Positions 1 to 64,000 of a DNA stretch of 64,000 nt are shown piece by piece. The DNA lies in the NCBI GenBank assembly GCA_937992195.1, contig CALKKV010000057.1, positions 62,001 through 126,000 on the forward strand, written 5' to 3'. The position numbers were made by a program, and so were the translations under genes. Source of the DNA: an uncultured Gammaproteobacteria bacterium. GTDB lineage: Bacteria; Pseudomonadota; Gammaproteobacteria; Arenicellales; Poriferihabitantaceae. The first letter of the stretch is position 1; every line of letters begins with the position of its first letter. A model generated the notes under the pieces. The model saw only the letters and a list, made by a program, of their open reading frames with translations, was not told the origin of the DNA and searched no databases.

Positions 1-1209
1 CAACACTCAACTTCTGCCTCTGACCACCGCCAGACGGTCATAAATTTTGTCGAACAACATAAAGAAGATCCACGCTTCGAGGCCGAGTGTCAGCTACTAG
101 AACCTATCCTCAAAGGTGCAGGGATTTTGTATGTGATTGATGGTTCGACACCATACGGGCCGGAATACGACGCGGAGATGGAAATCCTCCGTTGGACGGG
201 TCAACCCAGTATGGCGTTGATTAATCAAATTGGGGAAGCTGAATACTTCGATCAATGGCAGCAGCCCCTTGCACAGTATTTCAAAATTGTCCGTACTTTT
301 GACGCGCAACAAGCAAGTTTCGAAAGGCAAGTGCAGTTACTTACCGGATTTTCTGAATTAGCGGACTCCTGGCGTGATCCCCTGCAAAAGGCAGCCAGTA
401 TTTTGCGACAGCAGCGTAAGAACAGAATTATCCAGGCAAGCGACTCGATCATTGAAACGCTGATTTCGATGAGCAACTACAGTCAAAGAATTCCTGTCAG
501 AGAATCGAGTACCGAGAGTGAACAAGATAGGTTGACATTACAATTTCAAAAATCACTTGTTGCAATGGAAGCCGCCAACAGAGTTGAAATAGAGCAGTTG
601 TTTCAACACCACCAACTCGAGCGAAGCGACACCGAATTTTCACTCACAGAAGATGACCTTTTTTCTGAAAATACCTGGTCGGTATTCGGGCTCACTCGGG
701 ATCAACTGGTTACTACAGGTATCGTAGGCGGCGCCGCTGGAGGCAGTTTGATGGATATCGGGTCTGGTGGACTAACTCTCTTCCTCGGTTCAGGGCTCGG
801 CGCGCTGGTTGGTGGAGCCAGCGCATGGTTTGGTAGTCAGCAAATGATAAAAACTAAAATACTTGGGCTACCTCTGGGCGGTAGCGAACTGGTTATCGGG
901 CCAGTTGTTAATCCTAACTTTCAGTGGGTAGTACTCGGAAGAGCAATCAATCATCTTCAGCACATCTGTCGCCGTACCCATGCGCGCAGAGACACGCTGA
1001 TTCTGGGCAACGACGAGCTGTCTGTCTCCATCGAGCAAGCGACGGAATCTTCTGGCGAGCAACATTTTTCAGATAAGCTCGAAAAAGATGAGAAAAATTC
1101 TCTACGCTCCATACTCAATCGAATTGCAAATCAAAAGGCATTGACCGAATCGGATCGTCAAAAGTTTTCTCGCATAATTAGCAGACAGATACCCGGATGG
1201 TATGAATAA
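1..1209 (+). CDS. GTPase/DUF3482-type protein, 5' end cut by window edge
   Basis: The frame is open from base 1, so the start lies outside the window; 402 residues are visible. The first part looks like the end of a Ras-like G domain: YVIDGSTPYGPE (about residues 43-54) and then ALINQIGE, where most GTPases have NKxD. A long helical region of about 150 residues follows, then a glycine-rich hydrophobic stretch (bases about 724-835) that may insert in or associate with the membrane. This order matches bacterial proteins with a 50S-binding-type GTPase domain plus DUF3482, often found beside a DUF2868 gene; the partner, if present, is outside the window. The function of the family is not established. 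The P-loop is not visible here, so nucleotide binding is inferred from family resemblance. Confidence 0.7.
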   Translation, partial: QHSTSASDHRQTVINFVEQHKEDPRFEAECQLLEPILKGAGILYVIDGSTPYGPEYDAEMEILRWTGQPSMALINQIGEAEYFDQWQQPLAQYFKIVRTFDAQQASFERQVQLLTGFSELADSWRDPLQKAASILRQQRKNRIIQASDSIIETLISMSNYSQRIPVRESSTESEQDRLTLQFQKSLVAMEAANRVEIEQLFQHHQLERSDTEFSLTEDDLFSENTWSVFGLTRDQLVTTGIVGGAAGGSLMDIGSGGLTLFLGSGLGALVGGASAWFGSQQMIKTKILGLPLGGSELVIGPVVNPNFQWVVLGRAINHLQHICRRTHARRDTLILGNDELSVSIEQATESSGEQHFSDKLEKDEKNSLRSILNRIANQKALTESDRQKFSRIISRQIPGWYE

Positions 1210-1238
1210 AAAAGGCAGCAATTCGAAAATTGCTGCCT
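1207..1238 (-). terminator. Rho-independent terminator of pilT-pilU
   Basis: A perfect 11-bp stem (1213-1223 with 1228-1238) closes a four-base loop. Read on the minus strand it is followed by six T residues that run into the stop codon of the upstream plus-strand gene. On the plus strand no T tract follows. It lies about 57 bases beyond the pilU stop, so it most likely ends the pilT-pilU transcript. Confidence 0.75.
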
Positions 1239-1294
1239 AGACGCACACGGCACAAACGTAGCGAAAAACGCTTTAAATACTCCGAATACTCCGG

Positions 1295-2413
1295 TTATAA
1301 AGCCAGCAATTCCGTATCCAGATCAGATCCACCTTTCTTCCCGGCATTCGGACCTTCGAGCTTAATCTTCAGTCGCAGGTTATTTTCTGATTCAGCATTT
1401 CTCAACGCCTCTTCAGCGGTAATCATGTCGGCACAATACAAATCGAACAAAGATTGATCGAAAGATTGCAAGCCAAGCTCTTTGGAACGCTCAATGATAT
1501 CGGGTATTTTGTGAATCTCGCCGCGCATTATCAGATCAGCGATCAACGGGGTATTTATCATAACCTCGATTGCAGCAACCCGCCCCTGACCATCTGATGT
1601 TGGTATCAAACGCTGAGCGATAAGGGCATGCAAGTTCATCGACATATCCATTAGCAGCTGGGTCTTTCTTCCCTCCGGGAAAAAGTTAATGATTCGATCC
1701 ATTGCTTGATAGGTGTTGTTGGCGTGCAACGTTGCCATGCACATATGACCTGTTTCAGCAAACACAATTGCATTATGCATCGTATCCGCATCCCGAATTT
1801 CACCAATCTGAATTACATCTGGCGCCTGTCGCATCGAGTTTTTCAATGCTATACCGAAAGAATCAGTATCAATGCCCACCTCACGCTGAGTAATGATCGA
1901 TTTCTTGTGCGGGTGTATAAATTCTATGGGATCCTCAATCGTAACGATGTGGTCATGTGAGCGAGAGTTTCGATGGCCTATCATTGCCGCCTGAGTTGTA
2001 CTTTTTCCTGTTCCAGTACCGCCTACCATGATCACCAAACCACGCTTTTGCATCGCGATTTTTGGCATAATCGGCGGCAAGTTCAATTCCTCAAAATCAG
2101 GGATCTTAATATTGATTTTCCGCATGACCATGCCAACGCTGCCGCGCTGAATAAACACATTCACCCTGAAACGACCAATCTTGGGAGGATGAATCGCAAA
2201 GTTTGATTCTCTGGTTTCTTCAAATGAACGACGTTGTTCTTCGTTCATTATTCCATAAGCAAATTCTCGGGTATCATCATGGGTTAAGTTATCCGCATTA
2301 ACGGCGCGAATTGCTCCGTTCACTTTAATACTGACCGGCGCACCATTTGTTATAAAAACATCGGAAGCGTCCAGTCGCACCATCAACTGTAATAGGTCTA
2401 CAAGCTCAATCAT
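1295..2413 (-). CDS. pilU: Type IV pilus retraction ATPase PilU
   Basis: Hexameric cytoplasmic ATPase that assists PilT in pilus retraction and twitching motility. The 372-residue length is close to the usual 370-385. Visible motifs are the Walker A GGTGTGKST (131-139), the Asp box around VTIEDPIEF (157-165), the Walker B region IQIGEIRD (201-208) and the His box ATLHAN (227-232). The glycine-rich P-loop variant and the sequence MRQAPDV separate it from PilT. It is the second gene of a minus-strand pair, starting 3 bases after the pilT stop, so it is surely co-transcribed. A terminator hairpin lies just downstream. Confidence 0.93.
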   Translation of the reverse strand: MIELVDLLQLMVRLDASDVFITNGAPVSIKVNGAIRAVNADNLTHDDTREFAYGIMNEEQRRSFEETRESNFAIHPPKIGRFRVNVFIQRGSVGMVMRKINIKIPDFEELNLPPIMPKIAMQKRGLVIMVGGTGTGKSTTQAAMIGHRNSRSHDHIVTIEDPIEFIHPHKKSIITQREVGIDTDSFGIALKNSMRQAPDVIQIGEIRDADTMHNAIVFAETGHMCMATLHANNTYQAMDRIINFFPEGRKTQLLMDMSMNLHALIAQRLIPTSDGQGRVAAIEVMINTPLIADLIMRGEIHKIPDIIERSKELGLQSFDQSLFDLYCADMITAEEALRNAESENNLRLKIKLEGPNAGKKGGSDLDTELLAL

Positions 2414-2416
2414 CAG

Positions 2417-3469
2417 TTACTCCTTCATCATCGAGTCAATTTTGTCTTTATCCAACGCACGCTCTCGAACAACGTCCATACTAATTACTCGCCTTCTTAC
2501 CAGATCAAGTAAACACTGATCCATTGTTTGCATTCCTTTGTCATGGCTGGTTTGCATAACAGAATACATTTGAGGAACTTTATTTTCTCTAATCAGATTT
2601 CGAATTGCAGGCGTGCCCAACATAATCTCCCACGCTCCGACTCGTCCGCCTCCCGGCTTAGGAAGAAGGGTTTGGGAAATAATCGCCTCAATGGACTCAG
2701 ATAGCATTGATCGAATCATGTCTTTCTCATTGCCTGGAAATACGTCGATTACCCGGTCAACAGATTTAGCTGCTGAAGTAGTGTGCAATGTCGCGAGCAC
2801 AAGGTGACCAGTTTCGGCAGCGGTCAATGCCAAACGAATTGTTTCGATATCTCTCATCTCTCCCACGAGAATAACATCCGGGTCTTCCCGCAATGCTGAC
2901 TTCAAGGCATTGGCAAAACTATGGGTATGCTCGTGGAGTTCTCTTTGGTTGATGACACAGTTTTTCGAGGTATGAACGAATTCGATCGGATCTTCGATCG
3001 TCAGAATATGCGCTCTTTTGTTTTCATTGATATGGTTAACCATTGCCGCCAACGTTGTCGACTTACCCGAACCAGTTGGCCCAGTGACAAGCACCAAACC
3101 TTTGGGAGTCATACTTAACTGATTAAAAATCGCAGGCGCATTCAAATCTTCTAGCGTTAAAATAATACTGGGTATCGCTCTAAAAACCGCAGAAGGACCG
3201 TTGAGCTGATTAAATGCGTTCACTCGAAAACGGGCGACACCCGGCAGACTTACCGAAAAATCAACCTCGAGATGTTCTTCAAATGACTTTCTTTGATTGT
3301 CATTCATCAAGTCATATAGCATTGAATGAACGGTTTCCCCTGAAAACGGGTCTACGTTAATTCGCTTTATATCGCCATCTATACGAATAAGCGGCGGCAG
3401 CGAAGACGACAAATGTAAATCTGATGCCTTACTCTTGACAGCAAATGTGAGAAGTTCTGACAGCTCCAA
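2417..3469 (-). CDS. pilT: Type IV pilus retraction ATPase PilT
   Basis: Retraction motor that depolymerises type IV pili at the inner membrane. It has an N-terminal PAS-like domain (ASDLHLSSS near residue 15), Walker A GPTGSGKST (130-138), the Asp box LTIEDPIEF (156-164), Walker B ILVGEMRD (200-207), the His box ATLHTT (226-231) and the characteristic C-terminal AIRNLIRE motif needed for retraction in PilT. The start is a TTG at 3469: the homologous N-terminus begins there, and an in-frame TAA lies about 30 bases upstream with no ATG between. Divergent from yggS across 233 bases, the conserved gammaproteobacterial arrangement. Confidence 0.95.
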   Translation of the reverse strand: MELSELLTFAVKSKASDLHLSSSLPPLIRIDGDIKRINVDPFSGETVHSMLYDLMNDNQRKSFEEHLEVDFSVSLPGVARFRVNAFNQLNGPSAVFRAIPSIILTLEDLNAPAIFNQLSMTPKGLVLVTGPTGSGKSTTLAAMVNHINENKRAHILTIEDPIEFVHTSKNCVINQRELHEHTHSFANALKSALREDPDVILVGEMRDIETIRLALTAAETGHLVLATLHTTSAAKSVDRVIDVFPGNEKDMIRSMLSESIEAIISQTLLPKPGGGRVGAWEIMLGTPAIRNLIRENKVPQMYSVMQTSHDKGMQTMDQCLLDLVRRRVISMDVVRERALDKDKIDSMMKE

Positions 3470-3702
3470 TTTAATAACCCCAATAAGATAAGTATGTTAA
3501 GTCGCTAACTACAATTTAGTGTTCACCCCTCTTCGTCTGTATAGATCTTTTTTACAGGGAGGACAAAAATATCGTCGGGAATCCAATGAATTCGCCTCTC
3601 ACGATATATAATTCAGCAACATAGCGACGCTTGCTCGCAGGATTATAACCTGTTTGCACCCATAAATAGCCCCTTTCTTAATCTCTCTGCCGTGAACCCG
3701 AA

Positions 3703-4401
3703 ATGAGCCCGATTCGTCAAAATTTTAGCGAGATTTCTCAACAAATAAGCCATTTTTGCCAACTTTATGGTCGAGATCCAGATTCTGTAAGGCTAATCGC
3801 TGTGGGAAAAGTCCATCCAGTGGAGAAAATTCTTGAACTTGCTTCGCTTGGACAACGGGATTTTGGTGAAAACTACCTACAAGAAGCATTGGGGAAAATT
3901 GCAGATTGCCATGTGCAATCAGCGCAGATTGATCGTCTGGACTGGCATTTTATCGGCCATATCCAAAGTCGAAAATGCAAGGATCTTGCAGAGAATTTTT
4001 CATGGGTGCATACCGTAGAGTCAGTAAAAGTGGCGCAAAAACTCGACAAATACAGCCATAGCAAGCCGCTAAATGTCTGCATCCAAGTAAATATTGACGA
4101 TGAGGAAACCAAATCCGGCATCACCATTGATCAATTGGAAGGATTTGCCGATCAGGTTGCCTCTCTCCCCAATCTCCATCTCAGAGGCTTAATGATTCTG
4201 CCGAAAAATCGCAGTGAACTAAGGGAACAGCGAAAAGTATTTGCGAAATGTCGCGAGTTATTAGAGCAATTAAATAGCAAGGGACATGATCTTGACCAAC
4301 TATCAATGGGAATGACCAATGATATGGAGGCGGCGATAGCAGAAGGCGCTACCATGGTTCGTATAGGTACTGCACTATTTGGAACTCGGCCAGAAAGGTA
4401 A
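3703..4401 (+). CDS. yggS: Pyridoxal phosphate homeostasis protein (YggS/PLPBP family)
   Basis: Single-domain PLP-binding TIM-barrel protein without known enzymatic activity; family members buffer PLP and influence amino-acid and cofactor balance. The PLP-binding lysine is in LIAVGK (K36), followed by the family signature DFGENYLQE (about 55-63). The C-terminal phosphate-binding region LSMGMTNDMEAAI is present. At 232 residues the length is normal. The ATG follows a 233-base region shared with divergent pilT. It is the first gene of a yggS-proC-yggT cluster, a very common order in proteobacteria. Confidence 0.93.
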   Translation: MSPIRQNFSEISQQISHFCQLYGRDPDSVRLIAVGKVHPVEKILELASLGQRDFGENYLQEALGKIADCHVQSAQIDRLDWHFIGHIQSRKCKDLAENFSWVHTVESVKVAQKLDKYSHSKPLNVCIQVNIDDEETKSGITIDQLEGFADQVASLPNLHLRGLMILPKNRSELREQRKVFAKCRELLEQLNSKGHDLDQLSMGMTNDMEAAIAEGATMVRIGTALFGTRPER

Positions 4402-4487
4402 ACTACTCCCTAAATTTACTAACGCATATCTGATCGCTCCAGTAATCTTATCTGTCCTAACCTTCGCAATGCTTTCGCCATAAACTT

Positions 4488-5336
4488 ATGACTACTTCCT
4501 CTCAGGCAACCAATTCCCCTTCCCTAGCTTTTGTCGGAGGCGGAAATATGGCGACCAGTATTATAGGCGGTCTGTTGCAGTCTGGTCGCGCAGCTGAATT
4601 CATTCGAGTCTCTGATCCCTCCGAAGAAAGACGACAACTCTTAGCTAAAGAATATGGAATTGAATGCAGCGATGACAATAAAGCTGTGGTCAAAACTGCA
4701 AATATTGTTGTACTCGCCGTAAAACCCCAGATGATGCGTGTCGTTCTTGAGGACCTTTCGCTACTACTACAGCAAAAGAAACCGCTGGTCATATCCATCG
4801 CGGCCGGCATTCGAACTAAAGATGCCTTGCGATGGATTGGCGCTGATTTACCTTTTATCAGAGTGATGCCAAACACACCTGCGCTGGTTAATTTAGGCGC
4901 ATCGGGACTCTATGCAAACCAACTTTCAAACGAAACCCACAAAGTGCAAACTGCAGAAATAATGCGTTCCGTAAGTGAAGTAATATGGCTTGAAACAGAA
5001 CAATTGATTGACAGCGTGACTGGAGTCTCTGGCAGCGGCCCCGCCTATTTCTTTCGCCTTATGGAGTTAATGATCGAGGAAGCCGAGAGCAATGGGCTGT
5101 CGACAAAAGACGCGCAATCCTTAGTGCTGCAAACTGCTCTGGGAGCAGCATCATTGGCGATGCAAAGTGCGCATTCTGCTGGTGAGCTAAGGCGGCAGGT
5201 GACCTCGCCAAACGGAACCACTCAGGCGGGCCTTGAGTTTATGGAAAAACACCATATAAAAGAGACTATACGCGGAGGCGTAAAAGCAGCGATCTTGCGA
5301 TCTGTCGAACTATCTGACCAACTCGGAGAAGAGTAA
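4488..5336 (+). CDS. proC: Pyrroline-5-carboxylate reductase
   Basis: Catalyses the last step of proline synthesis, NAD(P)H-dependent reduction of 1-pyrroline-5-carboxylate, in the cytoplasm. The N-terminal Rossmann motif is FVGGGNMATSI (about 15-25), followed by the family motifs AVKPQ and RVMPNTPA. The C-terminal dimerisation/substrate region has GVSGSGPAYFF and SPNGTTQAG. At 282 residues it is slightly longer than E. coli ProC because of a short N-terminal tail. The gene lies 86 bases after yggS, and its TAA stop overlaps the ATG of yggT (TAATG), indicating translational coupling. Confidence 0.95.
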   Translation: MTTSSQATNSPSLAFVGGGNMATSIIGGLLQSGRAAEFIRVSDPSEERRQLLAKEYGIECSDDNKAVVKTANIVVLAVKPQMMRVVLEDLSLLLQQKKPLVISIAAGIRTKDALRWIGADLPFIRVMPNTPALVNLGASGLYANQLSNETHKVQTAEIMRSVSEVIWLETEQLIDSVTGVSGSGPAYFFRLMELMIEEAESNGLSTKDAQSLVLQTALGAASLAMQSAHSAGELRRQVTSPNGTTQAGLEFMEKHHIKETIRGGVKAAILRSVELSDQLGEE

Positions 5337-5911
5337 TGCCCCATATCCAAAACGGCGCCAGCCTGATTATCGAAGTTCTTATTGGACTTTTTCTTCTGGC
5401 ATTTATTCTGCGGTTTCTGTTTCAGCTATTGCGTGTCGACTTCCGCAACCCTATTTCACAAATGATCGTTAAAGTTACAGATCCGGCGTTAAAGCCGTTA
5501 CGGAGATTTATCCCGGGCTTATGGGGAATCGATTTATCTTCAGTTTTAATGATTTTAATTGTTGGTGCTATCAAGTTTTATGCCATCACACTGGTTGGCG
5601 GCTTACAGATAACTCCACTTCAGGCATTGTTTTTCGGTTTGGGAGAGTCCCTAAAAACGATTTGCTGGGTGTTACTGATTTCAATTTTTGCCAGCGTAAT
5701 CATTAGCTGGGTCGCACCACAAAGCTATAATCCGGCGGTGCAAATAGTGAACGGCATTAGTCGCACCTTACTTGCGCCTTTTAGAAAGTTCATTCCCAGT
5801 TTTGGTGGCCTGGATATTTCTCCAATTTTTGCGATTTTAGCGATTCAACTGATGCTAACAACGGGAATACCTTTACTGATGCAAGGGCTGCGCCAAATAG
5901 GCCTGGTCTAG
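5336..5911 (+). CDS. yggT: YggT family integral membrane protein
   Basis: Inner-membrane protein with two tandem YggT repeats, each with two hydrophobic helices and the motifs RVDFRNPISQMIVKVTDP (about 39-56) and APQSYNPAVQIVNGISR (about 125-141). PLRRFIPG and APFRKFIPSFGG follow the repeats in the usual places. The molecular role is unsettled; in some bacteria the family affects osmotic stress tolerance and in plastids related proteins act in cytochrome assembly or nucleoid organisation. The ATG overlaps the proC stop. The 3' end overlaps the convergent AmpG-like gene by 4 bases, leaving no room for a terminator between them. Confidence 0.9.
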   Translation: MPHIQNGASLIIEVLIGLFLLAFILRFLFQLLRVDFRNPISQMIVKVTDPALKPLRRFIPGLWGIDLSSVLMILIVGAIKFYAITLVGGLQITPLQALFFGLGESLKTICWVLLISIFASVIISWVAPQSYNPAVQIVNGISRTLLAPFRKFIPSFGGLDISPIFAILAIQLMLTTGIPLLMQGLRQIGLV

Positions 5912-7506
5912 AATTTGGGTGCAAGCTCTGATTGCTCTTCAGACTGAGAGTCCAGTTGCAACCTGCTGGAAGCAATGATGACTAAAACAATTGTCGGCAA
6001 GCCGATAAGCGTAGTGCAAACAAAAAACCAGGGATAACCAACCGAATCTACAATACCACCCGAGTAACCGCCTAACACCTTAGGTAGTAACGTCATTAGG
6101 GAGGTGAAAATAGCAAACTGCACTGCGGTAAAACGAATGTTTGTTAATGCAGAGAGAAATGCAACAAATGCCGCGCTTGCGAGCCCCGCCGAAAGATTGT
6201 CTGCACCGATCACAACATACAGCGCAGAGACCGAATACCCTACATTCGCCAACCACAAAAATAATAAATTTGTTACCGCAGACAGAATTGCTCCCAACAG
6301 CAATATACGCATAACACCAAAACGCATCGCCAGTCCTCCGCCCGCGAATCCACCAACAATAGTCATCAAAACGCCAAATAGCTTAGAGACGCTGGCAATT
6401 TCGTTCTTCGAAAAACCAAGATCATAGTAAAACACGTTTGAGATTACACCCAGGACAATATCTGAAATACGATAAAGACCAATCAGACAGAGTAGAAGCC
6501 AAGCTACCGAGACACCGTAGCGGTCAAAAAAATCTCTAACGGGAGTAATATAACTTTTCTCAACAATCTCACTTGTAACGAGGTTGACAATACCCAGTAG
6601 CTTGGCAATCATCCACGCTGTAAAAATACCCGCAGATAATCGAACAGTCTCTGTCAGCAATGAAGCAAATGGTTTGTTCCCTAGTAGCTCATACAGGTAG
6701 CCCAACAAGACGAGCGCTACTTCTTTACTAAAAACATAACATCCGACGAAACCGGCAACACAACAAACAAATAGCAGTAGCAATTTTGTGTTTTCAGATC
6801 GCGACGCAATTTGCGCATTTTGAGATCGGACAGGCTCACTGACTAGGAGTGTCGTAATAATCCCCACTGACATCAGCCCAGCCATCACTCTATAGGTAGC
6901 AGACCAAGCATCGAAATCATAATTCGATTGCACCGACCCAAGAAACTCTGCAAGGAATAAGCCACCAGCGCCTGCCGTGATCATGGCAATTCGGTAGCCA
7001 GCAATATAACTCGCGGAGAGCATAGCCTGCAGCTTGATGTTTGCTGACTCAATTCGAAAAGCATCAATCACTATGTCTTGAGTTGCAGAAGAAAATCCTA
7101 ATAAAACGGCAGCAACAGCCATCCAAACCAGAGCGTCTTCAGAACCAACCGGGTCAACACTAGACATCATCCATATCGCAAAAGCGACTGACAATTGGGA
7201 AACCAGGAGCCAGGCACGTCGACGACCAAGCAGATCAGATAGCAATGGAATTCTGAGCTGATCTACAAGGGGCGCCCATACAAACTTGAAAGAATACCCC
7301 AAGGCTGCCCAGCTAAAATACGTCACCATTGCTCTGTCGACACCAGCCTCCCGCAGCCACACGGACAGAGTACCAAAAATCAAAAGTATAGGCATTCCGG
7401 CAGAAAACCCCAGAAACAACATAATAATGACGTGTCGATCTACAGAGCCTACAGTCTTCTTCACAATTCGAAGAAAAGAACGCTCGGCTTCAAGCTTAGA
7501 ATTCAT
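5908..7506 (-). CDS. AmpG-like major facilitator superfamily permease
   Basis: Polytopic membrane protein of 532 residues with about 12-14 hydrophobic segments. The N-terminal region (LGFSAGMPILLIFGTLSVW, then YSFKFVWAPLVDQ and DLLGRRRAWLL) is typical of AmpG, the inner-membrane permease that imports GlcNAc-anhydromuropeptides for peptidoglycan recycling. The central part is longer than in E. coli AmpG and includes an extra loop around residues 270-340. No amidase (ampD) or beta-lactamase regulator is nearby, so the muropeptide substrate is inferred from family alone. The start ATG at 7506 is followed by a charged cytoplasmic N-terminus. It ends convergently with yggT, overlapping by 4 bases. 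Confidence 0.75.
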   Translation of the reverse strand: MNSKLEAERSFLRIVKKTVGSVDRHVIIMLFLGFSAGMPILLIFGTLSVWLREAGVDRAMVTYFSWAALGYSFKFVWAPLVDQLRIPLLSDLLGRRRAWLLVSQLSVAFAIWMMSSVDPVGSEDALVWMAVAAVLLGFSSATQDIVIDAFRIESANIKLQAMLSASYIAGYRIAMITAGAGGLFLAEFLGSVQSNYDFDAWSATYRVMAGLMSVGIITTLLVSEPVRSQNAQIASRSENTKLLLLFVCCVAGFVGCYVFSKEVALVLLGYLYELLGNKPFASLLTETVRLSAGIFTAWMIAKLLGIVNLVTSEIVEKSYITPVRDFFDRYGVSVAWLLLCLIGLYRISDIVLGVISNVFYYDLGFSKNEIASVSKLFGVLMTIVGGFAGGGLAMRFGVMRILLLGAILSAVTNLLFLWLANVGYSVSALYVVIGADNLSAGLASAAFVAFLSALTNIRFTAVQFAIFTSLMTLLPKVLGGYSGGIVDSVGYPWFFVCTTLIGLPTIVLVIIASSRLQLDSQSEEQSELAPKF

Positions 7507-7766
7507 TGATTGAGAGCGCTGGTTTCAACGGTGTGAAGGGTTCTGGCAGACGCCAGTCAGAGTAGATCACAAGCAATCGCTAAGCATGATGGTTAAGTAT
7601 GAGTAATGCCTTACTTCGTCGCCAAAAAAGTCATATATTCAAAATAACAGTGGGTGTAAATACAGAGACTATTTGACTATCTTTCTTTTCTGCTAACTAA
7701 GCGTTCATGGTTAATCTTACGTTAGCTAGATGATACCCTACTGTAAAGTTGAATAAATGAAAAATA

Positions 7767-8462
7767 ATGACCGAGATTGCTCCCCCTTCATCCCATTCCT
7801 TTCTTTCATTGTGTATTGCTCACAATATTCTGCGGTTTGGCGAGTTCACTTTAAAGTCTGGACGAATCAGTCCTTATTTTTTTAACGCCGGACTGTTTAA
7901 TGACGGAAAACTCCTGACAGCTTTATCTGCCAGCTATGCTGACCTGATCGCCGAAAAGCTTCCCTCTATAGGCAGCAATCCGATGCTCTATGGTCCCGCA
8001 TACAAAGGAATCCCGCTGGCTGCTGCAACATCAATTCAGCTGCAATCCCGACATCAAATTAATATACCCTTTGCGTTTAACAGAAAAGAGGCCAAGGATC
8101 ACGGCGAAGGAGGATTGATCGTTGGCGCCCCACTAGCTGGAAATGTCATTGTTATAGATGACGTGATCACCGCGGGCACATCTATCAATGAATCTGCTGA
8201 AATTATTGCTACAACGAAGGCAAAATTGGCCGCCGTAGTCATTGCGATAGATCGTCAAGAGGTTGCTGCCGGCTCAAAGCTCTCGGCGGTGCAGGAAGTT
8301 GAACAACGACTTGACTGCCCCGTGTATTCAATAGCGAATCTGGACGATCTGGTCGCACATCTTCAAGATAACGCTGTTGAATTAAGCGAAATCAAGAACC
8401 ATACGGCGGCAGTGGTCGAATACCGAAATAATTACGGCACATCTCACTCCGACTCCCGGTAA
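7767..8462 (+). CDS. pyrE: Orotate phosphoribosyltransferase
   Basis: Makes orotidine 5'-phosphate from orotate and PRPP in pyrimidine synthesis. The PRPP-binding motif VIVIDDVITAGTS (127-139) and the mobile catalytic loop RKEAKDHGEGG (106-116) are intact, and FTLKSGRISPYFFNAG (27-42) is the family N-terminal signature. It is 231 residues against about 213 in E. coli; the excess is a non-conserved C-terminal tail after residue 205. It stands alone on the plus strand with a 260-base upstream region shared with the AmpG-like gene. I see no pyrE attenuator hairpin in that region. Confidence 0.95.
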   Translation: MTEIAPPSSHSFLSLCIAHNILRFGEFTLKSGRISPYFFNAGLFNDGKLLTALSASYADLIAEKLPSIGSNPMLYGPAYKGIPLAAATSIQLQSRHQINIPFAFNRKEAKDHGEGGLIVGAPLAGNVIVIDDVITAGTSINESAEIIATTKAKLAAVVIAIDRQEVAAGSKLSAVQEVEQRLDCPVYSIANLDDLVAHLQDNAVELSEIKNHTAAVVEYRNNYGTSHSDSR

Positions 8463-8504
8463 AAGTAAGTCAGAAAAGGTTGAAAGCTTGGCTATGGATA
8501 GAAA

Positions 8505-9470
8505 CTATCGATTGGCATCAATATATTCTTTGGCAGGCAAGCTATCATTGTCAGCAGCTGACTGTATCCAGTAGAACCCCAAAGCCTCATTTTTTTCCGC
8601 GCTTTCACTAATATAGTAAAGCCCTAATCGGTATTGCGCGTCTCCCTGTCCTTTTTGGGCAGCGCGTCGATACCAATCCAGCGCTTTTTCGAAACTCTGC
8701 TCAACCCCTTGTCCGTTTTCTAAAAGCTGGGCAATCTGATACTGTGAATCTACATGACCGTCAGCAGCCAAGGGGTGCCAATAGCCATACGCCTGTTGGT
8801 ATTCCTTTCGATCGACAGCCTGTAGGCCAAGTTTATACATCCCAAACTCATCAATCAAAGGAATCGAGCGGTCGCTTTCCTCCCTAGCCAAAGACAAATG
8901 TTCTTTGTTGAGCTCTTTATACATCGGCGCAAACAAAGTAAGAAGAAAGTTCGAGGCATCCCTACTCCCATTTTTCTTCGCTTCACGAAACCAGTGCATT
9001 GCTCTGGATTGATCCTGGTCTGGTCCTTGTCCACTCCACAGCAAGGAAGCCAAATTGTATTGTGCTACAACATGATTTTGATTAGCGGCTTTCAACCACC
9101 AAAAGCCCGCTCTGGAATAATTTTGTTCAACCCCACGACCAGCGTAATACGCTAGACCCAAGTTAAACTGTGCAGAAGCAAATCCTAAAGTAGCCGATCG
9201 TAAATATAAATCAGTGCCTTTTTTATGGTCTTGTTCAATACCAACACCCCGCATGTGCATCACGCCCAGGGCAAATAGTGCCTGTTCGTCGCGTTCTAAA
9301 GACGCCGCAGACCAGACGTCAAATGCCGCAGCATAATCTTGTTTCACATATGCAGTCAGACCTTCTTCATATGTTGCACTAGCATTGAATGGCAGTAGAA
9401 TAGTCAATAAGACAACACCCAGCACAAGCACCTTAGATGAAAGATTTAAACGGAATTGGAATCTAAACAT
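8505..9470 (-). CDS. Exported Sel1-repeat (SLR) protein
   Basis: Secreted or periplasmic helical-repeat protein of 321 residues. Residues 1-32 form a signal peptide with a hydrophobic core ending NASA. At least five Sel1-like repeats follow, recognisable by the LGxxYxxGxGVxQ and A..WxxKAA patterns: three around residues 60-170 and two or three around residues 240-315, separated by a less regular linker. Sel1 repeats mediate protein-protein contacts; no enzymatic domain is visible. The gene starts 44 bases downstream of the P-II gene on the same strand, but nothing links it to nitrogen control. Confidence 0.8.
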   Translation of the reverse strand: MFRFQFRLNLSSKVLVLGVVLLTILLPFNASATYEEGLTAYVKQDYAAAFDVWSAASLERDEQALFALGVMHMRGVGIEQDHKKGTDLYLRSATLGFASAQFNLGLAYYAGRGVEQNYSRAGFWWLKAANQNHVVAQYNLASLLWSGQGPDQDQSRAMHWFREAKKNGSRDASNFLLTLFAPMYKELNKEHLSLAREESDRSIPLIDEFGMYKLGLQAVDRKEYQQAYGYWHPLAADGHVDSQYQIAQLLENGQGVEQSFEKALDWYRRAAQKGQGDAQYRLGLYYISESAEKNEALGFYWIQSAADNDSLPAKEYIDANR

Positions 9471-9514
9471 TGTCTCTATCGGACCCCCACAGCTAAGAGA
9501 TATATCGAGGCTTC

Positions 9515-9874
<360 letters not shown>

Positions 9875-10066
9875 TTATGCGGACTATAAGCCAGCATAAG
9901 ACATCAGTAAATGTATTCATCGAACCAAGGGATGCAACTTTCCTCGTATTAGCGTTCCCCAATGCTGACAACAGGAATGGTCTAGATATTGAACCTGGAA
10001 TCTCTCGAACGGGACTCACCATACGCCCAAAAAGTAGAATGATCGCAGGAAAGTTCAATAAATCAA

Positions 10067-10143
10067 TGGCGCGCCCGGAAGGATTCGAACCTCCGACCTT
10101 GCGGTTCGTAGCCGCACGCTCTATCCAACTGAGCTACGGGCGC
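10067..10143 (-). tRNA. tRNA-Arg (anticodon ACG)
   Basis: On the minus strand the 77-base sequence folds into a full cloverleaf. The acceptor stem GCGCCCG pairs with CGGGCGC, the D-arm contains AGCTCAGTTGGA, the anticodon loop CTACGAA gives ACG, the T-arm contains GGTTCGAATCC, and CCA is encoded. The A34 would be deaminated to inosine to read CGU/CGC/CGA. It lies downstream of tRNA-Ser on the same strand, the usual gammaproteobacterial csrA-tRNA-Ser-tRNA-Arg order. Confidence 0.97.
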
Positions 10144-10313
10144 GTCGATTTTCCGCATAGACCAAACTCGATTAAGAGTTGGTCGTTTTAGATATTGTTA
10201 CCGGGTGAATGCTTGTGCGCTTTTTGCTCCGAGTGAATAGTAGATCAATCAACGAACTATTATCCTTAGACTGCAGCCCTCTCTCGATATCAACAAATCT
10301 TAAAAAACATTTG

Positions 10314-10404
10314 TGGCGGAGAGAGAGGGATTCGAACCCTCGATACGCTATTAACGTATACACCCTTAGCAGGGGCGCGCCTTCAGCCACTCGGCCACCT
10401 CTCC
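10314..10404 (-). tRNA. tRNA-Ser (anticodon GCT)
   Basis: A 91-base class II tRNA on the minus strand, with acceptor stem GGAGAGG, a D-arm with GGCCGAGTGGCTGAAGG, anticodon loop CTGCTAA (anticodon GCT, reading AGC/AGU), a long variable arm that itself forms a hairpin (ATACG...CGTAT), T-arm GGTTCGAATCC and encoded CCA. The long variable arm is diagnostic for serine. It follows csrA by 127 bases. Confidence 0.97.
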
Positions 10405-10531
10405 AAGGCGGCGATTTTACACCAGCCAGTTGCTAAAGTGTGAAACGTAAGATTAAAAAGAACGCTTAAATTTTGTCAGAATAGTTAGGATGTGTAGCGC
10501 ACAAAACGCGCTGCTTTTTACAATCAGGTGT

Positions 10532-10798
10532 TCAGGAATTGTGAGGATCTCCTCGGTCGTCGAACTGATCATCCTGCTGGTATCCTTGATCATATCCACC
10601 GCTATTTTCCTGGAAAGAGGCATTGCCACCATCTTGTTCGTTTTTAATACGGTAGTAGATTTCTTCGCGATGTACCGGAACATCCTTTGGGGCATTGATT
10701 CCGATTCGCACTTGTGTGCCGCGCACACCAAGTACCGTCATTCTGACCTCTTCACCAATAAAAACTGATTCGCCTATCCGACGAGTTAAAATTAACAT
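10532..10798 (-). CDS. csrA: Carbon storage regulator CsrA with extended C-terminal tail
   Basis: Dimeric RNA-binding translational regulator that recognises GGA motifs in mRNA leaders and sponge RNAs. Residues 1-50 match CsrA closely ([12 protein letters not shown], the RNA-contact region with R44 in [10 protein letters not shown]). The usual protein is about 61-65 residues; this one is 88, with a tail after RIKNEQ rich in Gln, Asp, Gly and Tyr ([18 protein letters not shown]). The tail is low-complexity and acidic, so probably disordered. The gene sits between lysC and tRNA-Ser, its conserved place in gammaproteobacteria. I found no RsmY/Z-like RNA in the window. Confidence 0.93.
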
Positions 10799-10999
10799 GC
10801 TGCTCTGCTCCTGGTTCTCTGTGTCCTGGGAATTGTGTTACTTAGATCAAGTCCTCGGTGATTTCTTTGAATATAGAAACACCAACATTTTGCCTCTCAA
10901 ACTTGAACCGAGAAGGTATACGCTTTTTTTACCAGATACAACTAAATAACACGCTCATTTGTTACTAAATAGCAAGTAAAGTTCCCACTTATTCTCTCT

Positions 11000-12241
11000 T
11001 TAATCAGGACAAGCGGTAATATTTTTTTCTTCACCGAGGTCGAATGCCTTATGAAGGGTACGCACAGCAAGCTCGGCGTATTCCTTGTCTACGGTGACTG
11101 ATATTTTTATTTCAGAAGTGGAAATCATCTGAATATTGATTCCTTTATCAGAAAGCGCTTCAAACATTGTGGTGGCGATTCCCGCGTGGGATCGCATACC
11201 AACTCCAACCACTGATATTTTGGCGAGATCACTGTCGCCAATAATCTCGGCAGCACCTAAAGATTTCACGACTGGTTCAAGCAACTCCCGACATCTGTCA
11301 AGATCAGCTCTCGGGATAGTAAAGGTAAAATCTGTTAAACCATCAGTTCCAATATTTTGCACAATCATATCGACAATAATATGTGCCTCGGAAACAGGGC
11401 CTAGAATACTGTAGGCGATGCCTGGCTTATCTGGAACACCTCTCACTGTGACCTTAGCTTCGTCACGACTGAGTGCGATACCAGAAATTAAAGGTTGCTC
11501 CATCGAACTATCCTCATCTGTAATCAGTGTACCAAACCCTTCTGTAAACGATGACAACACGCGTAAGGGCACATTATATTTTCCCGCAAACTCAACCGAA
11601 CGAATTTGCAGCACCTTTGCTCCAGCACCCGACAGCTCGATCATCTCTTCAAAGGTAATTCGATCTAACTTCTGTGCTTCAGGAACGATACGCGGATCAG
11701 TGGTGTAAACACCATCTACGTCGGTATATATCCGGCATTCGTCGGCATTAAGAGCTGCGGCCATAGCAACCGCTGTGGTATCCGAGCCACCTCTCCCCAA
11801 AGTTGTAATATTGTTTTCACTGTCGACACCTTGAAAGCCGGCAACTACCACCACGCGCCCTTCATCAAGATCGGCATTCACCCGTGTTGCTTCAATTGAT
11901 TGAATGCGTGCTTTGCTGTGTATGTCGTCTGTAATGATCTTGATCTGACTGCCAGTATAGGATTTAGCAGGCACACCGATGTTTTCCAGCGCCATAGATA
12001 ACAACGCTATGGTCACCTGTTCGCCAGTAGACAACAAAACATCCTGCTCGCGACTCGAGGGCTGCTCGCTGACTTGAGCTGCTAAGTCCAGAAGACGATT
12101 CGTCTCGCCACTCATTGCAGATACCACAACAACCATACGATGACCCTGACGCGCGGACACGGCAACGGTTTCCGCTACAGCCTGGATTCTCTCAGCCGTA
12201 CCTACGGAGGTACCGCCGTATTTTTCAACATATAACGCCAA
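11000..12241 (-). CDS. lysC: Aspartate kinase, single-chain with two ACT domains
   Basis: First step of lysine, threonine and methionine synthesis: phosphorylation of aspartate. The N-terminal kinase motif KYGGTSVG (7-14), the internal GRGGSDTTAVA signature and the C-terminal pair of ACT domains (about 265-410) for lysine and threonine feedback are present. At 413 residues it is the monofunctional alpha-type seen in pseudomonads. The only usable start is TTG at 12241: an in-frame TGA lies four codons upstream and no ATG or GTG intervenes. The Shine-Dalgarno is weak. It lies 87 bases after alaS, with a strong hairpin in between. Confidence 0.93.
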   Translation of the reverse strand: MALYVEKYGGTSVGTAERIQAVAETVAVSARQGHRMVVVVSAMSGETNRLLDLAAQVSEQPSSREQDVLLSTGEQVTIALLSMALENIGVPAKSYTGSQIKIITDDIHSKARIQSIEATRVNADLDEGRVVVVAGFQGVDSENNITTLGRGGSDTTAVAMAAALNADECRIYTDVDGVYTTDPRIVPEAQKLDRITFEEMIELSGAGAKVLQIRSVEFAGKYNVPLRVLSSFTEGFGTLITDEDSSMEQPLISGIALSRDEAKVTVRGVPDKPGIAYSILGPVSEAHIIVDMIVQNIGTDGLTDFTFTIPRADLDRCRELLEPVVKSLGAAEIIGDSDLAKISVVGVGMRSHAGIATTMFEALSDKGINIQMISTSEIKISVTVDKEYAELAVRTLHKAFDLGEEKNITACPD

Positions 12242-12268
12242 AAGGAATGCTCACTTACTTAGATTGCA

Positions 12269-12295
12269 ACTGGCAATCAAGGTTTGATTGCCAGT
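12269..12295 (-). promoter_or_regulatory. Hairpin in the alaS-lysC intergenic leader
   Basis: A perfect 12-bp stem, ACTGGCAATCAA with TTGATTGCCAGT, closes a three-base loop. It starts 28 bases upstream of the lysC TTG start. No T run follows on either strand, so it is not a classic terminator. It may stabilise processed mRNA ends or modulate lysC expression; the sequence alone does not decide. Confidence 0.55.
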
Positions 12296-12328
12296 AATTT
12301 CGGGACGGTATTAGAACCGAATTCAGCT

Positions 12329-14920
12329 TTAAATACTATCCCTAACCCATTGATAAGTAGATTCAATCAACGTATCGGCCTTTTCTTTGTCAGGCCCTCC
12401 ACCTTGTGCAAGCTCTGGTTTTCCACCGCCCTTTCCACCGACATTGGGTGCCAGTGTAGAAATCAGTTTTCCTGCAGCCAGCGTATTTGAAAGATCTTTA
12501 CTAACCCCTGCAATCATAGTGACTTTGTCATCGTTCACTCCGAACACTAAAACGACTCCAGTACCCAGTTTGTTTTTCCATTGGTCAACAACAATCCGCA
12601 ATGTTTTGACATCGGTATTATCTTGTCTAAGCGCAACAACCTGAACACCCTCAATATCTTTTACCATATCCTCATTGGTGCCACCCGTTGCTAGCTTTGC
12701 TTGCAACTGCTGTATTTGTTTCTGCTGCTCTTTTTGAATTTCTAACAAAGAGGATAATTTATCCGCCAGCTGTTCGGGCGAAGTTTTCAGCGAAGAAGCG
12801 GCATGGCTCAATGTCGCCAACTGAGAATCAAGCCATTGTTCAGCGGCACTACCGGTCACTGCTTCAACACGCCTGACTCCTGCGGCGATTCCGGACTCAG
12901 ACAGAATTTTAAACATTCCGATATTTCCCGTTCGCTCAACGTGGGTACCACCACAAAGCTCAAATGAAAACTCTCCCATCCGAATAGTACGGACGTTACT
13001 ATCGTACTTCTCCCCAAATAAAGCCTCAGCACCCGCTTCTCTCGCTTCATCTAGCTCCATTTGTTTTACCACAACCTCTTCATTTCTTCGAACTTCCTGA
13101 TTAACGAGCTGTTCGATTCGAGTTAAATCATCGGCATTAATTGGTTCGTGATGGGAAAAATCAAAACGTAGGCGACGCGCATCAACTAACGATCCTTTCT
13201 GCTGTACATGTTCTCCTAACACTGTCTTTAGCGCGGCATGCAGCAGGTGCGTCGCAGAGTGGTTGTTTGCACTACCATACCTGAGCTCGCGATTTACCTT
13301 AGCCTTCGCCTTGTCACCAACATGAATCTCACCGTCAACGACGTGGCCCACGTGCCCGATCACTTTATTCGCAAGGTACTGAGTATCGGTTACCGTAAAA
13401 ACCGCGTTACCAACAGACATTTGACCAGTATCACCAACCTGTCCACCACTTTCTGCATAAAATGGTGTTACCGGCACAACAATTAAACCAGCATCACCCG
13501 CAGACAACCTATCAACTTGATTTTGATCTTTGATCAAAGCATGGATATCCACTTCCGTAGACAGCTCACCATATCCACAAAAGACGGTCGAAGGCACGCC
13601 ATCCAAACGAATCTTATCGGCTTGAACAAACTTACTTGCTTGTTGCCCTTTTTCTCTTTGTACATTCATCGCATCGTCAAAACCGACTTCGTCGATGGTT
13701 AATCCTTGCTCTCGCGCAACATCAGCCGTGAGATCAGCGGGAAAACCAAAGGTATCGTAGAGCTTGAACACCACTTTCCCGTTGATTTGCTTTCCTTCCA
13801 TCTCTGCAATTTCGCGATCCAGAATTTTTAAACCCTGATCAAGAGTTTCATTGAACCGGTCATTTTCTCTCAACAACACATCAGTAATTCTTTGCGCATT
13901 TTCTCTCAAACTTGGATAAGCGTCCCCCATCTCAGCAACAAGAGGTTCCACTAAGCGGTGCATAAACGGCTTTTTAAATCCGAGTTGATAACCATGGCGC
14001 ACCGCTCGCCTGATTATTCTACGCAAAACATATCCCCTCCCCTCATTTGAAGGCACGACGTCATCAAGCAAGAGAAAGGCGGTGGATCGAATATGGTCCG
14101 CGATCACACGTAGCGACTTACTTTCCAGATCATCTACCTTGACAACGTTCGCCGCAGACCGGATCAACCGTTGAAACAAATCAGTTTCATAATTACTGTG
14201 CACGTGTTGCATCACCGCTGCGACCCGCTCCAATCCCATGCCGGTGTCAACCGAAGGTTTTGGTAACGGAGTTAAGGTGCCATCTGCGCTTCGATTAAAT
14301 TGCATAAACACCAGATTCCAGATTTCCACATATCGATCGCCATCTTCCTCCGGCGTTCCAGGTGGGCCCCCTTCGACATCCGGGCCGTGATCATAAAAAA
14401 TCTCAGAACATGGTCCGCAGGGTCCGGTGTCCCCCATTTGCCAAAAATTATCCTTAGCCCCTATTCTCGTCACACGTTCAATCGGGACACCGATTTCATT
14501 CACCCAGATTGATTCGGCTTCATCGTCTTCTTCAAAAACAGTGACCCACAGCTTGTCCGCAGGCAATCCGAACTCAACCGTTAACAACTCCCAGGCATAT
14601 TTAATAGCATCCTGCTTGAAATAATCACCAAAACTGAAATTACCAAGCATTTCAAAGAAGGTATGGTGCCGTGCGGTATAACCAACGTTCTCAAGATCAT
14701 TGTGTTTTCCCCCGGCTCTTACACATCGTTGCGACGTCACCGCACGAACATAATCGCGTTTTTCCTCACCAAGAAACAGATCCTTGAATTGAACCATACC
14801 GGCATTGGTAAACAGTAACGTGGGATCATTCCCCGGGACCAGAGAACTGCTGTCTACGATGGTGTGTCCTTTAGACTCAAAATACTGGAGAAACCGTTGG
14901 CGGATTTCGCTTATGTTCAT
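12329..14920 (-). CDS. alaS: Alanyl-tRNA synthetase
   Basis: Charges tRNA-Ala in the cytoplasm; class II synthetase with an editing domain. I chose the ATG at 14920, since MNISEIRQRFLQYF matches the normal N-terminus; a TTG five codons upstream is possible but unneeded. At 863 residues it is near the E. coli 876. Motif 2/3 regions, the editing-site zinc motif HSATHLLH (about 555-562) and CGGTHVERTGNIG (about 657-669) are intact, and the C-Ala domain ends in GGKGGGKPELAQGGG. The gene lies between recX and lysC, the conserved order. Confidence 0.96.
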   Translation of the reverse strand: MNISEIRQRFLQYFESKGHTIVDSSSLVPGNDPTLLFTNAGMVQFKDLFLGEEKRDYVRAVTSQRCVRAGGKHNDLENVGYTARHHTFFEMLGNFSFGDYFKQDAIKYAWELLTVEFGLPADKLWVTVFEEDDEAESIWVNEIGVPIERVTRIGAKDNFWQMGDTGPCGPCSEIFYDHGPDVEGGPPGTPEEDGDRYVEIWNLVFMQFNRSADGTLTPLPKPSVDTGMGLERVAAVMQHVHSNYETDLFQRLIRSAANVVKVDDLESKSLRVIADHIRSTAFLLLDDVVPSNEGRGYVLRRIIRRAVRHGYQLGFKKPFMHRLVEPLVAEMGDAYPSLRENAQRITDVLLRENDRFNETLDQGLKILDREIAEMEGKQINGKVVFKLYDTFGFPADLTADVAREQGLTIDEVGFDDAMNVQREKGQQASKFVQADKIRLDGVPSTVFCGYGELSTEVDIHALIKDQNQVDRLSAGDAGLIVVPVTPFYAESGGQVGDTGQMSVGNAVFTVTDTQYLANKVIGHVGHVVDGEIHVGDKAKAKVNRELRYGSANNHSATHLLHAALKTVLGEHVQQKGSLVDARRLRFDFSHHEPINADDLTRIEQLVNQEVRRNEEVVVKQMELDEAREAGAEALFGEKYDSNVRTIRMGEFSFELCGGTHVERTGNIGMFKILSESGIAAGVRRVEAVTGSAAEQWLDSQLATLSHAASSLKTSPEQLADKLSSLLEIQKEQQKQIQQLQAKLATGGTNEDMVKDIEGVQVVALRQDNTDVKTLRIVVDQWKNKLGTGVVLVFGVNDDKVTMIAGVSKDLSNTLAAGKLISTLAPNVGGKGGGKPELAQGGGPDKEKADTLIESTYQWVRDSI

Positions 14921-15079
14921 AACTGGGATAATCAAACAGAGGACTTTGGATCATAGCGAAGTCTCTTGTTAAATCAAGAGAATCCGCACCAATGTAACCG
15001 GAATAAAGGTTGCACTCCATTTGCGTCAGCTGTTTGCCGAAACGCTTCGCTTTGACCAGAGCGGGAAAATTAAAGCAGC

Positions 15080-15565
15080 CTAATGATCAAAACCAGGAAT
15101 ATCTGTGGATGAGAAACCACGTTGCTGAAGAAACCGCGCCTGCTTCGCCCAGCTTTTATAATCTTGCGGTGGCGCTTTGCCGAACTTCTTCTCTCTGACA
15201 TTGGCCGCTAGATCAGACCATTGTCCGTCGTACTCGGCCATTACCTGTTCGACAATTAAAGGGGCTATCCGATGCTGATTAAACTCCTTTTTTAGCATTG
15301 CAGGTCCTTTCCCGGCATTAAAGCGAACGCGCGCTAAATGCTCTGCATAACGCAGATCCGATTGCGCCTTTCTCTCCTGTAGAAGCTTAATCGCCTTGTC
15401 TATTTGGTCATTTTCATCCCAGCGCGTTAATTTTTGTCGCAGTTCAAACTCACTGTGCTCTCTGCGCATCAAATACTTGTACGCGTGATCCATTAGAGAT
15501 AAAAATTGTTTCTTGCCGGCCAGCTCTTCCAGCTCGGAAGTAGTTTCGGGGCAGTTTGATGACAT
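15080..15565 (-). CDS. recX: RecA regulatory protein RecX
   Basis: Small helical protein that binds along RecA filaments and inhibits strand exchange and ATPase activity. Three helical repeats of the RecX family are visible: LMRREHSEFELRQKL (about 32-46), LRYAEHLARVRF (about 75-86) and the C-terminal segment with LRQKKFGK-like REKKFGKAP. At 161 residues its length is normal. It is downstream of recA on the same strand, separated by 206 bases containing a strong hairpin, as in E. coli where a terminator between the genes limits recX expression. Confidence 0.92.
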   Translation of the reverse strand: MSSNCPETTSELEELAGKKQFLSLMDHAYKYLMRREHSEFELRQKLTRWDENDQIDKAIKLLQERKAQSDLRYAEHLARVRFNAGKGPAMLKKEFNQHRIAPLIVEQVMAEYDGQWSDLAANVREKKFGKAPPQDYKSWAKQARFLQQRGFSSTDIPGFDH

Positions 15566-15636
15566 GGGAAAACCTAAAAATCTCTGACTTCTGTAGGCAT
15601 TGAATAAGATGGCTATCGGTCGATCAATATAAACGG

Positions 15637-15680
15637 TTCAACAGACTGATATGAGAGGCATCAAATATCAGTCTGTCGAA
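15637..15680 (-). promoter_or_regulatory. Large hairpin between recA and recX
   Basis: Two 12-base arms, ACAGACTGATAT (15641-15652) and ATATCAGTCTGT (15665-15676), pair perfectly around a 12-base loop, with three more outer pairs after one mismatch. No T tract follows on the minus strand. Its place between recA and recX suggests partial termination or RNA processing that lowers recX relative to recA, by analogy with E. coli; this is inference. Confidence 0.5.
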
Positions 15681-15771
15681 TCGTTGCAGCAAACACCTAT
15701 ACGACTTCCAATTAAATTTATTGACGAAGTAAATATTAGATAATCGCGTCGGTAATAATCGATATAAATGG

Positions 15772-16830
15772 TTAGATTTCTACCGCGGCATCTGCAGCAA
15801 GGTCTTCATCCGCATCCACATCCGCCGACGTGTTTTCTGGTATCAACCCTTTTTTCTCGCGAATAATTCGCTCGATTTCTTCTGCCATGGCTGGATTTTC
15901 TTTAAGAAACGCGCGTACGTTGTCCCTGCCCTGACCTATACGATCTTTTCCATAGCTGTACCATGCACCAGACTTTTCAATGATCCCGACTTCCACACCA
16001 AGATCAATGAGCTCACCCAGTTTAGAGATCCCCTCGTTATACAGAATATCAAACTCGGTTTGCTTAAACGGCGGTGCAACTTTGTTCTTGATGACCTTGA
16101 CGCGCGTTTGATTACCCAGGATTTCATCACCCTTCTTAATCGCACCAATACGGCGAATATCAAGCCTCACCGAAGAATAAAATTTCAGTGCATTACCACC
16201 TGTAGTTGTTTCAGGGTTACCAAACATCACGCCAATCTTCAGCCGAATCTGGTTGATGAATATCACCATGGTGTTCGACTTTTTAATATTGGCCGTTAGC
16301 TTTCTCAGTGCTTGCGACATCAATCTGGCTTGCAGTCCGACGTGATGGTCTCCCATCTCGCCTTCTATTTCAGCTTTCGGAGTCAACGCCGCGACAGAAT
16401 CCACGATCACCACATCCACTGCAGCTGATCTCACCAGCATATCGGCGATTTCTAAAGCCTGTTCTCCAGTGTCCGGTTGCGATACTAAAAGCTCATCAAT
16501 ATTGACGCCAAGTTTCTCAGCATAACTCGGATCAAGCGCATGCTCCGCATCGATAAATGCGGCAGTGCCGCCAAGTTTTTGCGCCTCGGCAATCACCGAT
16601 AGCGTCATCGTCGTCTTTCCCGACGATTCTGGACCATAGATTTCGATTACCCGTCCTCTTGGTAATCCACCAATGCCCAATGCAATATCCAGACCAATAG
16701 AACCTGTGGAATATGCTTGTATATTGTGTGCGACATTATTATCGCCCAACCGCATTACTGACCCTTTACCAAATTGTCTGTCAATTTGACCAAGGGCTGC
16801 GTCTAGGGCTTTACGTTTGTTGTCATCCAT
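15772..16830 (-). CDS. recA: Recombinase RecA
   Basis: DNA-dependent ATPase that forms the strand-exchange filament and, in SOS-competent bacteria, triggers LexA self-cleavage. Walker A is GPESSGKT (66-73), Walker B is [10 protein letters not shown] (about 139-148), and loops L1 and L2 with [19 protein letters not shown] and [14 protein letters not shown] are intact. The C-terminal tail is strongly acidic ([14 protein letters not shown]), as usual. Length is 352 residues. The leader is about 160 bases if the promoter at 16998-17026 is used. recX, alaS, lysC and csrA follow on the same strand. Confidence 0.98.
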
Positions 16831-17298
16831 TTTTGATAGCTCGCTTAAAAGTAAGAGTGAAAATTAAGTTTCATTTCTGCCCGGGAAAGACAGCCGTTGT
16901 TGGCGGCGAAATATCACTATCCATAGTATTTTCGATCCAGCACCAACATCGCGAGAAAGCACCATATCTAGGATATAGCGTTGTTCTCATTTTTGAGAAC
17001 ATATCAGCATCGCCGATAGAGTTCAAGCCCAAAATTATCCCACAAAGCGGTGCTTACAGACACCTGCAAAAGCAGATTTATTCTATTAAATCAAATAGAT
17101 ATCATATTTACGATAGATTGTTAACGCCTCATATCGTAATAGGCCCGTAATCTCTTGATTCCAAAAGAGCGCGGCAAATCGGGTTCTAAGAAGCAGATTA
17201 GAGAATTAAGCGGAAGCACTTCCTTGCCATGTATTTTAGTTTTTCAGGGAGTTCTTTTCGATCCTCCAGACAGAACCACCTGCAACATAGAAATGAAG
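16831..17298. other. 468-base intergenic region upstream of recA
   Basis: It holds the recA leader and the promoter/palindrome described separately. Beyond 17030 the sequence is AT-rich up to the sixA stop. A plus-strand frame crosses this region but overlaps the recA start in antisense and has no ribosome binding site. I see no convincing gene, terminator or riboswitch in the rest. Confidence 0.6.
16983..17026 (-). promoter_or_regulatory. Probable recA promoter with overlapping palindromic operator
   Basis: On the minus strand a -35 like TTGAAC (17021-17026) and a -10 like TATGTT (16998-17003) are separated by exactly 17 bases. A perfect inverted repeat, GTTCTCA-N4-TGAGAAC (16983-17000), overlaps the -10 and the expected start site, the usual place for a repressor site. 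No CTGT-N8-ACAG box, the usual gammaproteobacterial LexA site, is seen between recA and sixA. A LexA-type repressor of different specificity is the simplest reading, but this is inference. Confidence 0.5.
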
Positions 17299-17790
17299 TT
17301 AACGCTTTGATGGTTTTTCCAAATACAGCAACTTTGTTGCAACACCATTTGTCATGGAAATGACTGCTGCGGTCGCCGTGGGCATGAGTTTACCGTTGGA
17401 AAAAAATGGGGCATTCGGACAGTATCTCAGCAGTAACATTTCTAATCCGGGGTTATGTCCAACCACCATCAGTGTTTGACTGTCGATTAACGCATTTTCG
17501 ATGATCGCAACAAGATCATTTTCAGAGGCATGATACAACGATCTCAGAAAGCGGGTTTCCGTATCCTGCCATCGACACGCGCTGCAAACTAGCGACAGGG
17601 TCTCGGTAGTTCTCTCTGAACTTGAACAAAGTATCAAATCAGGTTCGATTGATTTGGATTGGAACCACTCACCTATCGCGACCGCCCCGCGCTGTCCCCG
17701 CTTACTTAAAGGCCGATCAAAGTCGGAGTTTGCCCCGCTATGCCAGTCTGACTTGGCGTGTCGCAGTAAAACAAGTTGTTGTGTCGCCAT
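17299..17790 (-). CDS. sixA: SixA-like phosphohistidine phosphatase
   Basis: Histidine-phosphatase-superfamily protein of 163 residues. The catalytic RHG-type motif is LLRHAKSDW with the nucleophile H11, and VVGHNPGLEMLL (about 113-124) carries the second catalytic histidine. In E. coli SixA acts on the phosphohistidine of NPr in the nitrogen PTS and was first described for ArcB. The short, lid-less form agrees with SixA rather than phosphoglycerate mutase. It is divergent from the adjacent methyltransferase gene with 55 bases between the starts. Confidence 0.8.
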   Translation of the reverse strand: MATQQLVLLRHAKSDWHSGANSDFDRPLSKRGQRGAVAIGEWFQSKSIEPDLILCSSSERTTETLSLVCSACRWQDTETRFLRSLYHASENDLVAIIENALIDSQTLMVVGHNPGLEMLLLRYCPNAPFFSNGKLMPTATAAVISMTNGVATKLLYLEKPSKR

Positions 17791-17845
17791 CTCGTATTTG
17801 TATCAGTACAATACGCGCACATTTTACTCTCTCATTGCGTCCCGC

Positions 17846-18670
17846 ATGGCAAAAAAAAATAAAGCGCCCAAACCAGGCACCATCGCATACACTGCAGATC
17901 GACACGAATACTATGAAAAAGCAGTGCAATGTGTTGAATCTGAAGTTGACATGGTCGACGAGACTTATGAATCGCTTAGGGGTAAAAAAGCACGCTATAT
18001 GCGAGAGGATTTCTGCGGTACAGCGAATACCAGCTGTGAATGGGTAAAACGCCGGCCGGATAATGTGGCGATTGGCCTGGACCTTGACCAAGAGGTTCTG
18101 GACTGGGGGATAGAACACAGAATCAAAACCCTGAATGCGGATCAACAACAGCGCGTTAACATCTTGAATCAAGATGTGATGAGCGCCTCTGAAGATCCGG
18201 CCGATGTCATTCTGGCAATGAATTTCAGCTATCAGTTATTTAAAACCCGCGACACATTACGCGCCTATTTTGAGAAAGCAAGAGAAGGCCTAAAAGAGGA
18301 TGGACTATTTTTCATAGACGCTTATGGTGGTCATGATTCCTGGCGTCAAATCCGTGAAAAAACAAAGTTCGACGACTTTGACTATTTCTGGCACCAGAAA
18401 AGATTCAACCCGATTACCGGAGACATGCTGTGTCATATCCACTTTCGGTTTAAAGACAAATCCTGGTTACGTAAAGCATTCACCTACGACTGGCGGATGT
18501 GGACCTTACCCGAGCTTCAGGAATTAATGAAAGAAGCCGGATTCAGCAATGTACAAGTTTATTGGGAAGGCACCGACGAGGAAACAGGTGAAGGCAACGG
18601 CGACTACTACCCAACCAATATTGGAGACGATGATCCAAGCTGGATAGTTTATCTGGTCGGAGAAAGATAA
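17846..18670 (+). CDS. Class I SAM-dependent methyltransferase
   Basis: Predicted cytoplasmic methyltransferase of 274 residues. The open frame extends further upstream, but that part lies antisense to sixA, so the ATG at 17846 (MAKKNKAPKPGT) is the likely start. A Rossmann fold is indicated by the motif I region YMREDFCGTANTSCEWV (about 51-67), the acidic end of beta-2 in AIGLDLD and the motif IV-like VILAMNFSYQLF (about 123-134). DFCGTA is typical of a conserved but uncharacterised group. The substrate is unknown, and the neighbours give no clue. A hairpin follows the stop. Confidence 0.75.
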   Translation: MAKKNKAPKPGTIAYTADRHEYYEKAVQCVESEVDMVDETYESLRGKKARYMREDFCGTANTSCEWVKRRPDNVAIGLDLDQEVLDWGIEHRIKTLNADQQQRVNILNQDVMSASEDPADVILAMNFSYQLFKTRDTLRAYFEKAREGLKEDGLFFIDAYGGHDSWRQIREKTKFDDFDYFWHQKRFNPITGDMLCHIHFRFKDKSWLRKAFTYDWRMWTLPELQELMKEAGFSNVQVYWEGTDEETGEGNGDYYPTNIGDDDPSWIVYLVGER

Positions 18671-18676
18671 AAGTAT

Positions 18677-18710
18677 GGCGGCAACAAGAGCGCAAACTCT
18701 TATTGCTGCC
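18677..18710. terminator. Hairpin between convergent genes
   Basis: Arms of 14 bases (18677-18690 and 18697-18710) pair with one C-A mismatch and one G-U pair around a six-base loop. It lies between two convergent stop codons. No clear T tract follows on either strand, so it may act as a processing or weak bidirectional termination structure. Confidence 0.4.
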
Positions 18711-18739
18711 AAAGTTCACCATTCAGACTACACTGCAGA

Positions 18740-21181
18740 TTAAGCTCTGGATCGCTCAGCCTGCGGATCCCAAACAGGATCGTTAATCACAGTAGCCTGA
18801 CGCATTTTTCCTAACAGTTCCACCGTTAACTTTTTTCCCTCTTGTGCATAGGCGGTTTCCACATACGCAAAACCCAAACTCTTCTGGGTGGTATGACCGT
18901 AACCACCTGAGGTAGTAATACCAATTGGTTTGTCATCAATAAATACTGTTTCGCCGCCAGCTATGTCGTTGTCGCCGGGTTCAACCTCAAGATAAACAAT
19001 CTGAATTTCAGTATCTGCTTTCTTAATTTTCTCTAACGCAGACTTGCCTACATAATTTTCTTTGGCATCGTTCACAAATCGTTCGACGTCTGCCTCTACC
19101 GGAGATATTTCATTGGTCAGCTCAGCACCCCATCCTTTGTATGCTTTCTCTATCCTTAAAGAGTTCATCGCATAGGTGCCAAAGTTAGCGATCCCGTGGG
19201 GCTGGCCCGCTTCCCATAGAGCGTTGTACACCGTCAGCATATCTTCCATCCGGCAATGTAACTCCCAACCGAGTTCGCCAACGTAATTCACCCGAAGTGC
19301 ACGCACCGATGCACCCGCCACCTGTATCTCTTGTCCGGTCAACCATTTGAAGTCGGCATTTTCCAAACTGCTATCGGTTAGTGTTTTCAATACATCCCTC
19401 GAAGCAGGACCGGCCAAAACAAGGACTCCAAAATCGTTGGTAACATTAGTCACCTCTACTTCTTCACCGTCAGCAATACCCTGTCTCAGAATAGACAAAT
19501 CTCGCATCTCGGAATTTGCCCCGGAAAGAACATAATAATGATCTGGCGTCAGTTTTGTCACCGTTGACTCGCCATTCAACCTGCCTTCTTCAGAAAGGTA
19601 ATGGGTCAACGTGATTCCGCCAGCACGGATCGGCATCTTGTTTGCAGATAGACGATTAAGCAGGCTCTCCGCATCTTTTCCGATGACATCATATTTTGCA
19701 AAACTGGATAATTCCAGAATACCCACTCTCTCTCGAACCGCCTTACACTCTTCGGCAACAACTTCAAAAGTATTATTGTGACGAAATCCAATTTCTTCTT
19801 CGCGACCATCAAGGGAAAACCATTTCGGTCTCTCCCATCCATTGGCTTCAGCATACACCGCACCCATCTCCTCCAAACGATCATATACAGGCGTTATACG
19901 CATCTTGCGTCCTCCGGGACGCTCCTCGCCAGGCAAATGTAATTTATACATATGCTCGTAGTCTTCATGGGATTTTTCTTTGGTGTAACTGCCTGGCGCA
20001 AAATCGCTGTAACGCCGCGGATCAAGCCCGGCCATATTGATTTCTGCATCACCGTAGATCATCCATTGCGCAAGGTACTTTCCGCAACCTGCGCCAGAGG
20101 CAATGCCAATAGAAGCGCCATTCATATGCCAGAAATTCTGTATCCCAGCAGCAGGGCCCACAAACGGATTGCTGTCCGGCGTATGCGGAATCGCACCACA
20201 TACAACGCGCTTAATACCGAGCTCTCCCCACATCGGAATACGTTCCATCACGCGTTCAATGTAAGGCATCAAGTTATCGAAATCAGGATCAAATAATTCG
20301 TTTACTGAATCCCATTCCGGCCATCCACCACGATGGGTCCAGCACTCTTCCGATTTTGCCATCTCGTAGATTCCGATCAACGCCGACTTTTGCTCTTGAC
20401 GATAATAAGAAGATGGATAGGGGTCACGTATCACCGGCATTTCAGTCTCGGCGTTCATAAACTCTTCCACCGTTTCCGTGACTATATATGTGTGCTTCAT
20501 ATTGATCATTGGAATGTCCGTTCCGACCATTTGAGAAACCTGTCGTGCGTAACAGCCCGCTGCGTTCACAACATGCTCTGCTACGACGGTACCCTGCTCA
20601 GTAATCACATCCCAGTCTCCTGAGCTTCTTTGTTTTATGTCTAAAACACGATTGTTGGTAACAATTTTTGCGCCGAAGTTTCTCGCGCCTTTGGCCATCG
20701 CGTTACACACACCAGCCGGATCAACGTGACCATCATTCATTGTCCACGCGCCAGCAATAACCCCTTCGATGTTTGCGTATGGAACCAATTGTTTGATTTT
20801 TGCCGGGTCGATAATTTCGCAATCATAGCCAATTAATTTGCCAACGCTGGCAACCCGCTCAAACCATTCAACTTCGGCCGTATTCTGCGCAAAGCGAATA
20901 CCGCCGCAGCCATGCCAGCTGACATATTGGCCGGTTAATTCTTCAAGCTTTTGGTAGAGATTAATACCGTAGTCGTGAATCTTTGCAACGTTGTAATCCG
21001 CAACAAAGTTTGGACACTGGCCGGCAGCGTGCCAAGTTGAACCAGAAGTTAATTCTCCCTTCTCGATCAACAAACAATCTGTCCAGCCTTCCTCAGCAAG
21101 ATGATAAAGCAGGCTTGCGCCCATGTTACCGCCGCCAACAATGACCACTCGAGCCTGGCCTGGCAATGTAGAACCGTTCAT
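18740..21181 (-). CDS. DMGDH-like FAD oxidoreductase fused to GcvT/aminomethyltransferase domains (copy 1)
   Basis: 813-residue protein of the dimethylglycine/sarcosine dehydrogenase type. An N-terminal DAO domain starts with VVIVGGGNMGAS (12-23) and contains SGSTWHAAG (46-54); in dimethylglycine dehydrogenase the histidine of the corresponding motif carries covalent FAD. The C-terminal half (about 445-800) resembles the GcvT T-protein, which binds tetrahydrofolate (GELGWELHC, TSGGYGHT). Such enzymes oxidise an N-methyl group and pass the one-carbon unit to folate. The gene lies 16 bases downstream of an MttB homologue, surely one operon. No signal peptide is present, so it acts in the cytoplasm. 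The exact N-methyl substrate cannot be read from the sequence. Confidence 0.85.
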   Translation of the reverse strand: MNGSTLPGQARVVIVGGGNMGASLLYHLAEEGWTDCLLIEKGELTSGSTWHAAGQCPNFVADYNVAKIHDYGINLYQKLEELTGQYVSWHGCGGIRFAQNTAEVEWFERVASVGKLIGYDCEIIDPAKIKQLVPYANIEGVIAGAWTMNDGHVDPAGVCNAMAKGARNFGAKIVTNNRVLDIKQRSSGDWDVITEQGTVVAEHVVNAAGCYARQVSQMVGTDIPMINMKHTYIVTETVEEFMNAETEMPVIRDPYPSSYYRQEQKSALIGIYEMAKSEECWTHRGGWPEWDSVNELFDPDFDNLMPYIERVMERIPMWGELGIKRVVCGAIPHTPDSNPFVGPAAGIQNFWHMNGASIGIASGAGCGKYLAQWMIYGDAEINMAGLDPRRYSDFAPGSYTKEKSHEDYEHMYKLHLPGEERPGGRKMRITPVYDRLEEMGAVYAEANGWERPKWFSLDGREEEIGFRHNNTFEVVAEECKAVRERVGILELSSFAKYDVIGKDAESLLNRLSANKMPIRAGGITLTHYLSEEGRLNGESTVTKLTPDHYYVLSGANSEMRDLSILRQGIADGEEVEVTNVTNDFGVLVLAGPASRDVLKTLTDSSLENADFKWLTGQEIQVAGASVRALRVNYVGELGWELHCRMEDMLTVYNALWEAGQPHGIANFGTYAMNSLRIEKAYKGWGAELTNEISPVEADVERFVNDAKENYVGKSALEKIKKADTEIQIVYLEVEPGDNDIAGGETVFIDDKPIGITTSGGYGHTTQKSLGFAYVETAYAQEGKKLTVELLGKMRQATVINDPVWDPQAERSRA

Positions 21182-21197
21182 ACAAAATCTCTTAATA

Positions 21198-22769
21198 TCA
21201 ATTACTTATTTTCATTTTTTCACGTGGAATGCGAATATCGAATTTCTCTCTGATTCGCGCGTCCACCTCGTCAGGAATATGCGAAGGAAAATGGGTTGCC
21301 AATATTTCCTCGGTTTTTCTCCTCGCACGCTGGTCAATGGTTGTTGCCCCTAATTCCATCCATTCAGCCGGCGTAAGGCGATCCCCCAAATCCGGATAGA
21401 CGTAATCAGTCTCCATTCTAGACAGCGTAGCTGAATGCCCAAGAAAATGTTCTGGACCATTTAAACAAACATCCTGAATCGTCTCATAGGCAAGATTTTC
21501 AGTATCAATGTCCACCCCGCGCACACTGCGATTAATGGCCCCCAGCATGTCATTATCAATGGTACATCCTTCGAAGCTAAATCCGAGCAGGCTCGCCTGC
21601 ATCCCGGCGGATTCGTAGATCATGTTTGCTCCGCTATGACCTGCAAGAGACAAAGTATAAGATTTCTCATACCCAGACTGTGCGTCTGGCACCTTCGAAT
21701 CTGCCATACCGGCAGCAATTCCGGTGGGTAAATTATAATAGCGTCCCATTTGACCGCATGCAGCCATCAAGACCGCCTGTTCCCCACTACCGCCACTCAT
21801 CGCTCCAGTCCTGAGATCAGAAACAAATGGCCAGGGCCCAGCGATGCAGGGATGCTTCGGTACGATCGCATTGACATATACCAATGCCCCTAATACCTCG
21901 GCCCATTCTTGCACTACCGCACCTGCAAGAGATGCGGGACTGGTAGCACCGGCTTGACCGGCTGCCAGCAGCAGAGTCGGCATCCCGCCTTTCACACAGA
22001 CTTCCATTACCCTGCAAGCGTCTTCAGCAAATCGCATTGGCGGCACCACAAAGCAACAAGACAAACTGGCAAATGGTTTCGCTCGCCACTTATCTTCGCC
22101 GCCAGCTATTTCATGTAATAGTTTTAACCCTTCAACCGCGTGTTCGGGTTCCACATAGCTGAGGCCACAGTGTTTGGTGGTACCGCTGACAGACGCATAA
22201 GTCGTATTCAGATCCATCGCCCTTGGACTCTCAATATCTCTAGCAACCATACAGCGCTGAAAAAAGTGCAGGTGATCCAGCTTATCTACCAGCCTGGCAG
22301 CATCATATAAATCCAGAACCGTAGATTCGCGATAAAGACCTTTACCCGGATAGGCATCATGAGCTTTCCATTCGTCCACGACATGCACCGCTGCTCCGGC
22401 AGTGCCAAAATGCACCTTGTTTCCAGACAGATGCATATCGTGAGCGGAATCCTGCCCGTATAACGTAAAGTCTCTTAACGCATTGGCAATGGTGTCTTCG
22501 ACCAATGCCCGTGGAAACTTTAAGCGTCCGTTTTCAAACTTACCGCCCACCCCTTTGACGTATTCGATACATGTTTCTGTTGAACGCGTAAACCCAACGT
22601 TCTCTAACAGATCAAGAATCGTTGCATGAATCTTGTCCATATCCTTATCGGTGAGTGGTTTAAAACAACCACCCTCCATTCCAGGCCGCACCGGCTTACT
22701 ATCTTCTGCCAGCGGAGCCGCGCGTAGTGCCTTACGTGCCTCTCGACCTCCAGCTCTTCTACTTGCCAT
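21198..22769 (-). CDS. MttB superfamily methyltransferase without pyrrolysine (copy 1)
   Basis: 523-residue member of the trimethylamine methyltransferase family (MttB, PF06253). The open frame has no internal amber codon, so it belongs with the non-pyrrolysine MttB homologues, such as glycine betaine methyltransferase MtgB, carnitine MtcB and proline betaine MtpB. Residues 1-35 are basic and poorly conserved; the TIM-barrel region runs from about 40 to 510. The start has a strong GGAGGAA ribosome site. Characterised homologues pass the methyl group to a corrinoid protein, but no corrinoid-binding gene is near. The next gene is the FAD/GcvT oxidoreductase, 16 bases on, suggesting a folate-linked route. 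The substrate is unknown. Confidence 0.85.
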   Translation of the reverse strand: MASRRAGGREARKALRAAPLAEDSKPVRPGMEGGCFKPLTDKDMDKIHATILDLLENVGFTRSTETCIEYVKGVGGKFENGRLKFPRALVEDTIANALRDFTLYGQDSAHDMHLSGNKVHFGTAGAAVHVVDEWKAHDAYPGKGLYRESTVLDLYDAARLVDKLDHLHFFQRCMVARDIESPRAMDLNTTYASVSGTTKHCGLSYVEPEHAVEGLKLLHEIAGGEDKWRAKPFASLSCCFVVPPMRFAEDACRVMEVCVKGGMPTLLLAAGQAGATSPASLAGAVVQEWAEVLGALVYVNAIVPKHPCIAGPWPFVSDLRTGAMSGGSGEQAVLMAACGQMGRYYNLPTGIAAGMADSKVPDAQSGYEKSYTLSLAGHSGANMIYESAGMQASLLGFSFEGCTIDNDMLGAINRSVRGVDIDTENLAYETIQDVCLNGPEHFLGHSATLSRMETDYVYPDLGDRLTPAEWMELGATTIDQRARRKTEEILATHFPSHIPDEVDARIREKFDIRIPREKMKISN

Positions 22770-22984
22770 GGTATTCCTCCATCGAACAATAATTTTTCAC
22801 CATGGCAGCATATGAAACCGGCTACACCAAGGTTTTTAGTAAACCGCTAGGGTATTACAAGTGAATTAGAATGAGGAATACTTTAGGGTCTAATTTACGA
22901 CCGCAAGTTCTATTAACGCGCCGAAGTCTAGCAGTATTGGAAGTTACTGCAGATTTCATCAAACATAACGATCTCTAAAGCGTT

Positions 22985-23962
22985 TTAATGCTGATTCCGG
23001 GTCTCGCGGGGGGTCTCGCCAAAACTCGAAAAGTATCGGCTACTGAAATGCCCGGCTGATTTAAAACCACAGGCAATCGCCACATCGATCACTTTCATCG
23101 AAGTTTTCTCCAGCAACCCCTTGGCAGACTCCAAGCGCAAGGTAAGGTAATACCGCGCCGGCGTGGTATTGAGGTAGCGACGAAACAATCGTTCCAACTG
23201 ACGTTTGGAAACTCCGACAAGATTGGCGAGCTCGGCCGGAGTGAGTGGTTGTTCGATATTGGCCTCGATCAATTCAATACACTCGAGTAGATCGGGGTGG
23301 GTGACACCGGTCCGAGATTGCACGTCCATCCGTTGCGGCTCTCCGGTGGAGCGAATATGCGGATGAATCATACTGTCCGCTACCGATGCCGCTAACTCGT
23401 GCCCATGATGTTGTTCGATCACGTAGAGCATCATATCGATCGAAGCTGCACCGCCCGAACAAGTTAATCTGTTTTGATCAATCTCATAGACATCAGAGGT
23501 CACCTTATAACCTGGCCAAGCATCCTTAAACTGCCCCATGTTTTCCCAATGAGTGGTGCATTGCAATCCTTCAAGCAAACCTGCTTCCGCGAGAATATGA
23601 CATCCTGTTTCTAAACCGGCGATCAGCGTATCTTTTTCTGACTGGCTTTGCAGCCAGGCTAGAATCGGCTCAGAGTCAAATTTTTCCGGATAATAAGGCC
23701 CGGATACAACCACCATAGAAAAGCTGTCTTCTGTGTTAATCGAGCAATCGATAGCTTGCATCATTCCATTGGAAGCAGAGATGTTGGAACCATCCTCGCT
23801 AATGAGTCGCCATTGATATAGCGGCTTTTTCGCCAGTCTGTTGGCTATCCTCAGTGGCTCCAGAGCGGAAATAAAAGGCAGCATATTAAACGAGTTGCAC
23901 AACAGAAACCCGATGCATCTTTCTGCGCCTTCACGCATGTAGCCGTAATCTATCTCATTCAT
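22985..23962 (-). CDS. GlxA-family AraC-type transcriptional regulator
   Basis: 325-residue regulator with an N-terminal DJ-1/PfpI-like domain (about 10-190) and a C-terminal AraC helix-turn-helix pair (about 230-322; LANLVGVSKRQLERLFRRY and DVAIACGFKSAGHFSSRYF). This architecture is shared by GbdR, CdhR and SouR, which control glycine betaine, carnitine and sarcosine catabolism in Pseudomonas. It lies 215 bases upstream of the MttB homologue on the same strand, so it is the likely activator of that operon and may bind in the 22770-22984 gap. It is divergent from the dehydrogenase gene at 24100. Confidence 0.88.
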   Translation of the reverse strand: MNEIDYGYMREGAERCIGFLLCNSFNMLPFISALEPLRIANRLAKKPLYQWRLISEDGSNISASNGMMQAIDCSINTEDSFSMVVVSGPYYPEKFDSEPILAWLQSQSEKDTLIAGLETGCHILAEAGLLEGLQCTTHWENMGQFKDAWPGYKVTSDVYEIDQNRLTCSGGAASIDMMLYVIEQHHGHELAASVADSMIHPHIRSTGEPQRMDVQSRTGVTHPDLLECIELIEANIEQPLTPAELANLVGVSKRQLERLFRRYLNTTPARYYLTLRLESAKGLLEKTSMKVIDVAIACGFKSAGHFSSRYFSSFGETPRETRNQH

Positions 23963-24099
23963 GTTAGGGCAGTTTGCACGTGAATTTAATACCGCGAATG
24001 ATATTATGTAAGCGGGTTTGAGTCATCAATACATGGAAAGATAAATTGTATCTGTTCTACTTGTTCCGTTAATCGATTTTTTAATGTAATCATATATTT

Positions 24100-25008
24100 A
24101 TGAACAATATCGACACTTCTACTAACTCCACCATTGCGGTTATTGGGACAGGAAATATGGGCGCACCAATGGCAATCAATCTCGCAGCAGCTGGATTTAA
24201 CGTGAATGCGTTTGATATCGAAAAAGGGAAATTGCAGCCTTTGGTCGAGCATGGCGTGACCGCCTGTCACAGTCATATGGAAGCGATTGAAAGAGCCGAT
24301 ATGATTCTAACCATGTTGCCAAGTGGCGTTGAAGTAACTGACGTCTTCTGTCAACACATATTAAATAGAGCACATACCGACACCCTCTTGGTTGATAGTT
24401 CTACCATCGACCTGAAAACAGCGCAATCTTTACATCGTGAAGCAGCCTTAGGTGGCTATGCAATGATCGATGCTCCGGTATCAGGTGGCACCGCGGGAGC
24501 AGAATCTGGCAACCTCACTTTTATGGTTGGTGGTGAAGCAGCTTCTCTCGACCGAGCGACATCTGTCTTAGAAGCGATGGGCGCTAAAACTATTCATTGT
24601 GGTGAGGGAGGAATGGGACAAGCGGCAAAAATGTGTAACAACCTAATGCTGGGAATTCAAATGATTTCTGTCGCCGAAGGCTATCGGCTGGCGCAGAAAA
24701 CAGGCTTGTCAGAACAAACACTATACGATGTTGCTGCAAACTCTTCTGGGAACTGCGCCGCTCTTACCGCATTCAACCCTATTCCCAACCTACTGCCCAA
24801 CACCCCCTCTTCCCGAGATTATCAGCCTGGATTTTCCAACAACCTCATGTTGAAGGATATGAAATTGGCACTCAATGCCGCGAGTCAAACTGAAACACCT
24901 TTAGACATCGCGCCTGCTGCTACAAATTTGTATCAGAAGTTCTCCGATGCGGGTTTCGGCGAATTGGATTTCTCAGCTATTTTTAACTTACACGAAAAAA
25001 AGCAGTAA
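24100..25008 (+). CDS. NAD(P)-dependent beta-hydroxyacid dehydrogenase (3-hydroxyisobutyrate dehydrogenase family)
   Basis: 302-residue oxidoreductase. The Rossmann motif VIGTGNMGAPMAINLAAAGF (14-33), the substrate signature DAPVSGGTAGAESGNL (about 125-140) and the catalytic lysine in GQAAKMCNNLMLG (about 169-181) are all intact. The family includes MmsB (valine degradation), tartronate semialdehyde reductase and related enzymes; the motif does not decide between them. No valine-pathway genes are adjacent. It is divergent from the GlxA-type regulator across 137 bases, so it may belong to the same regulon, and it is convergent with a CoA-ester lyase gene. Confidence 0.82.
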   Translation: MNNIDTSTNSTIAVIGTGNMGAPMAINLAAAGFNVNAFDIEKGKLQPLVEHGVTACHSHMEAIERADMILTMLPSGVEVTDVFCQHILNRAHTDTLLVDSSTIDLKTAQSLHREAALGGYAMIDAPVSGGTAGAESGNLTFMVGGEAASLDRATSVLEAMGAKTIHCGEGGMGQAAKMCNNLMLGIQMISVAEGYRLAQKTGLSEQTLYDVAANSSGNCAALTAFNPIPNLLPNTPSSRDYQPGFSNNLMLKDMKLALNAASQTETPLDIAPAATNLYQKFSDAGFGELDFSAIFNLHEKKQ

Positions 25009-25071
25009 ATTATCAGCAACCGGCTGCTTTTAAGATTGCAGAATAGTTTGACCACATTTGAAGCCATTAGT

Positions 25072-26028
25072 CTATAAAACTGAGGTCTCTTGAGTTCTTA
25101 AAAATGCGTCTAGCTCCACGATATTCTTCGCCATTTTGATCGAAGCGACATCAACCATTTTCCCGCCAATACTGGTCGCACCAGCCCCTTCTTTTGCCGC
25201 TAAGGCCATTGCATCCAGAACGGCTTTAGCTGACGCAACTTCATCCTGTGTTGGTGTCATGACTTCATTCACTATAGCAATCTGATCTGGATGAATCGCC
25301 CATTTTCCGCTAAAGCCAAGCGCTGCTGCTCTCTTTGTCGCAGCAATAAATCCTCTCTTATCCTTGTAGTCTCCATAAGCGCTGTCGATCGGTCGTAAAC
25401 CATTCGCTCTACAAGCGATGACAATGGATTGCATAATTGGATGCCAGGGATCCCCTGGAAAATCCGCATTGAGACCCCCAATATCAACGGTTCTTGCACC
25501 ACAACTGGCTGCAAAATCTCCCGCGCCAAAATGCAGCGCTTCGAGTCTGGCACTGGCGCTGGCGATAGTTTGCATATTTTGCGCTCCCGCTGCGGTTTCG
25601 ATAATAACCTCAATCGCAATTGCTCTTTTCAAGCCTTTGGCTGACTCGATCTGCGCTAACAGTTTTTCAACCATGTAAACGTCCGAGACACTATCTACCT
25701 TCGGCAACATTACGCTGTGGATTGCCGATCCAGCGTGTTCAACAATATCCACCAAATCTCTGTACATAAAATGCGTATCAACACTGTTTATCCTCACCAC
25801 AATGTTCTTTCCGCGGTCATGCCAGTCGATTGCTGTCAGGGCGTTGATCACATTTTTTCTGGCGCGGGATTTCTCGCCCTCAGCAACCGAATCTTCGCAG
25901 TCCAACATAATGCTGTCAGCCTCACTGGAAAGCGCTTTTTCAAACAGAATCGGCTTAATCGCAGGAACAGACAATAAACATCTTTCGGCGCGAAACGCCG
26001 GAGGATTAGTTTGTTTAGGAGCAGTCAT
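25072..26028 (-). CDS. HpcH/HpaI-family CoA-ester lyase (citE/malyl-CoA lyase-like)
   Basis: 318-residue TIM-barrel lyase of the CitE/Mcl type. The N-terminal signature RAERCLLSVPA and the metal-site region SIMLDCEDSVAEGEKSRAR (about 38-56) are characteristic; VMLPKVDSVSDV and the second acidic metal ligand in LHFGAGDFAASCG (about 165) follow. Relatives include malyl-CoA/beta-methylmalyl-CoA lyase, citramalyl-CoA lyase and malyl-CoA thioesterase, all releasing or hydrolysing acyl-CoA. I took the ATG at 26028; a TTG ten codons upstream is also open. No ribosome site decides. Convergent with the dehydrogenase, 63 bases apart. Confidence 0.8.
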   Translation of the reverse strand: MTAPKQTNPPAFRAERCLLSVPAIKPILFEKALSSEADSIMLDCEDSVAEGEKSRARKNVINALTAIDWHDRGKNIVVRINSVDTHFMYRDLVDIVEHAGSAIHSVMLPKVDSVSDVYMVEKLLAQIESAKGLKRAIAIEVIIETAAGAQNMQTIASASARLEALHFGAGDFAASCGARTVDIGGLNADFPGDPWHPIMQSIVIACRANGLRPIDSAYGDYKDKRGFIAATKRAAALGFSGKWAIHPDQIAIVNEVMTPTQDEVASAKAVLDAMALAAKEGAGATSIGGKMVDVASIKMAKNIVELDAFLRTQETSVL

Positions 26029-26543
26029 AGAGGTTTTTGAGAATTGAGATTCATGCAAAACAACTGGCTGAATGTGAAATTACTGTGAAATTAATTGATA
26101 TTTCAGAATATACCGTTTAGACACCAAAAAAAGCCGCTGAGAAACAATATCATGCCTTTTATATTATTGTAACTTGCACCTGAACAAGGTTAATATACTG
26201 ATATTGGGGGAGAAAGTACCGGATTCAGGTCTTTTTTGCAGCAACTTCGTGGGTTCAAAATTAGTTTTCTGACTGGCGACGTTGTCTTTGCAACAGCATT
26301 TTATTTTGCACAAAAACTATAGAAGCAAGATGGGTGTTGCTAGCTAGCAACAATACGACTTCCATTAAATCAGCGGGATTTTTCTAGCTTTATAAATAAA
26401 TTGCATCGTTCATTAGCAGTGAAGCTATAGATGCGACGCAGTAAATTTATGGCTTCCCAAAAAGGTGAAGGGGAAAGAACAGAAGCAAATCTGCTTTCCA
26501 GAATATCTAAATTAACAAGTTTAAAGAAAGGGGTACAACGAAG
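26029..26543. other. Intergenic region of about 515 bases with an 18-bp palindrome
   Basis: It separates the divergent CoA-lyase and Cache-HAMP genes. It is AT-rich and contains one perfect palindrome (listed separately). No open frame with a ribosome site is seen; a frame from 26431 runs into the Cache gene out of phase and is probably chance. I see no riboswitch or terminator. Confidence 0.5.
26335..26352. repeat. Perfect 18-bp palindrome upstream of the Cache-HAMP gene
   Basis: TGTTGCTAGCTAGCAACA is identical to its reverse complement, with no central spacer. It lies about 190 bases upstream of the sensor gene start. This could be an operator for a dimeric regulator; the regulator is unknown. 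Confidence 0.45.
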
Positions 26544-27875
26544 ATGGCACATCGATCGTATTTTAATAGCCTTCGCGGCAAGATAACCAATCGGGCTCTA
26601 TTTATCGGCATATTGCCGATCGTCGTAATTGGTGGTCTTGCATACTATGGATTATCGTCACTGATAGATGAAGCAGAGTCTGGCTTGGATCGTAGTCGAG
26701 GAGAGCTACTGGATAAAGTTGTCGGTAAAAATCTAAATTCAACAGCTTCTCGAGTGGTTCAACAACTCGATGGCTTTATGTTGGAGAGAATCTCGGATGC
26801 TGTAACCTGGGCTTCAGCACCAAATGTTGTGGCTGCAGCGCGAGGGGCGGCAGAGTTCCATAGAACTAGAGACCTCCCTTCCCTGAGTACTGAGCAGATT
26901 GAAAAAGCGTTTACCGATAAGAAAAGCTTAAATCTTTATTCTGGAACTGATGCCTATCTCACTAAACAGGTTGAACGATCTCCTCACTTTGCTGAAATAT
27001 TTATTACTGACGAATATGGCTACAACGTAGCGTTAACTAATCCAACATCCGACTTCGTTCAGAGTGATGAAGACTGGTGGGTTGAAGCGATGGATAATGG
27101 CATCTCTGTAGGCCAAGTAGAGTACGACGCTTCAGCGGGTATCTGGTCAATCGAAATCTCTGTTCGCATCGACGATGACAGGACCGGAAAACGTTTGGGC
27201 GTGATGAAATCCGTATTAGGTGTGAGTCTGATTCAAGCGGTAGCAGATGAGCGCGCAGCGGAAATTACAGGTGGTAAGGTGACTATTTCAAACTCAGACG
27301 GTTTGTTACTTGCTGAAACTGCAACACAACATAGCGTTAGCCGTATTATGAGTGAGGATGCCAGTCTCTCGGATAGCGATAATCCTGCAGTTGAGAAAGC
27401 GTTAAGCACTCTAGAAAGTGGTTATGATATAAGCGAAACAGAGGTGACCGGCTTTGCGCGATCCGCTGGCCAAGAGCATTATGGGGATGCCGTCCAAGGT
27501 TTTCAGGGGTTTAACTGGGTTGCAATTGTCACCGAGCCGACAGCATCAGCCCTAACACCTATTCGCGATTTAACCAAAGTACAGTCGGATTTGGCAAAAT
27601 CCAGAAAAAATATGTTGATCTATTCCGCAATAGCGATTGTTCTTATTTCCATCGTTGCGATGATTTTGGCGCATATGCTATCCAGCAAAATTATTGCTCC
27701 ACTACAAAAACTGCAGGACGCTGCTGAACGCGTAGCAAAGGGCGACACCACTCAATCGGTTTCAATCAAGTCCAACGACGAAATCGAAGACCTAGCGCAA
27801 ATATTTGACCGCATGAGGAATAGCGTATCGATTCTGATGGCACGCTATAGAAAAGTTCAGGCTGGTAGAACTTAA
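26544..27875 (+). CDS. Membrane sensor with Cache and HAMP domains but no output domain
   Basis: 443-residue inner-membrane protein. TM1 (about 18-38) is followed by a large extracytoplasmic region (about 40-350) resembling a double Cache ligand-binding module (FITDEYGYNVALTNPTSDF, then DDRTGKRLGVMKSVLGVSL). TM2 spans about 357-378 and a HAMP domain 379-432 (IIAPLQKLQDAAERVAKGD, then NDEIEDLAQIFDRM). Only 11 residues remain before the stop, so the methyl-accepting, kinase or cyclase domain expected after HAMP is missing. The stop is followed at once by a strong terminator, which argues against a recent frameshift with a lost 3' part. It may signal through a separate partner, but no candidate is adjacent. 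Confidence 0.85.
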   Translation: MAHRSYFNSLRGKITNRALFIGILPIVVIGGLAYYGLSSLIDEAESGLDRSRGELLDKVVGKNLNSTASRVVQQLDGFMLERISDAVTWASAPNVVAAARGAAEFHRTRDLPSLSTEQIEKAFTDKKSLNLYSGTDAYLTKQVERSPHFAEIFITDEYGYNVALTNPTSDFVQSDEDWWVEAMDNGISVGQVEYDASAGIWSIEISVRIDDDRTGKRLGVMKSVLGVSLIQAVADERAAEITGGKVTISNSDGLLLAETATQHSVSRIMSEDASLSDSDNPAVEKALSTLESGYDISETEVTGFARSAGQEHYGDAVQGFQGFNWVAIVTEPTASALTPIRDLTKVQSDLAKSRKNMLIYSAIAIVLISIVAMILAHMLSSKIIAPLQKLQDAAERVAKGDTTQSVSIKSNDEIEDLAQIFDRMRNSVSILMARYRKVQAGRT

Positions 27876-27895
27876 ACTATTTAGAAACGCAAATA

Positions 27896-27925
27896 AAAAC
27901 CCCGCTACAGTGCGGGGTTTTTTTT
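27896..27925 (+). terminator. Bidirectional rho-independent terminator
   Basis: The stem AAAACCCCGC with GCGGGGTTTT closes a five- to six-base loop and is followed by eight or more T residues on the plus strand. On the minus strand a run of five T follows, so it can also end the convergent relA-aminotransferase transcript. It begins about 20 bases after the Cache-HAMP stop. Confidence 0.9.
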
Positions 27926-28011
27926 AACCAAATTATCTTGAGCTACGACTTCGATCATTTGCCAAAGAAAGATCCAAGTCACGCAAACTTAAACAATAAA
28001 TGCGGAACCAG

Positions 28012-29220
28012 CTAGCCGATACTCTCGCAGAATCGCGCAATTCGCTCACACGAAGCTACTAAATCAGCCTCCGCCGCAGCAAATGACAACCGAAAATAGC
28101 CGTCGCTCCCAAAGGCTGAACCTGGCACTACCGAAACACCTTGTTCTTCCATTAAACCCATAACCCAATCCGTATCACTAGCTATCGTGCGACCTTTGAT
28201 CGTCGATTTTCCGATAAACTGCTTTACCGAAACAAACAAATAAAATGCACCCGCCGGGTCAAAACAATCAAGCCCATCAATCTTGTTGATAGCATTTAAC
28301 ATAAGCTCCTTGCGGCTTGAAAACTCATCCGCCATCTCTTTCACAGCATCCTGCGGACCCGAAAGTGCTTCGACACCTGCCCATTGTGAGATCGAACACG
28401 GCGCAAGCGATGATTGCCCCTGCAGCTTCTTCATTCCTTTAATCAATTCTTCAGGCGCTGCGCCATAACCCAGTCTCCAGCCAGTCATTGCGTGCGACTT
28501 CGACAGACCGTTGACAATCAATGTTCTTGATTTCAGCTGTGGGTTCACTTCGCAAAAATTCACAAAAGTCGATGGTGCATAAATAACCTTCTCATAAATA
28601 TCGTCTGTCATAATCATGACATTTGGGTGCTCCAGCAACACTTCTCCTAAAGCCTGAAACTCCTCTCGGGTATACACAGCGCCAGTTGGGTTAGAGGGTG
28701 AATTCAGAAATAACCACCGGCTTTTGCTGGTAATGGATTTAGACAGTTGATCTGGGGTTATCTTAAAGCTTGCCTCCTGCGTTGTTTGCACGATCACTGG
28801 CTCACCGCCAAACAGCAGTGCAATATCAGGATAGCTCACCCAATACGGCGCTGGAATAATGACTTCATCGCCTATTTCCAGCGTTGCCATCATGGCGTTG
28901 TAAATGATTTGCTTACCGCCCGCACTGACAATAATCTCTGGCGGATCGTAGTCGAGCCCGTTATCCGTTTTTAGCTTGTCACATATAGCCTGGCGCAATG
29001 GCAAGATACCCTCAACCATTGTGTAATGGGTTTCCCCAGCCTGCATCGCTTTGGTCGCCGCCTGTTGAATATTTAATGGGGTATCGAAATTAGGTTCACC
29101 GGCGGCAAGTGAAATTACATCATGCCCTTCATCCCTAAGTGCACGGGCACGGTTAGAAATATCCACCGTAGGTGAAACGCGTACTTTCGAAAGACGAGTC
29201 GCTAGCTTGATCATGGTCAT
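28012..29220 (-). CDS. Aspartate aminotransferase, class I fold (subgroup 1-gamma type)
   Basis: 402-residue PLP enzyme that interconverts aspartate and 2-oxoglutarate with oxaloacetate and glutamate; relatives may also use prephenate. Seen are ISLAAGEPNFDTP (36-48), the PLP-stacking and substrate region PAPYWVSYPDIA, NSPSNPTGAVY, and the Schiff-base lysine in NGLSKSHAMTGWRLGYG (about 238-254). The motif pattern is that of the bacterial/thermophile AspC subgroup, not E. coli AspC. It starts 20 bases after relA on the same strand and likely shares its transcript. The first two methionines (codons 1 and 3) are both possible starts. Confidence 0.88.
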   Translation of the reverse strand: MTMIKLATRLSKVRVSPTVDISNRARALRDEGHDVISLAAGEPNFDTPLNIQQAATKAMQAGETHYTMVEGILPLRQAICDKLKTDNGLDYDPPEIIVSAGGKQIIYNAMMATLEIGDEVIIPAPYWVSYPDIALLFGGEPVIVQTTQEASFKITPDQLSKSITSKSRWLFLNSPSNPTGAVYTREEFQALGEVLLEHPNVMIMTDDIYEKVIYAPSTFVNFCEVNPQLKSRTLIVNGLSKSHAMTGWRLGYGAAPEELIKGMKKLQGQSSLAPCSISQWAGVEALSGPQDAVKEMADEFSSRKELMLNAINKIDGLDCFDPAGAFYLFVSVKQFIGKSTIKGRTIASDTDWVMGLMEEQGVSVVPGSAFGSDGYFRLSFAAAEADLVASCERIARFCESIG

Positions 29221-29240
29221 TAAAAATTTCTTGTTTATCT

Positions 29241-31337
29241 TTAATTTGTGATGCGTTTTACATCTTGTACATTTTGAATTCTTGAAAACTGCAACAGAAC
29301 CTTGCTCAATGAATTCAATCCATTTACTTCTAACCGCAGTTGCACCATCACGTTATTCTCCTCATCCGTAGACATATTTACCTTCAACACATGTACTTTT
29401 CTATCCTTCAGAACTTGCGTTATATCATGCAAAATACCACTGCGATTGTACGCTACTATCCGCACGCTTACTGGATACGAAGAAACATCATCCAACCCCC
29501 ACTCAACCTCAATGAGTCTGTTTTGCAATTCTTCGTCTAATCCCGAAATATTATGACAGTCTCGGTTGTGAATAGAGACACCTCGCCCCGTAGTAATGTA
29601 TCCCACAATCTGCTCTCCCGGCATCGGTTGGCAACACTTAGCCATAGTCGTCAATAAATTCCCAACGCCGTTAACTTTAAAGTCTCCCGGCTTGTTCTTC
29701 GGTTGCTCTACCTTGTTTTCAACCAGGGGTTGCTGCGATTGCTCAAGCTCACGCCGAAAAGGCAATAGAGCGCGCGACAATTTATAGTCACCCGCCCCAA
29801 GCGCTGCAAGTAGATCATCGGTCTTATGATAGGGTGTGTTTTCTACGATGCGTTCATATCCAAGATCTTCCAGCCCTAAACGCGAAAGCTCTTTTTCTAA
29901 CATGGTTCGACCTTCTGCCAAATGATGACTAAAGTCTTGTAACTTGAACCATTGCAGAATTCTTGATCGTGCTCTCTGGGTTTTGACGTACTCAAGCTCG
30001 GGGCGCAGCCAGTCCCTGCTGGGAGATCCATTCTTAATCGTTTGAATTTGAACCTGCTCACCTGTTTTCAACTGATATCCCAGTGGCACCATCTTTCCGT
30101 TTACCCGCGCACCTCGGGTGCGATGCCCAACCTCTGAGTGCACCGCGTAGGCAAAATCTATAGGCGTTGCCCCTTCCGGCAAATCCATTACGGTGCCCTT
30201 GGGCGTGAACACATAAACCCGGCGACTGTCAGCTGATTGCTTGAATGCTTCGGAGATACTATGACTATCTTTTAACTCATCTTTCCACTCCAACAGTTGA
30301 CGCAACCATAATATTTTATTGTCGATATTATCCTCAGCATTGCGACGTTCCTTGTATCGCCAGTGAGCAGCAACACCCAGTTCATTGTCCTCATGCATCT
30401 CACGCGTTCGAATCTGAACCTCTACCGTCTTGTCCTCCGGACCGATAACTACTGTGTGAATCGATCGGTAACCATTCGACTTTGGCGTCGCAATGTAATC
30501 GTCGAATTCTCCCGGCAAATGGCGCCACTTAGTATGAATAGTTCCCAGAGCGGAATAGCATTCTGACACCGAGCCGACCACCACCCTTACCGCCCGGATA
30601 TCCCAAAGGTTCTCAAAGGATAATCCTTTCATCTCCATCTTCTTCCATATGCTGTACAGGTGCTTCGGCCGACCCTGCACTTCAGCTTCGATTCCATCAG
30701 TCGAAAGTGCAAGTCGAATGGTTTCGATAAGCTTATGAATATAGTTTTCCCGATCTAATCGCTTTCCATCAAGCTTCTGTGCAAGACCCCGATACACTTC
30801 AGGGGTCTTATAGCGCAGCGCAAAATCCTCGAGCTCCCACTTCAACTGCCATACGCCTAATCGATTCGCGAGTGGCGCATACACATCCAGGGTGAGTTGA
30901 CTCAGATGCTGCTGCTCGTCTCTCTCCATATCCCGGGCGCTTCGCAATAGTTGAAGCTGATCAGCAAGTTTAATCAATACAACACGCACGTCATCAACCA
31001 TGGTAATCAGCATTTTTCGCAAATTATCTTCGTTAACTTCCGCGTTATTCACAATCTCGCTACTTCGAGAAAAAGAAGAGAGACGATTAAGACTATCAAC
31101 CCCATGGTACAAAGCAGCAACCTCTCCACCAAACTCCTTCTCAACGTCTAACGCACTAGAGTCTACTTCTGCTAACACGCAGACTAGTATGGCAGCCAAA
31201 CATCCGCTCGAGTCCATGCCGAGAGTTTTTAGTATATCGACAGTCAGCTCTGCTTGCTCCAGCTTGCCATTGCTAACCTGTGCGTATCTCGTTAGAGAAC
31301 CCATCTGTTGCTGAAACTCAGTGTGGCGAAAATCCAT
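29241..31337 (-). CDS. relA: GTP pyrophosphokinase RelA
   Basis: Ribosome-associated (p)ppGpp synthetase of the stringent response. Of 698 residues, the N-terminal pseudo-hydrolase domain (1-170) lacks the HDxxED metal motif of SpoT, so hydrolase activity is not expected. The synthetase domain has EFDDYIATPKSNGYRSIH (about 276-293) and LGVAAHWRYK; the acidic EFDD form is that of RelA rather than SpoT. TGS follows (RVYVFTPKGTVMDLPEGATP, about 374-393), then the zinc-finger/CC region CCQPMPGEQIVG and an ACT/RRM domain at the C-terminus. It is slightly shorter than E. coli RelA (744). The aminotransferase gene follows 20 bases on. Confidence 0.93.
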   Translation of the reverse strand: MDFRHTEFQQQMGSLTRYAQVSNGKLEQAELTVDILKTLGMDSSGCLAAILVCVLAEVDSSALDVEKEFGGEVAALYHGVDSLNRLSSFSRSSEIVNNAEVNEDNLRKMLITMVDDVRVVLIKLADQLQLLRSARDMERDEQQHLSQLTLDVYAPLANRLGVWQLKWELEDFALRYKTPEVYRGLAQKLDGKRLDRENYIHKLIETIRLALSTDGIEAEVQGRPKHLYSIWKKMEMKGLSFENLWDIRAVRVVVGSVSECYSALGTIHTKWRHLPGEFDDYIATPKSNGYRSIHTVVIGPEDKTVEVQIRTREMHEDNELGVAAHWRYKERRNAEDNIDNKILWLRQLLEWKDELKDSHSISEAFKQSADSRRVYVFTPKGTVMDLPEGATPIDFAYAVHSEVGHRTRGARVNGKMVPLGYQLKTGEQVQIQTIKNGSPSRDWLRPELEYVKTQRARSRILQWFKLQDFSHHLAEGRTMLEKELSRLGLEDLGYERIVENTPYHKTDDLLAALGAGDYKLSRALLPFRRELEQSQQPLVENKVEQPKNKPGDFKVNGVGNLLTTMAKCCQPMPGEQIVGYITTGRGVSIHNRDCHNISGLDEELQNRLIEVEWGLDDVSSYPVSVRIVAYNRSGILHDITQVLKDRKVHVLKVNMSTDEENNVMVQLRLEVNGLNSLSKVLLQFSRIQNVQDVKRITN

Positions 31338-31421
31338 ATTTTTTAGTACTACATATCACGAAGAAAACAATGCCTTCGCCGGAATATACGCGGCCTCATA
31401 TACAAAGTAAAAAGGAGAAAA

Positions 31422-31598
31422 ATGATATTTGTCCCACGTCTACAACGCGATAATAGATCGCATAACGTGATAACTATTCACACTGTTCTATTAAATAGAA
31501 GAATGAGAAAATTATGCTCTACTCTTTGTGTTGAATGCGCAGAATTTATTTCTATTGAAAAACGCCTATTAATCTCAAATATTACGAAAGATAAGTAA
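31422..31598 (+). CDS. Possible small protein of 58 residues with a CxxxCxxC motif
   Basis: A short frame starting with ATG four bases after a good Shine-Dalgarno (AAGGAG, 31412-31417). The predicted peptide is basic, with NRRMRKLCSTLCVECAEF around residues 25-42, giving a CxxxCxxC spacing that could bind metal, and no membrane segment. It lies in the 338-base gap between the divergent relA and lipoprotein genes. The rest of the gap is AT-rich without other features. I do not recognise a family. The ribosome site is the main support, and the frame may be chance. Confidence 0.3.
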   Translation: MIFVPRLQRDNRSHNVITIHTVLLNRRMRKLCSTLCVECAEFISIEKRLLISNITKDK

Positions 31599-31675
31599 GC
31601 TTCAACAGTGGATTTAATCATTTAGATACAAGAATACCTTGCACATTAGTGACTGAATAGAAAAAATCCCAGCCA

Positions 31676-32038
31676 ATGCGTTTTCAAGTTTTACTTCCCC
31701 TGCTACTTACCTCGATTTCTGCTTGTCAGACAATTCCCTATCAGCGAATCAATAACCAGGCTGTTTTTACTGAAAAAGTAATCGGAAAACCACTGAGTTG
31801 GCCAGGAGGGTATCATGTTAAATTTAGTCCCTCGGGAGAAATATCCGGTCGCTTTCCTAATGGAAATGTGACGGGAAAATGGCTCTGGCAAGACGATTTG
31901 TTTTGTCGCAGCATTCGCGTCAATGGTATCTCAAAACCATACGAGTGCCTGGAAATTGAATATAACGGCGCTCAAATACGATTCAAACGAAAGGATGGCA
32001 GCTACTTTCTGCCCTATCGAATAGGACAATCCGGGTAG
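31676..32038 (+). CDS. Small predicted lipoprotein of unknown function
   Basis: 120 residues with a lipoprotein signal (hydrophobic LLPLLLTSISAC; modified cysteine at 17) and a small beta-rich mature domain containing GKWLWQDDLFCRS and IRFKRKDGSYFL. The mature part has only two further cysteines. The sequence GKW...C...G...C resembles small periplasmic domains that read or bind a ligand, but I do not recognise a named family. It has its own AT-rich upstream region and is convergent with yjbQ, 27 bases away. Confidence 0.6.
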   Translation: MRFQVLLPLLLTSISACQTIPYQRINNQAVFTEKVIGKPLSWPGGYHVKFSPSGEISGRFPNGNVTGKWLWQDDLFCRSIRVNGISKPYECLEIEYNGAQIRFKRKDGSYFLPYRIGQSG

Positions 32039-32065
32039 TTAAATTAAGGTTTAGTGTAGCGACGA

Positions 32066-32476
32066 TTAGTCATTCATCAGATGGACAACAATACTGCGCG
32101 ACTGTTGCTGGGATCGGTGCTCCCATAGATAAATACCCTGCCAGGTTCCGAGCGCTAATCTACCTCTCACGATTGGAATTGAAAGCGTGGTCTGCGTTAG
32201 CATTGACTTGATATGCGCCGGCATATCATCGGCCCCTTCCATTGTATGGGTGTAGAGCGAGTCATTTTCTGGCACAAGTCGGTCCAGCCAGTTCTCTAAA
32301 TCACGACGCGCACTTGGATCTGCATTTTCTTGGACCAGTAAACTTGCCGATGTATGCTGAATTGCTAGCGTGCACAAACCGTCACCCTGGCAATATTGCG
32401 CTAACAAAGATTGCACATCGGCACTGATATCTTGTAAACCACGAGAGGAGTTTGAAATATCAATCGATCTAATCAT
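32066..32476 (-). CDS. yjbQ: YjbQ/UPF0047 family protein
   Basis: 136-residue single-domain protein. Signature elements seen are IQHTSASLLVQENADPSARRDLENWLDRL (residues about 39-67, quoted here only in part: HTSASLLVQENADP) and MLTQTTLSIPIVRGRLALGTWQGIYLWEHR, of which SIPIVRGRLALGTWQ is diagnostic. The E. coli homologue has weak thiamine-phosphate synthase activity, but the physiological role is unclear. It follows xerD on the same strand by 11 bases, so it is probably the last gene of the rplS-helical repeat-xerD-yjbQ run. Confidence 0.9.
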   Translation of the reverse strand: MIRSIDISNSSRGLQDISADVQSLLAQYCQGDGLCTLAIQHTSASLLVQENADPSARRDLENWLDRLVPENDSLYTHTMEGADDMPAHIKSMLTQTTLSIPIVRGRLALGTWQGIYLWEHRSQQQSRSIVVHLMND

Positions 32477-32487
32477 AGTTGAAAAAT

Positions 32488-33402
32488 CTAACCTCTCGGA
32501 TGATGTTGCTGGTGTAGCAACTGCAATCGGGCGTTTGCTACATGGGTATAAATTTGCGTTGTAGACAGATTTGAGTGCCCCAGCAGCATTTGCACACTTC
32601 TTAAATCGGCGCCGTGATTGAGCAAATGCGTGGCAAACGCATGTCTTAGCGTATGTGGCGATAAAGAAGAGTTTATCCCCGCCTTTAGCGCATATCGTTT
32701 AATATTTTGCCAAAACCCTTGGCGTGACATCGCCTTCGCTCTGCGCGTAAGAAACACGGCATCACTCACATGATTGGATAGCAGTTCGTCTCGGCTTTCT
32801 GAAAGATAGCGTTCGATCCAACTGACAGACTGTTCACCAAGAGGCACCAGTCTCTCTTTACTCCCTTTTCCGAAAACTCGACAAAAGCCGGCTACCAAGT
32901 CTATTTCGGTAACCGTGAGACTAACCAATTCACTCACTCTTAAACCCGTTGCATACAGAGTTTCTAGCATAGCCCGATCCCGAAGACCTAGACTATTAGT
33001 TATATCTGGCGCCGCGATTAAACGTTCAACATCTTCTTCAGAAAGGCTCTTCGGCAACGATTTTCCAATCTGCGGCGAACTCATATCTGCAGTCGGATCT
33101 AGCTTTATCGCGCCTTCAGCCAGATAATATCGATAAAACCGCTTCAGTGTTGAGAGACTCCTTGAAACAGTTCTTCTACTACTACTCTCTCCCCGAACAT
33201 CGAGGTAATCTCGCATTACATCCCGATCAATCCCTAGCAATGAATGTCCTGCAGAACTAGCGTATCTTGCAAAATGTTGAAGGTCTAAACGGTATGATGC
33301 AAGCGTATTCGCGCTCAAACCAGATTCCAGCCAAACAGCGTCCAGGAAGGTATCGAGATAGCTCTGTTCTTCGGGAGTGATTTTCGTCTTAAGTTTACTC
33401 AT
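32488..33402 (-). CDS. xerD: Tyrosine recombinase XerD
   Basis: Chromosome-dimer resolvase acting with XerC and FtsK at dif. The 304-residue protein has an N-terminal SAM-like core-binding domain (1-110) and a catalytic domain with the arginine in LYATGLRVSELVSLT, HTLRHAFATHLL and GHSNLSTTQIYTHV (nucleophile tyrosine). The C-terminal end LHQQHHPRG is the characteristic XerD tail and excludes XerC or an integrase. No adjacent att-like repeats were seen. It is 12 bases downstream of the helical-repeat gene. Confidence 0.93.
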   Translation of the reverse strand: MSKLKTKITPEEQSYLDTFLDAVWLESGLSANTLASYRLDLQHFARYASSAGHSLLGIDRDVMRDYLDVRGESSSRRTVSRSLSTLKRFYRYYLAEGAIKLDPTADMSSPQIGKSLPKSLSEEDVERLIAAPDITNSLGLRDRAMLETLYATGLRVSELVSLTVTEIDLVAGFCRVFGKGSKERLVPLGEQSVSWIERYLSESRDELLSNHVSDAVFLTRRAKAMSRQGFWQNIKRYALKAGINSSLSPHTLRHAFATHLLNHGADLRSVQMLLGHSNLSTTQIYTHVANARLQLLHQQHHPRG

Positions 33403-33414
33403 CCCAAACCGCGG

Positions 33415-35286
33415 TTATTCGGTAGTATTGCTGCTGGAGCGTCTTAACCAGATCTGCTCAATCTTTTGCTGTAGCGCTTGTTTTTGAGGATCCTCCTCAG
33501 CGCGAGATAAAAGTCCCTCAAACAATCGTAAGGCATCCTCGAAAAAACTTCCCGCCGACAGCGCTTCGGCGGCTCGAAAGCGAGCAGATTTACCCCACTG
33601 GTCAAAACCATTTTCTCGTTGCATCGCGGAGAATAAAAAGTAGTCTGCAGCTTTAATATGCTGATTGGTAGCGCCATAAGATTCTGCAACCCAAAACGCT
33701 ATTTCACGAAGGTATTTTCCGCCTGGAGACTTGTCATTAACTTTCTCCAACAGGGGGATCGCAAGGGCATGTTGTCCTACAGTTTGTAAATCAAAAATAG
33801 GCTGCAGAATTTTATCCGTCTGCTCCTCCGTTAATTCACTTACGCTATCTATCCACTTATGTAACTGCCGGGCACCCTGCTCGTGACGGCCGGCAATGAT
33901 AGAAATTCTACCGGTATAGGCAAGCCAGTCTTCATATGCCATCCCGGGAGGCGGACTCGATACGCTTTCGTTTGCCTGTGCAGCGAGCTCAACCTTTCCG
34001 TCTTCAAGCGCAAGGTTTGACAATCGCATCGCGGTAACCGGAGATAAATCCAGCGTTCCAAGAGGGTTAGAGTCGCCATAGAGAAGCGACACTAAATCCA
34101 TCCTATCGGAATCAACCAAAGAATTAATCAAGTTATCAGAGGCAACCTGTCGCGCTACGGATTCTGTTGATTTCGCAATATGCGCCCAAACCGCGCGTCT
34201 GACCACATCTTGCTCTGAAGAGATTGCCGCAGCGTAAAGACCCCAGCTGCTCTCCTCCCCTACTAGCAAGCCGATCTTGTTTGCCTGCGCAACAGCGATG
34301 TTTTCATAGACACTCAATAAATTCTCAGCGGTGGTATTTGGTATCGCTCTGAAGAGCGCACCGTTACGACGCTCATAAGCCTCTCTGGATACATCCAATA
34401 GGTATTGCTCTATCAGATCGGCTTGTTGAATGCGATCGTTAGCGCTAGCTGCTGCTTCCGACATGATAGACAATAGCGGCGCTTTCCAGAAATTAAATTC
34501 TTCTTTTGTTTGTAAAACACTTCCTGTTTCCAATAGTTGTTCTGGTGTTATAGATCTGTTTTTTGATCTCGCCCATAATCTCAACAACCGCGCATCAGGT
34601 TCCGTCAGGGGAGCAAGCAAACTCACTGTGGTGTCAGGAGAATTCGTTAACAACGCAATTCTACCCGCCAGCATTAGCCAATCTTTATCTTGCGGCCGAA
34701 AATCATCAAGAAAGACATTCGCCCCTTGGTTAGCTTCCTTCAACAGATCATCTGAAAGATAACTTTCAATAACCTGAAGCCGCAGCTTGCGCTTGTCTCG
34801 CTCAGAGAACTCAGAGGAGAGTAACTGTCGTCGCAGGATTCTTCGCGCTGTTTTACCGTTTCCAAGGGCGATCAGCGCTTCTACAGATTGCGATTCAGCT
34901 TCAGCAATTACCGAAGGGGGAAAAGCTGGAGGGATCGACCGCAAACGATCGTAGAGCTTCTGCCAATCTCCAGATGCTTTGTACAACGCCCAAAGCTGAC
35001 GCTCCCAATTCAACCACTCTCCATTGGGGCCTAGAGTTGGCCCCTGCTGCTCAAGAATTCGCTCCGCCAAATCCAGCACATTTGCCCTGATAAGAGTTCT
35101 TACTCTTTGCAATGCCGGAGTTGCCGGGGTATCAATGATCAGATGGTCATTCGCTGCTTGCCCGGGCATTGCCCAAAAAACAAGACAGATAAACGAACAC
35201 GCACACACAAAAAAACGGGTCGACGAAAGACCCGTTTTTTCTACTATAGCGCCTGTGCCTTTCACTTTAACAATCGAGCAAGACAT
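33415..35286 (-). CDS. Exported helical-repeat (TPR-like) protein, unknown function
   Basis: Up to 623 residues. A hydrophobic segment FFVCACSFICLVFWAMPGQA (about 26-45) looks like a signal peptide, followed by a long alpha-solenoid with degenerate TPR-like helix pairs through the whole chain (for example YDRLRSIPPAFPPSVIAEAE and HALAIPLLEKVNDKSPGG). The start is uncertain: a strong terminator hairpin (35209-35240) lies within the first 26 codons, so the true start may be a GTG near 35210-35265 rather than the ATG at 35286. I do not recognise a family. It lies between rplS and xerD on the same strand, 13 bases after rplS and 12 before xerD, and is probably a periplasmic or outer-envelope scaffold. 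Confidence 0.65.
   Translation of the reverse strand: MSCSIVKVKGTGAIVEKTGLSSTRFFVCACSFICLVFWAMPGQAANDHLIIDTPATPALQRVRTLIRANVLDLAERILEQQGPTLGPNGEWLNWERQLWALYKASGDWQKLYDRLRSIPPAFPPSVIAEAESQSVEALIALGNGKTARRILRRQLLSSEFSERDKRKLRLQVIESYLSDDLLKEANQGANVFLDDFRPQDKDWLMLAGRIALLTNSPDTTVSLLAPLTEPDARLLRLWARSKNRSITPEQLLETGSVLQTKEEFNFWKAPLLSIMSEAAASANDRIQQADLIEQYLLDVSREAYERRNGALFRAIPNTTAENLLSVYENIAVAQANKIGLLVGEESSWGLYAAAISSEQDVVRRAVWAHIAKSTESVARQVASDNLINSLVDSDRMDLVSLLYGDSNPLGTLDLSPVTAMRLSNLALEDGKVELAAQANESVSSPPPGMAYEDWLAYTGRISIIAGRHEQGARQLHKWIDSVSELTEEQTDKILQPIFDLQTVGQHALAIPLLEKVNDKSPGGKYLREIAFWVAESYGATNQHIKAADYFLFSAMQRENGFDQWGKSARFRAAEALSAGSFFEDALRLFEGLLSRAEEDPQKQALQQKIEQIWLRRSSSNTTE
35209..35240 (-). terminator. 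Intrinsic terminator of the rpsP-rplS operon, inside the next reading frame
   Basis: A perfect stem of 11-12 pairs (35210-35221 with 35229-35240, core ACGGGTC/GACCCGT) closes a seven-base loop and has seven T residues on the minus strand and six on the plus strand. It lies 59 bases after the rplS stop, the expected place for the operon end, yet falls inside the 5' part of the helical-repeat reading frame. Confidence 0.8.
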
Positions 35287-35298
35287 GCGCTGTGATAA

Positions 35299-35649
35299 CT
35301 AACGGCGAATCTTTTCCTTAATTCGAGCTGCACGACCGGTAAGATCACGGAGATAATAAAGCTTCGCACGCCGAACGTCACCACGACGTACTACCTCTAA
35401 ACTAGCTATCAATGGGCTATGGGTTTGAAATACCCGCTCAACCCCTTCTCCACCAGAAGTTTTGCGAACGGTAAATGATGAGTTCAAACCACGATTTTTC
35501 TTTGCAATGACAACACCTTCATAAGTTTGAAGACGCTCTCGATCACCTTCCTTTACACGCACCTGAACTTTCAAGGTATCGCCTGGACTGAATTCAGGGA
35601 TATCAGTTTTTAATTGCTCAGATTCAAGTTGTTGGATAATGTTATTCAT
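35299..35649 (-). CDS. rplS: 50S ribosomal protein L19
   Basis: 116 residues, the usual length, with the L19 signature [20 protein letters not shown] (about 20-39, longest run reported), [20 protein letters not shown] and [25 protein letters not shown]. It sits at the 30S-50S interface. It is the last gene of the conserved rpsP-rimM-trmD-rplS operon, 170 bases after trmD, and a strong terminator hairpin follows. Confidence 0.98.
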
Positions 35650-35819
35650 TACTTTGCTCCCGCTTAAACTTTACTTAACTTTCAATACTGTTCATAAACC
35701 AGTGTCCGTGCTTAATTTCAAAAGCGCACGCTCACCACTATTTCTATCCCGCAACATCCGCTTAGCAAATACTTCCTTAGAAGCATTACTTCGGATGGTG
35801 CGACGCCGAAAAAGTTCTG

Positions 35820-36503
35820 CTATTTCAGATCTTTATCCAGCAAATCTGGTCTTTTCAACCGCGTCATCAGGGTAGCCTGTTGTTTCCGCCATTTGGCAAT
35901 CTTTTGATGATCACCGGACAAAAGCACTTCGGGTACCGCCATGTTCTCAAAAATCTCGGGACGTGTGTAGTGCGGACAATCTAACATGCCGTTACTAAAC
36001 GAGTCCTCTTTTGCGGAATCCGCGTTGCCCAATACCTGGGGCAACAAACGACTCACCGCATCAATCAACATCATTGCCGGTATTTCGCCACCTGCAACAA
36101 CATAGTCACCGATAGAAATCTCCCGATCAACCCGTGAGTCAATCACCCTCTGGTCAATTCCTTCATATCTACCGCATAACAAAATAAAACTATCTCTCGC
36201 CGCGAGACTCAACACTAACCCATGGTCAAGTCGCTGGCCCTGAGGGGAAAGATATATCACCTCCCCGTCATTCGAACTCTTGGCGCGATCGATGCTTTTG
36301 GCTAACGGTTCAGCCATCATCACCATTCCAGGACCACCACCGTAAGGTCTGTCGTCAACCCGTCGATAACGATCCTGCGTTTCGTCGCGGGGATTGTAAC
36401 ATTTCAGCGACATTGCGCCTTTATCCAGCGCGACTCTGCTCATACCATGCAGACTTATCGCATCGAACATTTCGGGAAACAAGGTGACGACGTCAATCTG
36501 CAT
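35820..36503 (-). CDS. trmD: tRNA (guanine-N1-)-methyltransferase TrmD
   Basis: Makes m1G37 in tRNAs with a G at position 36, preventing frameshifting. The 227-residue enzyme has the N-terminal IDVVTLFPEMFDAI, the trefoil-knot SAM region LLCGRYEGIDQRVIDSRVDREISIGDYVVAGGE (about 107-140; LCGRYEGID is the key part), and the C-terminal TRPEIFENMAVPEVLLSGDHQKIAKWR. It overlaps rimM by 11 bases, as is usual for this operon, and lies upstream of rplS. Confidence 0.97.
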   Translation of the reverse strand: MQIDVVTLFPEMFDAISLHGMSRVALDKGAMSLKCYNPRDETQDRYRRVDDRPYGGGPGMVMMAEPLAKSIDRAKSSNDGEVIYLSPQGQRLDHGLVLSLAARDSFILLCGRYEGIDQRVIDSRVDREISIGDYVVAGGEIPAMMLIDAVSRLLPQVLGNADSAKEDSFSNGMLDCPHYTRPEIFENMAVPEVLLSGDHQKIAKWRKQQATLMTRLKRPDLLDKDLK

Positions 36504-37098
36504 CCCAATCCACCAATATCTCGCCCTTCTCGAGGTCGACTTTCATTACATATTGGTCAGCCCAGGGAATTAATACTTCCAATCGCTGCCCACTGTCTTC
36601 AATCTTACGAATCACCATGACATCATTTGCACCAGTTTCGACTAAATGATCGACAGTTCCAAATTCATGACCTGCCAGATTACTTACTCGGAGCCCAAGC
36701 AAATCAGTCCAGTAGTATTCGCCTTCTTCCAGCTGCGCAAACTGATCACGGTGAATCACAATAGTCGCGCCAATCAAACTTTCGGCTAATTCTCGACTCT
36801 CTATTCCCGAAAGCCGAACAATGAGCCCTTTGCCTTGGTCGCGACCTTCTAGTAATTTCAAAAATCGATCACAATTATCTACACTATCACCCAGCTGAGT
36901 TTTACTGCTAACACCCTGTCTATTCTCGCTATTGTCAGCATCGACAAGTGACCAGCTATCAAAATTCAGAATTTCCTGAGGCGGTCTGGTATACGATATG
37001 ACTTTCACCCAACCTTTCACGCCAAAATGCGCCTGAATCAGCCCGACAACAATATACTGGCCTTCAGCAGATGACGGTGATTCATTTTGTTTGTTCAA
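36493..37098 (-). CDS. rimM: Ribosome maturation factor RimM
   Basis: Assists 16S rRNA processing and 30S head assembly, binding ribosomal protein S19. The N-terminal RimM domain starts at VVGLIQAHFGVKGWVKV (about 18-34), and the C-terminal PRC-barrel domain carries EYYWTDLLGLRV and VLIPWADQYVMKVD. At 201 residues it is about 20 longer than E. coli RimM owing to an insert near residues 60-80. The start is TTG at 37098, with a GAAGG ribosome site ten bases upstream and no other start in frame. Overlaps trmD by 11 bases. Confidence 0.95.
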   Translation of the reverse strand: MNKQNESPSSAEGQYIVVGLIQAHFGVKGWVKVISYTRPPQEILNFDSWSLVDADNSENRQGVSSKTQLGDSVDNCDRFLKLLEGRDQGKGLIVRLSGIESRELAESLIGATIVIHRDQFAQLEEGEYYWTDLLGLRVSNLAGHEFGTVDHLVETGANDVMVIRKIEDSGQRLEVLIPWADQYVMKVDLEKGEILVDWDAD

Positions 37099-37194
37099 TT
37101 GGACACAACCTTCATCCGAAAAAACAAATCATTTGTAATCTCCATCGACCCTGTTAACGATCAATCGATCGTCATAGGGCTTACGAAACTACGA

Positions 37195-37443
37195 TTAAGC
37201 CGCCGCTTTGGCCTGCTTGTATAGTTGTGTTGCGCGATCGCTAGGCTGCGCGCCTAAGCCAACCCAATGATCAAACCGATCTGTATCCAGATTCAAACCC
37301 TGATCTTTGCCAGAAGCGACCGGGTTAAAATACCCTACCCGCTCGATAAAACGACCACGGCTGGAACGTCGTTGATCTGCTACAACAATGGCATAAAAAG
37401 GGCGTTTTTTAGATCCACCACGTGCCAAACGAATAGTTACCAT
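37195..37443 (-). CDS. rpsP: 30S ribosomal protein S16
   Basis: 82 residues with the S16 N-terminus [17 protein letters not shown] and the typical [21 protein letters not shown] motif (about 21-41, core RGRFIERVG). The C-terminal part [16 protein letters not shown] is normal. First gene of the rpsP-rimM-trmD-rplS operon; the promoter should lie in the 157-base gap shared with the divergent lipoprotein gene. Confidence 0.98.
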
Positions 37444-37609
37444 ATATTTATCTCCGAAGAGCTTTGTTACCTGATTTCAAGGGCGCGGAGTCTATCACGT
37501 AAATGCCCTGATAAAAACTGCCAAAATGCTGATTTGACAGGGTTTTGTCATCCACGAAGCGGAGATTTACCTTTAGAATCCAGTACCTATTCCTTTCACC
37601 TTGACCACC

Positions 37610-37972
37610 ATGACATTTCGCTCGCATTTCCTGGTTTTAGCCATCCTCGTTTTCGGCCTCGCTGGCTGTGCAACGAATCAAAAAGAGAGTTCGAACGAGC
37701 CAGCTCCAATTCCCGAGAATCCAGCTATTTTACAAGCCGAAATTGACTTAAATACCGCCCAGCGCCTAGTGGGTGAATGGCGAATTCGACTCAGGAAAAA
37801 TGACCCGAACACCCTGAATCTGAGCCAAATACTGGTCATGGCGCAACAGGAGCAAGCAGCAGGTAATATCGAGTTAGCAACCAGCCTTGCACAAACTGTC
37901 ACGCGGTTTGCACAACTGGGTATCAATCAAGCCAATGCAGAAAAAGCCGCCCAACCCTATTATCCGCAGTAA
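37610..37972 (+). CDS. Small predicted lipoprotein, unknown function
   Basis: The ATG at 37610 gives a 120-residue protein; a TTG three codons upstream is open but less likely. The signal is hydrophobic FLVLAILVFGLAGC with the lipidated cysteine at 20. After a proline-rich spacer (EPAPIPENPA) the mature domain is two to three helices with heptad-like leucines (AEIDLNTAQRLVGEW, LATSLAQTVTRFAQ), so it may bind a partner as a small coiled domain. No family is recognised. It is divergent from rpsP and upstream of xseA by 46 bases. Confidence 0.65.
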   Translation: MTFRSHFLVLAILVFGLAGCATNQKESSNEPAPIPENPAILQAEIDLNTAQRLVGEWRIRLRKNDPNTLNLSQILVMAQQEQAAGNIELATSLAQTVTRFAQLGINQANAEKAAQPYYPQ

Positions 37973-38018
37973 AATATGCGACCCTGATTCCAGCCGTCTA
38001 GATTAAGCTTACTTCCCA

Positions 38019-39365
38019 ATGAACTCTCTCTCTTCTTCAAACAACCCGGTATTTTCGGTGAAATCGCTGGTAGGAGAATTGAGATCGGTTTTAGAGTCAA
38101 ATTACCGGCAAATTGTCGTTGAGGGGGAGATTTCTGGATTAGCTCGGCCAGCTTCCGGGCATCTTTACTTTTCATTAAAGGAAGGCAATTCCTTGATTCG
38201 GTGTGCTTTTTTTCGCAACCGTCGTATTGGCTCCAGCGACCCCGAAGAAGGCATGCTTGTGCAGGTACGTGGGCAAATCTCTTTATATGAAAGTCGTGGA
38301 GACCTGCAGTTAATTGTCAATAAACTTCAGCCTTCTGGCGAAGGTGCATTACAACGCGCTTTCGAGTTATTAAAAAAGAAACTACTGGCCGAGGGACTAT
38401 TCGATTCAGCACATAAACAGCCGCTGCCGGAAATACCCCGTCGGATTGGCATCGTCAGCTCTCTTTCTGCAGCAGCTTTACAAGATATTCGGGTGACATT
38501 AAAACGCCGCTTCCCAGCAGCCAGTCTCATTATTTACCCCTCCTTTGTTCAAGGAGATCAGGCTCCCGCATCGCTTTCCAAAGCCATAGAAACTGCTGGT
38601 GCCCGACAAGAAGTGGATGTATTGATCTTAGCAAGAGGCGGAGGAGCCTTAGAAGATTTACAAGCATTCAACGATGAAACCGTTGCCAGAGCAATTTTCC
38701 ACTGCCCGTTACCCATCGTAACTGGCGTAGGTCATGAAACAGATTTTACAATCGCAGACATGATAGCGGATCAGAGAGCGGCAACGCCAACCGCAGCGGC
38801 CGAAATGGTTACGCCTGATGGTACGCGACTGCTCAGAGAATGTTGGTATCTGAAAAAAAGACTCATCGATATCACAGAGCGTATGCTGGATCAGCACAAA
38901 CAATCCGTGGATTATGCATGCGCAAAACTCGTTCACCCCGAACAACGCTTACAAGCTTACCGCATACAGCGGATTAACCTGACCAAAACGCTCATTTCGC
39001 TAATTCGATTTTCAACCTTTCAGGCTTCGAGTCATATTCAAACAAGCCAAATGCGGGTTCGGGCGCACAATCCAACTAATCTGGTTCAACAACGTCGACA
39101 GCAGCTTTCGATCAATCGAAGCGCAATTCTGCGACAAGCCAGTTTATCGTTAAAAGAGAGTACGGTTGCTCTCAGCCATAAGCGCAGCCAACTAAAATTA
39201 GTAAGCCCTCTAAAAACGTTAGAGCGCGGCTACACCATTTTGCAAAACCCTAAAGGGCAGGTTATTTCCAGTATCGCGCGGTTAAAAAAGGAGCAAATAG
39301 TTACCGCAACGATGCATGATGGTTACGGTAAGCTAACAGTTGATAACGCTTCCACAAAGTCATAG
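38019..39365 (+). CDS. xseA: Exodeoxyribonuclease VII large subunit
   Basis: Catalytic subunit of the single-strand-specific exonuclease used in mismatch repair and processing of damaged DNA. 448 residues. The N-terminal OB fold (VSKLVGELRSVLE-like VKSLVGELRSVLESNYR, then VEGEISGLARPASGHLYFSLKE) is followed by the catalytic domain with IGIVSSLSAAALQDI, ARGGGALEDLQAFNDE and GVGHETDFTIADMIADQRAATPTAAAE, of which the GHETD motif is diagnostic, and a coiled-coil C-terminus that binds XseB. xseB is not adjacent. The next gene starts within 20 bases. Confidence 0.96.
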   Translation: MNSLSSSNNPVFSVKSLVGELRSVLESNYRQIVVEGEISGLARPASGHLYFSLKEGNSLIRCAFFRNRRIGSSDPEEGMLVQVRGQISLYESRGDLQLIVNKLQPSGEGALQRAFELLKKKLLAEGLFDSAHKQPLPEIPRRIGIVSSLSAAALQDIRVTLKRRFPAASLIIYPSFVQGDQAPASLSKAIETAGARQEVDVLILARGGGALEDLQAFNDETVARAIFHCPLPIVTGVGHETDFTIADMIADQRAATPTAAAEMVTPDGTRLLRECWYLKKRLIDITERMLDQHKQSVDYACAKLVHPEQRLQAYRIQRINLTKTLISLIRFSTFQASSHIQTSQMRVRAHNPTNLVQQRRQQLSINRSAILRQASLSLKESTVALSHKRSQLKLVSPLKTLERGYTILQNPKGQVISSIARLKKEQIVTATMHDGYGKLTVDNASTKS

Positions 39366-39383
39366 ATAGAAGTGCTATGTACT

Positions 39384-40382
39384 ATGGCTGTCGAAGTTAA
39401 ACCAAACCTGAAGCTAGTTTTCTCACCGAGACGGATTCCCTTGAAAAGATACTTAGTTAGTTTTACAACTACTCTGTTGATCATACACTCTATTAACTCT
39501 CTGGCTCAAAGCGAAGAACAACCTGCGCCTCAAAAAAGTTTAAATCTCACCGCCCCTGCTTCCCCTGCCCCTTTCCCAAACATTTCGGCAAATCTCCCTG
39601 CGCATTTTCCTGTTCCTGGAGGCATTGCGATCGTACCTTTAAGAGTGAAAGGGGCGATCAAGCCAGTAGTGAAATTTGGCAGTCGCGAGGTACTTGTGGT
39701 GCCCTACCAGAATCAATGGCAAGCAATCGTTGGCTTACCCGGGAATATTCTTCCCGGAAACTACATCCTCGGTACGATCGACGAGGATGAAGAAACGAAG
39801 AAAATACCATTAAAAATTGTTCCACTACCCGCTCCAACTTTGAAACGTGACGATAAAAAAGCAAATCAAAACGCTGGACTAAACCGATTGGCAAATCCTA
39901 TACAGCTCGATTCTTCGGTGGCCGCAAGTGATTATATCAACCCCTCTATGGTTGTACCTCGGGAGATTATGATCGAAGACCCGGACCTCTCCCCTTCGTT
40001 TATCTATGCACCGGTGATTGAGTCAGAGCAAATAATCCCTTATGGAAGTATATTGCGACAAAACAAAATAGTAGATCACCACTATCTCAGTTACATCGGT
40101 AAACCTCAGTCCCAAGTTTATGCCCCTGCGCCAGGGGTTGTTGCAAAAGTTATTGAGAACGACAAATATAACGGACAAATCTATATCCATCATGGTGGCG
40201 GTATTGTTTCAGTTCTGGGGAACCTCGAAAAAGTATCGGTGCAAGAAGGTCAACAACTTGACCGCGGCGAACAGGTTGGGCGTGCTGACTATGACGGTTC
40301 TTTGGACAGAAGCAGAGTCGACTTCGGATTAAGCCTGAACGGCTTTTTGATCGATCCGCTACAGTTTCCTTCGACGCCCTGA
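39384..40382 (+). CDS. Exported LytM/M23-fold protein with degenerate active site
   Basis: About 332 residues from the ATG at 39384 (a GTG lies four codons upstream). A signal or anchor segment (YLVSFTTTLLIIHSINSLAQ, about 21-40) is followed by a proline-rich region and beta-rich domains; the C-terminal 110 residues are LytM-like (VYAPAPGVVAKV, GQQLDRGEQVG, SRVDFGLSLNGFLIDPLQF). Zinc ligands of active M23 enzymes are missing: HHYLSY lacks HxxxD, and the HxH position reads DFGL. This is the pattern of non-catalytic activators like EnvC or NlpD, which stimulate cell-wall amidases. Its 3' end overlaps der by 24 bases on the opposite strand. Confidence 0.75.
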   Translation: MAVEVKPNLKLVFSPRRIPLKRYLVSFTTTLLIIHSINSLAQSEEQPAPQKSLNLTAPASPAPFPNISANLPAHFPVPGGIAIVPLRVKGAIKPVVKFGSREVLVVPYQNQWQAIVGLPGNILPGNYILGTIDEDEETKKIPLKIVPLPAPTLKRDDKKANQNAGLNRLANPIQLDSSVAASDYINPSMVVPREIMIEDPDLSPSFIYAPVIESEQIIPYGSILRQNKIVDHHYLSYIGKPQSQVYAPAPGVVAKVIENDKYNGQIYIHHGGGIVSVLGNLEKVSVQEGQQLDRGEQVGRADYDGSLDRSRVDFGLSLNGFLIDPLQFPSTP

Positions 40383-41792
40383 ACGTTTTTTAAACGCTGT
40401 ATTCTTCGGCTTAAGTCGTTTAAACGGATTGGAACCATTTCTGGGAATTATCCTAATGCGTGTTCCCTTTAATTTGTATCGTGTGGCGAAATAACGCGAA
40501 AGATATCTAAGATAAGAGTCTGGTAACTTCTCTGCCTGGTTGCCATGCACCACAACAACCGGCGGATTTTTGCCAGCCTGGTGTGCAAATTTCAGTCTCA
40601 CAGGACGTTCATTTTGCATCGGTGGCGCGGTTTGGCTAACCGCAGCTTCCAGCGCACGATTTAAACTGGCGGTATTTAACTCAGCCATCGAAGAACGATA
40701 AGCGCGCTTCGCCGCAGGCAATACCTCCGCAAGGTTCGAACCTTTTAGTGCAGAGATAAACAGAATTTCAGGGTCGGGAAGAAAAGGAAGTTTAATCTCT
40801 AGCTCATTCTTTATTTTCTTTCTTTGATAGCCTTCCAAACTATCCCATTTATTCACTACAACGACTAATGATCTTCCCAGATCCTGAACCATGCCAGCAA
40901 TCGTGGCGTCCTGGGAGCCAATTTCCCCACTCGCATCCAGCACGAGCAACACAACATGGGCATCCTGGATCGCTTGAAGAGTTTTGATAACCGAAAACTT
41001 TTCCAGGACTTCATCGACACGAGACTTACGTCTGACCCCAGCGGTATCTACCAACAGATAGTCATCTCCATCGAACACCAGTGGCACTCTTACGCTATCG
41101 CGAGTAGTACCAGGAATATCACTAACAATCACGCGATAGTCACCAACCAGTTTATTGGTCAGCGTGGATTTTCCAACGTTTGGTCTACCCACCAATGCAA
41201 TCCGAGGAGTAGCATCTTCTTCCTCCTCATCCGGCGGGTTAAAGCCAATCAGCGCTTCTTCAAGTAACTCGGTAACACCGTCCCCACGCTTTGCAGATAT
41301 TGCCTGAGGCTCTCCGAGTCCTAATTCTTGAAATTCCGACGCCGCGAGAGTCGGCTCTTCGCCTTCCGTTTTATTCACTGCTATCAGGATTTTCCGACCG
41401 CTTTGACGCAGTTGTTCTGCGATATCCCTGTCTTGGGTAACCAGGCCATCTTCGCCATCTACGACAAACACTACAACCTGAGCCTCCTCCAATACTTGCT
41501 CAACCTGCAGCCGAATAAGCTTGGCAAAAAAGTCTTCCTCCGACTCCAACCCACCTGTGTCGACCACAAGAAACGGCTTGTTACCAAGCTGGCCTTTGCC
41601 ATAGAGTCGGTCTCTGGTCACGCCAGGTTGATCATCAACAATGGCGTCTCGACTCTTGGTCAGTTTATTGAATAGTGTTGATTTGCCAACATTCGGCCGA
41701 CCTACCAATGCAACAACCGGTGTAAGGTCGTTAACAGGGGAAGTTACTGTGTTCTCGACCTCCGTCCCAGTCTTTTGCTGGTGACTTATCAT
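40359..41792 (-). CDS. der: Ribosome biogenesis GTPase Der (EngA)
   Basis: Essential GTPase for 50S assembly. Two tandem G domains are seen: GRPNVGKSTL (31-40) with VNKTEGEE, and a second GRPNVGKSTL (near 203) with VVVNKWDS; a KH-like domain (about 370-450) ends in a basic tail rich in Lys and Arg. 477 residues, with an unconserved 20-residue N-terminal extension and an acidic linker (PPDEEEEDAT) between the G domains. It is the last gene of the rlmN-pilW-rodZ-hisS-yfgM-bamB-der run, 28 bases after bamB. The 3' end overlaps the convergent LytM-like gene. Confidence 0.97.
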   Translation of the reverse strand: MISHQQKTGTEVENTVTSPVNDLTPVVALVGRPNVGKSTLFNKLTKSRDAIVDDQPGVTRDRLYGKGQLGNKPFLVVDTGGLESEEDFFAKLIRLQVEQVLEEAQVVVFVVDGEDGLVTQDRDIAEQLRQSGRKILIAVNKTEGEEPTLAASEFQELGLGEPQAISAKRGDGVTELLEEALIGFNPPDEEEEDATPRIALVGRPNVGKSTLTNKLVGDYRVIVSDIPGTTRDSVRVPLVFDGDDYLLVDTAGVRRKSRVDEVLEKFSVIKTLQAIQDAHVVLLVLDASGEIGSQDATIAGMVQDLGRSLVVVVNKWDSLEGYQRKKIKNELEIKLPFLPDPEILFISALKGSNLAEVLPAAKRAYRSSMAELNTASLNRALEAAVSQTAPPMQNERPVRLKFAHQAGKNPPVVVVHGNQAEKLPDSYLRYLSRYFATRYKLKGTRIRIIPRNGSNPFKRLKPKNTAFKKRSGRRRKL

Positions 41793-41820
41793 CCGACTTT
41801 AGACGAGTTCATCGACTCAA

Positions 41821-42981
41821 TTACTCCACGCTTACTTTTGCAACGGTGCCATTGTTAGTCGAAACAAGAACGCTGTCAGAAAGCCTCTGTAGTGAAGTAA
41901 TCGCAGAACGGTCAATAGAAATCGACTTCAACAGCAGCCCCTGAAGCGTATCTAGCACATAGAGATTGCCTTTGGCGTCTCCGATTACCACATGGTTGCC
42001 AACTATAACTGGATTACTAACTCCTCTTCCCTGAAACGCTTCCTGCTCCCAGTTGAGAAATCCGGCTTCTGCATCAAGGCTGATAACAGTTCCCAATTCA
42101 TCGGTTAATAACAACTGACCGTTGGCAATTGACAGTGGTAATCTGCTGGAAGCTTTGAACTGCCACTGAACTGTTGAATCCTGAAGATTTAAAGCAACAA
42201 TCTCACCTTGATACGTTCCGGTATATAAATTAGGGCCGTTTATTACAGGCGTAACATCTACATCCGTAATTTGCTCAAGCTCATTGGTACCGCGACCGAG
42301 AGAAAGGTCTTTTTCCCAAAATTCCCTGCCACTCAGTACTGAATTTACCAGAATATTGCCATTGGTTAATCCTGTTATAACAGTATCTCCAGAGATTAAC
42401 GGTTGTGAGTCACCATGGATACTTAATCCGGGAACAGGTCGCTGCAGCTCCCATAACCTTTCGCCAGTGGCAGCGTCGAGTGCAAGGAGCATTCCATCTG
42501 CCGTCCTCACAATCACTTTTCCCGTCCCTGCTGCGGGGATCGCAGATATCTGACGATTGATCGGCACACGCCATTGTTCTTCACCAGTAATTGCATCTAG
42601 TGCAACCACAGTCCCGTCATCGAAGGCAACCAACGCAAGACCCGCGCCAACCCCTACACCAGCATAAGTGTTTTTACCGAGAGACTTACTCCAGATAACT
42701 TTGCCCGTCAGGGAGTCCAATAACCGAACTCTTCCTGCTCGGTTAACGACATACACACCTTCCTCCGAGATAGCAGGTTTTAATATTGCGTAACCAAAGT
42801 CGCCTGCGTCACCAATTTTTTGCCTCCATGTCGCTGACACTTTTGCATCACCAACTGCGGCAGGAATTGGCTTGCTCTCTACTGGCTCATTAAATGTTCC
42901 CCATTCAGTCTCCTTGTTTTTATTACAGCCAGCGAGAATAATCGCTATTAGCAAGAAAATTGAAACGTTGAGTGACTTCAT
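41821..42981 (-). CDS. bamB: Outer membrane protein assembly factor BamB
   Basis: Lipoprotein of the BAM complex. A lipoprotein signal (FLLIAIILAGC, cysteine 19) is followed by an eight-bladed PQQ-type beta-propeller with repeated VVALDAITGEEQWR, LLALDAATGERLWEL and VISLDAEAGFLNWEQ motifs, matching BamB. 386 residues, close to the normal 390. It lies between yfgM (68 bases upstream) and der (28 bases downstream), the usual gammaproteobacterial order. Confidence 0.95.
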   Translation of the reverse strand: MKSLNVSIFLLIAIILAGCNKNKETEWGTFNEPVESKPIPAAVGDAKVSATWRQKIGDAGDFGYAILKPAISEEGVYVVNRAGRVRLLDSLTGKVIWSKSLGKNTYAGVGVGAGLALVAFDDGTVVALDAITGEEQWRVPINRQISAIPAAGTGKVIVRTADGMLLALDAATGERLWELQRPVPGLSIHGDSQPLISGDTVITGLTNGNILVNSVLSGREFWEKDLSLGRGTNELEQITDVDVTPVINGPNLYTGTYQGEIVALNLQDSTVQWQFKASSRLPLSIANGQLLLTDELGTVISLDAEAGFLNWEQEAFQGRGVSNPVIVGNHVVIGDAKGNLYVLDTLQGLLLKSISIDRSAITSLQRLSDSVLVSTNNGTVAKVSVE

Positions 42982-43049
42982 AGTTTTAACTCAGGAGTAA
43001 TTCAAAATTGCACGGAAAAGCGTCTTAAAAAATCTGGCCTCACCAAACA

Positions 43050-43694
43050 TTAAAGATTGTCTATCTTCAACTGCAATAAATCAGTGTGGGATGATCCCGG
43101 AGTGAGGCTCTGCAAACTCAATTCATAAGCCTCTCTGGCAGCTTCAATATCCTCTTTCAAAACATAAGCATCACCGCGAAGCTCAGCATATCTCGAGACA
43201 AATTGCTCACCTCCAGCCTCACTCGCTTTGGACTCGGCAGCGGCTGCAAGCACAGCATCTGCATCTCCATTCGCCAGATGAACCATCGCTAATCGAATAC
43301 TGGAAATGTGTTTTAGTCCCGCTTCATCCGCATTATCGGCAGCCCATGAAAGTCGACTAATCGCCTCATCATAATCTTTTTCTTCTACCGCCCGTTTGGC
43401 AATATGCCAAGCGGCGTGCACAGCGTAAGGCGACTTGGCATAATCATTGGCAAGGTCATCAGCAAGGCCCTTTGCAGCATCAAATTTGACACTCGTATCT
43501 TGCATATTTTCATACAAGATCGAGGCACTCTCACCTTCATTTTTTTGCCAAAACTGCCATCCGTTGTAACCGCCAATAGCACCAACACCCAGCACAATAC
43601 CAGCAATGATTGATCGCCCATTTTCACTCCAAAACGCTTTTGCGCGTTCTAGATCTTCATCTTCAGCAAATTGTGGTTTCGGTTCTTCTGCCAT
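43050..43694 (-). CDS. yfgM: YfgM-like TPR membrane protein (ancillary SecYEG factor)
   Basis: 214-residue inner-membrane protein with a short acidic cytoplasmic tail, one TM (about 26-45, RSIIAGIVLGVGAIGGYNGW) and a periplasmic TPR domain (A..AA.HIAKRAVEEKDYDEAISRLSWAADN). In E. coli YfgM cooperates with PpiD at the SecYEG translocon and in envelope stress response. It is located between hisS (24 bases upstream) and bamB, as in E. coli. Confidence 0.9.
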   Translation of the reverse strand: MAEEPKPQFAEDEDLERAKAFWSENGRSIIAGIVLGVGAIGGYNGWQFWQKNEGESASILYENMQDTSVKFDAAKGLADDLANDYAKSPYAVHAAWHIAKRAVEEKDYDEAISRLSWAADNADEAGLKHISSIRLAMVHLANGDADAVLAAAAESKASEAGGEQFVSRYAELRGDAYVLKEDIEAAREAYELSLQSLTPGSSHTDLLQLKIDNL

Positions 43695-43718
43695 TCTTAA
43701 GTTATATCTGTTAATTAA

Positions 43719-44987
43719 TTAGTTAATACGGGTGATTTTTGACTGCAGTTTTGTCACAAGTAGATCGAGTTTAACTTGTTCTTGCCTGCCATCTCCGCGT
43801 AAATCTTTTAGCTGCACAGATCGATTCGCAATTTCGTCTTCGCCTACTATGACAGCAAATTGCGCTCCACTTTGATCAGCTTTTTTCATTTGATTCTTGA
43901 CCTTACCACCGCCACAATGCTCAACCGCCCGAATGCCTGACTTACGAACCAACTCAGCGATCTCAACCGCATGCTGTTGTTCGTCCATCGAAATCACATA
44001 AAGATCTAGCTGCGCCGGCACCTCATTGACTTGCTCAATCGCAATTAATTCAACCAACCGTTCTATACCCATAGCAAAGCCAACTCCCGGAGTTGGACGA
44101 CCGCCTCTTTGCTCAACCAGCTGATCATACCTCCCCCCGGCACAGACAGCACTTTGCGAACCAAGTTGATCTGTGACCCACTCAAAAACAGTGCTCGTAT
44201 AGTAGTCGAGTCCGCGCACTAGTCGATCATCAATATCGATTTCTATGCCCGAACGCGTAAGACTGTCGCACAAAGTAGTGAACTTGGCGTGCGAATCTTC
44301 ATCCAGAAAGTCGATTATAGACGGCGCAGCTACCACCAATTCTTGAGTAGAAGGGACTTTACTATCCAGTATTCTCAGCGGACTTCTTGCCAGTCTTCTT
44401 AAGCTATCCTCGTCTAACAATTGCTTATTGTCAGAGAAATATTCGTATAGCGCATCTCGGTAACGTTCCCGGGACTCAGGAGAGCCGAGGGTATTCAGCT
44501 TTAGAGAAATATTCTTTACACCCAGGCGCTCCCATATTCTCGCACCTACCCGTATCACCTCTGCATCTATGTCGGGCCCTTGCCAACCGAATGCCTCGAT
44601 ACCGAACTGGTGAAACTGCCTATAACGCCCTTTTTGTGGTCTTTCCCGACGGAACATCGGCCCCATGTACCAAAGACGTTGATGCTGATTGTGAAAAAGC
44701 CCATGTTGATTACCAGCACGAACCGTTGCAGCGGTTGCCTCGGGCCGCAGCGCCAAACTGGTATCAGATGCATCGTCGAAAACATACATCTCTTTTTCAA
44801 CTATATCCGTCTGATCGCCAATAGACTGCTGGAATAGTGCTGTTTTCTCTACTATCGGCGTACGAATTTCCTGGTAGCCATAGGACCATGCAACCTCTCT
44901 CAGTACCTCTTCGACAAGATGCCATGATTCTACTTTCCCGGGTAGGAGATCGTTCATCCCCTTTACCGCCTGAATTTTGTTTGTCAT
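43719..44987 (-). CDS. hisS: Histidyl-tRNA synthetase
   Basis: Class II synthetase, 422 residues. Motif 1 is around VKGMNDLLPG, motif 2 is YMGPMFRRERPQKGRYRQFHQFG (about 108-130; core FRRERPQKGR) and motif 3 is GVGFAMGIERLVEL (about 306-319). HisA-type histidine loop GLDYYTSTVFEW (about 259-270) is intact. The anticodon-binding domain is C-terminal. It follows rodZ by 23 bases; ispG, which stands between these genes in E. coli, is absent here. Confidence 0.97.
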   Translation of the reverse strand: MTNKIQAVKGMNDLLPGKVESWHLVEEVLREVAWSYGYQEIRTPIVEKTALFQQSIGDQTDIVEKEMYVFDDASDTSLALRPEATAATVRAGNQHGLFHNQHQRLWYMGPMFRRERPQKGRYRQFHQFGIEAFGWQGPDIDAEVIRVGARIWERLGVKNISLKLNTLGSPESRERYRDALYEYFSDNKQLLDEDSLRRLARSPLRILDSKVPSTQELVVAAPSIIDFLDEDSHAKFTTLCDSLTRSGIEIDIDDRLVRGLDYYTSTVFEWVTDQLGSQSAVCAGGRYDQLVEQRGGRPTPGVGFAMGIERLVELIAIEQVNEVPAQLDLYVISMDEQQHAVEIAELVRKSGIRAVEHCGGGKVKNQMKKADQSGAQFAVIVGEDEIANRSVQLKDLRGDGRQEQVKLDLLVTKLQSKITRIN

Positions 44988-45010
44988 ACCAGTTTCGAGT
45001 TAGGAAGTTG

Positions 45011-46171
45011 CTACTGACCCACTTCAAATCGGGCAAACAAGCCACTTTCATGCGCCTTAAAGGGTACCGGTACGCCCTGATATTGCACCGCGACTCCTTC
45101 AGCACTCCCAATGAAAACTGAATAAGGGGGATTGCCCCGCAAGCTAATTGCTTCCCCCCGATTTACCGTTCGATATATCAACCGTTCACCTGTACTATCT
45201 CTCACATCAATCCACGATTCTTTGGCAACATTGAATACGATGCGTCGATCCCCGCTATCGGTATTTTGTGCCGAACTGGAAGAACTAACCCGCTCTTGGG
45301 TTACTTGCGTACTCTCTTGATTTGTTACCACTTGCGTGACCTTCTTAACCTGTGGAGCTGGTGCTTTCTTGGCGACCGCCGCCTGCGCCACTAGCTCCTC
45401 TCCCTCAGCAGGTTTATAAACCAAATCTCTTCGCGATAAAGGCAACTCAGTAATCAGAACACTGTAACCCAAAGTATTGATATCTACTGAGTTCTGGCCC
45501 CCTGAAAAGTTCGGCACTGGCAATGCAAGAACCGAATCTACACCGTTCGCAGAAAGCACCAGGTTACCCGCAGTTTCACCACCTTCATTCTCTCCGGCGA
45601 GCTCTGCATTTTCAGATTGCGCATCACTTTCTACTTTATTTTTCTCCTCATCTATAATCGGCTCAGGTCGCGCAATTTCCCCTAACGGCTCCGGCGAAGG
45701 AGTTGTTGCCAAACGAAAGCTCTGCACGCTATCCGAAAACCACTTTGAAATGGAGACATCCGGGTTTTGCCAGTACCATATCGAACCAAGTACGATCGAA
45801 AGCAACCCAGCAAATACTACCGCCGAGCGCTTTCTTGAAGTCTCCTCATTACTTTTGCCTTCAGAGGTCGGTCGGTCGAAAGAAAAATCTCTTGAAAAAG
45901 CGCCTAAATCAGCGCGATGAATCTGAATTGATTCATCAATAGATATTTTTAACAGCTGAGAATAACTGCGCCAGTAACCCATGACATAGGTCTTTCCGGG
46001 AAGGCTGGCATAATCATCTCTCTCTATTGCATTAACCCGCTCTTCAGATAGGCGAAGCGCGTGGGCAACATCCGAAACTTCCCAGCCGTACTCCTCTCTC
46101 TTGTTCTTGAGCAATATACCCGGAGAAGGGGTCCTTCCCACCTGTGGCATTGAGAACGCCGGATTGTTCAT
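45011..46171 (-). CDS. rodZ: Cytoskeletal protein RodZ
   Basis: Bitopic inner-membrane protein linking MreB to the elongation machinery. An N-terminal HTH domain (about 15-85; PGILLKNKREEYGWEVSDVAHALRLS, core YGWEVSDVAHAL), one TM (about 117-134, VVFAGLLSIVLGSIWYW), a long variable linker and a C-terminal periplasmic DUF4115 domain (about 305-386; SWIDVRDSTGERLIYRTV) are in the usual order. 386 residues. It starts with an ATGA overlap with pilW and precedes hisS. Confidence 0.92.
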   Translation of the reverse strand: MNNPAFSMPQVGRTPSPGILLKNKREEYGWEVSDVAHALRLSEERVNAIERDDYASLPGKTYVMGYWRSYSQLLKISIDESIQIHRADLGAFSRDFSFDRPTSEGKSNEETSRKRSAVVFAGLLSIVLGSIWYWQNPDVSISKWFSDSVQSFRLATTPSPEPLGEIARPEPIIDEEKNKVESDAQSENAELAGENEGGETAGNLVLSANGVDSVLALPVPNFSGGQNSVDINTLGYSVLITELPLSRRDLVYKPAEGEELVAQAAVAKKAPAPQVKKVTQVVTNQESTQVTQERVSSSSSAQNTDSGDRRIVFNVAKESWIDVRDSTGERLIYRTVNRGEAISLRGNPPYSVFIGSAEGVAVQYQGVPVPFKAHESGLFARFEVGQ

Positions 46172-46977
46172 CCCCGATTCAATCGCTCTCGAAGCGCTGT
46201 AATTTGACTCGATGAAGGAAAAACTCGACGTAACTCCGTGACATATTGTTCGGCTTTGTCCGCGTCCCCGAGCTGTAATTCGGTATTCGCACCAAGAACC
46301 AACGCCTGCTCTGACCGGGCTCCGATAGAGATATATCGTTCGATAAAAGCCCGCGCATTGAGAAACTTGCTCTCCCTGTAGGAAATATCGGCTAGCGGTA
46401 ACAATGCCTGAGGCAATCTTGGAGAAACATTTAAAACAGACCTTAGATACGTTTTAGCACTATCAAAATTATTCTGCCTGTAGTGACATATACCGAGTCC
46501 GAGCAAGGTATTTGTGCGTAAAGAATTGTCCTGTCGATCCTCGATAGAACTTAATTGAGAAATCCCGTTTTTGTAATCTCCATTTTGACACTGATAGATA
46601 CCATAGTCATTGACCGCCATAAAGTTAGAAGAATTTAACCGCACCGCTTTGGCAAAACTTTTTTTAGCGTCTTTTATAAACCCGCGCCGTGCCGACAATA
46701 ACCCTTTGGCATGATGCGCTCTGTCTGATCGAGAGTTAATAGAGATCGCAAGGTCTATCTCTTCCAAAGCAACGTCATAAAGACCGCGCTTCAAATAGTC
46801 GAGTCCCAGATCCACATGGGCATCGGCCCTCTTTTTTGGAACCCACTTCTCAGCGGTACCGGTGGTAGTAGCACTGCTGGCGCAACCGGATATCACAGCC
46901 ACAAGAACGAGAGCGCCGACTAGCTTCCAACATCTAGAGGCCAACGATCCAGATAAAAACATATTTTTTGTATTCAT
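46168..46977 (-). CDS. pilW: Type IV pilus biogenesis lipoprotein PilW (PilF)
   Basis: Outer-membrane TPR pilotin that stabilises the PilQ secretin. A lipoprotein signal ends at VISGC (cysteine 32), followed by about six TPR repeats ([35 protein letters not shown], and so on). 269 residues, in the normal range. The gene begins with an ATGA overlap with rlmN and ends with an ATGA overlap with rodZ, so it is translationally coupled on both sides. Together with PilT and PilU this implies a functional type IV pilus. Confidence 0.92.
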
Positions 46978-48107
46978 GATAGAGACACCCTGATTGATTC
47001 ACGCTGCATTCGTTCTGAACGCCGAGTACGATCGACAAAATCTCCGGCCAGCTGACCGCAAGCAGCATCGATATCATCGCCCCGGGTTTTGCGCGTAACT
47101 GTAAACACATTTCGCGATAACAAAATATCTCGAAATCGATCAATTCGTGATTTACTACTGCGTCGATAGTCGATCCCTTCAAATGGATTGAATGGAATGA
47201 GATTAACCTTAGCGGGCATATCCGCCATTAATGCTGCCAACTCCTTAGCCAACGACGGCGTATCATTCAACTCCTGCAGCATCACATATTCAAAAGTAAT
47301 ACGTTGTCGCATGCTGTCTCCAACAAAGCGGCGACAGGCTTCCATCAAGGTTTGAATGGGGTATTTTTTATTGAGCGGAACAAGTTGGTCTCGCAAAGCG
47401 TCGTTTGGTGCATGCAATGACACAGCCAAACTAACGGGGCAGGCCTCTGCAAGCTGATCAATTGCTGGCACCATTCCCGCAGTACTTAGTGTGACCCGCC
47501 TTCGCGACAATCCAAATGTAAAATCATCCATCATCAGATTCATCGCCGCGACAACGTTGTCAAAATTGGCAAGTGGCTCCCCCATTCCCATCATCACCAC
47601 GTTGGTTACCGGACGACGATGATCCGATATCACATCGGGCTTGGCAGTTGCCACTCCCATCGCTTCTAACGCATCGTTTGCCACCCATAGCTGCCCAATG
47701 ATTTCATCCACTGTGAGGTGTCGACTGAATCCTTGCCTTGCTGTGGCACAAAAGGTGCAATTTAAACTACATCCAACCTGGGAAGAAACACAGAGCGTTC
47801 CGCGATCTTCTTCCGGGATAAAAACAGTTTCAATAGAGTTACCATCAGAGAGCTGCATCAACCATTTACAGGTGCCATCTTTTGATATCTGCTGATTTAC
47901 GACCTTTGGCAAAGCCAAATTCGTCGTCTCCTTCAAGCGCAACCTCAGCGCTTTACTGAGGTTGGTCATGTTATCAACATCGGTAACTTTTCGCTGATAA
48001 ATCCACTGCAAAATTTGCTGACTGCGAAACGGCTTCTCCCCCATATCAGCGAAATACTGATTCATGGCGGACCGATCGAGAGAAAGCAAATTGGTAGCGG
48101 TATTCAC
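46974..48107 (-). CDS. rlmN: Dual-specificity RNA methyltransferase RlmN
   Basis: Radical-SAM enzyme that makes m2A2503 in 23S rRNA and m2A37 in tRNA. The CX3CX2C cluster motif is CSLNCTFC (C113, C117, C120). The methylated cysteine lies near the C-terminus in the usual [13 protein letters not shown] (about 347-359). [12 protein letters not shown] (about 177) and the N-terminal accessory domain [17 protein letters not shown] are also typical. The start is GTG at 48107. 377 residues. It precedes pilW with an overlap and lies 35 bases after ndk. Confidence 0.96.
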
Positions 48108-48142
48108 GATATTGTAAACCTGTTAAATCCGACTCCGGATTC

Positions 48143-48574
48143 TTAGCGAGTGCGCGCGCACAACTGATCATCTGCAAAGAAGAACGCGATCTCCTCGGCA
48201 GCAGTCTCTGGCGCATCAGAACCATGCACCGCATTTTCGTCGACGGTTTCAGCGAAGTCAGCGCGAATGGTTCCCGGCGCAGCTTCCGCAGGATTGGTGG
48301 CTCCCATGATCTCGCGGTTACGAGCAATTGCATTCTCGCCTTCTAAAACTTGAACAATCACCGGGCCCGAAACCATGAAATTCACCAAGTCCTTATAAAA
48401 CGGTCGCTCCTTGTGCACAGCGTAGAATGCGCCGGCTTTTTCTTCGCTCAAATGCTCCATACGCGAGGCCACGATTTGTAAGCCAGCATCTTCAAACCTT
48501 TGGGTGATTTTGCCGATTAAGTTTTTGCCGACAGCGTCAGGCTTGATAATAGAAAATGTGCGCTCAATGGCCAT
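48143..48574 (-). CDS. ndk: Nucleoside diphosphate kinase
   Basis: Balances NTP/dNTP pools by phosphate transfer through a histidine. 143 residues, the standard length. The N-terminus is [15 protein letters not shown] (4-18) and the active-site region is [16 protein letters not shown], where the histidine is the phospho-acceptor. First gene before rlmN on the minus strand, with an upstream AT-rich region of about 200 bases that separates it from mtaB. Confidence 0.97.
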
Positions 48575-48739
48575 TCAAAACTCCGTTAAAAATGTACTAA
48601 AAAGAAAAAATTACCAAGCTGGCAACGAAAAGCCGATTGCTATCCTGGTAAGAAGTTACGGTCAGCCTGCTTTACCCGGCCTCCCTAAAAATTTCTTCTT
48701 ACAAAACAATAGTATAAAAGAAACTTCTAAATAAGTGAT

Positions 48740-48766
48740 GAGAACCAGCAAAGTCAGTGGTTTCTC
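48740..48766 (-). terminator. Possible weak terminator after mtaB
   Basis: Read on the minus strand, GAGAAACCA pairs with TGGTTCTC with one bulged base, around a ten-base loop, and a loose T-rich stretch follows. It lies about 20-45 bases after the mtaB stop and upstream of ndk. Confidence 0.3.
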
Positions 48767-48785
48767 TCAAAAATCGGGCTAGATT

Positions 48786-50168
48786 CTACTCCTCAGGCCG
48801 CTTTCGAGCAATCAGACAATCTTTGCCAACGCCAATAATTTCAACCTCTTGCCAGCTATTCGGGGCGATATTCCCCTCTGAGAGGAAAACAGGAAAGTAG
48901 TTGGCCGCCCTACCCCTGGCAAATTCTTCCGATTTATCGTTAGAACCCTGCTCAATAAGTATCTTCTGTGTGGTACCCACTAATTTTCTTGCTACCGATG
49001 CCCAAACCTCTCGACCGGCCTCGCGCACAGCCGCAGCACGGGACTTCCGGATTTCATGAGGCACTTGCTTGGGAATTCTGGCCGCAGGTGTGCCGGGACG
49101 CGCCGAATAAGGAAACACATGAGGAAAAGGAATTGATAGGTCGACAACGGCTTCGAGTGTAGCCTGAAAATGCACATCACTCTCTGTCGGAAAACCCACC
49201 AAAATATCAGCACTCAAAACAAGATTAGGCACCGACTCACGCAGCTGCGCAATCCGCTCATATAGCAGTGATCGAGTCGCGCGCCTTTTCATACGTTTCA
49301 AAATGAGGGTATCTGCACTTTGCATAGACAAATGAAGCTGTGGACAAATCTTCGAGGTCGATGCCATCAGGCTAGCCAGTTCGGACGTGATATGCACCGG
49401 GTCGATTGAGCTCAAGCGCAACCGAAAATCACCTTCTACCTCCACCAAATCCTGCAATAAACTAACCAGGCTCGAACCGCTATCCAGATCTTTGCCATAA
49501 GAACCGATATCCACGCCACATATAACGATCTCTTTGTATCCACTCATCACCAGCCGCTCAACCTGTCGTTTGATCATTGCCTTATCAAAAGAACGGTTTG
49601 GCCCACGCGCGGTATGAATAATACAAAACGTACAGCCTTGATCGCAGCCTTGTTGAATTTGTACAAAAGCGCGCGTCTTGGCTTCGAAATGCGTAACCAA
49701 CCGATCCGGGAGGCTGATTTCCTTGTCAATATCCTTTACCAGCACAGGGGGTAATGCCCCAGCCATCATTGGTTCGAGCAAAGTGGGAATATCCAGCTTT
49801 TGGCTATTTCCCACCACCAAATCAACACCTGGAATAGCAGCGCATGCTTCAGGATCAATCTGCGCATAACAACCCGTCACCACAATCCAGGCTTCCGGAT
49901 TACGACGAATTGCTTTTCTGACTAGCTGCCGAGCCTGGCGGTCTGCTTCCAGGGTCACCGTACAAGTGTTAATTACATAGATATCAGCATCACAGATGCT
50001 CTCAACTCTTTGAAATTTATCACTAAGTTTTTCAACGATAAGTTCAGTTTCAAACGTGTTGACCTTGCAGCCCATGGTGGTGGTCGCGAGTTTCTTAACC
50101 CCAAATTGCGCGACATGGCGAGGGTTAGTGATACCGATTGCAGGCGAATCTACTCTAATTGAGGTCAT
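48786..50168 (-). CDS. mtaB: tRNA t6A37 methylthiotransferase MtaB
   Basis: Radical-SAM enzyme that converts t6A to ms2t6A at position 37 of tRNAs reading ANN codons. An N-terminal UPF0004 domain (TTMGCKVNTFETELI, VINTCTVT, VTGCYAQ with three cluster cysteines), the radical-SAM CX3CX2C in GCDQGCTFCIIHTARG (about 174-189) and a C-terminal TRAM domain (about 395-455) are in the expected order. 460 residues. The start at 50168 gives a roughly 25-residue N-terminal extension over most homologues; a later start is possible. Located between ndk and iscA on the minus strand, with gaps of over 100 bases on both sides. Confidence 0.88.
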   Translation of the reverse strand: MTSIRVDSPAIGITNPRHVAQFGVKKLATTTMGCKVNTFETELIVEKLSDKFQRVESICDADIYVINTCTVTLEADRQARQLVRKAIRRNPEAWIVVTGCYAQIDPEACAAIPGVDLVVGNSQKLDIPTLLEPMMAGALPPVLVKDIDKEISLPDRLVTHFEAKTRAFVQIQQGCDQGCTFCIIHTARGPNRSFDKAMIKRQVERLVMSGYKEIVICGVDIGSYGKDLDSGSSLVSLLQDLVEVEGDFRLRLSSIDPVHITSELASLMASTSKICPQLHLSMQSADTLILKRMKRRATRSLLYERIAQLRESVPNLVLSADILVGFPTESDVHFQATLEAVVDLSIPFPHVFPYSARPGTPAARIPKQVPHEIRKSRAAAVREAGREVWASVARKLVGTTQKILIEQGSNDKSEEFARGRAANYFPVFLSEGNIAPNSWQEVEIIGVGKDCLIARKRPEE

Positions 50169-50297
50169 ATCGCATTTGCGTAGGAAACACCAATTAAGCG
50201 CCGCACACTAATGTTGTTGTAAGGAAAAGATAGGATATGGATGTAGAGACGGAGCAGCTTTCGTAGTGCACAGCATACCGAACTTAAACTGGAAAAC

Positions 50298-50624
50298 TTA
50301 TTTGGTCGTAAAGCTCTCGCCACATCCACATTGTTCCGTCACATTCGGATTATTGAAATGAAATGCTGCAGACAAGCCGTCTTCGACGTAATCAATTTGT
50401 GTGCCACTGAGAAACCCAAGGTGCTCTTCGCTGACGATAACTTTGACACCATTGCTCTCGAAGATTTGATCGCCCTCTTCTGCCCCTTCTGCATAATCAA
50501 TAATATAGGCGAAGCCAGAGCATCCTGACGTTTTCACGCCAAACTTCAGTCCAGTATAGCCCTGCCTTGTTTCTAAATGAGACAAGACACGGTTTGCAGC
50601 AGATTCAGTTAAAGTAATAGACAT
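50298..50624 (-). CDS. iscA: Iron-sulfur carrier, IscA/HesB family
   Basis: A-type carrier that delivers Fe-S clusters to target proteins. 108 residues with the three conserved cysteines in TSGCSGFAY (C35) and QCGCGESF (C99, C101). The C-terminal CGCGESF form fits IscA; ErpA and SufA are similar enough that the name is not certain. The rest of the isc operon (iscR, iscS, iscU, hscAB) is not adjacent, so it is a stand-alone copy here. It lies 129 bases upstream of mtaB on the same strand. Confidence 0.9.
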   Translation of the reverse strand: MSITLTESAANRVLSHLETRQGYTGLKFGVKTSGCSGFAYIIDYAEGAEEGDQIFESNGVKVIVSEEHLGFLSGTQIDYVEDGLSAAFHFNNPNVTEQCGCGESFTTK

Positions 50625-50878
50625 TCGATAAATAAGCGCTCGGTTCGCCCTGATTTTAAACTAGATATGGGGATTAATCAGCGATTTTCATCAGAGACTT
50701 TAAAGTCCAACTATACAGCCTGCAACAACGATCGGATTTACCTCCTGAATTGATTCGATTTATCTGCAATATTTATCGCTGTCAGGTCGATAATTTGATG
50801 CACAAATCAGCTAAACTACGGCGCTTCGTTTTAACCGGCAATCACTCAGTTTTTATTGCTGTCTACCCCCCTTAAAAT

Positions 50879-53305
50879 ATGAATTTAAAAGCGTTTGGCG
50901 TATTTAGTATCGCTCTGGCTTCCTTGTTGCTTGAGTTGGTATTGATCCGGGTATTTGATGTTCTTTGGTACCCAAACATGGCCTATATGATCATCACGCT
51001 GGCTGTGTTTTCCTTTGGTTTAGCTGGCGTATTTCTGTCTCTATGGCCGATAAAGCTGACAGATCGGACATGGGTCTGGCTCTCAGGGGCGACTTTCTTA
51101 ATGGCACTGGCTGCTCTGCTGCTCTTGCCCACCATCGATCGACTGCCGTTTGACTACCAACAGCTCGCCAGTAACGAGACCGCAAAAACAGCGCGTAATT
51201 TTTTCCTCATATATATCGCAATCTGTGCACCCTTCTTTCTCGCCGGTTTTACACTTTCGCTGGTGTTTTCTCACTACGCCGCGCAGATTCGTAAGCTCTA
51301 TTTCTACGATTTGATCGGTGCAGCGATTGGTAGTGTCCTGCTCATACCGCTACTGCCAAAACTGGGCACCGTGGGCATTCTCTGGGTTGTTGCCGGAGGC
51401 GCCTTAATTTCCTCTGCGCTGTTCTCGGCATCTAAAATATGGCGAGCCATTACACTCGTTCTAGCCGCCGCTGTTTGTATTGCTCCATTTACCTGGAGTG
51501 AGATCAAAACATTTGTCCCCCATATGGACAAACGCCAATTTGCCTCACTCAGCGGTGCATTAGAGGGAACATACTGGGATCCGATTTCCAAAATCGACAT
51601 CATTGACTACGAGACAGTCGGTCAGCTGACTAACGTCGATTACACCTTCAAGTGGATCGCCTATGATGGCGGAACCCAGACCAGTTATTTTTACCGGTTT
51701 GACGGTGATTACGAAAAAATAAGAGCAACCATGCCGGAAGACGCAAGACGGCATTTCTGGGACAGCTACCTGGCGATTTCACATTACCTGAAAGCGGACA
51801 GCGACTCACAAGTATTGGTCATTGGCAGCGCAGGCGGCCAGGAAACCAAAGCCGCTCTGACCTACAACGCAGGACATGTTGATGGCATCGAGTTGGTAAG
51901 CAAAGTCGTTGACCTTGGTAAAACAACTTATAACGACTATATCGGCGGTGTGATGAATGATCCACGCACCACCATACAAGCCGGGGAAGGCAGAAGCTTC
52001 CTGCAGTCGAGAGACAAGCAGTACGACATCATCCAGATCAATAGTAACCACACCAGTTCAAGTATCGCTGCCGGAAGCGGTGCGATGCAGTCCAACTACC
52101 TGCAAACGGTTGAAGCGTATCGTGACTTTTTCAATCACCTTGGTACCGATGGCATTTTGCATATTAACCATCATATTTTCCCGAAGATGGTAGCGACCGC
52201 GGCACAAGCTTGGGCGAACATCGGACGCGACAACTTCAGAGACCATGTGCTGGTTTTTGAGGCGTCAGGAAAATGGGACAACCTGCCTACGATGTTAATC
52301 AAGATGAGCCCGTGGACGCAGGAAGAAATAGAAAAGTCCGCCAAGTTCTTGTCAAAGTTTGATCTTGTGGTGAACCCGCTTGAGCCAGAGAAATCATTTC
52401 TCACTCAGCCTTTCTTCGAGCCTGATTTTCCGAAAGAGCTTGCAGAAAAAATTCCATACAGAGTAACGCCGCCGACGGATAATCAGCCATTTTTCAATAC
52501 ATTGAGAAAGCAGTTGGGACCTCTTCCAGATCACGATGCCAGCAAGTTTGTCAACGAATCCGTTTCTGGGCTGTTGAACTCCCAACGCTCCAGCGGTTTT
52601 CCCATTGACATTGTGCATCTAGTCGTTACCGCCGGCGCCGCGCTGGTATTTGCCTTAATTTTTACTTGCGTTCCCCTACTTTTCTCCGGAGCCGGTCGTA
52701 GTAAATGGCAGGGGAAAGGTAGCGTTCTGGTTTACTTTTCCTGCCTGGGCTCTGGTTACATCATTCTTCAGTTGATCTTTATTCAGATCTTTATGAAGTT
52801 AATCGGCTACCCGCTGTATGCCTACACGACAGTGGTGTTTACCTTTTTATTTGCCGCCGGGGTTGGAAGCCTCATGTCCGAGAAATTCCAGCTAATTGAA
52901 AATAAACGCTGGTGGATTCCTTTCTTAGGAATTGTGGTATCTACATTGTTGTTGGTGTTCTATCAGCAAATATTGTTTGATCAGTTTCTACAATACCCCA
53001 CCGTTGGCAGAATATTTATTTCTATTCTTATGATTTTCCCGCTTGCCTTCTTTCTGGGCATGCCATTTCCTTTAGGAATTTTAGCTGTGCAGAGAAAACC
53101 TGAAGGCACGGTCGCATGGGCCTGGGCGTTTAACGGTTTATTTACCGTTATCGGTGGAATATTCTGTGCGGTATTTTCAGTTTATTTTGGCTTCCAGATC
53201 ACCATGATGATAGCCATAGTGATTTACGTCTTGGCCTACTTTGCTTACCGCAATTTATTCCGAGGATATTTACTGGATAAGATGGCTGCAGAAAAAGGGG
53301 TATGA
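50879..53305 (+). CDS. Membrane-embedded spermidine synthase-like protein
   Basis: 808 residues. An N-terminal block of about six to seven TM helices (1-210), a soluble Rossmann-like domain (about 290-460; VLVIGSAGGQETKAAL and VDGIELVSKVVDLGK resemble SAM/dcSAM-binding motifs of polyamine aminopropyltransferases) and a C-terminal block of TM helices (about 585-790). The catalytic proton-acceptor region DIIQINSNHTSS differs from the typical DVIxxDSTDP, so activity is uncertain. Such fused membrane-plus-spermidine-synthase-fold proteins are common but uncharacterised. Its stop codon overlaps the ATG of the HAD gene (ATGA), so they are coupled. Confidence 0.75.
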   Translation: MNLKAFGVFSIALASLLLELVLIRVFDVLWYPNMAYMIITLAVFSFGLAGVFLSLWPIKLTDRTWVWLSGATFLMALAALLLLPTIDRLPFDYQQLASNETAKTARNFFLIYIAICAPFFLAGFTLSLVFSHYAAQIRKLYFYDLIGAAIGSVLLIPLLPKLGTVGILWVVAGGALISSALFSASKIWRAITLVLAAAVCIAPFTWSEIKTFVPHMDKRQFASLSGALEGTYWDPISKIDIIDYETVGQLTNVDYTFKWIAYDGGTQTSYFYRFDGDYEKIRATMPEDARRHFWDSYLAISHYLKADSDSQVLVIGSAGGQETKAALTYNAGHVDGIELVSKVVDLGKTTYNDYIGGVMNDPRTTIQAGEGRSFLQSRDKQYDIIQINSNHTSSSIAAGSGAMQSNYLQTVEAYRDFFNHLGTDGILHINHHIFPKMVATAAQAWANIGRDNFRDHVLVFEASGKWDNLPTMLIKMSPWTQEEIEKSAKFLSKFDLVVNPLEPEKSFLTQPFFEPDFPKELAEKIPYRVTPPTDNQPFFNTLRKQLGPLPDHDASKFVNESVSGLLNSQRSSGFPIDIVHLVVTAGAALVFALIFTCVPLLFSGAGRSKWQGKGSVLVYFSCLGSGYIILQLIFIQIFMKLIGYPLYAYTTVVFTFLFAAGVGSLMSEKFQLIENKRWWIPFLGIVVSTLLLVFYQQILFDQFLQYPTVGRIFISILMIFPLAFFLGMPFPLGILAVQRKPEGTVAWAWAFNGLFTVIGGIFCAVFSVYFGFQITMMIAIVIYVLAYFAYRNLFRGYLLDKMAAEKGV

Positions 53306-53982
53306 GTGAATACCCCAATATAACTGCTGTATTATTCGACGTAGACGGCCTTTTGCTGGATACCGAGAGTATTTACACAGAGGTCACCCAAGAGATTGTC
53401 AGCGAATTCGGCAAAACTTTTGACTGGTCCATCAAAGCCAATATGATTGGCCGCGCTGAGCTGGAATCATCGCGTTATCTGGTCGAGGCTTTAAATCTAC
53501 CTATCACTGCAGAAACTTATTTAGAGCGACGTAATGGTCTACTTAGGGCCGGGTTTGCTACCTGTAAAGCGATGCCCGGGGCGGAGAAATTGATTCGCCA
53601 TTTGAGCGACCACTCCATTGCAATGTCCGTGGCAACCAGCTCGACAAGAGAGTTATTCGACATCAAGAAATCGGGACATACCGATTGGTTTGATCTGTTT
53701 AAGCACTCGGTTACCGGCGATGACCCAGAAGTCAAGAATGCAAAACCAGCTCCAGATATTTTTCTCGCAGCGGCAAAAAAACTCAATGCGCAATCCGATA
53801 GCACGTTGATTTTTGAAGACGCTCCATCGGGGTTAGCCGCAGGACTGACCGCTGGGATGCACGTTGTCGCGGTTCCAGATCCGAATATGGATAAGTCACG
53901 ATATACGGGAGCCACGATGTTACTGGAATCTTTAGAAGACTTTGATCCTTCGCTGTTCGGATTACCCGGATTCGCTGATTAG
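53302..53982 (+). CDS. HAD-superfamily phosphatase (beta-phosphoglucomutase/HDHD1-like)
   Basis: 226 residues. The nucleophile motif LFDVDGLLLDTES (about 11-23, D13 and D15), the second motif ATSST, the lysine in NAKPAPDIF and the acidic FEDAPSG are all present, with a helical C1 cap. The pattern is like human HDHD1 (pseudouridine 5'-phosphatase) and yeast sugar-phosphate phosphatases; the substrate is not identifiable. It starts with an ATGA overlap with the upstream membrane protein, and the CHMI-like gene follows 9 bases on, so all three probably form one operon. Confidence 0.82.
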   Translation: MSEYPNITAVLFDVDGLLLDTESIYTEVTQEIVSEFGKTFDWSIKANMIGRAELESSRYLVEALNLPITAETYLERRNGLLRAGFATCKAMPGAEKLIRHLSDHSIAMSVATSSTRELFDIKKSGHTDWFDLFKHSVTGDDPEVKNAKPAPDIFLAAAKKLNAQSDSTLIFEDAPSGLAAGLTAGMHVVAVPDPNMDKSRYTGATMLLESLEDFDPSLFGLPGFAD

Positions 53983-53991
53983 TAACTTTTC

Positions 53992-54375
53992 ATGCCGCAG
54001 ATTCACCTCGAATATTCCGTTAACTGTCAGTCCGATAAAACTTGCGCGATACTGTTTAAGCAAATTCACCAAACTCTGGCCTCCGTTGGCGGCATTCGTA
54101 TCGACAACTGTAAAAGCCGGGCAATATGTCATCAGGAGTTTTATATTGCTGACGGAGATCCACGCCATGCTTTTGCCCACCTCTCCATCCGCTTTGTTGA
54201 AGGCCGCAGTGAAGCGATCAAAGAGCAAATTGGCATTGACTGTCTTGAGCACCTAAAACAGTTCTTCGAGAAGCAGGTACAAAATCTGAAACTACAGCTC
54301 ACTGTAGAGATCCAGGATATTCATCTAAGTAACTATCACAAGTATCCTGAGGGTACGTTAACGAAACAAAAGTAA
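53992..54375 (+). CDS. 5-carboxymethyl-2-hydroxymuconate isomerase-like tautomerase
   Basis: 127-residue protein of the CHMI (HpaF) branch of the tautomerase superfamily. The N-terminus after Met removal is proline, the catalytic general base in these enzymes (MPQIHLEYSVN). The middle CHQEFYIADGDPRHAFAHLSIRF (about 46-68; core GDPRHAFAHL) and the C-terminal helix match CHMI. No other homoprotocatechuate (hpa) genes are present, so the true substrate may differ. It is the last gene of the 50879-54375 operon. Confidence 0.82.
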   Translation: MPQIHLEYSVNCQSDKTCAILFKQIHQTLASVGGIRIDNCKSRAICHQEFYIADGDPRHAFAHLSIRFVEGRSEAIKEQIGIDCLEHLKQFFEKQVQNLKLQLTVEIQDIHLSNYHKYPEGTLTKQK

Positions 54376-54423
54376 ATCTAGCTTCACCAAAATCTAAAGA
54401 TCGGAGCTGGATTTTCTAACTTG

Positions 54424-56841
54424 CTATCCGCGCATTCTCTCGGCCTTGGGATCAAACAATACCTGGTCGATTAATGTAGCGCTACACATCTCCCCGAGAA
54501 TTTCAATCTCAACCTCTATCCCTGACGCAATAAGAGAAACAGGTAAAAACCCAATCGCCACACTCTTTTCAGAGTAATGCGCATATCCTCCTGAAGTGAC
54601 AAAGCCAACGACCTTTCCGTTCATCCAGATGGGTTCATCTGCGACGGCGTCGGCATCATTTGCATCAACAACAAAGGTGCATAATTTTCTGTCGACGCCC
54701 TTCTTGCGTTCGAGGACAGCCGCTTTCTTGCCGATAAAGTCAGCTACTTTGTTATATGCAACAAAGCGATCCAAACCTGTTTCTAGCGGCGTATAGTCCG
54801 GCTTGTACTCGGAGAGCCAGGAACCAAAAGATTTCTCCAAACGCAGGCTCATCATTGCACGCATGCCAAATGGGCGCATTCCAAATGCCTTGCCAGCCTC
54901 GGTTAAAACTCCATATAGCGCTACCTGTTGTGATGAAGGCACGTAAATTTCATAACCCAAATCTCCAGTATAGGAAACCCGTTGTACCAATGCTTCGCAC
55001 TGTCCAATTTGCATCTTTCGTACAGACAAAAATGGCAATGCCTGATTAGAGACATCTGCCCTGGCAACCGCCTCCAGTACAGCACGTGCTTTCGGTCCTG
55101 CGATCTGAAATCCAACGCGTTCATTTGAGACATTACGGATCTTTACGCCTTTGTCCGACAAGTTCTGCTCTAGCCATCGCAAGTGATAGTTTTGTGAACC
55201 ATAGGAAGCATTTAACTGAAAAGAATTTTCGGACAGTTTCGATACGGTGAAATCACCAATAAGACGCCCTTTTTCACTCAACATCGGACAGAGTGTTAAG
55301 CGACCAAGTTTCGGCATATGACCGGCCATAATTCGATCTAACCAACTTTCAGCACCTTTTCCTGTTACCTCGAACTTACTAAAGTTATGAATCTCATTTA
55401 TGCCAACCGCTGTCCGAACGGCCCTGCATTCTTCAGCCACTACATCAAAGGCATTCGACCTTCTAAAGGATGGAATCTCCCATGCGGATTCTCCCTCGGG
55501 CGCAAAATAATTGACGTGCTCCATTCCATACCCAACTCCAAACACAGCATTGAGCTGTTGCCATATTCCATACATGGGCGTAGTGTTATACGGCCGTGCG
55601 GTCGGCAACTCTTCATTTGGATAAGAAACTGAAAAACGTCGCTGGTAATTTTCTCTCACCTTCAGCCGGGTGAAAGAACGATTTGGATAGTCACCAAAAC
55701 GCGAAACGTCCATAGCAAATACATCTCGACTGGGTTCACCTTCAACCATCCATTCAGCAAGCACTAAGCCGACTCCACCACCCTGACTGAAACCCGCCAT
55801 CACACCGCAAGCCGACCAGTAGTTTTGCAAGCCCTGTACCGGCCCAACCAATGGATTACCATCCGGTGCAAACGTGAATGGTCCATTGATGATCGTTTTG
55901 ATACCGGCTTTTTCCAGCACCGGGTAACGGCGATACGCCTGTGCCAGTGAGTCTCCTATACGATCGAGATTATCGGGCAAAAGTTCATGACCAAAATCCC
56001 AACTGGTGCCGTCTACAGCCCAGGGATCACAATCCTGTTCGTAGAATCCAATGACCAAACCGTCTCGCTCCTGGCGTAAATAACTTTCTCCCTCCGGATC
56101 CATGACATGGGGAAGTTCACTTCCATGGTTAACGACTTCATCAATTCTCTCAGTCGCAAGATACTGATGTTCCATTGGATGCAATGGCAGGTAGGCGCCA
56201 ACCATCTCACCCACCTCTCTTGCCCAAAGTCCTGCTGCATTAACGACATGCTCGGCGATAATGGGTCCTTGTTCTGTGACCACTTCCCAACTACCACCTG
56301 TTCTCGGGTTTAAAGCAAGAACACGATTGCGTAAAACAATCTCCGCACCATTATTCTTCGCGGCCCGCGCATAAGCATGGGTCGTGCCGGACGGATCCAA
56401 ATGACCGTCTAGCGGATCATAAAGTCCACCGATAATGCCGTCAGTGTTGGTAATCGGAGATAGCTGCTGTATCTCTTGCGGACTGACTAAATGTGTATCG
56501 AGCCCCATATATCGATGTTTCGCTCGCTCAGCCTTTAAGAAATCCATCCGGTCCTGGGTTCCGGCAAGAGTAATACCCCCAACATGGTGCAGGCCACAAC
56601 TTTGTCCAGACTGTTTCTCAAGTTCCTTATAGAGCTCTATCGTATAGCCTTGCAATGCCGCCATGTTGGTATCAGCATTGAGCGTATGAAATCCACCTGC
56701 TGCATGCCAGGTAGAACCTGAGGTCAATTCAGAACGTTCAATCAGCGTTACGTCAGTCCAACCGAGACGAGTTAAGTGATACAGGACACTGCAGCCAACA
56801 ACACCGCCACCAATAATTACGACTTGAGTATGGGATTTCAT
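54424..56841 (-). CDS. DMGDH-like FAD oxidoreductase fused to GcvT domains (copy 2)
   Basis: 805 residues with the same plan as the enzyme at 18740. The N-terminal DAO domain has VVIIGGGVVGCS (7-18) and SGSTWHAAGG (41-50; the histidine corresponds to the covalent-FAD site of dimethylglycine dehydrogenase). The C-terminal GcvT part includes GDLGYEIYV and TSGGYAHYS. Sequence divergence from copy 1 is large, so this is an old paralogue, not a recent duplication. It follows the XRE gene by 35 bases and the MttB homologue, in one minus-strand operon. It probably oxidises an N-methyl amine and passes the methylene group to tetrahydrofolate; the substrate is unknown. Confidence 0.85.
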   Translation of the reverse strand: MKSHTQVVIIGGGVVGCSVLYHLTRLGWTDVTLIERSELTSGSTWHAAGGFHTLNADTNMAALQGYTIELYKELEKQSGQSCGLHHVGGITLAGTQDRMDFLKAERAKHRYMGLDTHLVSPQEIQQLSPITNTDGIIGGLYDPLDGHLDPSGTTHAYARAAKNNGAEIVLRNRVLALNPRTGGSWEVVTEQGPIIAEHVVNAAGLWAREVGEMVGAYLPLHPMEHQYLATERIDEVVNHGSELPHVMDPEGESYLRQERDGLVIGFYEQDCDPWAVDGTSWDFGHELLPDNLDRIGDSLAQAYRRYPVLEKAGIKTIINGPFTFAPDGNPLVGPVQGLQNYWSACGVMAGFSQGGGVGLVLAEWMVEGEPSRDVFAMDVSRFGDYPNRSFTRLKVRENYQRRFSVSYPNEELPTARPYNTTPMYGIWQQLNAVFGVGYGMEHVNYFAPEGESAWEIPSFRRSNAFDVVAEECRAVRTAVGINEIHNFSKFEVTGKGAESWLDRIMAGHMPKLGRLTLCPMLSEKGRLIGDFTVSKLSENSFQLNASYGSQNYHLRWLEQNLSDKGVKIRNVSNERVGFQIAGPKARAVLEAVARADVSNQALPFLSVRKMQIGQCEALVQRVSYTGDLGYEIYVPSSQQVALYGVLTEAGKAFGMRPFGMRAMMSLRLEKSFGSWLSEYKPDYTPLETGLDRFVAYNKVADFIGKKAAVLERKKGVDRKLCTFVVDANDADAVADEPIWMNGKVVGFVTSGGYAHYSEKSVAIGFLPVSLIASGIEVEIEILGEMCSATLIDQVLFDPKAERMRG

Positions 56842-56876
56842 ATAAATTTATATTCAGTATATTTACAGAGAAAAAT

Positions 56877-57725
56877 TCAAACTTTTTTCATTAAGCATTC
56901 TAGAAAATTGGAAATTTCATTCGGCTGTACTATCGCGTTTCGAATAAGCTCATCAAAGCGTCGAGAGAAAAAACGAATATGTTCAGTACTATTGAGCACG
57001 AGATACGATTGGCCAATAAAGATCACAGCCCGCATTGGCCCAAATAACGTAAAGGCAGCAGTATGAATCTCTCTGCTATCAAATAAAAACCAGCGAAACC
57101 TGGGGTAGAGTTCATCCACCAAACTCTTCATATGCTGCAGCTGTTCGAGACGCATTTCTTTTGAAAGATCAGACCAAATTCCTTCACCCCTTGCAAACCC
57201 CTCGATGTCTTGGATAGACTGACAAACCTCCATCTCAGATTCTTCTCTTCTTTGCTGAATTAACAACACATGGGTATCACGAATACTCTGATCGGTTTTA
57301 CCTAAGCCATAGCGTTTAAATTCATAGCTTGCAACGTGTTCGGTTTTACATAGATCAGGTAAGGTCGCTGGTATATAACGCACTTTGTAATTGCTGGCCT
57401 CTTGATGCCATTGCAACAATTTTTGATTGGCCGAAGACTCGGAGAAATCTTCAAACTCCAAAGGTTCAGTAAGCACATCTGCAGCTAACGTACCGTGACT
57501 GGTGAGACCTAGTAGCCAGTCAACACTGACTTGATATTGTTCAGCAATCGCTGCGATGGTATCCGCTCTGGGCAGCCTTGAATTTCTATTGGATAGCAGC
57601 TGCGACAATGTTGACCGATCGACATCTATCGATGCAGCAAACTTCGAATGATTTAGCCCGCTACTTGAGATAACTTGTTCAATCCGTTCTCGAAATATAG
57701 CTACCCGATCGCGATGTTTCACCAC
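56877..57725 (-). CDS. XRE-family transcriptional regulator with unknown C-terminal domain
   Basis: 282 residues. An N-terminal helix-turn-helix (about 10-72; SKFAASIDVDRSTLSQLLS) is of the XRE/Cro type. The C-terminal 200 residues do not resemble a known ligand domain to me; they include RYIPATLPDLCKTEHV and FRWFLFDSREIHTAAFTLFG. It starts with GTG at 57725, overlapping the MttB stop by 7 bases, and lies between the methyltransferase and FAD/GcvT genes, so it is translationally tied to the operon and probably autoregulates it. The divergent region 59240-59426 is a likely target. Confidence 0.82.
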   Translation of the reverse strand: MVKHRDRVAIFRERIEQVISSSGLNHSKFAASIDVDRSTLSQLLSNRNSRLPRADTIAAIAEQYQVSVDWLLGLTSHGTLAADVLTEPLEFEDFSESSANQKLLQWHQEASNYKVRYIPATLPDLCKTEHVASYEFKRYGLGKTDQSIRDTHVLLIQQRREESEMEVCQSIQDIEGFARGEGIWSDLSKEMRLEQLQHMKSLVDELYPRFRWFLFDSREIHTAAFTLFGPMRAVIFIGQSYLVLNSTEHIRFFSRRFDELIRNAIVQPNEISNFLECLMKKV

Positions 57726-59239
57726 TGCACCTTAATTTCTGATCGGCGCTTTTCAACATACGCCGTTAACGACTCTTCTACAGCTGGATCGATCGCGGGC
57801 TTCTGATAGCTCGCTAAAAGCTCTTTAAAAATAGTGTTTGCTCTTTGGTCAGCAGTTTTCGACCCAGTTTCTTCCCAAGTCTCAAAGTTACTCCAGTCAG
57901 CCACCAACGGTTTATAGAACGCATCTTTGTATCTTGACATGGTATGACTTGTACCAAAGTGATGACCACCTGCCCCCACTTCTTTGATTGCTTCGAGCGC
58001 CAGATCTTCTTCCGTTACCGTGATCGGCTTTAAGGTCTCAACCATCATCTGCACCATTTCCATATCGAGGATGAATTTTTCAAATGAGGCGCACAATCCA
58101 CCTTCCAACCAGCCTCCACTATGTTTTATTAAATTTCCATGGGCCATTACAGCGCTCCATAAAGACATCTCTGACTCCCATGCAGACTGTGCATCAGGTG
58201 CATTCGCAGCATTGACGTTAGAGGTTCGATACGGGATTGCATATTTTCTAGACAATTGCCCGCCGGCAAGAACCGCGCGCGCATATTCTGGTGTCCCAAA
58301 GGCCGGAGCTCCGGTTTTCATATCAACATTTGATGTAAAACCGCCATACATGGCCGGGGCTCCCGGACTAACCATCTGGGTAATCGCAATCACACCAAGT
58401 GCTTCGGCATTTTGTTGAGCCAGCGCGCCACCAAGTGTGACAGGGCACATCGCCCCCGCTAATGTAAACGGCGTAACAACTACTGGCTGGTTGTATTCCG
58501 CCATCAACATCAAACCGTCCAACATTGGCCCGTCCACTTTCAAAGGAGAATTGGTATTCACCACGGTCAATATACTCGGCTGCTTCTTTAGCGTTTCGTC
58601 GTCGATTTGACGAGCAAGTTTGATCATCTCAATCGCATCTTCAACCTTGCCGTTTCCGAGGCTATAACAATGCCATGGTTTCTCACTGAGTGTTGTAAAC
58701 CCCAGATATGCGTCCAGATGCCGCGTGTGTGCAGGCAAATCGGTTGGCTCAACTGGATAACCCGAGAACAATCCAATCACATTGAAGATCTGCCCCAGCT
58801 TAAGAAACCGACTGTAGTCTTCAAAATTCCCGCTCCGTCGGCCATGATCTAGATCTGATGCATTTGGCGGACTTGCAACCGTCGAAAAGTTGATATGGTT
58901 GCCACCGTATACGCTGTTGTATATCGGATTCCTCGCGTGCAACGTAAACTCTGACGGCACGCTGGCTATTTTTTCCATCACCAGAGCACGATCCATACAC
59001 ACATATCCTGTCCCAGGATCAATCTTTGCACCATGCTCTACCATCAGAGCCCGCGCTCGATCGTTGACGATCTGCAATCCTGTGTCTTCTAATATTCGCA
59101 TTGATCCGTCATGGATCGCTTCCAATGCCTCTGGGCTTAAAACTTCAATGGGCGGAAATGGATTACGTAACTGCTTTACAGGTAACTGCTCAAGGGACTT
59201 CTCAGCACCTGTATTGCTACGTCGATTTCTTCTGCTCAT
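57719..59239 (-). CDS. MttB superfamily methyltransferase without pyrrolysine (copy 2)
   Basis: 506-residue MttB homologue with no in-frame amber codon. The N-terminus is short and basic (MSRRNRRSNTGAE), and the TIM-barrel part runs from about 35 to 495 (EKPWHCYSLGNGKVEDAIEM, AGGHHFGTSHTMSRYKDAF). It is only distantly related to copy 1 at 21198. The partner gene for a corrinoid protein is absent; instead an XRE regulator and an FAD/GcvT enzyme follow. The ATG has a GAGGCG site. Likely a corrinoid- or folate-linked demethylase of a quaternary or N-methylated amine; the substrate cannot be inferred. It is divergent from the desaturase gene. Confidence 0.85.
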   Translation of the reverse strand: MSRRNRRSNTGAEKSLEQLPVKQLRNPFPPIEVLSPEALEAIHDGSMRILEDTGLQIVNDRARALMVEHGAKIDPGTGYVCMDRALVMEKIASVPSEFTLHARNPIYNSVYGGNHINFSTVASPPNASDLDHGRRSGNFEDYSRFLKLGQIFNVIGLFSGYPVEPTDLPAHTRHLDAYLGFTTLSEKPWHCYSLGNGKVEDAIEMIKLARQIDDETLKKQPSILTVVNTNSPLKVDGPMLDGLMLMAEYNQPVVVTPFTLAGAMCPVTLGGALAQQNAEALGVIAITQMVSPGAPAMYGGFTSNVDMKTGAPAFGTPEYARAVLAGGQLSRKYAIPYRTSNVNAANAPDAQSAWESEMSLWSAVMAHGNLIKHSGGWLEGGLCASFEKFILDMEMVQMMVETLKPITVTEEDLALEAIKEVGAGGHHFGTSHTMSRYKDAFYKPLVADWSNFETWEETGSKTADQRANTIFKELLASYQKPAIDPAVEESLTAYVEKRRSEIKVQW

Positions 59240-59268
59240 GTGTTCGCCTCATCCGGATGAGCCTTAAA

Positions 59269-59402
59269 TTAATCCATTTTGATGAATTAATAAACTACTG
59301 TTTACTTAAATAAACATATTTGGATCTAAGGTTACTAAAAACAGAGCTATGTAGCGCAAACCCGCATTGCTATGAGGACCAATGCAATATCAAACTGCAT
59401 TG
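59269..59402. promoter_or_regulatory. Inverted-repeat cluster in the divergent MttB2-desaturase promoter region
   Basis: Three repeats lie in this 187-base divergent gap. At 59269-59290 the arms TTAATCCAT and ATGAATTAA pair with one mismatch. At 59299-59316 TGTTTA-N6-TAAACA is perfect. At 59380-59402 CAATGCA-N9-TGCATTG is perfect, with a third half-site GCATTG at 59364-59369. These could bind the XRE regulator or another dimeric protein and control both directions. Confidence 0.45.
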
Positions 59403-59426
59403 CATAAAAGATAAATCGGAGGTGAT

Positions 59427-60338
59427 ATGAAGGTGCGTGGAAAAATACCGAGATCACGGCTGTCTATCGAGTGGCCGACTTTAGGATTGATTGCAGCAAA
59501 CTATCTGCTTTGGACTGCCTGTTTATTGGCAGGCAAAGCGATGCCAATCGCCAGTGCGATTTTGATGTGCGTGGTGTTGACTCTTCAAAGTTCAATAGTG
59601 CATGAGCTTATTCACGGTCATCCTACTAATCATAACGCCTTGAACTTTTGTCTGGGTATACTTCCCCTTACTTTGTGGTATCCGATCCATCTCTTTAAGG
59701 AAACCCACCTCAGACACCACGAAAATATTCATATCACTATTCCTGACGTCGACCCCGAGAGTTACTTTTGTTGGTTTGGTTGTTGGCAACAAAAATCAAA
59801 GCTGGGTAGATTTTATGCACTGGCAAACATGACGCTTGTAGGCAGATTACTATTCTCGGTACCGAATACACTACTAGAGATATTACAACGCGCAATTATT
59901 GATTTACGTACCGGGACGTCGATTCAACGAATGCATTGGTTCATACATTTTTGTTTAGTCATCTTAATATTTGTTCTTATCATCAGATTAGATTCAATGC
60001 CATTGGCTGTTTATATCGCTTGTGCAGCGATAGCCCATTCAATGATCTCCATTAGAGCATTTTTCGAACACCGCCCAGCACCAGACCCAATGCATCGAAG
60101 CGTTATTGTCCAAAGCAATTGGTTTTTTCAATTACTATTTCTTAACAACAATTTCCACGCAGTCCATCACCGCTATCCTAGCCTCCCCTGGTATCGTCTT
60201 TCTTCTTTATATAAAGAAATCCAAAGCGATGTATTGGAAAAAAACCAACGCTTCTATTTCAGCGGGTACAGTAAATGGCTGACTTTTCTGTTCCGTCCAG
60301 TCCACTCCCCTATTCACCCTGGACCGCTAACCAAATAA
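59427..60338 (+). CDS. Membrane fatty-acid desaturase-like protein
   Basis: 303 residues with four to five TM helices and the three histidine boxes of diiron membrane desaturases/hydroxylases: HELIHGHP (59-66), HLRHHENIH (94-102) and NNFHAVHHRYP (near 250). These proteins use O2 and two electrons to desaturate or hydroxylate lipids, though some act on small molecules. A strong CGGAGG ribosome site precedes the ATG. The gene is divergent from the MttB homologue, and the PhnD-like gene follows only 4 bases on, so they form a unit. No electron-transfer partner is adjacent. Confidence 0.85.
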   Translation: MKVRGKIPRSRLSIEWPTLGLIAANYLLWTACLLAGKAMPIASAILMCVVLTLQSSIVHELIHGHPTNHNALNFCLGILPLTLWYPIHLFKETHLRHHENIHITIPDVDPESYFCWFGCWQQKSKLGRFYALANMTLVGRLLFSVPNTLLEILQRAIIDLRTGTSIQRMHWFIHFCLVILIFVLIIRLDSMPLAVYIACAAIAHSMISIRAFFEHRPAPDPMHRSVIVQSNWFFQLLFLNNNFHAVHHRYPSLPWYRLSSLYKEIQSDVLEKNQRFYFSGYSKWLTFLFRPVHSPIHPGPLTK

Positions 60339-60342
60339 ATCA

Positions 60343-61182
60343 ATGATTGCCACACAGAATCCACAAGATGCGGCTCACCAGATGATTGGCTGCGGTATGT
60401 ATGCCATTTCGAGCAGCTTAGAAACAGCCTGGTGCAATCTGTTAGGTGGTTTCGAAATCAACAATCTGGAGGGAAATTTTAGCCCGACACTAGGAAATAT
60501 TAATATCGAGTTTTCTACAGCAGACGAGATCTATACGGCTAAAAATTGTTTATTTGCTCAAACCTGCGGACTCCCGTATTTAAAAAAATGGCAAAAAAGT
60601 CATGGGGTGATCTGTGTCCCAAAGTTTGATATCGACGGGTGCCAAGGGTTGAGCTATCGAAGCTGGTTTATCAAAAAGAAAACAAACGGCAGAAACAAAC
60701 TAGAAGACTTTCAGAATACACGTGCTGCGATCAACAGTTGGGAATCCAACAGCGGCATGAATGCACTGCGCTTCGCAGTAAGTAATTTGGACATTCGCAA
60801 ACCATTCTTCAGCGAGGTACAACTTACCGGCGCGCATCACCAAAGCGCCCTCTCAGTGGCAAAGGGAACAGCTGATATCGCTGCGATTGACGCCGTTACC
60901 TTCTACTTTTTGTCTGCCGTATATCCAGAAATAATCGAAAAGATCGAAGTATTTGATCAATCAGTGCTCACACCCGGCTTACCTTTTATACACAATAGAA
61001 ATTCTGCATTCACAGCAGAAGAAATCACTTTAGCGCTCAATCTCGCTTTAAATAAATATCAGCAATCAACTGCAAACCCCCTGAAAATAACCAGTTTCCA
61101 ACAGGTGGATGAATCCAGCTATTTGGAAATTCAGAGACTAGAACAGCGGTCAGTGAAAAACGGGTATCCAGTACTTGCATAG
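60343..61182 (+). CDS. PhnD-like substrate-binding domain protein without signal peptide
   Basis: 279 residues with the fold pattern of phosphate/phosphonate-type ABC substrate-binding proteins (PF12974): GCGMYAISSS at the start, then FAQTCGLPYLKKW and NSWESNSGMNALRFAV. Unlike a true periplasmic binding protein, there is no signal peptide or lipobox, so it is probably cytoplasmic. ABC permease and ATPase genes are absent. Such soluble forms are common and of unknown role, perhaps ligand sensors. It starts 4 bases after the desaturase stop, an arrangement that argues for coupled function. The ligand is unknown. Confidence 0.75.
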   Translation: MIATQNPQDAAHQMIGCGMYAISSSLETAWCNLLGGFEINNLEGNFSPTLGNINIEFSTADEIYTAKNCLFAQTCGLPYLKKWQKSHGVICVPKFDIDGCQGLSYRSWFIKKKTNGRNKLEDFQNTRAAINSWESNSGMNALRFAVSNLDIRKPFFSEVQLTGAHHQSALSVAKGTADIAAIDAVTFYFLSAVYPEIIEKIEVFDQSVLTPGLPFIHNRNSAFTAEEITLALNLALNKYQQSTANPLKITSFQQVDESSYLEIQRLEQRSVKNGYPVLA

Positions 61183-61252
61183 TGACAGGAGTTTGTTACT
61201 GACTGGTACCCGATCTCACATCAACACAAAATGTTATTAAATCGACTTAAAT

Positions 61253-61723
61253 CTATCCGCCAGTCGCTGCTTTTGCAAAGTTCTGAAGCGCCCCAGAAAC
61301 CTTCTCCAACAAGCCGTCACAACCCGACATACCGTGTCTTTTAGCGAGATAGTCTGGAGAGTTGTATCCCAGGTAAGTCTTACCGTCTTCACCCTGCCAA
61401 ATCAGCGCTTTCATCGGTAAATCAATACCTGCAGACTGAGCACAATTCATCAAACCTGTGCCCACCTTAGGGTTTCCAAAAATAACGACCGTTGTAGGGC
61501 GAAGCTCCTGGTCTACTGATTGTGCACCTGCTGCGTGATCAATAACCGCGAACACTTTCATTCCTTTCTCTTCGAGCACAGAAGTCAACTTCTCAACAGT
61601 AGCGCCCACATCTGCATTGCTCTCTGTTGTAGTTAAACCATTATCTGCAGCAACAATTTGGCCAGAAAATAACGCTAAAAACGCGGAAAGAAAGATAGGG
61701 GCAATCGTATTTTTTTGTTTCAT
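61253..61723 (-). CDS. Exported DUF302-domain protein
   Basis: 156 residues. A signal peptide (hydrophobic IFLSAFLALFSGQIVA, cleavage near residue 25) is followed by a DUF302 domain (about 38-150; VEKLTSVLEEKGMKVFAVIDHAAGA, core EKGMKVFAVIDH; and PTTVVIFGNPKVGT). The function of the family is not established. A small C-terminal stretch with MSGCDGLLEK contains one of two cysteines. It is convergent with the PhnD-like gene, and stands alone on the minus strand. Confidence 0.8.
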   Translation of the reverse strand: MKQKNTIAPIFLSAFLALFSGQIVAADNGLTTTESNADVGATVEKLTSVLEEKGMKVFAVIDHAAGAQSVDQELRPTTVVIFGNPKVGTGLMNCAQSAGIDLPMKALIWQGEDGKTYLGYNSPDYLAKRHGMSGCDGLLEKVSGALQNFAKAATGG

Positions 61724-62129
61724 TAGTACTCCATTTCAGAGGTAAATTAGTAGTTAGCGAACGGAAAATGGTTATGTACCATGATCTCCATAGCGGAACC
61801 TATAATTTACAGTATTTTGAACTGGGGATTGAGAATGAAAACCTACCATTTATATATTTTCAGTTTCGACGCAAGACGCTCTGCTTCAAGCGATCCTGAT
61901 AAGCGGTCACCACGGACAGACAGGCGGTAATTAGCTGTTTCTAAAAGGAAAAAACGTGAATTTTCACAGTTTTTTGGCTTGTTGTGATCTAGTGGTTTCG
62001 TTAACATATCAGTCAGATAGAAGAACTCCATATGGAAAGCAAATCTAATTAAGGAGCATTTCGGAGTTATTCTGCTGTTTTACTAGAACCGATGTCGAAT
62101 ACCCTTCGATTGAGTCATGAGGTGACAAA
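61724..62129. other. 406-base region without a clear gene
   Basis: Between the DUF302 and unknown genes, both facing away. It holds the promoters of both and short frames of 43 and 62 codons without a convincing ribosome site. No terminator, repeat or RNA gene is evident. It is AT-rich. Confidence 0.5.
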
Positions 62130-62723
62130 ATGGGCGTGAAAGATAGAGCTTTTACTTGGTCCGAAATTACGAACAAAGCCGTATACGGTGTTAACACGCA
62201 CCACACTGCGGGATATCCCGTAAAATCCAGCGATCTTGAAGAACTAAACAGTTCGATCGAGAAATGGAGTCAGTTCCTTAGACATGTATTCTTGGGATCT
62301 TCCCTTGGATATGTCAGCGAAGAGGATATCGAACAGTTGTCTCTAGAGGATACAGAGCGTTACCTCGACGTCAAAATTCAGCTTTCACGCTGCTTCTCCT
62401 CGGTGCAAGACGATATTTTAGCCAACCGCCTGGAAACCATCTGCAACGATATCCGTAAGAATAGCTACAAGTTTATTTCTGCAACGTTACCGGACTTAAA
62501 CGAGAACAGTCGTCACATGGTGGACATGAAAAATAACACCGGAATGATGAACAACATTGCGACAAACGCAAATCCTGCAGGGGAATACAGCAGAAGTCTT
62601 GCAATGCAGCGGAAGAAGGTGATGTCGACTATTAACCGCCAACACCGCGACGTGATCCATGGATTAGCGCAACTAAATACCAAGATCTCTAATAATTTGT
62701 ATTCCGAACAATTCGAACTATAG
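62130..62723 (+). CDS. Hypothetical protein of 197 residues
   Basis: I do not recognise a family. The sequence is hydrophilic and helix-rich, without signal peptide or TM; the middle part (EDTERYLDVKIQLSRCF, about 72-88) looks coiled. A charged stretch NNTGMMNNIATNANPAGEYSRS (about 137-158) precedes a basic C-terminal helix (RKKVMSTINRQHRDVIHGL, about 162-180). The GAGGTGAC ribosome site before the ATG and a strong terminator downstream (62801) support a real gene. No neighbour suggests a role. Confidence 0.55.
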   Translation: MGVKDRAFTWSEITNKAVYGVNTHHTAGYPVKSSDLEELNSSIEKWSQFLRHVFLGSSLGYVSEEDIEQLSLEDTERYLDVKIQLSRCFSSVQDDILANRLETICNDIRKNSYKFISATLPDLNENSRHMVDMKNNTGMMNNIATNANPAGEYSRSLAMQRKKVMSTINRQHRDVIHGLAQLNTKISNNLYSEQFEL

Positions 62724-62800
62724 CTGCCGCATTGAGGCGCGTTTTCTGACTTACAGGCATCGAGTTACTAGCTCTGATTGACTTTGGATGAAACCCTTTA

Positions 62801-62828
62801 AAAAAACCCGCCGATGGCGGGTTTTTTT
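62801..62828 (+). terminator. Bidirectional rho-independent terminator
   Basis: AAAAAACCCGCC pairs with GGCGGGTTTTTT around a three-base loop (GAT), with seven T residues on both strands. It ends the unknown gene at 62130 on the plus strand and the aminotransferase at 62865 on the minus strand. Confidence 0.92.
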
Positions 62829-62864
62829 GCTTTATAGGGTTAGCTGTTTTTTTCGAACTATAAT

Positions 62865-64000
62865 TCAAGATGCTTTCGCCCATCTTTCGGACAGGATGCT
62901 ATCCAGTTTCGCACACAGCAAATCGCCATTTTCCTGGTTAAAAATAATCGGTGGTTTAATTTTGATCACGTTGTGCCAAGGGCCATCTGTACTCAGAAGA
63001 ACCCCTTCCTCACGCATGCGTTCCACAACGTAGCTCGCTTGGGTAGCGGCGGGAACCTGACTTTGTCGATCTTCCACCAGCTCAACGCCCAAGAACAATC
63101 CGTAGCCCCTAACATCACCAATAATCGGATAACGGTGAGACAAAGAATCCAGTTTCTTCTTTAAATGTAAACCACTAGCGGCAGCATGCGCCTGTAAATT
63201 CTCATCTTCAATCACATCCAAAACCGCATTCCCCACGGCACAGGAAACTGGGTTTCCGCCGAAGGTGTTGAAATACTCCATACCATTGGTGAAGCTCTTC
63301 GCAATCTCATCTGTTGTAATGACTGCACCAATCGGATGACCGTTCCCTGCCGGTTTTCCCAGGGTAATGATGTCAGGAACAACCGACTGTGTTTCAAATG
63401 CCCAAAAATGCGAGCCTACTCTGCCAAATCCAGTTTGTACCTCGTCAGCAATGCAAACGCCTCCAGCCTCTCGGATAGAAGCATAAACGGATTGCAAATA
63501 ACCGTTTGGCAAAACCAATTGTCCACCGCAGCCTGGAATTGCCTCGCAAATAAAAGCTGCAATAGCGTGGTGCAAACCATTTTCGCTGAGTAACTCTCTT
63601 AAAGAAGCCGCGTGTTTCTCACCACTTGCTTCACTATCCAATGAAGAACGGTATAAATCCGGAACCGGTGCTTTATGCACCCACGCCGGCGCTCCACTTC
63701 CCCCAGGTCCATCATGCTTATAACCGCTAATGTCTATGAGCGAGCCCAGATTTCCATGGTATCCATGTTCAAGGCTCATTACATCGGATCGGCCCGTATG
63801 ACAAAACGCCATGCGCAATGCCAAATCATTGGCTTCACTGCCGCTATTCACAAAAAAGACTTTGTTGAGTGCTCCAGGGCTCTTTTTCAACAGTCGCTCC
63901 GCATACTCGTCCAAGCCACGATAGAGATAACGTGTATTGGTGTTTAAAACTCCCGCTGCGGCTCTCTCAGCTGCGACGACATGGGGATGACAATGACCGA
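62865..64000 (-). CDS. Class III aminotransferase-fold enzyme, ethanolamine-phosphate phospho-lyase-like (N-terminus outside the window)
   Basis: PLP enzyme whose frame stays open to the right edge, so about 378 residues are visible and the N-terminus is missing. Sequence at the edge reads GHCHPHVV, then [19 protein letters not shown], both typical of the family. Further on are [40 protein letters not shown] (core [11 protein letters not shown]), the acidic [13 protein letters not shown] and the Schiff-base lysine in [13 protein letters not shown]. The KxDGPGG pattern points to the ethanolamine-phosphate/5-phosphohydroxylysine phospho-lyase branch, which eliminates phosphate and ammonia to an aldehyde. 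A plain transaminase cannot be excluded. The 3' end faces a bidirectional terminator. Confidence 0.85.

Follow-up and report, generated by a model that had tools for sequence, protein, structure and literature searches.

The operon at 18740-23962 of the window, by which we mean the whole stretch of 64,000 nucleotides that was analysed, is probably a GlxA-regulated module in which a non-pyrrolysine MttB homologue works with an MtgC-type corrinoid protein whose gene lies at another site of the genome and is followed by demethylation through a DMGDH-like FAD/GcvT enzyme. We propose that the module would serve the catabolism of a methylated ammonium compound. MttB would transfer one methyl group of the substrate to the Co(I) of the corrinoid protein, an MtgD-like pterin enzyme would move that methyl from MtgC to tetrahydrofolate (THF), RACo, with a DUF1638 protein, would hold the cobalt reduced, and the FAD/GcvT enzyme would oxidatively demethylate the MttB product to yield 5,10-methylene-THF. 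At the level of sequence, this proposal is supported by the genes and their order, the conservation of catalytic residues in the FAD/GcvT protein, the presence of a corrinoid core in the genome, and a matched phylogenetic profile; from these we infer that this MttB uses this MtgC and that the two demethylations occur in the order given.

Organisation of the operon and its FAD/GcvT enzyme

The three genes lie on the minus strand, beginning with a GlxA/AraC-type transcription regulator of 325 aa (22985-23962) that contains a DJ-1/PfpI domain and an AraC HTH (Pfam). A gap of 215 bp (22770-22984, minus strand) separates it from mttB and, judging from its position, probably holds the operon promoter. 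The MttB homologue (21198-22769; 523 aa; PF06253) is a putative methylated-amine:corrinoid methyltransferase, and 16 bases lie between its stop and the start of the FAD/GcvT fusion (18740-21181; 813 aa), a putative oxidative N-demethylase delivering methylene-THF whose domains are DAO, FAO_M, GCV_T, and GCV_T_C. Open reading frames and Pfam matches bear out this three-gene set and the 16-base spacing as the initial annotation had described them. The regulator probably controls the two genes downstream of it, which are presumably co-transcribed. It had been assigned to the GbdR type, and GbdR (NF052371) is its best NCBIfam model, but the score of 341 bits falls below the cut-off of 480; the protein appears to be of the same kind as GbdR, and we say no more of it than that.

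In the FAD/GcvT protein, the His of the STWHAAG motif, the flavin-site His and Tyr, and the Asp of the GcvT domain are conserved, and these key residues together with the DAO, FAO_M, and GcvT domains place it in the DMGDH family. We take the STWHAAG His to bind FAD covalently, and the flavin-site His and Tyr and the GcvT Asp to have the roles generally assumed for them in the family. The protein aligns from end to end with human dimethylglycine dehydrogenase (PDB 5l46; 643 bits; ~40% identity across 800 residues) and has the same domain order, and the flavin-site and GcvT residues of the human enzyme have their matches here. Unlike that enzyme, the protein is bacterial and is one of eight FAD/GcvT paralogues in its genome, and its activity on dimethylglycine is putative. 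A regulated, folate-linked N-demethylation module, the broader suggestion of the initial annotation, is supported.

Nine PF06253 proteins are encoded in the genome, one of them in a second module inside the window (54424-59239, minus strand). This module has the same design and consists of an MttB (57719-59239), which falls on the MtgB side of the tree described below, an XRE-like regulator (56877-57725) that overlaps it by 7 bases, and a FAD/GcvT protein (54424-56841) in which the position of the GcvT Asp of DMGDH is taken by His. On contig C69 (locus L018:2328-10735), the gene after an MttB gene encodes a protein with GcvT alone, and nearby genes similar to those of glutamine synthetase and glutamate synthase are reminiscent of an N-methylglutamate or methylamine route. 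On contig C48 (L017:1234-6502), an MttB gene directly adjoins the corrinoid genes for CbiX, a CobO-type adenosyltransferase, and a chelatase-like protein. Contig C6 (L020:9309-15274) carries a further pair of MttB and FAD/GcvT genes from the branch to which the operon studied here belongs; beside it are an agmatinase-like gene and a LysR-like regulator, and the former might point to a substrate with an amine or guanidino group.

Active site of the MttB branch and conservation of the pair

PF06253 (MTTB) matches the whole MttB protein at 352 bits (Pfam), which makes it a member of the MttB superfamily (PF06253 / COG5598). Against TIGR02369, the model of the pyrrolysine TMA methyltransferase, it scores 338 bits, short of the cut-off of 525, and the pyrrolysine position is taken by Met355, so that pyrrolysine chemistry is unavailable to it. 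The best fold matches of its AlphaFold model (mean pLDDT 77, pTM 0.81) are PDB 7xcl and 2qne, which are the MttB of Methanosarcina barkeri and MtgB. In a tree of 31 proteins, its branch is separate from those of MtgB and of the paralogue linked to mtgC in its own genome, and stands nearer to pyrrolysine MttB. We do not claim a firm sister relation to the latter, since other placements of pyrrolysine MttB are disfavoured only marginally (p 0.056 and 0.059). The positions of the corrinoid interface (Thr111, Glu225, and Gly372 in M. barkeri MttB) were considered as a guide to corrinoid use and set aside, since MtgB, which is proven to be corrinoid-dependent, differs there as well.

Docking predicts that four residues of DhMtgB (Y94, N199, R309, and H345) bind glycine betaine (PMC6855144). 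The corresponding residues here are G125, F240, G350, and E386, none of the four being kept, and the paralogues on contigs C3, C48, and C69 of the same genome keep them all. Across the 81 sequences of the clade to which this MttB belongs, G125, Y385, and E386 are invariant. The occurrence of E386 where MtgB has His suggests that another group of the substrate is read at that position, and the clade may form a new specificity class in which the substrate is read by the invariant Tyr385-Glu386, a reading that we find likelier than a corrinoid-free version of the clade. In the literature on homarine catabolism and on MttB proteins paired with FAD oxidoreductases, we found no tested substrate for this branch.

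These residues bear on a plain glycine betaine pathway, in which MttB would be a glycine betaine methyltransferase acting with MtgC and the FAD/GcvT protein a dimethylglycine dehydrogenase. Such a pathway would suit the closeness of the FAD/GcvT protein to DMGDH and of the regulator to GbdR, and the published use of the corrinoid core is glycine betaine demethylation (PMC12478193). Nevertheless, the MtgB residues that the three paralogues retain are missing from this MttB (an argument that, as the residues were predicted by docking, falls short of proof), the regulator misses the GbdR cut-off, and seven other FAD/GcvT proteins are present in the genome. We therefore regard this pathway as unlikely, and glycine betaine as a doubtful substrate.

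The MttB-FAD/GcvT pair is kept in five near relatives (loci L098 to L102) at 72-83% identity. The identities of the two proteins diverge in step (83/79, 80/76, 74/74, and 73/72%), and reach about 58/61% in Alphaproteobacteria, where the operon neighbours differ. Upstream of the pair, an orthologue of the regulator is found at 61-77% identity in four of these five loci (L098, L099, L100, and L102, the match in L102 spanning 161 residues). The gene order is beyond chance. Across 80 related loci, 39 have a directly adjacent FAD/GcvT gene on the same strand; where the flank was long enough (46 loci), such a gene lies within 5 kb in 28 and is missing from that distance in 18, and individual carriers range from two FAD/GcvT genes by MttB to none. 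These adjacency counts were taken from tblastn, as simple ORF calling gave wrong readings on several GC-rich contigs. The pairing is frequent, then, but not obligatory. The 18 loci without a FAD/GcvT gene within 5 kb, of which L081 is an example, would fit two genes that share a regulator and act on different substrates, the FAD/GcvT enzyme making no use of the MttB product; in this sub-lineage, however, the pair is co-inherited and diverges in step, and we judge such a separation of functions very unlikely. The flanking genes, which include 3-hydroxyisobutyrate dehydrogenase and CitE-like genes, were considered as a guide to the substrate and rejected, as they accompany the pair in just three close relatives and at 59-64% identity, lower than that of the pair itself.

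The corrinoid core and its distribution

Searches with family profiles gave no match to PF02310, PF02607, or PF14574 within the window, which agrees with the initial annotation in that no corrinoid-binding or activase gene is present there. The absence of a corrinoid partner, to which that annotation had given weight, did not survive a search of the full genome (3.76 Mb in 95 contigs, 86% complete), in which MtgC and RACo/RamA were found on contig C3. A single cluster (C3:76152-81288) encodes an MtgC-type corrinoid protein of 232 aa, in which both B12-binding domains are present, and after it, in contig order, DUF1638, a pterin-binding methyltransferase of the methyl-THF:corrinoid type, and a RACo/RamA activase; a GlxA regulator and another MttB come next. 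The corrinoid protein, pterin methyltransferase, and RamA that an MtgBCD-type system requires of a genome are all represented. Genome-wide, PF02607 matches the MtgC protein only, and consequently no classical MetH was found in the genome; by analogy with what has been published for Ruegeria pomeroyi, methionine synthesis may here proceed via MtgC.

The distribution of these genes follows that of the MttB clade. Defined at an identity of at least 50%, the clade has 13 carriers among the 369 genomes sampled from the class; these come from seven families, and all 13 encode a stand-alone MtgC orthologue (at least 78% identity) and RACo, against a class background of 21/369 for the MtgC orthologue (at least 69% identity) and 25/369 for RACo (Fisher p 7e-19 and 2e-17, respectively, uncorrected for relatedness). 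In 50 further carrier genomes, picked from the 80 related loci of Gamma-, Alpha-, and Betaproteobacteria and Actinomycetota, an MtgC-like protein was found in 46: 44 at an identity of at least 74%, one as a partial match of 83% at a contig end, and one as a 53% homologue. Two of the other four have RACo, and G369 and G399 were found without MtgC and RACo. G369 (locus L098) is the closest relative by MttB identity. As G369 has eight MttB genes and G399 four, missing contigs are the likelier cause of the absence in both. In three loci (L137, L139, and L175), an mttB of the clade lies less than 5 kb from mtgC and DUF1638. Cultured bacteria with this type of MttB include Dongia mobilis (L171) and Mesorhizobium microcysteis (L173). 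By its own account, the reading of the initial annotation would be refuted by a corrinoid protein gene at another site in the genome whose phylogenetic profile matched, and this is what the C3 cluster, the 13 of 13 carriers, and the linkage to mtgC present. As a separate observation, a 620-aa protein in L102 (15933-17795) contains a second MtgC-like stretch (46% identity) and is encoded 3.4 kb from the clade MttB gene.

A corrinoid-free MttB that hands its product or the methyl directly to the FAD/GcvT enzyme, which would then give the C1 unit to folate, would suit the tight operon, the divergent MttB branch without the MtgB substrate residues, and genome G342 (98% complete), which has one 42%-identity cousin and neither MtgC nor RACo, but we consider it highly improbable in view of the corrinoid core in this genome and in nearly all carriers, the mtgC linkage in three loci, and two features of G342 itself, namely an MttB gene without a FAD/GcvT neighbour and a 1273-aa, MetH-sized B12 protein. 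With the corrinoid core found, the direct hand-over suggested in the initial annotation is no longer required and finds no support. The G342 protein (L093:1591-3219) is a lone MttB homologue, 42% identical to this MttB, that does not have the Tyr-Glu pair, and a FAD/GcvT gene was not found in the stretch around it; it may be a vestige, depend on a different corrinoid protein, or function without one. We likewise see very little chance that the clade, or a branch such as the G342 protein, moves the methyl to another acceptor without a corrinoid.

Relation to described systems

With the corrinoid-linked module that we favour, this MttB no longer looks like an exception to the dependence of MttB homologues on a corrinoid protein, and the case shows that neither an operon nor a window is a large enough frame in which to call a partner absent. 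The operon belongs to an already known kind of system, and its MttB branch is distinct: the branch is widespread in Proteobacteria and some Actinomycetota, is often paired with DMGDH-like oxidases, and differs in its active site from the glycine betaine enzyme. With its substrate, B12-dependent methyl cycling could gain a further compound.

The route of the MttB and FAD/GcvT pair is most likely one that marine bacteria are already known to use. In the aerobic marine MtgBCD(E) glycine betaine methyltransferase and split methionine synthase of Ruegeria pomeroyi, MtgC, MtgD, and RamA are unlinked and several MttB paralogues are present, and marine Alpha-, Gamma-, and Deltaproteobacteria have genes for the later demethylations in the vicinity of mtgBCD (PMC12478193). 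The genome studied here is similar in that MtgC, the MtgD-like protein, RamA/RACo, and DUF1638 are unlinked from this mttB, several MttB paralogues exist, and demethylation genes lie downstream; it differs in that this MttB belongs to another branch, without the predicted glycine betaine residues. In Eubacterium limosum, the MttB paralogues MtpB, MtcB, and MtyB share one corrinoid protein, MtqC (PMC8604678), a likeness in that non-pyrrolysine MttB proteins of differing specificity draw on one corrinoid core, whereas that organism is an anaerobic acetogen for which no FAD/GcvT partner was described (PMC8604678). The M. barkeri trimethylamine methyltransferase MttB (PDB 7xcl, 7xcn; PMC9842639) shares its fold with this MttB and forms the nearest branch of the tree, and its active-site Gly110 and Tyr364 have counterparts here, but it carries pyrrolysine where this MttB has Met355.
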